Shown piece by piece: positions 1 to 33,814 of a DNA stretch of 33,814 nucleotides. Each line of letters starts with the position of its first letter. Position 1 is the first letter of the stretch. This DNA comes from a virus. Location of the stretch: positions 1 through 33,814 of IMG/VR virus record IMGVR_UViG_3300021963_000395. The stretch is one strand, 5' to 3'. The translations under genes were made by a program, and so were the position numbers. The notes below the pieces were generated by a model. It worked only from the letters and a program-made list of their open reading frames with translations, searched no databases and was not told where the DNA came from.

Positions 1-528
1 AGTTTCAGTTTCAGCCGCTTTAATTTCTGCAACATTAAGTTTAGTATTAAGATATTTAGAGCCTTCTTCACCAAGAAGAAGACTTGTTGCTAACTCATTA
101 TTTGTTATTCCTGGATACATTTTCTTTAACTCATTAAGCAAAGCCTTATCTTCTCCAGAGGCAGCCTTAGTAACTCTGTTGTAAGAAACAGTAAATCTAT
201 CATCTAGCTCTACTGGTGATATATCTCCAGCAATCATTTTTGCGTAGTTATCTCTAGTACCTAAAGTACCAGCTGAGTATGCAGTTAATACTTTTGAGTA
301 CTGCATTTCTTGATTTAAATATTCACCTTCGGTAAGCAAGGGTAAGCCTTTAGCTGCACGTTCAAAGTTTCCTTTAAATCGTTCCTTGTAAACATCTGTT
401 TTTCTTAGCTCTTCGTAAATAACAGTAGGAGCATCTAAGTTGTTTTGTGCAAGTTCAGTAATAATGTCAGCAAGTTCTTCTAAACCATTTTCAATAAATA
501 CTTGCTTAAGGTCTTCCCAACCAGCCAT
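1..528 (-). CDS. Putative virion protein, 3' end cut by window edge
   Basis: An open frame reads leftwards from an ATG at 528 to the window edge without a stop, giving the first 176 residues (begins MAGWEDLKQVF). It is acidic and mostly helical by eye, with many Asp/Glu/Lys and alternating leucines and no membrane segment. The ATG overlaps the TAA of the upstream gene by one base (TAATG), so translation is probably coupled and the two products are likely made in similar amounts. It is at least the eighth gene of the leftward operon that begins with terminase. I do not recognise the family. By position, after three large proteins downstream of the portal, it may be another internal or ejected virion protein; that is inference only. 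The true length is unknown. Confidence 0.8.
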   Translation of the reverse strand, partial: MAGWEDLKQVFIENGLEELADIITELAQNNLDAPTVIYEELRKTDVYKERFKGNFERAAKGLPLLTEGEYLNQEMQYSKVLTAYSAGTLGTRDNYAKMIAGDISPVELDDRFTVSYNRVTKAASGEDKALLNELKKMYPGITNNELATSLLLGEEGSKYLNTKLNVAEIKAAETET

Positions 529-1574
529 TATCTCATTCCAAACTTAGATAAAATATCATCTGCTAAACCATAAATTTTTTCTTTATTCCTTGACACGTTT
601 GCCCAGTCATCAGTTTTACGCAATGTTTTACGTAATGCTTCTTGATTAATTGGTTGATCTTTATCATCTTTAGCAAGCATTGCGTTTTTAACCCAGTCAT
701 TACTCATGTCTAAGTTATTAAAATCAATATCCATTTCACTTGAAATAGTATTTTTAAAACCCTGTGCCAAAGTATCTAAAGTTGTAACACTATCTAATTG
801 ATTAGCCCAATGAGAGTATTGTTGTTTAGCCATATTGGTGATTGCATCTTGTCCCTTGCTAATATCCCAATTAGCTTTACCAGCTTCACGTACTTGAGCA
901 ATAACATAACTATCAGAAACTGTAATGCCATTAAGTTTAGCCCATTCTCTAATAGTATCTTCAGCATCTCCTGCTTTACCAAACAAAGATCCAGCAGCAG
1001 CGTTTACATCTGAGGCTTCATAGTTAACATAATCAACAAGAATTGAAGATAGCTGCTGCTCTGTTTGACCTAAACGCAAAGCATCTTTTGCTAATGTATC
1101 AATTTGACTGTCGGATAATTTTATGCCACTTGATTGTGCGTAAGAAATAATTTCTTGTTTTTTAGCATTAACTTGATTATTAAATTCTGCTCTTTGAGCA
1201 GGGTCATTTGCTAAAGTATAGTATTCTCTTTCGGATGCAGACTTATTTTTATACCAATTAGTAGCTTGAAGCTTTACAATAAACTTTTCTTTAGTCCACT
1301 CTTGACCTTTTTTCTGTGCAGCCCATGCTTCGTTAAAAAGTCTATCAAGTTCTGGATCAGATTTAATAATAGCAAGTGGATATGCATAAGTAGCTGCAGC
1401 AGTTTCCTTACTTACCCAACCATCTTGATCGTCCCAAGCATAGTCACCTTTAGGTTTTGTTGGCTTTACCCACTTACCTTTTTTCTTAACCCATGCTGCG
1501 CCTGGTCGTTCATTGGTAGTTGTCTTGGAGACAGTCTTATTACCCTTAGTTGTAGTTACTGTAGTAGATGACAT
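528..1574 (-). CDS. Putative internal virion protein (348 aa)
   Basis: Begins with a low-complexity Thr/Ser/Lys segment (residues 1-25), then a Lys/Trp-rich basic stretch (about 28-55), then a long, mainly helical body. The Thr/Lys-rich start looks flexible and may bind DNA or another protein. There is no signal peptide, membrane helix or catalytic motif I can name. It starts one base after the stop of the 433-residue gene and ends on the ATG of the next (TAATG), so it belongs to one co-translated block. The second half has a helix-rich segment (around 150-185) that resembles in style a segment near residue 330 of its upstream neighbour, which might point to a shared fold. Role in the virion is inferred from context. 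Confidence 0.75.
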   Translation of the reverse strand: MSSTTVTTTKGNKTVSKTTTNERPGAAWVKKKGKWVKPTKPKGDYAWDDQDGWVSKETAAATYAYPLAIIKSDPELDRLFNEAWAAQKKGQEWTKEKFIVKLQATNWYKNKSASEREYYTLANDPAQRAEFNNQVNAKKQEIISYAQSSGIKLSDSQIDTLAKDALRLGQTEQQLSSILVDYVNYEASDVNAAAGSLFGKAGDAEDTIREWAKLNGITVSDSYVIAQVREAGKANWDISKGQDAITNMAKQQYSHWANQLDSVTTLDTLAQGFKNTISSEMDIDFNNLDMSNDWVKNAMLAKDDKDQPINQEALRKTLRKTDDWANVSRNKEKIYGLADDILSKFGMR

Positions 1575-1575
1575 G

Positions 1576-2877
1576 TTAACCTAGTTCAATCGGAGACGCT
1601 AAAGCTTCACGGAAATAATTTAAGTATGTAGTTGCTTTGTTATAAGACTCTGCTTCAGGATCTTGCAAAGCCATTTCTCGCATTGCTAACTGTTGCTCTG
1701 CTTGAGATATCCCACCAGTAGTTGTAGAAGTTACTGTGTTACCACTGCGTACGCTTACGGTTTTTTCAGGAGATTGTTTATTAAATTTTTTAACAAGATA
1801 ATCTACATCTTCTTGACTTGCACCTTGACCAGTGTACTCTTGAAAAAATGCATCAATGTTTAATTCAAGTTCTTCTGGAGTAAATACTCGCTTATTAATG
1901 TTAACGGTACGGCGAGGTAGTCCACCGCCACCGTTTTGATCATACTGTTTATTTAATTCACCTTTATAAGCTTTTAAGAAATCAGAAAAACTTATAGGTT
2001 TTTCACCTGTTCTAACAGCAGTAGCATTAAAATAAGTTCCAAATTGAACTGCTCTTAAAACTAAATCTCTTGTATTTGGATCTATTCCGTACTGTGAATT
2101 TTGACCCTTGTTTGCTTGAGCCATAGCTACTTGATCTGCTGGTGAGCTTGCAATTGTACTTGTTACAAGTAGGTCGCGAAGCTCATTCATTTTTCCAGCG
2201 TTAGCGTATTCATTTAGAATACGACTTACGGCTTCGTTTTGAGTTTCAGGACTTCCATTTTCTTTTTGATAAATTGAACCAACAGAATTTGCAAAAAAGG
2301 AAATAGGAGTCATTGCTGTATCTTGTTTCCAGTAATGATCAAATGTTCCTGGAACAAGATCAAATGCGTTATTCCAACGGCTATTGTCTAGTGGATTAAC
2401 CTGAATATAAGTTGGAGCTACACCAGTTGCTGCAGTTTTTGCACGTTCAGTTGGCGTATCAGCACCACGAACAGCAGTATCTGTATAAGGATTAATTCCT
2501 CTTCCAACTGGATTTGAAGGTCTGTCGGTATACCTTTTTACGGTGCTACTTTGTTTTCCAGTTTCAGAATCAACTTCAACTCCAGCACTTCTTAGTGCTG
2601 CATTTGCTTGATAATATTTACGCTTAGCTTCATCGTAAGCTTTTTTATCTTCAACAGAGTTTGAGGCAGCATATTTATTAGCAGCTAAATCAAACTGTTC
2701 TTTTGCTTGAGTTTGTTCTAATCTTAAAGAATAAAGAGATAGCTCCAATTCCATGGTTGCTTGGTCTCTACCAGAAGTTTTTCCTCGTTCTTCGCGAGCT
2801 TTGTCTTCTGCTGCTTTTTTAGCTTTTCTTTCAGCTTCCCTACGTCTGGCATCTTCTAATGGATCATACTCAGCCAT
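1576..2877 (-). CDS. Putative internal virion protein with N-terminal coiled coil (433 aa)
   Basis: The N terminus is a highly charged helix (residues about 5-35, rich in Arg/Glu/Lys/Ala) followed by a second long helical stretch (about 40-95), typical of a coiled coil. A Pro/Gly/Thr-rich linker follows (115-155), then a globular part with many aromatic residues. Near the C terminus are a Gly run (GGGG) and a Thr/Ser-rich patch (TSTTTGG) before a helical tail. No enzyme motif is visible. The ATG overlaps the stop of the 1744-residue gene by one base (TAATG). Large helical proteins directly downstream of portal in phages without a tape measure are often internal core or ejection proteins; I infer that here but cannot name a family. 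Confidence 0.75.
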   Translation of the reverse strand: MAEYDPLEDARRREAERKAKKAAEDKAREERGKTSGRDQATMELELSLYSLRLEQTQAKEQFDLAANKYAASNSVEDKKAYDEAKRKYYQANAALRSAGVEVDSETGKQSSTVKRYTDRPSNPVGRGINPYTDTAVRGADTPTERAKTAATGVAPTYIQVNPLDNSRWNNAFDLVPGTFDHYWKQDTAMTPISFFANSVGSIYQKENGSPETQNEAVSRILNEYANAGKMNELRDLLVTSTIASSPADQVAMAQANKGQNSQYGIDPNTRDLVLRAVQFGTYFNATAVRTGEKPISFSDFLKAYKGELNKQYDQNGGGGLPRRTVNINKRVFTPEELELNIDAFFQEYTGQGASQEDVDYLVKKFNKQSPEKTVSVRSGNTVTSTTTGGISQAEQQLAMREMALQDPEAESYNKATTYLNYFREALASPIELG

Positions 2878-5800
2878 TATTCATTTCTCCAAATTCCAGC
2901 GTTAGCATCTCTTGTTTTAGCATTAATTAATTTCTTTAATCCATAATTGTAATATTGCTCAATTGTTCTTGTCGGATCAGATTTAATAAGTTCTTTAATA
3001 GCATTAACTGTTTTTTCTTTTTCAGCTCGCTTTAATTCTGTGCCATTAGCAGCATTTAAAGAATCAATGTAATCTGTTGTAAGTATAAAATTTGTGTACA
3101 AATTGTAAGCGGTGGCAATATTTAATTTAACATCTTCTGAAACATCTGCGTCAGGAGAGTTTATGTAATTGTAAGCATCATTTACAAAGTTGTAAGCTTC
3201 TGTTTTATCAGAGTTTTGAATGTAGTATTCTAAACCTGGAACACTTAACTTTAAATCCTTTTTTAATTGGTCATATTTTTGCGTTAGCGCACGACGCTCT
3301 GCAGTGTAATGCAATGGTGTGGCTTTAAGTTCCGCTGCTTCTTGCTCATCTAAATCATAGTAAGCATTAACATATTCTTGCATGTAAACTTTTTCATAAA
3401 ATTTATCAATGTCTACATTCTTTGCAATACCAGCTGCTGAAGCCCATTGCCAAACACCAGGACTAAACTCGCCAATTTTAGGAGCAAAGAGTAGCGCACC
3501 TGCACCATACTCGTCTACTGCTTTTTGGTTTGAAATTGTCCAGTCTTGCATTTCATTTGAATAGTTAACAATTGGTTGAATTTCTTTAGACTTCTTGGAT
3601 ACAAGATAAGCTACTTTACCTGGATTTTCACCAGTCCACGTAGCTAAAGCCATTTCGTAATGATCGTTAGCATCAGGATATTTTTCTTTAATTTGATCTA
3701 GTACTTCATAAAAACTTTCCTGCATAGAAACAATGCCGCTATCTAATAAATATTCAGGTATGTCTTTTGTATTTTTTGTTTGAACAGAAAACGGAAGAAT
3801 CATTCCAAGTAGTGCACGAGTAACAATAATATTATGTGCGCTAATGCGTAGATCTTTTAAGTAATTAAGCTTGTCTTGATTTAATAAAGCTTCATTAAGG
3901 CTTCCGTCTGGATACTTATACTTTTTGTCATTTGGATTAATGCCTACATTATTGGCTGCATTGTAACTAATGGCTTGAGTTAAAGCAGAAATTTCCTGAG
4001 TTGATTGCTCATCAACATTTAACATAGACCATACATTGCGAGCAAACTTTGGAGTTAATGATTTACCAACGGTTGGATTATCACCCATTGTTCCAAGAAA
4101 CCAATTGTCTAAATCTTCAGCAACATTTTTTGTTTCTTTAAATGGCATTAAACCAAGAATTGATTTAGCTGCAACAACAGAAAGAGAACCCATAGGTCCA
4201 GAAAGATAAGGCATACCTGCGTCATCCTGGAACGAAGGATTACCAGCAGTTAATTTAAAAGTAATATCATTAAACAATGGTTGATTAATAGATGCTTGAT
4301 CATTAGTTAGTGTGCGAAGAGTAGTATCTACTGCGCTATAAATAACATCATCCATTGGGAGTACAACATACTTGTTACCATCGTCATCAGTATGAACATC
4401 ACCAACTGCATCAAGACCTTGATTCATTAAACGCAAACGATAAATAACATCAAGCGGATGATCTTTAACTAACCGATACATACGACGATGGAAGTCTTCA
4501 ACTGCACGATAGAAACGACCAACTGTTCGCATGTTATAGGCAAATACAGTTTGCATAGCAGGGTTATCAGAAAACTTTAATACGTGTGCTGCAGCATCAT
4601 TAATCGCTTTGTTAGTAAAAAACTTTGCAGCTTGCTCTCTAGTAAATTCTTGATTTCTTCTAATTACAGATTCTGGAGCAAGTATGTTTTCTTCTAGCCA
4701 AGCACTATGCAAATCATCAGCCATCTTTAATTCTGTTGCTGCGTATTGTTCGCGGAATGCAATGTAATGCATGTGAGTTACTGGCATACGAGTAATAGCA
4801 TCAGTTTGACGAGCCATTAAATCAAATGCTTGATCTTGACCATATCTTTGAATTGCGGTTCTTAGATCAGTTGCAACACCATCAAATTTAATATCGGTCA
4901 TAATATGACCTTGAACTTTAAATCCTTTAGTGGCTTCTACATAATCTTCAAAACTAATGTCACCCATAATCTTTCGGTGATCTTTACCTTTTACAACATC
5001 TTGAAACAGTCCAGCTAGTTTAGGATTAAAAACTTCTGATCCACCATGAAATGTAACATAAGTATCTGATAGACCTGCAAGAATAAACTCTTGCATTTTA
5101 CTTGCAGGATCAGGAAGTTTTTTTACTTGATCAAAGAAGCGACTTCCTTCCATAATACTTTTAACTTGATCTTCTTTGCCTACACCAATAACCCATTTGC
5201 CATCAGCGTTTTTAACAAATCCAGTTAAACGCATTAACTCATCAGTTGCTTTAGCCCAATCATCTGGAGAAAATCCAGCATTGTGCTTTAAAAATACTGA
5301 AGCAAAACTAAATCTTGTTACATCTTTTCCATTACGCGCTTCAAATCCTTTATCGTTAAAGATGCGAGTAAAGTTGCGGAACATTGCAATGTCGCGATGA
5401 GAATCTTTCATAGAAGAAACTTGAAAAGATCTAATTGCTCCTTGTGCGGTAAGACCAAGATTATCCATAGCCATATCTAATTGGCTATCAGTTAACAAAT
5501 CCGCAAACTCTTGCATGGCAGTTTTACCTTGCAAGCTATCTGTTACATTTTTCTGTGAGATGCTATGAAGAACCTGTGGATTTTCCATTACAAGTTGCTT
5601 AAACCATCTAGTTTGAGATGAAGATAGTTTTGTTCCATGCATAAAAATTGCTGCATCAAGAATTGTTTCAGCAATCATTTCATCTTGTTTCCAAGCTGGA
5701 AGATCTTTGTTATTTTCTAAAACATCTTTACGAACTCTAGCCCGTGTCTCTTGGCTGATAGATCTAGATGCACCAAAACTTCTACCAAGAGTTTTACCAA

Positions 5801-8111
5801 GAGTTTTATCTAATAAAGTTTCAACTCCAGCCTTAACTGGTCCAGCTCCAGACTTATCGCCCTCGCCTTTTGCAGCTCGCCAAATACGTTGATACTGTTT
5901 AGCAGTTCTAATTTTTCTTATCTGTCCACCCTTGGCGTACATTAAGAACATAAAACCTTCTTCAATTGCAGTACGAATACCCAACTGAGGAATAAGAGTT
6001 AGTGTAGTCCAAAGATCTGTACCGATTCCAGTTGCTCTAGTATTATAAGCTCCACCAATTAATTTTGGAATGTACTCAATTAAACTATCGTCTTTATCTT
6101 TCTTAAGAGACCTTGAAGCAACAAACTCTGATATACCTCTCCAGTCTGGAGCAGTAACAAAGTTTTGAAATTGAGAGGAATGTAGTGGTCCAGTTACGGC
6201 AAGGCTTAATGATTGACGAGTTATACCAGAGCGAGAAGGTATAGCTAGTTCTTCTGCAGTTGTCCAAGTATTTTTAGAACCAAAATGTAGTTCAAGTGCT
6301 TTGTCAATAAACTCTTGTCCACCATCCATGCCATGAATACCTTCACGACGCATAATCAATTCAAAGATAGAACGATGCATGGCAAATCGTTCAGACTGCG
6401 GAAGATATCTAAATTCAGCAGTAGCCATATCAGCAAGATCTCTGCGACCAAGAGCTAGAAAAGCTTGTTTATTAAAAACATCTATTGTTCTATCTAAATT
6501 TGCATCATCATGGTAAACAACAGAGCGACCTGGATGCAGTCTTGTTTGTCTTTCAATAAATCTTTGAAGTCTATTTTGTTTTTTATTGATTGCAATTTCA
6601 ATATCTAAAGGTTCATCGCTTAATAAACTTGATCTAATTTTTTGATAATCGTTTGTAGCATCAGCAATGCTTTCTTCTTTGCCAAGAAAAAAGTCTCTTA
6701 AATTTTGTTTAGCTTTAATAGTAGATTGACGAGAACGCTTAGAGTAAGCAACTCCTTCACGTGCATAAACAGTGCTAACTGTCTTGCCGCGAATTAATCT
6801 AGTCCATTCTTTTGCACCTTCGCCAAGAAATACCCGCTTAAAGCTGTCAAGATCAGTTACACCATAATCTAACCAAGTTTTAATGTCATCTGGAGATGCA
6901 ATGTCAGCATGATCTATTTCAATTTTTCTTGTAATCTGTGCAACTTGACTAGCTTTAGATGCTTTTTCTGCTTCAGTGGTTGCTTTAACAGCCATTGCTC
7001 CACCAAGTTCACCAATTAACTTAGTGTATCTACCATAGTAATTAGCAACTTCTGGTATACCAAGAAGCATATCAACGTCAGCACCAGACTTAACCATGTT
7101 AGCAAGTTTTTCTGCTTTGCTTGCACCCTTAATGACGGCAGAAGCACCAAGAGTTAAGTATGTTAATGGATCCATAAAGATCTGATAGGCAAAGTCAATG
7201 GCTCCAGAAACAGCACCAAATGCTGTTGCAGTCTCAGGAGTGTTTATTCCTAAACCGCGAGCAGCAATACGACCTGGAGATAGCTGTGCTCTTGAAAACT
7301 CACCAAGCATTACATTAAATGCTTCTTGATCATTAAACATTGAGTTAATTGCAGCAAGAATAGCTGGATCGTTTGGACCCCAAGCATCAATAATTTCACC
7401 AGGGGTATCGCCAGCAAGTACATGCATGGCTACAAAACTTTCAGCACCGCCATACTTGTTAACCAGTTCATCTGCGAGGGCATTATCGTAAAGATATTTA
7501 CCATCAAATGCTACTTCACCGTTATTGCGACTCCAAAATGATTCTTTATTAACAATAGAGTTCTGCAACATTGCACCAGGTGTATTAAGAAATCTACCAT
7601 ATTGAGTAGCTGCACCCATTAAAAACTGAAATGGACTTTTTGCTACATCACCATAGCTAATATTTCCATCGCCAGTACTGTCGCTAATGCCTAAAGCTTT
7701 ACGAACATCTTCATTTTGGATTAACACTTGACCATCATTTTTTTTAGAATAGTCAATTTTGTAATATGTTTTTAAAGCTTCTTGAAAACCAGGTTCAAGT
7801 TTATTAAAAGAATCTGCAGCATCTTTATTGCTCATCTTCATTAGCTGTTGGTGCTTGTCACGAACCTGCGCCCAATTTTCAATAAGGTTTTTTTCTTCAC
7901 GAGTTAATGCAGCTCGTGAACCAGCAGCATAAAGAGCTGGACTAACACGTGCAACAGTTGCATCTAATGTACGTTTAGCAGCGGTTGAAGGGTCGCTTTG
8001 AGTTTTATTAAAAATACTTTGAGGCTGGCTTAAACCCTGAAGTTCAGTTAAACCTTGAGGTTGACTTAAACCACTTTGTTCCTCTGGAAGTCCCATTGGT
8101 TGAATAGTCAC
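2877..8111 (-). CDS. Giant virion-associated protein (1744 aa)
   Basis: The largest gene in the window. Residues 1-35 are a Gln/Pro/Gly/Leu segment with a repeated G-L-S-Q-P-Q unit, a likely disordered tether. Residues 144-155 (DSTGDGNISYGD) fit an EF-hand-like calcium loop except for Thr at loop position 3. A small-residue, hydrophobic helical stretch lies around 295-330, and another near residue 1430, either of which could insert in a membrane. The remainder is long mixed helical sequence without a recognised catalytic triad. It is not an obvious tape measure: there is no long heptad-only or hydrophobic-repeat region. It follows portal by two small genes and overlaps both neighbours by one base. 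Giant proteins in this position in short-tailed phages are commonly packed inside the capsid and ejected; that assignment is inference. Confidence 0.8.
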   Translation of the reverse strand: MTIQPMGLPEEQSGLSQPQGLTELQGLSQPQSIFNKTQSDPSTAAKRTLDATVARVSPALYAAGSRAALTREEKNLIENWAQVRDKHQQLMKMSNKDAADSFNKLEPGFQEALKTYYKIDYSKKNDGQVLIQNEDVRKALGISDSTGDGNISYGDVAKSPFQFLMGAATQYGRFLNTPGAMLQNSIVNKESFWSRNNGEVAFDGKYLYDNALADELVNKYGGAESFVAMHVLAGDTPGEIIDAWGPNDPAILAAINSMFNDQEAFNVMLGEFSRAQLSPGRIAARGLGINTPETATAFGAVSGAIDFAYQIFMDPLTYLTLGASAVIKGASKAEKLANMVKSGADVDMLLGIPEVANYYGRYTKLIGELGGAMAVKATTEAEKASKASQVAQITRKIEIDHADIASPDDIKTWLDYGVTDLDSFKRVFLGEGAKEWTRLIRGKTVSTVYAREGVAYSKRSRQSTIKAKQNLRDFFLGKEESIADATNDYQKIRSSLLSDEPLDIEIAINKKQNRLQRFIERQTRLHPGRSVVYHDDANLDRTIDVFNKQAFLALGRRDLADMATAEFRYLPQSERFAMHRSIFELIMRREGIHGMDGGQEFIDKALELHFGSKNTWTTAEELAIPSRSGITRQSLSLAVTGPLHSSQFQNFVTAPDWRGISEFVASRSLKKDKDDSLIEYIPKLIGGAYNTRATGIGTDLWTTLTLIPQLGIRTAIEEGFMFLMYAKGGQIRKIRTAKQYQRIWRAAKGEGDKSGAGPVKAGVETLLDKTLGKTLGRSFGASRSISQETRARVRKDVLENNKDLPAWKQDEMIAETILDAAIFMHGTKLSSSQTRWFKQLVMENPQVLHSISQKNVTDSLQGKTAMQEFADLLTDSQLDMAMDNLGLTAQGAIRSFQVSSMKDSHRDIAMFRNFTRIFNDKGFEARNGKDVTRFSFASVFLKHNAGFSPDDWAKATDELMRLTGFVKNADGKWVIGVGKEDQVKSIMEGSRFFDQVKKLPDPASKMQEFILAGLSDTYVTFHGGSEVFNPKLAGLFQDVVKGKDHRKIMGDISFEDYVEATKGFKVQGHIMTDIKFDGVATDLRTAIQRYGQDQAFDLMARQTDAITRMPVTHMHYIAFREQYAATELKMADDLHSAWLEENILAPESVIRRNQEFTREQAAKFFTNKAINDAAAHVLKFSDNPAMQTVFAYNMRTVGRFYRAVEDFHRRMYRLVKDHPLDVIYRLRLMNQGLDAVGDVHTDDDGNKYVVLPMDDVIYSAVDTTLRTLTNDQASINQPLFNDITFKLTAGNPSFQDDAGMPYLSGPMGSLSVVAAKSILGLMPFKETKNVAEDLDNWFLGTMGDNPTVGKSLTPKFARNVWSMLNVDEQSTQEISALTQAISYNAANNVGINPNDKKYKYPDGSLNEALLNQDKLNYLKDLRISAHNIIVTRALLGMILPFSVQTKNTKDIPEYLLDSGIVSMQESFYEVLDQIKEKYPDANDHYEMALATWTGENPGKVAYLVSKKSKEIQPIVNYSNEMQDWTISNQKAVDEYGAGALLFAPKIGEFSPGVWQWASAAGIAKNVDIDKFYEKVYMQEYVNAYYDLDEQEAAELKATPLHYTAERRALTQKYDQLKKDLKLSVPGLEYYIQNSDKTEAYNFVNDAYNYINSPDADVSEDVKLNIATAYNLYTNFILTTDYIDSLNAANGTELKRAEKEKTVNAIKELIKSDPTRTIEQYYNYGLKKLINAKTRDANAGIWRNE

Positions 8112-8515
8112 TAAACAATACCCTTACTGTTTAGTTCACGAAGTATCATTTCAACTTCGCCACTTGGATCATTTTCTGCTAGACGTGTAAGGATTTCGGT
8201 TGGATTAAAACTACGTGCAGGAAGAACAATAGCTTCAGGTCCAGGACCTGCTCCAAGTGGATTTCCAGCAGTTACTGGTTCATTTGGTCTAGCACTTGGT
8301 TCAAATAATCCAGTAATAGGACGAGGAGCTGGAGCTGGTTGTTGCTTTGCCATTGGAGCAGAAGACATTAATTCTTCAGTAGCCTTACGATCACCGTAAA
8401 CATTTGGATTACTTGCTGTCATCATATCCGTACGCTGTGACAATGCGCCTGGTCCAGATACAGGCTTAGCTTGACTTTTGGTGCGAACTGGTCGCTTACC
8501 ACCTTGCTGTGCCAT
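8111..8515 (-). CDS. Small proline-rich protein of the head operon (134 aa)
   Basis: Low-complexity, Pro/Ala/Gly-rich protein with a basic start (KRP, TKSQAK) and a disordered middle (around residues 55-100). Only the last 30 residues (EILTRLAENDPSGEVEMILREL) look like a folded acidic amphipathic helix pair. This pattern, a disordered body with a short C-terminal helix, is seen in scaffold-like or assembly-chaperone proteins, but nothing here proves that. It starts 2 bases after the stop of the 82-residue gene and shares one base with the giant gene that follows. A small scaffold or core-assembly factor is a reasonable guess; a structural linker is equally possible. Confidence 0.75.
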   Translation of the reverse strand: MAQQGGKRPVRTKSQAKPVSGPGALSQRTDMMTASNPNVYGDRKATEELMSSAPMAKQQPAPAPRPITGLFEPSARPNEPVTAGNPLGAGPGPEAIVLPARSFNPTEILTRLAENDPSGEVEMILRELNSKGIV

Positions 8516-8517
8516 AA

Positions 8518-8766
8518 CTAATCCTCTTCTTCTTCTTCAACAAAATCATTTTCTAATGCATGTTGGATTAATCCAGTTACATGCCATATTGGTGACTTAT
8601 CATCAAATATTGTGCTTGCCCAGTATTGACCGTCACCATCAAAAAATTCTGCGGTAACAAAATACGTAGTACAAAATGCGCCATCTTGATGAAATGTGTG
8701 ACCATACTCATCAAGTAGGTCTTTTAACTTACTTCTAAATAATGCTAAGCGTTCTTCTTCTGTCAT
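8518..8766 (-). CDS. Small acidic hypothetical protein downstream of portal (82 aa)
   Basis: Compact protein with an N-terminal helix (residues 3-20), a beta-rich aromatic middle (YFVTAEFFDGDGQYWAS), and a Glu/Asp-only tail (about the last eight residues). The ATG sits inside the end of portal (ATGA overlap of four bases), so it is translationally coupled to portal. The shape, alternating strands then a helix and an acidic tail, suggests a small regulatory or adaptor protein that may contact DNA-binding partners or the portal. I do not recognise a family. Confidence 0.75.
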   Translation of the reverse strand: MTEEERLALFRSKLKDLLDEYGHTFHQDGAFCTTYFVTAEFFDGDGQYWASTIFDDKSPIWHVTGLIQHALENDFVEEEEED

Positions 8767-10514
8767 GCCCCGCCACCCAGACGAGCTAGAATACTAGCAA
8801 CATCTGGTGGTGGTCCTGCTGGCTGACCTTCTGGTCCTGCAGGTGCAGGTTGAGGTGGAGCACCCTGTTGCATTCCTTCAGGAGCTTGAGGTTGTTCAGG
8901 CATACCTGGAGCTTCTTCTACTTCAGCTTCTTCTTTCTTAAAAATTTCCATAACAGCATCTTCAATTGAAGTGCCCTTCTTCTTCATATCGATTACCGTA
9001 GCAATTTTTTCGATGATATCTGAAGGATCAGTTCCATTAGCTGCCATTTGTGGAATAGCTTGCGTTAGTGCTCCAATAGAACCAGCAAGAGCATCACGCA
9101 TTCGCTCAACATCAATGCGATCTTTTTCAAGACCAACATTCATGCTCCAAGGTAGTTCGCTCATTACAAACTCACGGGATAACAATCCAGCCTGTAGAGC
9201 CTGTAGCGAGAAGATAAGAGCACGTGATGGATCAAGTCCAGCCATAACACCATAACGAACCTGAATGCTGTAGTCGTTCTTGATGTCCTTAGAAGGCAAG
9301 TAAGTAATTTCGTATGGTGCACCTTGATAAACACCAGACATTAACTTTTCTTCATCAAACAAGGTCTGGTCAATGTGGAAGCAAAGCTCCATAACCTTCT
9401 GGAATGTTTCAGCAAGAATCTGCTGTCCAGCCTTTACCTGCGAATCAAAGCCACCAAGAAGTGCTTGAACTCCAGAACCTGTAATAATAGACGCATCAAT
9501 GTTACCTGATCTTCCCTCTGGGTAACGAGCACCCATACGCATTTCTTGCTCAAGCAGTTGCTGTTCCGTAAATGCACCAGTAGGTAGTTCAAGAGCTACA
9601 CGACGAACACCAGCAGGGTTGTTTGTGCGGATAACAGAATCAGGACCAAAGGCAAATTCAGATACATCGTTAGGAAGAACCAAAGGAGCTTGTACAGATT
9701 TTTCTGCAGCTTCCATAGCCAACATGCTAAAGCGAGCACGAGCAATCTGTGCCCACAATACATCGTCAAACTGACCACGTGGATCATCTAGATCAAGTCC
9801 TGGACGACGTGCAACAATTACGGAAAGCTTACCAATTGGATTCTTTGCCCTACGAAGAATTAGATTTCCACGTTGTGGCAAGAACAAAAGAACTTGATCT
9901 GCATCTTCATAGCGCATTAGTTCCATATTGGTATCAAGATCTCGCATGTCGCGACCTAGATCTCCAATAATTGCACGTTCGTATTCAGGAAAGTCAACAA
10001 TTAATTCACGAATTGTTTTAATATACTTCTTGCTAAAAGATACACAGCGACCAAAACGATCAAACTCTGGGTAAGAACCCATTGGATTTTCTACACGAAT
10101 GCGTGGCATCTTTGCTTCAAAGTCAGCGTCAACAAAGATTGGCAAGAAACCATAGGTTAGATACCAGTCAGCACCTGTATACATCTGTGTCTGAAAGTTA
10201 GAAAACTCAACGTAGTTGTTAGCAATAATGGTTCTCTTGTCTGAGAACTTCTTTGCCTTGTCAGAGTTAATGTTTGCAGTTGAACAGTTAAACGAAGGAA
10301 GTGGGGCAAGAACTTCGGCAATGTCACGAGCAGCAACATCAACAAAGTTGGCAATCATTGGACGAGACATGCCCTCTGGGAACATATCTGGGTAGACAGA
10401 CTCCATGTTGCCACGTCGAACAGCAGTAATATCTGCCATTCGGAAGTCACGTTCTGCGTAACGACGGGTAAGAGCTAATACCTTGTTAGTTACTTGCTCA
10501 GTTGATAATGCCAT
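8763..10514 (-). CDS. Portal protein (583 aa)
   Basis: The portal forms the dodecameric ring at the capsid vertex through which DNA is packaged and ejected. It lies directly after large terminase (8-base gap), the classical order, and has the usual size. The N-terminal part has the helical and beta pattern of portal wings (for example NVESVYPDMF-like, FVDVAARDIAEVL). A central stretch (about 290-380) carries the alternation of a beta strand, a Ser/Gly-rich loop and long helices expected for clip and stem. The C-terminal 60 residues are Pro/Gln/Gly/Ala-rich and disordered, as in several actinophage portals. A good AGGAAA ribosome site precedes the ATG. Identification rests on position, size and general pattern, with no single diagnostic motif. 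Confidence 0.85.
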   Translation of the reverse strand: MALSTEQVTNKVLALTRRYAERDFRMADITAVRRGNMESVYPDMFPEGMSRPMIANFVDVAARDIAEVLAPLPSFNCSTANINSDKAKKFSDKRTIIANNYVEFSNFQTQMYTGADWYLTYGFLPIFVDADFEAKMPRIRVENPMGSYPEFDRFGRCVSFSKKYIKTIRELIVDFPEYERAIIGDLGRDMRDLDTNMELMRYEDADQVLLFLPQRGNLILRRAKNPIGKLSVIVARRPGLDLDDPRGQFDDVLWAQIARARFSMLAMEAAEKSVQAPLVLPNDVSEFAFGPDSVIRTNNPAGVRRVALELPTGAFTEQQLLEQEMRMGARYPEGRSGNIDASIITGSGVQALLGGFDSQVKAGQQILAETFQKVMELCFHIDQTLFDEEKLMSGVYQGAPYEITYLPSKDIKNDYSIQVRYGVMAGLDPSRALIFSLQALQAGLLSREFVMSELPWSMNVGLEKDRIDVERMRDALAGSIGALTQAIPQMAANGTDPSDIIEKIATVIDMKKKGTSIEDAVMEIFKKEEAEVEEAPGMPEQPQAPEGMQQGAPPQPAPAGPEGQPAGPPPDVASILARLGGGA

Positions 10515-10522
10515 TTAATTTC

Positions 10523-12415
10523 CTAGTATAGACCTGACAATGATTCCATTGCCATTTCGTCAAGGTTTACAATACCTTGCATAGCAACATTTCTTCTGGT
10601 TGCCCACTTGTTATTTGCATGAGCCGTTCTAAAATTACTTTGTTGAATTAATTCTTTTGCTCTAATCTCACAGAACCATAGTGCCATAACACAGTCGGTT
10701 GGTCCTTTAGTATCAGCTTTCCAAGTGATTAATTGGTTAACCAAAGCCTTAACATGCTCATTAGAGTTATCAGGAAGCTCAATAAGGTTATCTTTATTGA
10801 ACTTTCCTTCACGCATACTACCAAACAAAGATGACATGGCAGCTACACCAAAGTTAACATCCCACTTGTTCTTGCTGGTAAAGTGTTCCCGCAGTGCCGT
10901 ACCACGGCTGGCAAGCCACATTCGTAGCTGATCATCAAGCGAGAAAGCTTTCTGATAAGCGTTAATTTCAATGCGTAGCTCTTGAGGTTTGTATTCCTCT
11001 ACCCATTCTTTGATTAAGCTATCAATCTTCTGTGGCGTAGATTCAGCCATGTTATGCACATCAAGTACATACCGCTTGTTAGTCTCTCGGTTAATTGCAT
11101 AGACAACCATGGCGGTTTTGCCAGACATGGCAGGATCGAGTCCCATGATAACAAACCAAGAACCCTCTGGTTTTGGGTGACCAGGAGCATTAAAGTTAAG
11201 TCTACCAGTCTTACGCATTCGGTTAATTGAACCGTTCACAACAGGAAGTGGAAATATTGCATCTTCCTCAACATCTTGCTGCTGGTAAACAAGTGCCCAC
11301 GTGGAGGGACTAACTTCGCTACGACGCTCAAACAGTCGCCTACCGTCCCACTTTACAAAGTGCCCGTTTTCATCGGGTGTAAGCAATTCTGGATCATCAA
11401 ACTCGTCAGCCCCATCCAGCGGTCTATCAGACCTAGCCCAGAGTGTCTTCCACTTCTCAGGCTTATCGTCAAACTCAAGTACAGCTGGCATGGCTAGGTA
11501 GGTGAAAGGTGACCTACCACCAGTCCAGTGTTCTGGATTTCTAATTTCTTTATATAGATCTACGGAGGAAACTCTAGTCCCTGCAATCAGAAGCGTCCCA
11601 GTCGAACCCACACGGGTAACTACCATCTTCTGCAACCAGTTGAGCTGCTTCTCCCATTCGTGCGCGTTTGTCGTTGAGACAATATCGTCCATGATGATTA
11701 GATCCGCACGAGTACCGTAGATCTGTTGTCCAATACCAAGAGCTTGAACCGTCGGGTCCTTCTCTCCTGATTCGCGTTCGAGATAAATTCTGTCTGCAGT
11801 CCATTGGTCTGCCGTCTCCTTGTAGCCCCCTGGGGGTCCATACACCTGTTGCATCTTAAGCCATGGCTCTTCAGTCATGCGCTGCTTCAAGGAATACAAG
11901 AACTCCTTGGCGCGTGTCTGGGTCTGGGAAATAATAACAATGCGAATATTTGGGTTAAGAGCAATTTTGTACATGGCGTAGTTAACCGTCATGGTGGTTG
12001 ATTTGGCGTGTTCAGGTGGCACGTTAATCAATAACCTACGGCGATTACCCTGCTCAAACGTCATGGAAGGGTGTTGCCACGTCGGGTCACGACCCTCAAG
12101 AACGTCAATCCAGTTTTGCTGATGAGGGAATACCTCGGTGTTCAAGAACTCTCTGGAGAACGTGGCAAAATCAATTTTATGTTTATTTTCACCTAGTGAA
12201 GCAGCAATGGCATCTGATCCAAAGTTGGAAGCTTCCTCAACCTGTGCCGCAAATTCCCCATCTAAAAGCCAGGTTCTAAGCGAGGTCTTCTTCTTGCCAA
12301 CAGCAGCAAGGGCGGAATCCATATCTATGCCCTGCTTGAGAAACGAAATAAACTTTCTCTGATCTTCAATTTGCCGAAGTCTGGTGTGGTGTTGATCGCC
12401 AGCTTTAGCAGCCAT
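10523..12415 (-). CDS. terL: Terminase large subunit (630 aa)
   Basis: Motor ATPase and nuclease that packages DNA into the prohead. Residues 20-55 form a helix-turn-helix-like N-terminal segment. The ATPase has a variant Walker A (PPEHAKST, 133-140), a Walker B (ADLIIMDD, 237-244, with acidic pair) and a motif III (LLIAGTR, near 276). The C-terminal RNase H-like nuclease begins at LDPAMSG, with later acidic residues in ELRIEIN and TDCVMALWF, matching the three-acid pattern of the family. I use the ATG at 12415 (MAAKAGDQ), which has a weak TTAGG upstream; an alternative start at 12478 would run through a GC hairpin and encode an odd Ile/Thr-rich leader. It is the first gene of the leftward operon. 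No small terminase was recognised; the N-terminal HTH may partly serve that role. Confidence 0.95.
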   Translation of the reverse strand: MAAKAGDQHHTRLRQIEDQRKFISFLKQGIDMDSALAAVGKKKTSLRTWLLDGEFAAQVEEASNFGSDAIAASLGENKHKIDFATFSREFLNTEVFPHQQNWIDVLEGRDPTWQHPSMTFEQGNRRRLLINVPPEHAKSTTMTVNYAMYKIALNPNIRIVIISQTQTRAKEFLYSLKQRMTEEPWLKMQQVYGPPGGYKETADQWTADRIYLERESGEKDPTVQALGIGQQIYGTRADLIIMDDIVSTTNAHEWEKQLNWLQKMVVTRVGSTGTLLIAGTRVSSVDLYKEIRNPEHWTGGRSPFTYLAMPAVLEFDDKPEKWKTLWARSDRPLDGADEFDDPELLTPDENGHFVKWDGRRLFERRSEVSPSTWALVYQQQDVEEDAIFPLPVVNGSINRMRKTGRLNFNAPGHPKPEGSWFVIMGLDPAMSGKTAMVVYAINRETNKRYVLDVHNMAESTPQKIDSLIKEWVEEYKPQELRIEINAYQKAFSLDDQLRMWLASRGTALREHFTSKNKWDVNFGVAAMSSLFGSMREGKFNKDNLIELPDNSNEHVKALVNQLITWKADTKGPTDCVMALWFCEIRAKELIQQSNFRTAHANNKWATRRNVAMQGIVNLDEMAMESLSGLY

Positions 12416-12465
12416 AATAAACCTAATTATCCTAGTAATAGTAATACTATTAGTAATAATAGTAA

Positions 12466-12488
12466 GCAACCCCTCCAAAGGGGGTTGC
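12466..12488. terminator. GC hairpin in terminase leader
   Basis: GCAACCCC (12466-12473) pairs with GGGGTTGC (12481-12488), plus a T-G pair, around a 5-base loop. On the minus strand it is followed by the T-rich TTACTATTATTAC, not a true U-tract. It stands about 50 bases upstream of the terminase ATG. It could be an attenuator in the terminase leader or a block against leftward read-through; a functional terminator is not proven. Confidence 0.45.
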
Positions 12489-12551
12489 AGTTACAACAGG
12501 CAAGCCATAAGGCAAGCTTGCTAATATTATAACCTCTACTAATACTAACCC

Positions 12552-12613
12552 TGTTACAGAACACTTGTAACGCTCTGTTATCAGATTGTTACCTAAATCA
12601 CATAGATTGTTAT
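12552..12613. repeat. Iteron- or operator-like TGTTAC/T repeats
   Basis: Four copies of TGTTA(C/T) start at 12552, 12576, 12587 and 12608, with spacings of 24, 11 and 21 bases, all near whole helical turns. Two share the longer unit GATTGTTA (12584 and 12605). The first copy forms an inverted repeat with TGTAAC at 12565-12570. Repeats on the same helix face in a divergent A+T-rich region are typical of operators or replication iterons. No protein partner is known here. Confidence 0.4.
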
Positions 12614-12724
12614 AACATAAGCCATAGCTTATGAGAATAAACAAATAGATAATACTAGGGGCAAACAACTAACTATAAATTATAACTGACTCTACAGTAT
12701 TACTACAGCTCACGGTTAACAACT

Positions 12725-12820
12725 GGGGGTCAAGGACAGCACTAGTCTCGCCCCTTCGGGGCTCGGCAGGACAAGCCTGCTTCTCGCTTTTCAAGCGAGC
12801 TGACGACCCCCCTGGGGGGG
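12725..12820. ncRNA. Multi-branched structured element
   Basis: GGGGGTC (12725-12731) pairs with GACCCCC (12805-12811) to close an 87-base unit, backed by CAGC/GCTG (12737-12740 with 12799-12802). Inside are three hairpins: GCCCC/GGGGC with a TTC loop (12750-12762), GCAGG/CCTGC (12766-12780) and CTCGCTT/AAGCGAG (12783-12799). Directly after, CCCCCC and GGGGGG (12807-12820) can form a rival hairpin that would break the closing stem, as in a switch. The fold is the same on either strand, so the direction is not settled. It could be a leader RNA, a small RNA or a DNA-level structure at an origin. It is not a tRNA. Confidence 0.5.
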
Positions 12821-13014
12821 TGGTTCGAGGTGGTGAGTATGTATCTCTAACTTACGGCTTAGTTTAAAGACCAAAGACCTAGACTGTTTGGACTACAGAC
12901 TGTCTAATCCAGACTTTAGTTCTTCTGCCCTCCGCAACAAGTTGCTACGGGATAAACGCAATGCTGAAATTTTCGAGATAGAAATGTTCTATCCAGATTA
13001 GAAAGGAGTGAGCG

Positions 13015-13263
13015 ATGTTTGCTTACTTTATTGTTTCAGATAAGTTGGGAGTTTCCCACAAGCACTACCTAAGCCAACAAGATGCGGTAGACGACGCTAT
13101 CCTATGGTTCCGTAAAGACCCAGAACGAGTAGGTAAGTTCGAGATAGTAGAAGCAGGCGAACTGTACTGTGGCGGTTGCAATACCGTACACGCTGGCAAA
13201 TCAACCTGTGAATGTACCTGTGATAACCGCGCTTGCGAGTGCAACCTACCAGCCTACCTATAA
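13015..13263 (+). CDS. Cysteine-rich early protein (82 aa)
   Basis: First gene of the rightward operon, preceded by a strong AAAGGAG ribosome site. The N-terminal 45 residues form an alpha/beta unit (FAYFIVSDK, then a helix AVDDAILWFRK). The C-terminal half has C-x2-C, C-x-C, C and C-x-C groups (CGGC, CECTC, ACEC), enough to bind one or two zinc ions. As the first early gene it may act in host take-over, but no family is recognised. The Cys-rich tail is typical of small actinophage proteins. Confidence 0.8.
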   Translation: MFAYFIVSDKLGVSHKHYLSQQDAVDDAILWFRKDPERVGKFEIVEAGELYCGGCNTVHAGKSTCECTCDNRACECNLPAYL

Positions 13264-13272
13264 GGAAAAGCA

Positions 13273-13452
13273 ATGAGATACTACGCAACCATAGCAATTC
13301 CAGTACTAGAGTTTGAAGCTAAAGACTCTGACCAAGCCAACAACAGATTAAATTTCATCGAGAAAATACTAACTGATAACGGCATACTTCCCACCAAAAA
13401 TGGATGGGAACTAGTAGCAATAGAACAAACAGAAGGAGCAAGCAATGCTTAA
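13273..13452 (+). CDS. Small early protein (59 aa)
   Basis: Open frame beginning MRYYATIAIPVLEFEAKDSD and ending 59 codons later. An AAGGAAAAG ribosome site sits at the right distance and the gap to the upstream gene is only 9 bases. It overlaps the next start by 8 bases. The pattern strand - helix (QANNRLNFIEKIL) - strand (WELVAIEQ) looks like a small ferredoxin-like alpha/beta fold, similar in shape to the N-terminal part of the 82-residue protein before it. I do not recognise a family. Confidence 0.7.
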   Translation: MRYYATIAIPVLEFEAKDSDQANNRLNFIEKILTDNGILPTKNGWELVAIEQTEGASNA

Positions 13453-13699
13453 CACAATCAATGGGTTCGACCTACTTCTAGTAATCGTCATTACCCTGCT
13501 TGGATTCAGGGTATACAACCTCAACCGTGAGTGCGAAAGTTACGTTCGCCAGATACTTGAGATGTCTTGGGAAATGCAGTCCCAGTACGACAGACAAAAT
13601 CCACCCTTCGGGAAAGCATTCCTTCCAGACTTTTGCGACTTCTGCACAGACAGCAAGCCACGAGAGATATACCCAGAGTGTACTTGTGCACCCTTCTAG
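13445..13699 (+). CDS. Small membrane protein with Cys-rich tail (84 aa)
   Basis: Residues 8-21 form a hydrophobic helix (FDLLLVIVITLLGF) that would anchor the protein in the membrane, followed by Arg/Glu-rich helix and a tail with C-x2-C and C-x-C (FCDFCTD, ECTCAP). An AAGGAG ribosome site precedes it. Its start overlaps the end of the 59-residue gene. A phage protein with a single N-terminal anchor and a cytoplasmic zinc-binding tail may modify a host membrane protein or act in superinfection exclusion; that is a guess. Confidence 0.7.
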   Translation: MLNTINGFDLLLVIVITLLGFRVYNLNRECESYVRQILEMSWEMQSQYDRQNPPFGKAFLPDFCDFCTDSKPREIYPECTCAPF

Positions 13700-13779
13700 G
13701 TTCTTTAGTGACGACCACCCCGCTCTGCGTGGTGTGGTCGTTGCTATGGATTCTAGGTGAATCCTATCAGTCACAGAAC
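13700..13779 (+). promoter_or_regulatory. Branched RNA leader abutting a ribosome site
   Basis: This 80-base stretch is almost fully paired. GTTCT and GTGAC (13700-13704, 13708-13712) pair with GTCAC and AGAAC (13770-13779) with a 3-base bulge. Inside are GACCAC/GTGGTC (13713-13718 with 13734-13739), with CGC/GCG as an alternative inner stem, and GGATTC/GAATCC (13748-13753 with 13759-13764). The AGGAG ribosome site for the 199-residue gene starts right after the closing stem (13780-13784), so the fold could control its translation or terminate transcription. Confidence 0.5.
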
Positions 13780-13790
13780 AGGAGAATACA

Positions 13791-14390
13791 ATGACTGATT
13801 TAAGTACCTACGGGGATGATGAGAAACTCTCAAGCATCCTCGATGTAATGAAGCAAGCAGGTCTCTTTGACCGAGTCATTGCAGTCAAGTCGCTAGTTAA
13901 TGACGATGACTTAGACACAGAGGACGAGGACTGGGTGGACGTACAAACAAAGTACGGTCACGACACCAGTGACTACGTCTTTGGTGACAGGTCAGAGACC
14001 AGAGCAGGCACTATCTCAACAGAGAGTGAGCCTGTTTCAGGACACGACTGGGTATCTCCAGTCACCAGCACAGGTCGTAAGATCTACGTTATCTCTGGAG
14101 TTCGCGCACTATGTGGACTCAAGGAAGCCGACTGCTTCGACCCTACCTGCCGTCACGTTCCAGTACTTGAGGAACAAGACGAGGAACGCCACGAGTTCAA
14201 GCAAGATTGGAACTCAATGGCAGACAGACCAAGTGAGAACTTCTTTATGGGATTGCCTGGTCTTCGCTACATAGAGAGTGACCAGCAATACTTCACTCGT
14301 CTAAACACAGTGTGCAGTGAGTGCAATCTCTACACACCATCAGCACTAGAACTTTGCCAGAACTGCGACAAAGTTTTAGTTTCCAAATAA
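13791..14390 (+). CDS. Acidic early protein with C-terminal zinc ribbon (199 aa)
   Basis: The N-terminal 60 residues are very acidic (NDDDLDTEDEDW) and could mimic DNA. The centre has a strand-rich part with cysteines at GVRALCGLKEADCFDPTC, and the C terminus has C-x2-C ... C-x2-C (VCSEC, LCQNC), a classical zinc ribbon. Acidic patch plus zinc ribbon would suit a protein that contacts RNA polymerase or another nucleic-acid enzyme, but no family is recognised. It follows the branched leader, with the AGGAG site 7 bases before ATG. Codons here are more GC-rich than those of genes beyond about 14.9 kb. Confidence 0.8.
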   Translation: MTDLSTYGDDEKLSSILDVMKQAGLFDRVIAVKSLVNDDDLDTEDEDWVDVQTKYGHDTSDYVFGDRSETRAGTISTESEPVSGHDWVSPVTSTGRKIYVISGVRALCGLKEADCFDPTCRHVPVLEEQDEERHEFKQDWNSMADRPSENFFMGLPGLRYIESDQQYFTRLNTVCSECNLYTPSALELCQNCDKVLVSK

Positions 14391-14395
14391 CAAAA

Positions 14396-14429
14396 GGCTT
14401 GCGCCCCTGCTTCGCGGGGGGCGCAAGCC
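14396..14429. terminator. Strong 12-bp stem-loop
   Basis: GGCTTGCGCCCC (14396-14407) pairs with GGGGCGCAAGCC (14418-14429), with further inner pairs around a TTC loop. No T-run follows on the plus strand; on the minus strand it is followed by TTTTG. It may be a rightward pausing or processing hairpin, or a block to leftward transcripts. It separates the 199-residue gene from the SSB-like gene. Confidence 0.55.
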
Positions 14430-14454
14430 ACTCAACAGATAAAAGGAGCAAGGT

Positions 14455-14781
14455 ATGAACAACGAACTAACAGTGACAGGTAAGTTAAAGAACATCAAGG
14501 AGTTCGATCAGTACGGCTTGATGATCGTGGGTCAGTTGACCCAGAAAGTTGGAAGCGAGCGAGCAAAGTTCACTATCCCAGTAGCCTGCTTTGATGAAAG
14601 CATTGCAAGCACACTGCGAGGACTGCGCGAGATGCAAGACGGTAACGGCTTCACACCAATAGTGAATATCGTAGGTGAATTAGACACCAAGTTCGATACT
14701 CGCCCAGGTGTTGAGTTGAATGACCGCAAGGCACCTCTGACTCGTATCCTTATCAAGTCCGTTGAACTAGCGGAAGTCTAG
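14455..14781 (+). CDS. SSB-like OB-fold protein (108 aa)
   Basis: Probable single-stranded DNA-binding protein that would protect replicating phage DNA. The protein is nearly all beta: LTVTGKLKNIKEF, QYGLMIVGQLTQ, FTIPVACFDESI, FTPIVNIVGELDT and a final strand RILIKSVELAEV. This fits the OB-fold layout, with alternating strands, a helix between strands three and four (ASTLRGLREMQ), and the typical start M-N-x-x-x-V-T-G-x-L. It lacks the usual disordered acidic tail of bacterial SSB and is short. AAGGAG precedes the ATG and strong stem-loops lie on both sides, so it may be transcribed or processed as a single unit. Other OB-fold roles remain possible. Confidence 0.5.
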   Translation: MNNELTVTGKLKNIKEFDQYGLMIVGQLTQKVGSERAKFTIPVACFDESIASTLRGLREMQDGNGFTPIVNIVGELDTKFDTRPGVELNDRKAPLTRILIKSVELAEV

Positions 14782-14788
14782 TTGAACC

Positions 14789-14824
14789 GAGAGAGGACTG
14801 GGGCATACGCCCTGGTCCTCTCTC
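14789..14824 (+). terminator. Long terminator-like hairpin after the SSB-like gene
   Basis: GAGAGAGGAC (14789-14798) pairs with GTCCTCTCTC (14815-14824), continued by T-G and G-T pairs and GGGC/GCCC, around an ATAC loop: about 16 bp. TCTCTTCC follows, which is pyrimidine-rich though not a pure T-run. This is the strongest terminator candidate in the early region, but genes continue in the same direction 26 bases later, so it may only partly terminate or may mark RNA processing. Confidence 0.65.
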
Positions 14825-14849
14825 TCTTCCAGGGAGGGTAGATAGCTAC

Positions 14850-15041
14850 GTGATTACTAAGTCGGTAGAAAATTATGCTGCTACTAAGTGTGATCATATC
14901 TATAGTCCAGAGTGTAATAGCTGTGGAGAAGACAACACATACAGATGGATAGTCTGTGCAAGATACAAGAAAGACTGTCCTGATTTTGCATGTATTAAAT
15001 GTGGAGAAATAGAAATAACAACAGAAAAGGAAAGCAAATGA
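14850..15041 (+). CDS. Small zinc-ribbon protein (63 aa)
   Basis: GTG start with a GGGAGGG ribosome site 11 bases upstream. Cysteines come as C, C-x2-C, C and C-x-x-x-x-x-C-x2-C (KCDH, ECNSC, CARYKKDC, CIKC), a double zinc-knuckle pattern; the last pair sits in a motif (FACIKCGEIE) typical of zinc ribbons. The stop overlaps the next ATG (ATGA). No family is recognised. It may be an early regulator or a simple metal-binding structural protein. Confidence 0.65.
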   Translation: MITKSVENYAATKCDHIYSPECNSCGEDNTYRWIVCARYKKDCPDFACIKCGEIEITTEKESK

Positions 15042-15613
15042 GTACAACAAAAGAGATAGACTTAGGTGCACTAACACCAGAACATTTAAAGAATGTTCAA
15101 GAAGTGTACAAGATCATGGCATTCTTACTAGATGAAGATGCTAACTATGAAGAGCTAACAGCAGAGCAGCAAGAACTAATCAACCTAGCCTGCACTAACA
15201 TCAAGATCCGTGATGGTGTACTTAAATACTTTGGTGATGCACCATTCGATGTACGAGTAGACATTATGAAATCATGGACAATCATTAGCCAAGTAATGGT
15301 TGACAGAGCAGATGATGATGGATGCAACTGTGATGCAGAAGTAATTGGTAACACATCAATGTTACTTGCAGCATTCTTATTATGCCATGCAGGTATGTAT
15401 GAAGACTTTGATGAAGATCGTGATCTTGATTACGAACTTAAATTAGTTGATGATTTACTACATGAAGCAGAAACACTAGGCTGCCAAGCTAGTCTATTAA
15501 AACTATTGCAGCTTGCACGTAACCACAACGTACCACCAGCTATCTTCTATCAGTCATTAGTAGCAGTGTCATTCCATAAAGTAACAGATCCAGAAGGACA
15601 TCTTAGTGATTAA
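15038..15613 (+). CDS. Helical early protein, faintly DUF4192-like (191 aa)
   Basis: I place the start at the ATG at 15038 (MSTTKEIDLG), which has AAAAGGAAAG upstream and an ATGA overlap with the previous gene. The protein is all helical: a first helical bundle (to about residue 75), an acidic Cys-containing loop (ADDDGCNCDAE) and a second half with AAFLLCHAGMY and LLKLLQLARNHNVPPAIF. The C-terminal pattern of small helices ending in N-V-P-P reminds me of DUF4192, a family found in actinobacteria and their phages, but much shorter. The similarity is weak. Function is unknown. Confidence 0.7.
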   Translation: MSTTKEIDLGALTPEHLKNVQEVYKIMAFLLDEDANYEELTAEQQELINLACTNIKIRDGVLKYFGDAPFDVRVDIMKSWTIISQVMVDRADDDGCNCDAEVIGNTSMLLAAFLLCHAGMYEDFDEDRDLDYELKLVDDLLHEAETLGCQASLLKLLQLARNHNVPPAIFYQSLVAVSFHKVTDPEGHLSD

Positions 15614-15749
15614 GTCCGAAGCTGTATGCAATAGGTGCAATACGCCTGTTGAATTTGAGCACGTGACACCAGGTTACTTTGCTTGGTGTCCACATCACGA
15701 TGAAGATCTATACAAATTCGAGTGCAAGTTAGAGGTATGGAATGATTAA
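15606..15749 (+). CDS. Tiny zinc-binding protein (47 aa)
   Basis: GTG start at 15606 with AAGGA seven bases upstream. The product has C-x2-C (VCNRCNT) and then WCPHHD and FEC, which form a C2-CHH/C zinc site. It overlaps the end of the previous gene by 8 bases and its TAA overlaps the ATG of the next gene, so it fills what would be a 128-base gap and fits the operon's pattern of overlaps. The frame, ribosome site and zinc motif together make it a credible gene. Confidence 0.6.
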   Translation: MIKSEAVCNRCNTPVEFEHVTPGYFAWCPHHDEDLYKFECKLEVWND

Positions 15750-16143
15750 GACAAGCAGTGGTACTAAGTACTACACACAGCAAGAAGTTAATGAAAAGAT
15801 TAATGAGGTCATGGAAGATGGCTACAAAATTACTAATGCTATCTATGAAAAAGCTAAAGAGATGGATTGGTGTAGTGAGTATGATGACTGGGCTTATGAA
15901 GTAAATAAAAGTCTTAAGTTCTTTGAGATACCAATTATGCGTGGAGAGTATGCAGTCACGTACACACTAAGTAGATATCAAGAAGTAGAAGTAACAGTAC
16001 AAGTAACTGCACGTAATGAAGATGATGCAGAAAATCAAGCCGATGATGCATACTGTCTAAGCGAATTGATTGAAAAAGCAAATGAAGATGAGTGGATAAC
16101 TAAGAACGAAGAGATAGATAAAGTAGAAGCACAGGAGATTTAA
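15742..16143 (+). CDS. Hypothetical early protein (133 aa)
   Basis: Two parts: an N-terminal helix-rich region (TQQEVNEKINEVMEDGYKI) with a short acidic/aromatic loop, and a C-terminal beta stretch (YAVTYTLSRYQEVEVTVQV) followed by acidic helix. The C-terminal strand motif with alternating Val/Thr/Glu could be an edge strand of a small alpha/beta domain. The start overlaps the preceding tiny gene; the final A of its stop is the first base of the next ATG. No family is recognised. Confidence 0.75.
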   Translation: MIKTSSGTKYYTQQEVNEKINEVMEDGYKITNAIYEKAKEMDWCSEYDDWAYEVNKSLKFFEIPIMRGEYAVTYTLSRYQEVEVTVQVTARNEDDAENQADDAYCLSELIEKANEDEWITKNEEIDKVEAQEI

Positions 16144-16460
16144 TGAGCATTAAAAACGAGCCGTGGTTTAACGACCCGTTCAAATGGTATGAAGACGAAC
16201 ATTATCCAGAGATTGTAGGTATACAAGTAACAGATAAAGTAGCCCTTGATTTTCTTCAAGCGTTATACCAAATTTACAAGTTACTTGAACGCAATGAAAG
16301 AGTAAAAGCTATGGAGGATGCCAAGCAACTAGCAATACTGCTACTAGCTAGTGCATTTGACTATGCTGAAGAAGCAATAGATGAACTAATTATTAGAGAA
16401 GTAGATGCAGTAGATATAGATGCTGCATTCGCAGAGATGATAGAGGAACAGAATGACTAG
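16143..16460 (+). CDS. Acidic helical hypothetical protein (105 aa)
   Basis: Strongly acidic, nearly all helical, with a long amphipathic helix (VALDFLQALYQIYKLLERNERVKAM begins near residue 33) and a second (AKQLAILLLASAFDYAEEAIDELI). It starts on the stop of its neighbour (TAATG) and overlaps the DUF932 gene by 8 bases, so the three genes form a coupled trio. The helix pair resembles a small dimerising adaptor. It could be a partner of the DUF932 protein, by position only. Confidence 0.75.
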   Translation: MSIKNEPWFNDPFKWYEDEHYPEIVGIQVTDKVALDFLQALYQIYKLLERNERVKAMEDAKQLAILLLASAFDYAEEAIDELIIREVDAVDIDAAFAEMIEEQND

Positions 16461-17433
16461 ACGTAATCCATACACAGTAATTGGTACGCACTGTGAGTAC
16501 GAAGTTAATTCAGCAAGTGACTTAATGAAACAGGCTGGACTTGACTGGAAAGTTACATTAGAAAATGTATTTATTAATGAGACTGATCCAATTGAAGTAC
16601 CAGATAGATACGCAACAGTTAAGTGGACTAATACAGGGTGGACTGACACAGACCCTACACCACTAGCAATAGTAGGTTCACGATACAAAGTACTGCAGAA
16701 CAGTGAAATATTCTCATGCCTTGACGACATTGTTCAGAACAGTGATGCACGTTATGGTGCAGCAGGTGAACTCAAAAACGGTAACGTAGTATGGGCAACC
16801 ATCGAACTACCAGCTAACGTAACAGTTGGTGATGATCCACACAATGCATATGTAATTGCACGTACATCACATGATGGTAGCTTACCATTCCAAATGACAC
16901 CAGTTGTCAATCGCATTGGTTGTACTAACCAGATCAATGCAGCAATGATGAGTGGTAAGAAGAAGGGTATTTACTACCGTGTAAAGCACAGCCCTAACAG
17001 CAGTATCAATGCAGATGATATCAGAAAAGCATTTAGAATTATGAATGAAGATATTCAAAAGTATGCAACAGTATCATCATACCTACGTTCAATTGAATTC
17101 AGTAATGAAGAGTTCAAGAACTTTATCAAGCGAGTGTATGCACTACCTAGCAAGATTGAGTTCTCACCATATGAGATGCTTAGTGCAGGTGAACGTACAA
17201 GTAAGACAAGAGTAGAACGAAATAGACTTAATGCATGGAACGTATGGATCGGTGAAACCGACACGCAACATAACATTAAGAACACCAAGTTCGGTGCATT
17301 CCAAGCTATCGTGGAAGCAACCGATCATTTTAGTAAGGACTATTCAAAGCAAGCAAGCAAGATGATTCTCGGCACAGACATAGCCGTAAAGTCACGTGCT
17401 CTACAACTATTAGGAGTAAACAATGGGTCTTGA
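16453..17433 (+). CDS. DUF932 phage/plasmid-like protein (326 aa)
   Basis: Belongs by sequence to the DUF932 family (phage/plasmid-like protein, LGT type), widespread in phages and plasmids near replication genes; its reaction is not established. Seen here: the N-terminal ATVKWTNTGW and PLAIVGSRYKVLQNSEIFS (typical of the family's 'x-V-G-x-R-Y-x-x-x-Q-N' element), PVVNRIGCTNQINAA, and the C-terminal RNRLNAWNVWIGET, which matches the conserved Trp-Asn-rich block. Length is normal for the family. The AGAGGAAC ribosome site lies inside the end of the previous gene. Position among early genes suggests a role in replication or host DNA handling. Confidence 0.85.
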   Translation: MTRRNPYTVIGTHCEYEVNSASDLMKQAGLDWKVTLENVFINETDPIEVPDRYATVKWTNTGWTDTDPTPLAIVGSRYKVLQNSEIFSCLDDIVQNSDARYGAAGELKNGNVVWATIELPANVTVGDDPHNAYVIARTSHDGSLPFQMTPVVNRIGCTNQINAAMMSGKKKGIYYRVKHSPNSSINADDIRKAFRIMNEDIQKYATVSSYLRSIEFSNEEFKNFIKRVYALPSKIEFSPYEMLSAGERTSKTRVERNRLNAWNVWIGETDTQHNIKNTKFGAFQAIVEATDHFSKDYSKQASKMILGTDIAVKSRALQLLGVNNGS

Positions 17434-17923
17434 TATGTACCTAAATGTAAGTGAACGTATTAGTCAATACGATTATCAGCAAGTTGGAATGGATCTAGTT
17501 CGTGTAGAAGATTCTAGATACAACAATGTCATTGAAGCTAGTGGCATTAAAGTAAAAGAAGCTTCATTACCATCAGTATCAGTTGAATGGAATGCTATCT
17601 ACTGGCGTAAAGCTAATCAGATTCACGGATGGTTTGTAGAAACCTGCGGTGATGGAGTAGATGAATGCCAGCGCATACCAGTAAGCAGAGATAGATTAGT
17701 TGAACTACATAGTATCTGTGGTCAATTAATTGACACAAGATCAACAGAGTTAGCTAAAGAATTGCTGCCACCAACACCAGGATTTTTCTTTGGTGGGTAT
17801 GACATTGATGAGTATTACTGGCGAGACATTGAAGAAACACATGAACAACTAACACAGTTGCTTGATGAGATTAAGCCAGAGAATTACTGGAACTACGACA
17901 TCTACTATCAATCATCATGGTAG
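17423..17923 (+). CDS. MGLDMYL-type phage protein (166 aa)
   Basis: The start MGLDMYLNVSERI is the signature of a common but uncharacterised phage/bacterial family. The body has EWNAIYWRKANQIHGWFVE, also conserved in such proteins, and a C-terminal helical part with a Gly-aromatic loop (FFFGGYDIDEYYW). It overlaps DUF932 by 11 bases and has an AGGAG site. Its function is unknown; its presence next to DUF932 in an early operon matches what is usual for the family in phages. Confidence 0.75.
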   Translation: MGLDMYLNVSERISQYDYQQVGMDLVRVEDSRYNNVIEASGIKVKEASLPSVSVEWNAIYWRKANQIHGWFVETCGDGVDECQRIPVSRDRLVELHSICGQLIDTRSTELAKELLPPTPGFFFGGYDIDEYYWRDIEETHEQLTQLLDEIKPENYWNYDIYYQSSW

Positions 17924-18117
17924 AGTTACCAGAAGATCACTTTGCTATTGATGGATACAAAGCTGAGGTTTTAATAAGTCCAGATACATTAGTTTATTTA
18001 CAAAAGATTAATGAAGTTGTTATGGAAGGTGAAGCTATGTGGTTCAAAAGTTTAGTTACATGTAAGTACGATCCATATACAGGAGATGTGTTTTATGTTT
18101 CAAATCAACAGTTATGA
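17917..18117 (+). CDS. Small hypothetical protein upstream of WhiB (66 aa)
   Basis: Short alpha/beta protein, MVELPEDHF at its start, with a strand (AEVLISPDTLVYLQK), a helix and a final strand (VTCKYDPYTGDVFYVSNQQ). It overlaps the MGLDMYL gene by 7 bases and the WhiB start lies inside its last 23 bases. This close packing argues that it is real. No family is recognised; it may be a small partner of WhiB, by position only. Confidence 0.65.
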   Translation: MVELPEDHFAIDGYKAEVLISPDTLVYLQKINEVVMEGEAMWFKSLVTCKYDPYTGDVFYVSNQQL

Positions 18118-18391
18118 GACACCAGCTTGCGATGGTATGGATACTGAATTCTTTTATCCAATAAGTGATGAAGATAAAACAGATCCGTTTGCAAAGAATA
18201 ATGTTTATCCACAGTTGAGGAAAATCTGTGCAAATTGTGATGTCCTTGATAAGTGTAGAGACTGGGCTATTAAACACGAAGAGTGGGGATTCTGGGGCGG
18301 TATGTCTGTGTATGAACGCCGTCAATGGAGAAAGAAATATAACATTAAGTTAGAACAACCATGGACTTCAGGGTTCTTGAAAGGAATATAA
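18095..18391 (+). CDS. whiB: WhiB-family Fe-S transcription regulator (98 aa)
   Basis: Fe-S-containing transcription factor of the Wbl family, which binds the primary sigma factor and affects promoter choice. Four cysteines at 12, 45, 48 and 54 give C-x32-C-x2-C-x5-C, the canonical cluster ligands. The conserved turn EWGFWGGM (63-70) follows, then a basic stretch (RRQWRKKYN). Phage WhiB proteins such as that of mycobacteriophage TM4 can repress host whiB2 and block superinfection; a similar role here is inference. I use the ATG at 18095, nine bases after AGGAG, and not the one at 18086, which has no spacing. It is the clearest pointer to an actinobacterial host. Confidence 0.9.
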   Translation: MFQINSYETPACDGMDTEFFYPISDEDKTDPFAKNNVYPQLRKICANCDVLDKCRDWAIKHEEWGFWGGMSVYERRQWRKKYNIKLEQPWTSGFLKGI

Positions 18392-18393
18392 CT

Positions 18394-18558
18394 ATGGAAT
18401 GCTGCGAGCTAGACATAGAAGAAGTATACAAGCTAGAAGATGAAGATGTCTGTGAGTCGTGCTATGATCGTATCGAAGCACACATTGAAGACATGATGCT
18501 TAGTAGAGCTAAAGAAGACTTCTATGATAGGAATAAAAAATACCATGATAACTATTAA
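18394..18558 (+). CDS. Tiny zinc-finger-like protein (54 aa)
   Basis: ATG at 18394 is nine bases after AAGGA and 2 bases after the WhiB stop. Cysteines at 3-4 and C-x2-C at 20-23 (VCESCYDRI) form a LIM/zinc-ribbon-like pattern in which the two pairs are split by the short VYKLEDED loop. A charged helix (AKEDFYDRNKK) ends the protein. It may be a small zinc adaptor. The end overlaps the start of the nuclease N-terminal gene by 14 bases. Confidence 0.6.
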   Translation: MECCELDIEEVYKLEDEDVCESCYDRIEAHIEDMMLSRAKEDFYDRNKKYHDNY

Positions 18559-18748
18559 CGGATACGAACTGCCAGCACACGTATCGTATTCAGCATTAAC
18601 AACATATCTTGACTGTGGTTGGAAGTATTATCTAACCCGTGTCGAGAAACAAACTGAACAACCAACATGGTATCTATGTGGTGGTAGTGCAGTGCATACA
18701 GCAACAGAGATGTATGATAAAGAACTATTCGCAACAGAAGGTAGATGA
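18545..18748 (+). CDS. Cas4/RecB-like nuclease, N-terminal half (67 aa)
   Basis: Start at ATG 18545 (MITINGYELP), since AGGAA lies upstream; an upstream ATG at 18524 is possible. The sequence SYSALTTYLDCGWKYYL (14-30) is the N-terminal helix of RecB/Cas4 nucleases, where the Cys (24) binds the Fe-S cluster. G-x-x-x-H-x-x-x-E (H51, E55) is the first part of the nuclease active site. The gene then stops at TGA, inside ATGATG. The rest of the active site and the other three cluster cysteines are in the next gene, so the enzyme appears to be made in two pieces. Confidence 0.7.
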   Translation: MITINGYELPAHVSYSALTTYLDCGWKYYLTRVEKQTEQPTWYLCGGSAVHTATEMYDKELFATEGR

Positions 18749-19365
18749 TGAACAAGTATTGGGAACAGGCTTGGGAAAGCCAGCGCAAAGAACAGTGGGC
18801 TAATACTGGAATTGACGAGTCAGAATGGAAAGCATCTGGTCGTGCTACTAAAGCTAATCCCAATAAAGAAGATGGTGATTGGTGGAACGTAGAAGGTTCT
18901 AAGATGGTTGACTCTTGGATTACTTGGCGTAATGGTACGCACCCATTAACTTTATGGGAAGTACAACCAGGAGTACCAGCTATTGAACTAGGACTTACAC
19001 CTATCTGGAATGACATACCAGTGCAAATGCACATTGATAGAGTAATGATTAATCCAGATGGTGAACTTATAGTGGTAGATATTAAGACTGGTGTACGTAC
19101 GCCATCATCTGATTTACAATTAGCTTTCTATGCTGCAGGTATGGAAGAAATGTTAGGCATTCGTCCACGTTACGGTACATACTGGATGGCTAGGACTGGT
19201 CAAACGGCAGAGCTAATTGACCTTGACTATTTTAGTAAAGAAGATATCATTGAGATCGTAAGCAAATTTGATCAAGCTCGTAAAGCAGAGCTGTTCATAC
19301 CTAATCTTAATCATTGTATAATGTGTAATGTAAAAGATAAATGCAAGTACAAAGGAAAAGGATAA
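18745..19365 (+). CDS. Cas4/RecB-like nuclease, C-terminal half (206 aa)
   Basis: Holds the core of the PD-(D/E)xK exonuclease: HIDRV (D98), VVDIKTG (D112 and K114) and DLQLAFYAAG (Q125, Y129), then C-x2-C-x5-C (191, 194, 200), the cysteine triad that completes a Cas4-type 4Fe-4S cluster with the Cys of the upstream gene. The two proteins add up to 273 residues, a normal size for a single phage RecB/Cas4-like exonuclease. An in-frame TAG lies directly before its ATG (18742-18744), so the frames cannot be joined by slippage upstream; the ATGA overlap suggests reinitiation. Likely role: recombination or resection of DNA ends. Confidence 0.75.
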   Translation: MMNKYWEQAWESQRKEQWANTGIDESEWKASGRATKANPNKEDGDWWNVEGSKMVDSWITWRNGTHPLTLWEVQPGVPAIELGLTPIWNDIPVQMHIDRVMINPDGELIVVDIKTGVRTPSSDLQLAFYAAGMEEMLGIRPRYGTYWMARTGQTAELIDLDYFSKEDIIEIVSKFDQARKAELFIPNLNHCIMCNVKDKCKYKGKG

Positions 19366-19369
19366 ACAA

Positions 19370-19816
19370 GTGGAAAGTAATTACGTAGTAAACGTAAAGA
19401 CAAAGGTAGGTACTATCATTACTGTTCGTGGTAACGATGCTACTGAGTTTGAAACTAACATCAATGCACTAATTGGTAACGGACTTAACAACAGTATTGC
19501 TGCAATGGAAGAGTTGTTTCTTGGAACGCAACCCAGTCAATCCAGTAACACAGGAGTCAATACAGTGGTTGCTGCGTTAGGTGGCACAGTCATTAGCGAG
19601 ACACCAACGTTTGCACCAGTAGCACCGCCAACAGGTGGTGGAGTAGCAGTAGGTACAGCAACAAGAAGTTGTATTCATGGTAGCATGACCAAGCGAGAAG
19701 GAGTAGGACCATACGGACCTTACAAAGCTTTCATGTGTCCAACACCAAAGGGTACACCTGATCAGTGCAAAGCTATCTATCTAAAAGCTAACGACCCAGA
19801 CTACGCTACGTTCTAG
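19370..19816 (+). CDS. DNA-metabolism-associated protein with C-terminal zinc motif (148 aa)
   Basis: GTG start, seven bases after AGGA. The N-terminal 65 residues form an alpha/beta unit (NVKTKVGTIITVRGNDATEFETNINALIG). Residues 65-100 are a Gly/Val/Thr/Pro-rich linker. The last 45 residues have C-x-H-G (SCIHGSMTKREG), then MCPTPKG and QCKAIYL, matching a zinc-binding tail found in many actinophage proteins next to RecB-like nucleases and helicases. I infer that it binds DNA or a replication partner. The combination of a beta-rich head, flexible linker and zinc tail occurs in single-strand-binding-type proteins, but this is not proof. Confidence 0.7.
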   Translation: MESNYVVNVKTKVGTIITVRGNDATEFETNINALIGNGLNNSIAAMEELFLGTQPSQSSNTGVNTVVAALGGTVISETPTFAPVAPPTGGGVAVGTATRSCIHGSMTKREGVGPYGPYKAFMCPTPKGTPDQCKAIYLKANDPDYATF

Positions 19817-19826
19817 TCGCATAGGT

Positions 19827-19868
19827 TTGAGCGGGCAGCGTAGTGGGGAAGGCTACCTGCCCGTTCAA
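19827..19868 (+). terminator. Terminator-like hairpin before the helicase gene
   Basis: TTGAGCGGGCAG (19827-19838) pairs with CTGCCCGTTCAA (19857-19868) over 12 bp with one G-T pair; GTAG/CTAC extends the stem inside. TTATTATTGGG follows, a broken T-run that runs into the GGGAG ribosome site of the ATPase gene. It may be a leaky terminator that sets the ratio of upstream to downstream products. Confidence 0.6.
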
Positions 19869-19885
19869 TTATTATTGGGAGATAA

Positions 19886-20671
19886 ATGAAAACATTAAGT
19901 AGAGCAGTAGGTCGTCCTGACATTGGTGGTGAGCCAATGCCTACAGTATTCAGGACATTCGATGCAAACCAGATTGTATTGAGACGAGCAGAAGTAAGCA
20001 TGATTGCTGGTACACCAGGTGCTGGTAAGTCTACACTTGCTTTAGCTTTAGCGTTACGTATGCAAGCACCAACGCTGTACTTATCAGCAGATACTAATGC
20101 ACATACTATGGCTATGCGTTTGTATTCAATGATCACAGGAGTGTCACAAAGTGAAGCAGAAAAAATCATATCGGAAGACCCAATCAACTCTAGGAATAAT
20201 CTTGCTCTTGCCAGCCATATTTATTGGAGCTTTGATTCTGCCCCTAGTCTTAGTGATATCGACGACGAGGTTACCGCGATTGAGGAGTTACTTGGAGAAG
20301 CACCTGCCTTAATTGTTATTGATAACTTGATGGATATTAGTATGGATGGCGGAGAAGAATTCAGTAACATGAGGTCAGCACTTAAAGAACTTAAGTACTT
20401 AGCAAGAGATACTAACGCCGCTATCTTGGTATTACACCATACTCAAGAAGGCTATGTCGGAGAACCATGTCAACCAAGATCATCCTTACAAGGTAAGGTA
20501 GCACAGTTACCTGCGCTTATTCTTACCGTTGGACAAAGTGGTAATGGGTTACTAGGTGTAGCTGCAGTCAAGAACAGATATGGTAGAGCAGACCAGACTG
20601 GTAAGACACCAGTATGGTTACAATTTAATCCAGAGTATATGTTTATAGCTGACATGGAGGAAGCAAGATGA
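19886..20671 (+). CDS. RecA/DnaB-like ATPase, probable replicative helicase (261 aa)
   Basis: Contains a RecA-fold core only. Walker A is GTPGAGKS (42-49), Walker B ALIVIDNL (141-148), a sensor-like LVLHHTQE (181-188) and VKNRYGRAD (228-236), the region that in DnaB-type helicases carries the arginine finger and helicase motif H4. There is no N-terminal primase-interaction domain, so it is much shorter than DnaB (about 450 residues). It lies just upstream of the primase genes, consistent with unwinding DNA ahead of primer synthesis. Short RecA-like proteins of this type are common in actinophages; a recombinase role is the alternative. GGGAG precedes the ATG. Confidence 0.8.
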   Translation: MKTLSRAVGRPDIGGEPMPTVFRTFDANQIVLRRAEVSMIAGTPGAGKSTLALALALRMQAPTLYLSADTNAHTMAMRLYSMITGVSQSEAEKIISEDPINSRNNLALASHIYWSFDSAPSLSDIDDEVTAIEELLGEAPALIVIDNLMDISMDGGEEFSNMRSALKELKYLARDTNAAILVLHHTQEGYVGEPCQPRSSLQGKVAQLPALILTVGQSGNGLLGVAAVKNRYGRADQTGKTPVWLQFNPEYMFIADMEEAR

Positions 20672-20880
20672 AAGGTGTAAACGGAATTTATGTTCGTGAC
20701 AATCCTAATCCAAAACCAGAACTAACATTAGAAGAACTATATCAAAAAGCATTAGATGATATAGAATTTTTACGAGCAGCTAACCGTGGATTAAAAAATG
20801 AGTTAGCAATTTCAAATGATATTAGATACAAGCAACATCTAAAAATAGTAGAGTTAGGAGAACCAAGTGGAGCGTATTAA
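20668..20880 (+). CDS. Small coiled-coil protein coupled to the ATPase (70 aa)
   Basis: Starts in an ATGA overlap with the ATPase. After a Pro/Asn-rich N terminus (DNPNPKPE) it has one long amphipathic helix (ELYQKALDDIEFLRAANRGLKNEL), probably a coiled coil. Tight coupling to the ATPase suggests a helicase partner or loader, but no family is recognised. Confidence 0.65.
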   Translation: MKGVNGIYVRDNPNPKPELTLEELYQKALDDIEFLRAANRGLKNELAISNDIRYKQHLKIVELGEPSGAY

Positions 20881-20926
20881 TTGGGATCCCAATAACACAC
20901 CAGACTATGACGACGACGATGAGTAA
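20867..20926 (+). CDS. Possible 19-residue micro-protein
   Basis: GTG start six bases after AGGAG, encoding 19 residues (VERINWDPNNTPDYDDDDE by the codon table, Met first when initiated). It has an acidic Asp tail. It overlaps its two neighbours by 14 and 8 bases. The good ribosome site and the overlaps support it, but it is very short; it may only serve to couple translation through the region. Confidence 0.35.
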   Translation: MERINWDPNNTPDYDDDDE

Positions 20927-21038
20927 GTTTGGTTGGTGTCTTGAAGACACAAAAGAACAACATAATAAATGTCCCAAAGAGTTTACTAACAACATACAAA
21001 ACTATACATTGAAATGTGATTGTGATTGCCATGAGTAA
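20919..21038 (+). CDS. Tiny Cys-rich protein (39 aa)
   Basis: Starts ATGAGTAAG inside the end of the micro-protein, and ends in GAGTAA, part of a second ATGAGTAAG which starts the nuclease gene. Cys residues form a W-C ... H-x2-C then C-x-C-x-C-H (KCDCDCHE) pattern, a zinc-binding layout often seen in small actinophage proteins. No clear ribosome site precedes it, so it probably relies on coupling. Confidence 0.5.
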   Translation: MSKFGWCLEDTKEQHNKCPKEFTNNIQNYTLKCDCDCHE

Positions 21039-21366
21039 GTCTAAACAAAAAGGAACTGCTGCAGAAACAGCAGTAGTTAATTGGCTACTAAGTAAAGGAC
21101 GTAAGCATGTCGAACGACGATCTCTTAACGGAGTCAATGATCGAGGTGACATTGCAGGTTTGCCTGGAGTTGTACTCGAAGTAAAGAACTGTGCAAAGAT
21201 GGAACTATCTGCTTGGTTAAAAGAACTAGAAGTCGAAATGATTAACGATAAAGCAGATACAGGCGTAGTGATTCATAAGAAAAAAGGAACCCAAGATGTT
21301 GGGTTATGGTACGCAACCATGCCAGTAAGTGTATGGTTTAAACTAATAGAAGAAGCAGGATACTAA
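21031..21366 (+). CDS. PD-(D/E)xK nuclease, Holliday-junction-resolvase-like (111 aa)
   Basis: The active-site pattern is clear: E12 in the first helix (GTAAETAVVNWL), then GD (40) with nine residues to E-V-K (50-52): D40, E50 and K52. This is the layout of the Hjc/VRR-type resolvase family, which cuts branched DNA left by replication and recombination. The basic N terminus (KSKQKG) and RR (29-30) would bind DNA. I use the ATG at 21031; an in-frame GTG at 21016 is possible. It follows the ATPase block and precedes the primase, fitting a DNA-processing role. A recombination endonuclease is the main alternative. Confidence 0.75.
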   Translation: MSKSKQKGTAAETAVVNWLLSKGRKHVERRSLNGVNDRGDIAGLPGVVLEVKNCAKMELSAWLKELEVEMINDKADTGVVIHKKKGTQDVGLWYATMPVSVWFKLIEEAGY

Positions 21367-21367
21367 A

Positions 21368-21655
21368 ATGAACATAACATCATATTATGGAAGAACAAAA
21401 ATAATTAACTTTGGAAGATTTAATATTCATATTGAAAGAGATATGACCGAAGTATCAATTGGATTTTATGCACACATTGAAAGATATGATTCAGCATGGT
21501 TTGGAATTAAGATTCCATTCTTTACATTTGAGTTTAGTTGGGATATGTTTGATGAAAAACATGCACCAAAATACGTATTAAATATTCCAGATGAATTAAA
21601 GTCAGCATTGCAAGAAATGGAACTACAAAAACTAATAGAAGAAAGTCGAAAATAA
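21368..21655 (+). CDS. Beta-rich hypothetical protein (95 aa)
   Basis: Begins two bases after the resolvase stop. The sequence is dominated by short strands rich in Tyr/Phe/Ile (IINFGRFNIHIER, VSIGFYAHIER, FFTFEFSWDMF) and closes with a Glu/Lys-rich helix (SALQEMELQKLIEE). It shares one base of its stop with the ATG of the primase zinc gene. Its aromatic strands suggest a compact beta-sandwich or barrel. No family is recognised. Confidence 0.7.
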   Translation: MNITSYYGRTKIINFGRFNIHIERDMTEVSIGFYAHIERYDSAWFGIKIPFFTFEFSWDMFDEKHAPKYVLNIPDELKSALQEMELQKLIEESRK

Positions 21656-22014
21656 TGGAATGTCCACCTATTGCTGCAATCATAGAGCACTATGGTGGCA
21701 GACTTAAAAGGGACTATGGCAGTTGGCAAAAGATTAAATGTCCATTTCATAGCGACAACCATGCATCAGCTGGTGTATCTGTAACAGAAAATATTTTTGT
21801 ATGTCATGGTTGTGGAGTAAAAGGAAATGCATTTAACGTAATCAAAGTATACGAAGGAGTTAAATACGGTGAAGCTATCAAGATCGCAGAAGGTATTACT
21901 GGAGAAAGCTACCAGTCATTACGAGGAGTACCTACCCTTGGCAGAAGAGTATCTAATGCAACGGGGAATAAGCCTAGAAACAGCACAAAGGATTCGATTA
22001 GGAGTCGTCGTTGA
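21655..22014 (+). CDS. DNA primase, CHC2 zinc-binding part (119 aa)
   Basis: The N-terminal part of a DnaG-like primase that recognises template for primer synthesis. Zinc ligands are C29 and H32 (CPFH) and C50 and C53 (CHGC), the CHC2 layout, with KIKCPFHSDNHASAGV and FVCHGCGVKGN typical of the family. The frame is convincing to about residue 85 (AIKIAEGITGESY); beyond that it looks unlike primase, as if the reading had left the true frame. The TOPRIM catalytic part is in the next gene in another frame. Either this is a genuine short zinc protein that works with a separate TOPRIM protein, or a full-length primase gene was broken by a frameshift. Confidence 0.8.
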   Translation: MECPPIAAIIEHYGGRLKRDYGSWQKIKCPFHSDNHASAGVSVTENIFVCHGCGVKGNAFNVIKVYEGVKYGEAIKIAEGITGESYQSLRGVPTLGRRVSNATGNKPRNSTKDSIRSRR

Positions 22015-22486
22015 TCCACTTGCTGGTCAAGAACAATTTATAAATAGATTAGCTATACCATACTTGACTCCAACTGGTGTAGTAGATATAAGATTTAGAT
22101 CAATGGGACCAGAAGAACCTAAGTACATGGGTATGCCAGGAACTTCTACAAGACTATACAATGTAAGTGCCTTGCATACGGCAGGGAACTTTATAGCAGT
22201 ATGTGAAGGAGAAATAGATGCTATCACTCTTAGTTATTCTTGCGGTATTCCTGCTGTGGGTGTTCCTGGAGCTAATGCTTGGAAGCGGCACTACGGACGC
22301 TTACTGGCAGACTTTGAAACTATCTATGTTTTTGCTGACGGTGATCAGCCTGGCTCTGATTTCGCAAAGTCTTTAAGTAAAGAGTTTAATAGTGTTATCA
22401 TTATGCAGATGCCAGATGGAGAGGATGTTAACTCAATGTTCTTACGTAATGGATCTGGTTACTTCACGGAAAAGATTGCAGCATGA
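21869..22486 (+). CDS. DNA primase, TOPRIM catalytic part (205 aa)
   Basis: GTG start nine bases after GAAGGAG, inside the zinc gene (146-base overlap, different frame). The N-terminal helices include HYEEYLPLAEEYLMQRGISL, then the DnaG-type linker (RLAIPYLTPTGVVDIRFRS). The TOPRIM core is complete: the Glu motif in VCEGEIDA and the D-x-D pair in YVFADGDQPG, which bind the catalytic metal. It has no helicase domain; the neighbouring RecA-like ATPase likely does that. A separate catalytic chain would need the zinc chain for template contact. The strong internal ribosome site favours real two-gene arrangement, but a base error in assembly is not excluded. Confidence 0.8.
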   Translation: MKLSRSQKVLLEKATSHYEEYLPLAEEYLMQRGISLETAQRIRLGVVVDPLAGQEQFINRLAIPYLTPTGVVDIRFRSMGPEEPKYMGMPGTSTRLYNVSALHTAGNFIAVCEGEIDAITLSYSCGIPAVGVPGANAWKRHYGRLLADFETIYVFADGDQPGSDFAKSLSKEFNSVIIMQMPDGEDVNSMFLRNGSGYFTEKIAA

Positions 22487-22764
22487 AAAGGTCAGTTAAG
22501 CAAGAAGAGTTTGATAAGTTTAGACGAGCTATAAATATATCTATAGATGTTATTAATAAAAAACTAGCAGTAGAAAAGTATAAAGAACATGAAGCAGTAT
22601 CTAGAGGAGAATTAATTTCACAGGTAAAGTTAGCTAATGCTAAGTTTGATGCTATAGAACAAGCAATTGATCTTATCTTTAGCGTACTTGAATCACATGA
22701 CTTAAACATTAAAACTTGTGTACACTGTAAGCAACCACTACCAAAGGTTAATAATGACAACTAA
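22483..22764 (+). CDS. Helical protein with C-x2-C end (93 aa)
   Basis: Starts in an ATGA overlap with the primase and has a long helical body (two basic/acidic helices between residues 8 and 70, AKFDAIEQAIDLIFSVLE). A single C-x2-C (CVHCKQPLPK) lies near the C terminus and could bind zinc as a dimer. The pattern is similar to small replication-associated proteins, but the family is not recognised. Confidence 0.7.
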   Translation: MKRSVKQEEFDKFRRAINISIDVINKKLAVEKYKEHEAVSRGELISQVKLANAKFDAIEQAIDLIFSVLESHDLNIKTCVHCKQPLPKVNNDN

Positions 22765-23242
22765 AGAATATAAAAGAAATGACTTATGGGAATTAGAAGA
22801 ATATGAAAAGAGAGTAAAGGAATACAACGATGCAAGACTTCAGCGAGCAGGAAATAAACCACATCTTTCAAACCCTGATCAACATGGGACTTCAAGTAAC
22901 GGACGTGAAGTACTCGAACGGATTGACTCTTACGTTAAAGCGACCCGTACTAAAATGAAGCGACCATTAGATTTTGAAGCTGCCATTATAGCTCGCAAAG
23001 CTATTGACCTAATGGTTAAGAAGCATAACGATTACGGACCATCTAATATTTCTGATGCACCAGGTGGTGCACTGAACGGACTAAGTGTAAGACTGCATGA
23101 CAAAGTAGCAAGACTAAACAATCTATTATCAAATAAAAAAGAACCAGAAAACGAAAGTATTCAAGATACATTTATTGATATTCTCAACTATGCCATCATT
23201 GCTTTATTAGTAATAGATGGTAAATGGGACTCTACTAAGTAG
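22754..23242 (+). CDS. DUF1599-like protein, nucleotide-modification-associated (162 aa)
   Basis: I use ATG 22754 (MTTKEYKRND), inside the end of the previous gene. The C-terminal half carries KAIDLMVKKHNDYGPSNI, ALNGLSVRLHDKVARLNNLL, NESIQDTFIDILNYAIIALLV: the pattern K-x4-Y-G, R-x2-D-K-x2-R and E-x-x-x-D-T-x-x-D of the DUF1599 / nucleotide-modification-associated domain, related to MazG-type folds. The N-terminal 60 residues are a basic and acidic helix with no known motif. It may process modified nucleotides; whether it is an enzyme or a partner is unclear. It precedes the phosphatase by only 6 bases, so the two may work in one step. Confidence 0.75.
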   Translation: MTTKEYKRNDLWELEEYEKRVKEYNDARLQRAGNKPHLSNPDQHGTSSNGREVLERIDSYVKATRTKMKRPLDFEAAIIARKAIDLMVKKHNDYGPSNISDAPGGALNGLSVRLHDKVARLNNLLSNKKEPENESIQDTFIDILNYAIIALLVIDGKWDSTK

Positions 23243-23248
23243 GTAAAT

Positions 23249-24007
23249 ATGAAAACAGTTATAGTGATTCCAGATATGCAAGTTCCTTACCACGATCCAC
23301 GAGCAGTACGTGCAGTGCAAAACTTTGTAGGTGACTACCAACCAGATGAACTATACTGTGTTGGAGATGAAGCAGATAGTCCTGAACCATCAAGATGGAA
23401 TAAAGGATTAGCTGGTGAGTACGAAGGTACATTACAAGCAGGTCTAGATCGTACTGCTGCAATTATGAAAGAGTTTAAAAACAAACTAGGCGATAAGCCT
23501 TTCCATACAATGAGGAGTAATCATGGAGACCGCGTTGAGAACTATGTCAAAAGATATGCACCAGCCCTGGCAAGTCTGCGGGAACTGGAATACTCCAAGC
23601 TTTTACATTACGGCGAGAACGAAATTACCTATCACAATCAACTATGGGAGTTTGCGCCAGGATGGGTACTGGCACATGGAGATGAAGGCAACATCTCAAG
23701 GCAAGCTGGCGGGACGGCTTTGGCTCTTGCTCGCAAAATTGGGTCTTCAGTTGTCTGTGGGCATACACATAGAGCGGGAATTCAACATGAGCACCAAGGT
23801 TACAACGGCAAAATTCACAGTCGTCTCTACGGAGTTGAAGTCGGACACCTTATGGATCTTAGCCAAGCGTCTTATTTAAATACTGGTAGTGCTAACTGGC
23901 AACAAGCATTTACTATTCTTTACATTCGTAGAGGTAATGTAACTCCTGTTGTTGTACCTATCAACGGACGATCATTCGTAGTTGAGGGTAAGACTTATGA
24001 GTTCTAA
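23249..24007 (+). CDS. Calcineurin-like metallophosphoesterase (252 aa)
   Basis: Binuclear metal phosphatase or phosphodiesterase. Motifs seen: D-M-Q (D9, Q11; the usual D-x-H has Gln in place of His), GD (39-40), NHGDR (91-95), H-G-D (143-145) and GHTHR (171-175). This is the full five-motif series except for the first His, which is replaced in some phage members. Length is normal. Substrate is unknown: candidates are nucleotides, DNA ends or host signal molecules. Its place after the DUF1599-like gene points to nucleotide metabolism. Confidence 0.85.
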   Translation: MKTVIVIPDMQVPYHDPRAVRAVQNFVGDYQPDELYCVGDEADSPEPSRWNKGLAGEYEGTLQAGLDRTAAIMKEFKNKLGDKPFHTMRSNHGDRVENYVKRYAPALASLRELEYSKLLHYGENEITYHNQLWEFAPGWVLAHGDEGNISRQAGGTALALARKIGSSVVCGHTHRAGIQHEHQGYNGKIHSRLYGVEVGHLMDLSQASYLNTGSANWQQAFTILYIRRGNVTPVVVPINGRSFVVEGKTYEF

Positions 24008-24638
24008 TGGAGTTGTCTATGAGATGTATCATGCTATGGTTAAGCAAGTTAGTTCAGAGTTTAAACGTAAGTATGCAATGGTTGAACGTGAAGACATTGA
24101 ACAAGAACTATGGTTATGGTTTGCAGAACATCCTAACAAGGTAGAAGAGTGGTTAGCTTTACCTGATCAAAAAGATAGAGATAAGTTATTTGCTAGGTCG
24201 CTACGTAATTCAGCATTAGATTACTGCATCAAAGAAAAAGCACATAAGTCTGGTTATAATCCAGAAGATAACTTTTGGTATAACAAACAGTTTATTAAGC
24301 TTATGATTCCAGCAGTTCTTAGTGACGACTGGACTAAGTTTAATAACACACTAAGTAACATGGGTCGTACTAGTAAAGCACTAGCAGAGTCAGGTGACTT
24401 TATGGCATTTAGTTCTGATGTTAAAGTTGCTTTCGATAAACTAAATGAGAGAGAGAAATCATTAGTTCATTTATTTTATGGTGAGCAAATAGATGGTGCC
24501 GAGTTAAGGGATCGTATGAATGCTGACAAGTCACAGAAAGCAGTCATGATGGAAGCTAACAGAGCAGTCAACAAAATGGTCAAGATACTAGGTGGTAACC
24601 CACCAGTACGAGACGAAGACTACCACAGTAATACATAA
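23997..24638 (+). CDS. Sigma-factor-like protein (213 aa)
   Basis: I use the ATG at 23997, eight bases after GAGGG; an upstream TTG would absorb that site. The N-terminal half has MVEREDIEQELWLWF and LFARSLRNSALDYCIKEKA, similar to sigma-70 region 2 (D-x-x-Q-E, then a basic helix before a helical end). The C-terminal third has AFDKLNEREKSLVHLFYGEQI and a helix-turn-helix-like continuation (AELRDRMNADKSQKAV) as in region 4, with NRAVNKMVKIL. This is a reasonable match to extracytoplasmic-type sigma organisation, but the linker is unusual. As last gene of the early operon it could turn on the minus-strand late genes. Confidence 0.6.
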   Translation: MSSNGVVYEMYHAMVKQVSSEFKRKYAMVEREDIEQELWLWFAEHPNKVEEWLALPDQKDRDKLFARSLRNSALDYCIKEKAHKSGYNPEDNFWYNKQFIKLMIPAVLSDDWTKFNNTLSNMGRTSKALAESGDFMAFSSDVKVAFDKLNEREKSLVHLFYGEQIDGAELRDRMNADKSQKAVMMEANRAVNKMVKILGGNPPVRDEDYHSNT

Positions 24639-24642
24639 AAAA

Positions 24643-24700
24643 TAACCCCTCCTAGAGTAGTATGTACTAAGTAGTACCTTACCTACCCTAAGAGGGGTTA
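24643..24700. terminator. Bidirectional terminator between convergent operons
   Basis: TAACCCCTC (24643-24651) pairs perfectly with GAGGGGTTA (24692-24700); inside, TAGAGTAG (24653-24660) pairs with CTACCCTA (24683-24690) with one mismatch, and GTACT/AGTAC (24664-24668 with 24673-24677) closes a small apical hairpin. The whole forms one tall hairpin. On the minus strand it is followed by TTATTTTTTATG, a good U-tract for the leftward operon's end. A second short hairpin (GGCT/AGCC, 24714-24726) lies on the other side. No gene is seen from 24639 to 24761. Confidence 0.8.
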
Positions 24701-24761
24701 CGTGGCTCTACGTGGCTCTGAGAGCCAGCAATGGGTATTCTACCCCACTGTTTATTGAGTT

Positions 24762-25148
24762 TTAATTAGCCTTAATTTGCCGTCCATCAAGTACGATAGG
24801 TGCAGTACCGTCGTGGTCAATGAATAAACCAACTGGCATCTTGCCACCTGAAATAAACCCATGAGCTAGGGTTACCCAAATAGTTTTACCTGCCATCCCT
24901 GGATGGACAGGATAAGAGAAGTGACCAGTGTAGTCAGCTTGTGGTGTACCTGGATAACGACAAAAACGAAAGCGAATAACATTAGGTAGTCCACCACCTG
25001 GAAGTTCTACCTGTACGGTAGTCTCCCACATTAAACGTTTTTGACGCACCGAACCTTTCCAAGATGTCTTTTTATTAATACGTACAGGAATAGCTTTACC
25101 TGAAATAATAGATTGTTTATCTTTATTTGATTCTACTTTAGCTATCAT
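24762..25148 (-). CDS. Unknown protein of the lysis cassette (128 aa)
   Basis: Last gene of the leftward operon. Nearly all beta: Lys-rich start, then TTVQVELPGG, VIRFRFCRYPG, a Gly/Pro-rich stretch (TPQADYTGHFSYP), KTIWVTLAHGFISGG and a terminal strand pair. Its basic start and beta-sandwich look suit a cell-wall- or surface-binding protein. It overlaps the endolysin by one base (TAATG), so it may be a binding partner of the single-domain endolysin. No family is recognised; a tail or capsid decoration protein is another option. Confidence 0.7.
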   Translation of the reverse strand: MIAKVESNKDKQSIISGKAIPVRINKKTSWKGSVRQKRLMWETTVQVELPGGGLPNVIRFRFCRYPGTPQADYTGHFSYPVHPGMAGKTIWVTLAHGFISGGKMPVGLFIDHDGTAPIVLDGRQIKAN

Positions 25149-25549
25149 TATGCATCCAATGTTCTTTGAGGATCTACTGGTTTACTAGTGCTCCAGCGAG
25201 CACCATCTCTTTCACCGAAGTGAAGATGAGGGGCAGTGCTTTTACCTGTACTACCAGACAATCCAATTAGTTGTCCCTTTTTAATTTTCTCACCAGGTTG
25301 TACAAATATCTTTGATAGGTGTGCGTATACTAAGTGGTTCTTAGTACCTGCTGGAAATGTCCTGCGTTGTACGATGTGCTTGCCATAGTCAGCACCCCAG
25401 TTAGCTGATGTCGTTACACCACGACGTGCTGCATATACTGGAGTACCAGTCTTGCATACAAAGTCAACACCATCATGCCAACCAGATTTCCAAAGTCGTC
25501 CTCTCTTGCCATAAGGCACAGAGATCTTAACGTCTTTTACTGGATACAT
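25148..25549 (-). CDS. M23 peptidase endolysin (133 aa)
   Basis: Zinc peptidase that cuts peptidoglycan cross-links at lysis. The LytM/M23 motifs are complete: H-x-x-x-D (WHDGVDF, H25 and D29), YAHL (H77) and H-x-H (PHLHFGE, H108 and H110), with the Gly-Ser-Thr-Gly turn before it. There is no wall-binding domain and no signal peptide, so it relies on the holin and perhaps on the 128-residue neighbour for targeting. Single-domain M23 endolysins of this size are known. It overlaps both neighbours by one base (TAATG). A virion-bound peptidase is a less likely alternative, given the holin beside it. Confidence 0.9.
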   Translation of the reverse strand: MYPVKDVKISVPYGKRGRLWKSGWHDGVDFVCKTGTPVYAARRGVTTSANWGADYGKHIVQRRTFPAGTKNHLVYAHLSKIFVQPGEKIKKGQLIGLSGSTGKSTAPHLHFGERDGARWSTSKPVDPQRTLDA

Positions 25550-25761
25550 TAATCTATTTCTCCTAAGTTACCGTAGCGTAAATCATCTGGATTTAACCAG
25601 TTAATTATAACAGGTAACGCAGCAGTAATAGCAATTGCAAATGCAGGATGGACGTTAAGTACGTCAGGGTTAGCTACAAACCAACCAAGAGCAGCAGCTA
25701 ATCCAACCTTTACTGCGGATGCAATAGGACTATTAGCTAACCATGTACCAAAATTACTCAT
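25549..25761 (-). CDS. Putative holin (70 aa)
   Basis: Small protein with two hydrophobic segments (residues about 13-30, VKVGLAAALGWFV, and 41-54, FAIAITAALPVII) joined by a short Asn/Pro/Asp loop, and a charged C-terminal tail (DDLRYGNLGEID). This is the layout of a class II-like holin, which forms membrane holes that release the endolysin. It directly precedes the M23 gene in the operon with a one-base overlap. Confidence 0.75.
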   Translation of the reverse strand: MSNFGTWLANSPIASAVKVGLAAALGWFVANPDVLNVHPAFAIAITAALPVIINWLNPDDLRYGNLGEID

Positions 25762-27755
25762 TATAGTTTCCTAACTGTTATCTTTAATACTCCACCAAAA
25801 CCACTGTTGTCTTTATCAGGAGAAGACTCATTGCTAAATACAACTTCTTCAATAATGCCTGAATACTCTTCACCAGTACGGTAGTCTTTAATGCTAACAA
25901 ACTTTCCAGTTTCTTCAAGAGTTTCCATGCGCTGAATATATTCCATAGCCCTACCACTATAGCCAAATACAGAATTGTATTTATCCATTTCATGATCAAA
26001 GCAGGATAGTGGGTACTGATACAAACGCTGACGACGTTGAGCTGGTGTAGCTTTAACTTGATAAGCTTCTAGCTTTGGAATATTTTGATCTTCAGTTGAG
26101 TTATTAAGTACAAACTTAAATGATATATACTCTTGCTTGCTAGGCAGTGTAGAAATAAGTATATCCTGATTACTTAAACCTGCGGAAAGAATTGACAAAG
26201 AGTTTTCAATACCATTCTCATCAATAGTATAAATACCAATAGTGTCACCTTGACCAGTGGTACATTGAACGTTAATGTACCTAAAGAACTTAGGCTCAAC
26301 TATGCCGTAGCGAATCTTTCCTGTTTCCAACCAACCAGTTGAACGCTTTTGAGAAAGCTTTTCTGATTGTATTTCTCCAGTGGTACCTTTGTTTACTATC
26401 AAATGTAAACGATCTTGTGCATACAGAATACCTTGACCAGTTGAGTTTGCACTTGATTGGTATTGCAAATCATAAGCATAAGCAAATGTTCCATCATCAA
26501 ACTGAGAAGATAAATCAATTCTAATTGCAATAGCATTGGTAACGTTAGTTGTTACTCCCGTTGAGGGATTGGTATAAGTACCCATAATAGTAGTTGATGC
26601 ATAGATATAATTTTCGTTAGCCGTAAATCCAGTTACATCATAATTAGTTTCAACTAACAATGGACCAAGAACTAATGAACCATTCTCTGCAACCTGAGCA
26701 ATACGTATGCCTTTATTGGTACCAATAGCCATGTATCCTAAATAGAACTGCATAGCATTTACTTTTTCGCCATAAGGTAATTGAGCTACTTGAATAGCAG
26801 CAGCAGGATCTGGAACTAATGTATCTGGATCAAAAGGTACTGCCCATATTTCAGAGTTAGAACCAGCATAACCAGAAGCATAGATAAAACGATTGCCACC
26901 TTCAATAACATTCCACACAAAGTTAGGATTTACATGTGACTTATATGTAGTTCCTGCAGGAAAGTTTGCAGTTCCATCGTGATTATCATCAGTAAGAGGA
27001 TTGGCTAATGGAATGTAGTAAAGCTTCCAAGCTTCACCAAACATTAGATAACCTTTAACATACTTAACTGTATGTATACCACCAGTATCGTGTCTTGCAA
27101 TTGTAATATCTTTTTTACTAGTTACAATATCTGTACCATCAATATTACCAGCATGAATAGCACTAGTACATACAGCAAAGTAACGAGTACCATCTGAAGT
27201 AATAGACTTAAATGTTTCTCCAGAGTGATCAGTATCAAGATCAGCAGTTCTATTATCAACTGTTGCAATAGCATCGCTATTAAGTGTAAGAACCTTTAAA
27301 TTTCCACCATCATCTACAACAACTATCTTGTCATTACTAGCAGTAGCAATAATATTATCGTCACCAGTATAAGATTCAAATACATCATTAAGTAATTTAA
27401 TTTCACCAATAGTCCAGACATCAATGCCACGACTATCTTTAAATCTATGGCTTACATGCTGATAGTCAGTACCTGGTTCATAAAAAGAAATACCTGCACC
27501 GTTGTGCCATGATGTTTGTGAACGCAACCACCAACCAGTAAGCGACTGTTCACCTGGCTCAACACTATTATCAAACTGTTCTTTTTTATATGGAGCTGTC
27601 TGGCGTATGTATGGATCTTGATTATTAATCTTAAGAATAAATGGTAGGTCATCAATTGCTATATCATAAGCAATGTCAGTTAATTCAAAAGATGTTTCAG
27701 TTAACGGTATTGATATGTCATACGGAATATTTTCAGAAATATCATACGTTGGCAT
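25761..27755 (-). CDS. Beta-rich tail protein (664 aa)
   Basis: A long, almost purely beta sequence with Asp/Asn/Gly turns. The region 100-460 has repeated blades of the type strand-turn-strand with D-x-N/G loops (DDNIIATASNDKIVVVDDG, then NGSLVLGPLLVE), as in a beta-propeller. The N-terminal part (NNQDPYIRQTAPYKKEQF) and the C-terminal helix-strand part (RLYQYPLSCFDHEM) flank it. Such proteins form tail nozzles or tail-side sheaths of short-tailed phages; a receptor-binding role is also possible. It overlaps the holin gene by one base and follows the fibre gene. Specific function unproven. Confidence 0.7.
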   Translation of the reverse strand: MPTYDISENIPYDISIPLTETSFELTDIAYDIAIDDLPFILKINNQDPYIRQTAPYKKEQFDNSVEPGEQSLTGWWLRSQTSWHNGAGISFYEPGTDYQHVSHRFKDSRGIDVWTIGEIKLLNDVFESYTGDDNIIATASNDKIVVVDDGGNLKVLTLNSDAIATVDNRTADLDTDHSGETFKSITSDGTRYFAVCTSAIHAGNIDGTDIVTSKKDITIARHDTGGIHTVKYVKGYLMFGEAWKLYYIPLANPLTDDNHDGTANFPAGTTYKSHVNPNFVWNVIEGGNRFIYASGYAGSNSEIWAVPFDPDTLVPDPAAAIQVAQLPYGEKVNAMQFYLGYMAIGTNKGIRIAQVAENGSLVLGPLLVETNYDVTGFTANENYIYASTTIMGTYTNPSTGVTTNVTNAIAIRIDLSSQFDDGTFAYAYDLQYQSSANSTGQGILYAQDRLHLIVNKGTTGEIQSEKLSQKRSTGWLETGKIRYGIVEPKFFRYINVQCTTGQGDTIGIYTIDENGIENSLSILSAGLSNQDILISTLPSKQEYISFKFVLNNSTEDQNIPKLEAYQVKATPAQRRQRLYQYPLSCFDHEMDKYNSVFGYSGRAMEYIQRMETLEETGKFVSIKDYRTGEEYSGIIEEVVFSNESSPDKDNSGFGGVLKITVRKL

Positions 27756-27764
27756 TTAGTATCC

Positions 27765-29162
27765 TTAATGCTTGATAATGAAGTTAACAACAGTAGATGG
27801 CTGCAAGTTGTTGTGTGCAGTTCCACTACCAGCAAGACCAGAGTTAATTGTTCCAGTACCTGATGAGCCACCATCTGAAGGACCAGCAACACGTGTTACA
27901 GTTCCAGAATCCAAGGCGTGGTCATGGTCATTAGTACCATCAGACTGCCATCCAATACTGTGGTCGTGTGAAGGAAGATTGGCTTCAGTCAGTGTCTGAG
28001 TTTCAGTACCAAACTTTGCACCCAAGTCATTTCTATTGGTTAGACCGCTACCTGCACCATAACCAACTGGTACACGACCCTTAAGATCTGGCAAGTTAAA
28101 TGTTGTTGTATTGTCACCAACACCGTAGTCTGTTCCAATAACTCCAAATAATGTTGCGTAAGTTGTTCTACTTACTGCGGCACCGTCACATAGTAACCAA
28201 CCTGTAGGGGCAGCAGCAGCACCATACATAACAATAGTTGCAACTGGAGTATTGGTATTTAATTGTGTTTGAATAGAAGAAGTTACACCATCAACAAAGT
28301 TTATTTCTTCAACAGTTGGAGTTGCGCCAGTAAGTTTATTCAACTCTGCTGTAGTAGCAGTTAATCCAGCAAGCTTATTAATTTCTGCGGTAGTTGCCGT
28401 AACACCATCAAGCTTATTTAATTCTGTAGAATCAACGGTTAATGCAACACCACCATTAAGTGTTCCACCAGTAACTACTGGACTTGTTAAAGTCTTATTA
28501 GTTAATGTTTCAGTACCAGCAAGGCTTACAAAATCAGCACCATCAAGTGCTGTATTAAACTCTGCAAGAGTACCAGTTACTGTATTGTTAGTAAGATCAA
28601 TAGTTTTGTTTGTAAGTGTCTGTGTATTATTTATACTAACTACAGAACTAGTAACACCAGATAATCTATTGATTTCTGCTGTACTTACAGTTGCACCGTC
28701 AAGTTTGTTTAACTCTGTGGATGTTGCAGTAAGGGTAACATTTTCATTAATTTTTGGTGTAGTTAAAGTTTTATTTTCTAAAGTTTGTGCTTTTAATGTA
28801 CCAACTACGTTGCCTTCATTAGAAGCAATACCATGAAGTGAACCTGTAGCATCAATGTGATCGTGAACTATTTGTAAATCAGTTCCAACAATCATATGCT
28901 TTACAGCTTGACCAGATGTATGAGCTTTTGCTGTAGCATTAGCTTCAATTGCACGTTGAACTTTAAGGGTTGGAGAAGTTACACCACTCTGATTAACAGT
29001 TACAAGTACTGCTTCTTCACTAGCTGTATCTGGATTAAGCACAAGAACATAAGGCGCACTAGGTAAACCAGTTACATTGTTTAATGTAATCTGTGTTGCA
29101 TCAATTGCAACGTCTGCTGCTAAAGTTTTTGGTTCAGCAATGGATGAATAATTACGTGCCAT
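27765..29162 (-). CDS. Tail fibre with collar domain (465 aa)
   Basis: Host-recognition fibre. Residues 14-90 form a beta domain (also seen in the neighbouring 299-residue protein) probably used for virion attachment. Residues 149-293 hold repeats of the type TELNKLDGVTATTAEIN and ETLTNKTLTSP, the usual trimeric shaft repeats. The tail-collar domain (about 308-370) is well conserved: YGAAAAPTGWLLCDGAAV and FNLPDLKGRVPVGYGAG. The final His-rich stretch (HDHSIGWQSD, NDHDHALDS) and VVNFIIKH are typical of fibre tips. It lies 7 bases after the connector-like gene. Confidence 0.9.
   Translation of the reverse strand: MARNYSSIAEPKTLAADVAIDATQITLNNVTGLPSAPYVLVLNPDTASEEAVLVTVNQSGVTSPTLKVQRAIEANATAKAHTSGQAVKHMIVGTDLQIVHDHIDATGSLHGIASNEGNVVGTLKAQTLENKTLTTPKINENVTLTATSTELNKLDGATVSTAEINRLSGVTSSVVSINNTQTLTNKTIDLTNNTVTGTLAEFNTALDGADFVSLAGTETLTNKTLTSPVVTGGTLNGGVALTVDSTELNKLDGVTATTAEINKLAGLTATTAELNKLTGATPTVEEINFVDGVTSSIQTQLNTNTPVATIVMYGAAAAPTGWLLCDGAAVSRTTYATLFGVIGTDYGVGDNTTTFNLPDLKGRVPVGYGAGSGLTNRNDLGAKFGTETQTLTEANLPSHDHSIGWQSDGTNDHDHALDSGTVTRVAGPSDGGSSGTGTINSGLAGSGTAHNNLQPSTVVNFIIKH
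28284..28718 (-). repeat. Fibre shaft repeat region
   Basis: Codes residues 149-293 of the fibre. Copies of about 13 residues (TELNKLDG, AEINRLSGV, AEINKLAGL, AELNKLTGA, EEINFVDGV) recur with T-A/T-S-T spacers, and two TLTNKT copies lie between. At DNA level they share ATTTAACTTATTAAT-like parts but vary, so they are old and diverged. Such repeats allow change in fibre length. Confidence 0.75.
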
Positions 29163-29169
29163 GATTTAC

Positions 29170-30069
29170 CTATCTTGTGAATCTAGTGCGAATTGGATTA
29201 CGATCATTAAGTTTTCTGCTTTCTTCTGCAAGTCGCTTTTCATAAAGAGCAAGAAGATACTTAGAAGTATTTGTACCTGCACCGTATGCACGACCTGCAA
29301 TCTGTGATTGTTGATCAGATTCAGCAGAGCCAAAAGTTAGACGACCTGGATCTACAAACGAAGATAGTCGTGCAGCAGCACCAAGAACAATTACATCTTT
29401 ACAAGATGATGGTAAACCAGTTACAGTTTCAAAGTCATCATCATTGCTATCCATTACAGTAGGTGCAGCACTGTAAGAAACTTGCACAGTACGACCTGGC
29501 TCAACGCCAGAGTAAATGCTTATGCTATTTCTAGAATTAAAAGTATCAACGTTAGCTGAAGAATCAAGTCGGTAACTACGAATAGGTAACCATTCTTTAG
29601 AAGGACCAGTAGTTTCAAATGATACTGAGTAAATAGTTTCAGCTTCATTTGGTAGTGCATATGTAGTTTTAGCAGGAGAGTAAGAAAATGTATGTGTAGC
29701 AATTGTGTATAAATCTGGAAAGGTAGCTTCAAGAGTTTCATTAATTGCTCCCTTGATATCTATGGTAGGGAATGTAGGAGAAATAATTACACGTGCACCA
29801 TTCTGGTGTGTAGCAGCAGATGTACCATTGTACCCTCTACCATATGGCGGAATACTAAGTACACCAGAGTTACGATCATACGAATCTACATAGATAAGTT
29901 CATCATCAATTTGGATTACACCACTTGAAATATTCTGTGCAGAAGCAACAGTAATACTAGTTGCCGTTGCATTAACGGCAGCAGTAAGATGTGTTTGACG
30001 ATCTTGACGCAGTGTAAAACCTGCTAACTTACGTGATACCTCATCAGTCATTTGACCAAACGTAGCCAT
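29170..30069 (-). CDS. Head-tail connector or tail-adaptor protein (299 aa)
   Basis: The start (FGQMTDEVSRKLAGF) is a helix, followed by a beta domain (residues 28-97) with TSITVASAQ, VIQIDDELIYV and YGRGYNGTSAATHQNGARV. It then has a helix (IDIKGAINETLEATFPDLY), a beta region and a final helical end with basic tail (RTRFTR). The middle helix motif, I-K-x-x-I-N-E-x-L, fits the gp11-like or neck-adaptor pattern in short-tailed phages. The beta domain is similar to the attachment domain of the fibre. Located right after the 890-residue protein. The connector call is an inference. Confidence 0.6.
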   Translation of the reverse strand: MATFGQMTDEVSRKLAGFTLRQDRQTHLTAAVNATATSITVASAQNISSGVIQIDDELIYVDSYDRNSGVLSIPPYGRGYNGTSAATHQNGARVIISPTFPTIDIKGAINETLEATFPDLYTIATHTFSYSPAKTTYALPNEAETIYSVSFETTGPSKEWLPIRSYRLDSSANVDTFNSRNSISIYSGVEPGRTVQVSYSAAPTVMDSNDDDFETVTGLPSSCKDVIVLGAAARLSSFVDPGRLTFGSAESDQQSQIAGRAYGAGTNTSKYLLALYEKRLAEESRKLNDRNPIRTRFTR

Positions 30070-32741
30070 TAATTACCCTTCATAAATTGTTGTAAATATT
30101 CTTCAATAGCTTTGCGACCATCTGCGGTTAAAGCCCGACTACCAATACCAGCAAATTCCTTAAACTTAGGTGGCAAGTCTGAATCTACAAACTTTTTACC
30201 ATCCCATTTAAACCAAGACTTTTTAGCTTGATCAAACACATAAACAGGTACTCCCTTATCAATACCCATTTGCACAGCCCAACGAGTACCACCAGTAGCT
30301 TTAAGCAAATTAGGTTTAAGTATTGAAACAGCAATAACAGCTTCTGCATCTTTAACTTGATAGTAATTTCTACGAAGTAAATTAACATGATTATAAGTAA
30401 GTGAAGCAGGATTGTATGATTCACTTAATCCCTTACTAGCTTGCTTTAAGAATTTATCTGCTACTTCAAGTTGTTCTTTAGTTAATTCATTGCGAGTTTC
30501 TAGAGCTGGTCTAGTCTTAGAAATTATACGATCATGGTCTTTGTAACTATGACCAATTGTTTTAATGCCCATAGAGTCAGCAATTTCTGCCCATGCAGTA
30601 TCAGCACCATCAGCCATACCAGAGTGTATAGTAATTTCTGAAGCATTAGGTACTTCTACTTTAGGTGCTGATTCTTTTTTAGTTGCAGCTTGCTTAGCTT
30701 CAATGCGAGCTTTACGAGCTGCATCTTCTTTAGCAAGACGAGTATTCATTCCAGCTTTTCGCTGTGCTCCCTTTTCAATACCTTGATCAAGTTTTAATTT
30801 ATTAACATAGTTAATAATTCTTTTCTTAAGAGCAGGATCTTTTGTCTGCTCTGCAAGATCATCAATAAGATTAATTAAAGCTTGTCTGTTAATAGGATCT
30901 ATTTTACCTGTTGCAACACGATTCATAAATCTACGAATACCAGTATCATCAAGTTGCTTAGAAAGTTCTTTAGTTCTTTCCCAAGCAGTCTCTTGTATTT
31001 TACGAAGTCTATCTACTTCATCTTGATATTCCTTCATACGTTTTTCATATTTCTCTACGTTTAAAGTACCATCATCATTCTTAAATTCTTTTTTATTTTT
31101 TAATTGTTTTCCATAATCTTCAGAACCCTTAACAAAATCTTTAGATTCTCTTGCAATAATGTTTTCAACATGTCTTACGCGATCAGCTACGTTCCGTGTT
31201 GATGGTGTACCCTTAGGGGTTGCAGGAGTGCGCTTAATTGGAATACGAACATCTTGCATTTTAAATACAGTATCAGCTAAATCTATTTGCTCTTGTCGTG
31301 CTGCACCTTTAGGAGCAGTAAAACCAAGTATCCTAGATCTTTCTTGAATTGCTTTACGCGCTTGTTCAACTGCTTTTGCATATAGTTTTTGCTGGTCAGG
31401 AGTTTTAGCTTTACGTAAATTATCCATAGCATTATCTAGGTCAGCTTTTAACTCATCCATTTCAGCACGTCCAGATTGACTTGGAGCTATGCCGCTTTTT
31501 CTTGGCTCAAGTGGAATAAAATCAGTATCAACTTTAAGACTTGTACCACCTTGAAAAGTAGAAGCTTCAAAATCTATTGCTGCTTTATTTTCTTCTGCAG
31601 TTAATGCTTCATCTTGTTTGTCTATGCGTTGACGATCTTTAGATACTTTCTTTGGTCGCATAGGAAGCGATGCAATTAATCTTTCTTCTGCAGTAACAGG
31701 AGCTTGTTTGCCAGCAGCAACTGCTGCATAAGATCTAATCGTAGCAACTGTTTCATCACCATAAACATCATCATAAAGTTTAGTAAAGAACTTATGATTC
31801 TTTTGGAAGTAAGATTGCAACTCTATTAGTTCATTATTAATTTCGGTAACAGGAGTTACGGCATCTGGATTTTCAGGATCAACTACTGAAGATCTATTTT
31901 CTTTGCGTAAAGCTAAATTCTTTTCATCATCTTTAAGTTCTTTAGTATCTTTTCTAAAACCTTTTGCATCTTCTGCTTCTTTTAATTGCTTGGCTAAGAT
32001 TCGATACCTAGAAATTTTTTCTAAATAGTCATCAACAAAGTCAACAGGGTTTGACTCTGGACCCATGTTATCTTTTCGTGGCTTACCCTTGGCAGGACTA
32101 CCAGATGTTAAACCTTCAACTTCAGGTTCAGTAGGTTCACTATAGTTACCTTTTTGTTTACCTGTTTTTCTATCAATAGTTTCATCGGTAAGATTTCTTT
32201 TTCTAAGACTGCCACCCTCGCGCTTTAATTGTCTTTCCGCTAATGGGGTAGGAACAGCTCTTACATCTACTTCGCGTATATTAGGAACAGAATAATCTAC
32301 TTCAGGTTCTGGACCAGTAATCTTTTCAAATCTTTGTTCACTCATTGGACGAGTTGGAACTTCGGGCTCTGGAGTTTTACCGTAAGTTAACTTACCACGT
32401 CTAACTAATTCAGCTTCAACTTCTGCTCTAGTTTTACCTGCAACTTTAGCTGCAACAGGCAATACATTACCAGCAGCACTTACAGTTTTAGTTTCAGCTA
32501 AAACTTTTCTAAGAGCTTTAGTTCCTAACTGACCTATTTTTGCAGGAGGAATAAAAAATGTAGCAGCAGTTACACCGACTAGTGCAGCATCTCCCCATGT
32601 TCCTTTACCGCTAAGAATTTTTTTAATTGACTCAACGCCAAATAAAAAATCTAAAACTTCCCATGCAGCATCAGAGCCTTCGGTATTGACTATGTTTGTG
32701 CCACGGTACTGATCTACTGGTGGTGCTATTGGATTAGCCAT
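30069..32741 (-). CDS. Large virion-operon protein with C-terminal permuted SLOG domain (890 aa)
   Basis: The N-terminal 120 residues include two hydrophobic helices (AALVGVTAATFFIPPA). Residues 120-690 are long charged helix and disordered linkers, Lys/Glu/Arg-rich. The last 188 residues are a nucleotide-binding SLOG-like domain: HSGMADGADTAW (706-717), LLRRNYYQVKDAEAVIAVS (788-806), ATGGTRWAVQMGI (815-827), VPVYVFDQ and at the end FAGIGSRALT (863-872). In the usual order GIGSR comes first; here it is last, so the domain is circularly permuted. The same permuted arrangement occurs in other phage and bacterial proteins. It sits in the tail operon, so it may be packaged and ejected. Ligand unknown. 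Confidence 0.75.
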   Translation of the reverse strand: MANPIAPPVDQYRGTNIVNTEGSDAAWEVLDFLFGVESIKKILSGKGTWGDAALVGVTAATFFIPPAKIGQLGTKALRKVLAETKTVSAAGNVLPVAAKVAGKTRAEVEAELVRRGKLTYGKTPEPEVPTRPMSEQRFEKITGPEPEVDYSVPNIREVDVRAVPTPLAERQLKREGGSLRKRNLTDETIDRKTGKQKGNYSEPTEPEVEGLTSGSPAKGKPRKDNMGPESNPVDFVDDYLEKISRYRILAKQLKEAEDAKGFRKDTKELKDDEKNLALRKENRSSVVDPENPDAVTPVTEINNELIELQSYFQKNHKFFTKLYDDVYGDETVATIRSYAAVAAGKQAPVTAEERLIASLPMRPKKVSKDRQRIDKQDEALTAEENKAAIDFEASTFQGGTSLKVDTDFIPLEPRKSGIAPSQSGRAEMDELKADLDNAMDNLRKAKTPDQQKLYAKAVEQARKAIQERSRILGFTAPKGAARQEQIDLADTVFKMQDVRIPIKRTPATPKGTPSTRNVADRVRHVENIIARESKDFVKGSEDYGKQLKNKKEFKNDDGTLNVEKYEKRMKEYQDEVDRLRKIQETAWERTKELSKQLDDTGIRRFMNRVATGKIDPINRQALINLIDDLAEQTKDPALKKRIINYVNKLKLDQGIEKGAQRKAGMNTRLAKEDAARKARIEAKQAATKKESAPKVEVPNASEITIHSGMADGADTAWAEIADSMGIKTIGHSYKDHDRIISKTRPALETRNELTKEQLEVADKFLKQASKGLSESYNPASLTYNHVNLLRRNYYQVKDAEAVIAVSILKPNLLKATGGTRWAVQMGIDKGVPVYVFDQAKKSWFKWDGKKFVDSDLPPKFKEFAGIGSRALTADGRKAIEEYLQQFMKGN

Positions 32742-33029
32742 TTACCATTTTGCCTTATCTGCCCAGTATGCTGCGGACATTTTACCTTTAGAAATATTCT
32801 TTGCGTGACGTGCTTTGAATGATCGTCTACGTGCAGCATAGGCTGCTGACTCCCCTGATTTCTTAGGGGAGCCAGACACACCTTGCTGACCAAAGCGAAT
32901 AGTCTTAACCTGTTCGCCAACTTTAGCCACAACAACGTGTGACTTAGTGGGATGGTTAGGTGTACGCTTTGGCTGATTAAAGCCAGAAACACCTGCACGT
33001 GCTAAACGTGGATCTTTCTTAGCTACCAT
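32742..33029 (-). CDS. Small basic phage protein with conserved C-terminal motif (95 aa)
   Basis: Very basic. Its features are PRLARAGVSGFNQPKRTP, then HVVVAKVGEQVKTIRFGQQG, and a C-terminal ARRRSFKARHAKNISKGK with SAAYWADKAKW. The pattern R-R-x-S-F-x-x-R-H ... A-x-Y-W-x-x-K is familiar from small proteins of many marine and freshwater phages whose role is unknown. The basic helix and conserved Trp end suggest a nucleic-acid-contacting structural protein. It directly precedes the 890-residue gene. Confidence 0.75.
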   Translation of the reverse strand: MVAKKDPRLARAGVSGFNQPKRTPNHPTKSHVVVAKVGEQVKTIRFGQQGVSGSPKKSGESAAYAARRRSFKARHAKNISKGKMSAAYWADKAKW

Positions 33030-33031
33030 TA

Positions 33032-33421
33032 CTAGCGACCTCTTGAGCCTTTGCCCTTAGCAGCAGCCTTAGGATTTGACTTACGTGCACTTGCTGCTTT
33101 TATTTCTTTAGAACTTAAGTTCTTACTTCCACCAGCACGTTGCGCTAAGTAGGCTTCTCTTTCAATGCCCATCATTACTTTTCCTGGACGAGACTTATTT
33201 GGTGTGCCAATTCTTTGTGACTTCTGGCTTGCTTCTGCCTTGGTTACTTTTGCACCAGTGCCCCGACTATTACTACCACGAGTATTTCCGTCACGTGACG
33301 CATTGTAGGTTTCGCGCTGGTTCATGTCACCAACCTGCTTGGCGGTATTGCTACCACGTGACTTAGTTGTTGCCATCTTTGCTACTGGTTTCTTAGCACC
33401 AGTCATTTTCTTCATTGCCAT
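33032..33421 (-). CDS. Highly basic Ser/Lys/Arg-rich protein (129 aa)
   Basis: Almost the whole sequence is Lys/Arg/Ser/Gly/Ala (KKPVAKMATTKSRGSN, ASARKSNPKAAAKGKG), with one short helix (MGIEREAYLAQRAGG) around residue 85. It resembles histone H1-like tails and could neutralise packaged DNA. It is two bases from the next gene and one base after the previous gene's stop, so it is made with the virion proteins. It might otherwise be an assembly protein. No family is recognised. Confidence 0.7.
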   Translation of the reverse strand: MAMKKMTGAKKPVAKMATTKSRGSNTAKQVGDMNQRETYNASRDGNTRGSNSRGTGAKVTKAEASQKSQRIGTPNKSRPGKVMMGIEREAYLAQRAGGSKNLSSKEIKAASARKSNPKAAAKGKGSRGR

Positions 33422-33422
33422 T

Positions 33423-33575
33423 TTACTTACCCTTCTTGGTTGACTTAGGCATAGCAGGAACTGCTGGCACCTTAGGCATGTTGTAATTTACTTTGTCAAT
33501 ACCTTTGTAAGAGCCTGGCATTGTAGGCATTTCGTGATCGTAGTTAACGTGATTACATCCACATGAAGCACACAT
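33423..33575 (-). CDS. Tiny Cys/Pro protein (50 aa)
   Basis: Minus-strand frame beginning MCASCGCNHVNYDHEMPTMP with AAGGAG upstream of its ATG. C-x2-C-x-C-x-H near the start could bind zinc; the rest is Pro/Met/Lys-rich (PKVPAVPAMPKSTKKGK). The stop is one base before the next gene, so the operon is continuous here. Small Met/Pro-rich proteins like this are often virion decoration or accessory proteins, but this is a guess. Confidence 0.6.
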   Translation of the reverse strand: MCASCGCNHVNYDHEMPTMPGSYKGIDKVNYNMPKVPAVPAMPKSTKKGK

Positions 33576-33586
33576 GGTTATCTCCT

Positions 33587-33814
33587 TTATAAAGCAGAAC
33601 CGAATGCGTGTCCTGTTTTGTCGCTTACATCCATAGCCTTGCGGATCTTGGCTGTGGAAGTTCCTTCTGGTTGTATACCTTGAGCACGAGCTTCACGGTA
33701 TAGCTTCAGTTCGTTGTCCCATTTTTTATTGGTCCAACCATTACCAACTAGTTCACCATTGGCATCGCCAGTTGACATCTGTATGTTCGATGCTCTTAGA
33801 CAGTCACCCCAAGA
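33587..33814 (-). CDS. Protein cut by right window edge (C-terminal 75 codons)
   Basis: Reads leftwards from the right edge with no stop; the frame is open before the first ATG (33778) and encodes SWGDCLRASNIQ there, so the real start lies outside. The visible part has GNGWTNKKWDNELKLYREARAQG and IRKAMDVSDKTGHAFGS, an aromatic and charged helix-rich end. No good ribosome site precedes the ATG at 33778, which supports a longer protein. No family is recognised. Confidence 0.6.
   Translation of the reverse strand, partial: SWGDCLRASNIQMSTGDANGELVGNGWTNKKWDNELKLYREARAQGIQPEGTSTAKIRKAMDVSDKTGHAFGSAL

Follow-up and report, generated by a model that had tools for sequence, protein, structure and literature searches.

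The fold of unpermuted SLOG families opens with the G.GSR strand; cpYpsA (PF12694) is a permuted SLOG family in which the G.GxR strand lies at the C-terminus. Iyer et al. (2022) predicted that the SLOG, NADAR, macro and DUF4326 domains of viruses act on ADP-ribose signals, and reported fusions of such domains (PMC9503650). According to that paper viral SLOG, NADAR, macro and Nudix proteins typically stand alone, and among packaged domains it counts macro, NADAR and Nudix but not SLOG. The polyvalent proteins that Iyer et al. (2017; PMC5512222) described are large phage proteins of the portal-terminase class, with varied effector domains, which are thought to be packaged and injected; neither SLOG nor NADAR turned up when the text of that paper was searched. 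Antitoxins that strip ADP-ribose from DNA are known in two kinds, NADAR and the DarG-type macrodomains (PMC11833690), and a protective role towards phage DNA has been suggested for NADAR in phages (PMC11125620). Lastly, anti-Thoeris proteins such as RyDEP are made by phages and either break down or bind up 2'/3'-cADPR, both activities occurring among members of one family; they differ in fold from the SLOG domain described here, and the description consulted reports no packaging (PMC13232231).

The window (the whole 33,814-nucleotide viral stretch analysed) holds an ORF that we call the carrier. It lies on the minus strand (30069..32741; 890 aa) and is made up of a conserved N-terminal segment (residues ~1-150; 32292..32741, minus strand), a long charged linker (residues ~151-690; 30672..32291, minus strand; K 12%, E 9%, D 8%, R 8%) that varies between sister phages, and a C-terminal permuted SLOG domain (residues ~697-890; 30072..30653, minus strand). 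The carrier is present as a single copy in the record, and a search elsewhere in the window for a second SLOG, or for any NADAR or DUF4326, found none. Its start is abutted by a phrog_7595 gene (32742..33029, minus strand) that weakly resembles phrog_220 (E 1.4e-5), a family labelled “minor head protein and DNA pilot”. On the other side its stop codon overlaps the start codon of an SU10-type adaptor (29170..30069, minus strand; PF24175, E 1.4e-6, above the cut-off), after which comes a collar/fibre gene. Within residues 52-70 the N-terminal segment has a moderately hydrophobic stretch, VGVTAATFFIPPAK, of modest strength (19-residue Kyte-Doolittle mean 1.39); the segment is a possible virion-docking or membrane-active part.

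A first-pass annotation of this DNA had read the end of the ORF as a SLOG domain, with HSGMADGAD, GGTRWA, VPVYVFDQ and FAGIGSR following one another, and this order was confirmed on the minus strand. The similarity is not a matter of chance: phrog_768 (“DprA-like DNA recombination-mediator”) matches residues 700-846 with E 4e-11, and a tblastn search of 50,697 phage records found 42 with relatives, in every case of the carrier's C-terminus only. These included the jumbo phages 121Q, RaK2 and Atu_ph07, phage Cr30, the crAss-like phages cr109_1, cr113_1 and cr130_1, and the virion RNA polymerase (vRNAP) of Klebsiella phage Pylas. IMG/VR yielded 210 relatives. The phrog_768 proteins of 121Q, RaK2, Atu_ph07 and Cr30 are direct sequence relatives of the window SLOG; they are stand-alone proteins of 180-200 aa in large phages, whereas the window SLOG ends an 890-aa virion-operon protein.

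The Rossmann-like nucleotide fold that had been anticipated is present in an AlphaFold2 model of the domain built on 77 relatives (pLDDT 94.8, pTM 0.89), and the best sensible solved structure for this model is 3IMK (probability 1.00, target TM 0.64), deposited as a putative molybdenum carrier and presumably a cpYpsA protein. The other Foldseek matches in the PDB were mostly generic Rossmann proteins with TM near 0.3 and were set aside. A fold search was needed here, as a family-profile sequence search of solved structures gave chance matches only. No Pfam family exceeded its cut-off anywhere in the 890-aa carrier, and a standard Pfam annotation would therefore overlook the domain; its relatives match Pfam YAcAr, DprA, cpYpsA and LDcluster4 weakly. 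On the strength of the modeled alpha/beta fold and its glycine-rich nucleotide loops, the domain is almost certainly a SLOG member.

The comparison with the SLOG families that the first-pass annotation had proposed, cpYpsA among them, gave a divided answer. The window SLOG shares its permuted order with the cpYpsA family, but it is ~40 residues longer than 3IMK, and the window protein has no match to PF12694 even at E 1; the best relative reaches E 0.005, below the cut-off, so that by Pfam score the domain falls outside cpYpsA. It is not a member of DprA/Smf (PF02481) either, with scores of 13.7-19.4 bits against a cut-off of 29.6 and a permuted order. The permutation itself is well founded: the G.GxR strand is the last in the window SLOG, and alignment to the Pfam profiles of YAcAr and DprA begins at profile positions 28 and 73, respectively, the pattern expected of a permuted domain. 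It is not, however, peculiar to the carrier, since every relative aligned has the same order, and we dropped the permutation as the novelty of this locus because it is the ordinary state of the phage family. A search for cpYpsA sequences in the bacterial genomes that hold relatives found none, and the control genomes were equally silent.

Eight positions are invariant in the 77 SLOG sequences (G708, G712, D714, R791, G818, T819, W843 and G867) and five more are conserved in all but one (S707, N792, Q795, G817 and R869); the window SLOG retains every one of these pocket residues, which suggests that the domain binds a nucleotide or nucleotide-derived ligand. The GGxGTxxE motif, which we take to be that of LOG phosphoribohydrolases with its catalytic Glu and to align onto the window SLOG here, is not matched: the window reads GGTRWAVQM, with Gln at the position of the catalytic Glu. 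Gln occupies this position in 60/77 relatives and Glu in 3, and Glu is also found in a sister group with the same carrier (L116, L141, L161 and L158). This may point to binding in the one group and catalysis in the other. Between relatives the SLOG dN/dS is 0.15-0.5, which points to purifying selection.

The C-terminus of the carrier differs from one sister phage to the next. We retrieved 80 IMG/VR loci by way of the neighboring adaptor and inspected the ORF just upstream. The carrier N-terminus was present in 19 of them, both with and without SLOG, counting L012, a copy identical to that of the window, and a few near-copies (L141/L161, L130/L131). Seven of these carriers have none of the domains sought, four end in SLOG, two in NADAR and three in SLOG plus NADAR; the remaining three combine SLOG with DUF4326, DUF4326 with a macrodomain, and all of macrodomain, DUF4326 and SLOG (one each). 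The NADAR (E near 1e-30) and DUF4326 (E 1e-12 to 1e-17) matches are above the Pfam cut-offs. The macrodomain is NCBIfam A1S_2505, whose model (pLDDT 92.9) matches the TARG1 and DarG macrodomains, many of them solved with ADP-ribose. In the adaptor-lineage records searched, all NADAR (6) and all SLOG domains lie in the carrier ORF or, in L140 (a truncated record or ORF), in an ORF at the carrier's place. The first-pass annotation had speculated that a host signal such as an NAD-derived molecule is the target, and an ADP-ribose link is backed by the NADAR, DUF4326 and macrodomain found at this same C-terminal position.

Some of these exchanges can be seen between closely matching records. The carriers of L112 and L117, which are 39-kb records of separate samples, are 98% and 99% identical on the two flanks of a single in-frame insert of ~560 nt, and this insert is the SLOG. 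L126 and L116 differ by a SLOG at the C-terminal end, and L116 and L141 by a NADAR (~80% identical).

In about 28 other loci, mostly with adaptors >80% identical to that of the window, the place directly upstream of the adaptor holds no carrier, and none was found elsewhere in the whole records that were tested. The carrier is therefore an accessory gene, missing from many near-complete sister genomes. The tail-operon setting first assigned to it holds to the extent that it is packed inside a virion-structure operon, but we rejected the idea that it is a core tail protein, given how many sister genomes lack it. The carrier family does fit the description of polyvalent proteins, with several effector domains on a virion-operon protein that vary between phages, although the window copy has only one recognized effector domain; in contrast to the polyvalent proteins described, the carrier is a single scaffold on which a small cassette varies between closely related sister phages.

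More distant phages share the gene order of the window, and their terminases and portals are ~52-58% identical to those of the window (terminase large subunit, 10523-12478; portal, 8763-10514; both minus strand). In these phages the single SLOG sits in two other ORFs of the head/packaging operon. In L018-L025 it is part of the homologue of a 1744-aa window protein (2877..8111, minus strand) that is encoded downstream of the portal, and in L031, L034 and L035 it lies in an ORF of 555-577 aa between terminase and portal. Each record has a single SLOG, and across related phages three different ORFs house it; ct2KA10 has no SLOG, and its ORF at the carrier's place is 90 aa long. In the SLOG tree (which also includes L090 and L091, both viral contigs) the carrier groups A, B and C each form one clade, B and C join with support of 97/92, and the three join with weaker support (94/58). 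This fits a single lineage-borne SLOG that would have moved between virion-operon genes, and the SLOG of group A may have been gained independently.

The same domain is found in unrelated phages. In about half of the IMG/VR SLOG loci (n=80) it is embedded in an ORF of between 500 and 4500 aa, and some of these ORFs also carry NADAR, DUF4326, an AlkB-like oxygenase or a helicase. In the vRNAP of Pylas (Schitoviridae) the SLOG sits in a linker, and the vRNAPs of KpCHEMY26, MY01 and SP076 are without it at the same point, with flanks 79-92% identical to those of Pylas; the Schitoviridae vRNAP is an ejection protein (PMC10925440). In crAss-like phages the SLOG lies within giant proteins, and in cr114_1 a different domain is found where it would sit. 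Giant RNAP-associated proteins have been detected by mass spectrometry in crAss001 virions (PMC10172136). The giant carrier of cr109_1 may be a homologue of these virion proteins.

We propose that the carrier is an accessory cargo protein that would be produced together with the structural proteins of the virion. Its conserved N-terminal segment and charged linker would attach it to the particle, inside or outside, while the C-terminal end would be a slot into which domains for binding or cleaving ADP-ribose-type nucleotides can be plugged; in the window phage this plug-in is a permuted SLOG. The carrier would then travel in the virion and enter the cell together with the DNA, where the SLOG would sequester or process an ADP-ribose derivative made by the host before any phage gene is expressed; candidate targets are a cyclic ADP-ribose signal or the ADP-ribose placed on DNA by DarT-like toxins. 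The steps of this account are not independent of one another, and taken as a whole we consider the chances for and against it evenly balanced. Carriage in the virion is somewhat more likely than not, going by the position in the operon and by analogy to vRNAP and crAss cargo. For a counter-defence role related to ADP-ribose the balance tips slightly in favor. Because the partners in the slot are ADP-ribose domains, we infer that the carrier brings a binder or processor of ADP-ribose-type nucleotides; for the SLOG itself this link is one of association.

That many sister genomes lack the carrier also means that it is dispensable for building the particle, and it could be a late cytoplasmic protein: a gene of the structural operon whose unpackaged product counters abortive-infection signals inside the cell. 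Such a role would suit an accessory gene and the many stand-alone relatives of 180-200 aa in jumbo phages, and the argument for packaging does draw on operon position and analogy. It leaves unexplained, however, why the domain is fused to a long conserved N-terminal part and why relatives lie inside a vRNAP and crAss-like giants, both belonging to the ejected type of protein; the large portal-downstream protein, too, has a related SLOG within it. We regard a purely intracellular role as unlikely.

The genes that surround the stand-alone relatives, among them those for thymidylate synthase, NAD synthetase and dNMP kinase, could instead point to a role in metabolism outside any defence, as a salvage enzyme or nucleotide N-glycosidase, and SLOG proteins of the LOG type do cleave nucleotides (PMC9503650). 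But most members have Gln in place of the LOG catalytic Glu, and gain, loss and swapping among close phages suit a conflict better than housekeeping, making this reading improbable. We consider it very improbable that the domain binds incoming single-stranded DNA or aids recombination in the manner of DprA, as the PHROG name of phrog_768, the weak Pfam DprA match of the window domain (E 6e-4, below the cut-off) and the helicase and AlkB-like domains of some giant carriers might suggest, when its order of strands, being permuted, and its match to 3IMK bring it closer to cpYpsA than to DprA and its partners in the C-terminal slot are ADP-ribose domains rather than recombination proteins.

The literature searched, which took in few subscription papers, describes neither the slot-like swapping between close phages nor a SLOG that changes its place among virion-operon ORFs, and within it both appear to be new. 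In its broadest form, our proposal would be of a virion-borne docking protein of tailed phages whose C-terminal slot is rapidly swapped among ADP-ribose-acting domains under selection by the ADP-ribose-based defences of local hosts, with the permuted SLOG as a new class of injected sponge or hydrolase for signals, which shifts from one virion protein to another (vRNAPs included) and blocks immune signaling ahead of phage gene expression; we put this forward as tentative and rather doubtful in its entirety.

ADP-ribose-based defences (Thoeris, DarTG and their kin) can strike before the counter-genes of a phage are expressed, which makes pre-loaded counter-proteins an attractive, if little-tested, idea. 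Since close natural pairs differ by one domain—L112/L117 for SLOG, L116/L141 for NADAR, and Pylas versus KpCHEMY26 or MY01 for the SLOG within a vRNAP—the question of pre-loading is directly testable. Further, a slot common to SLOG, NADAR, DUF4326 and a DarG-like macrodomain suggests a function for many phage proteins now annotated as “DprA-like” or unknown.

In sister phages the SLOG domain can form the C-terminal part of the accessory protein (the carrier) encoded just upstream of the SU10-type adaptor. One sister group of these SLOG domains bears a glutamate, in the sequence WAVEM or WAAEM, at the position of the catalytic glutamate in LOG proteins, the phosphoribohydrolase type of SLOG; in the window group this residue is a glutamine (WAVQM). 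The glutamate-bearing segment lies at residues 527-539, 541-553 and 929-940 of the carrier proteins of L116, L141 and L158, respectively. Most bacterial relatives of the domain (L095-L109) come from Flavobacteriaceae.

In the adaptor-bearing loci L163 and L164, the gene directly upstream of the adaptor encodes, in place of the carrier, a protein of 348 aa whose sequence looks like that of a family-2 glycosyltransferase.

Downstream of the portal, the window encodes a 1744-aa protein (2877-8111) with no Pfam or PHROG matches, and in the more distant phages L018-L025 the SLOG domain is located within homologues of this protein, which is possibly another virion cargo protein. Four SLOG-bearing genomes of more distant phages (L018, L022, L031, and L034) also have a separate small DUF4326 ORF of about 94-103 aa.

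Elsewhere, the window carries a DUF932 protein in the rightward gene block (16453-17433; E 4e-37), a RecA/DnaB-like P-loop ATPase (19886-20671; AAA_25, E 3.5e-18) that probably has a role in replication, and a 133-aa protein (25148-25549) whose motifs (HDGVDF...HLHFGE) read as those of an M23-type peptidase, probably serving in lysis or as a tail function.

In the crAss-like phages, the C-terminal end of the giant ORF of cr114_1 (L272) carries a different domain, ASCH-like by reading, at the site of the cr109_1 SLOG; C-terminal domain swapping may occur in giant crAss proteins as well.
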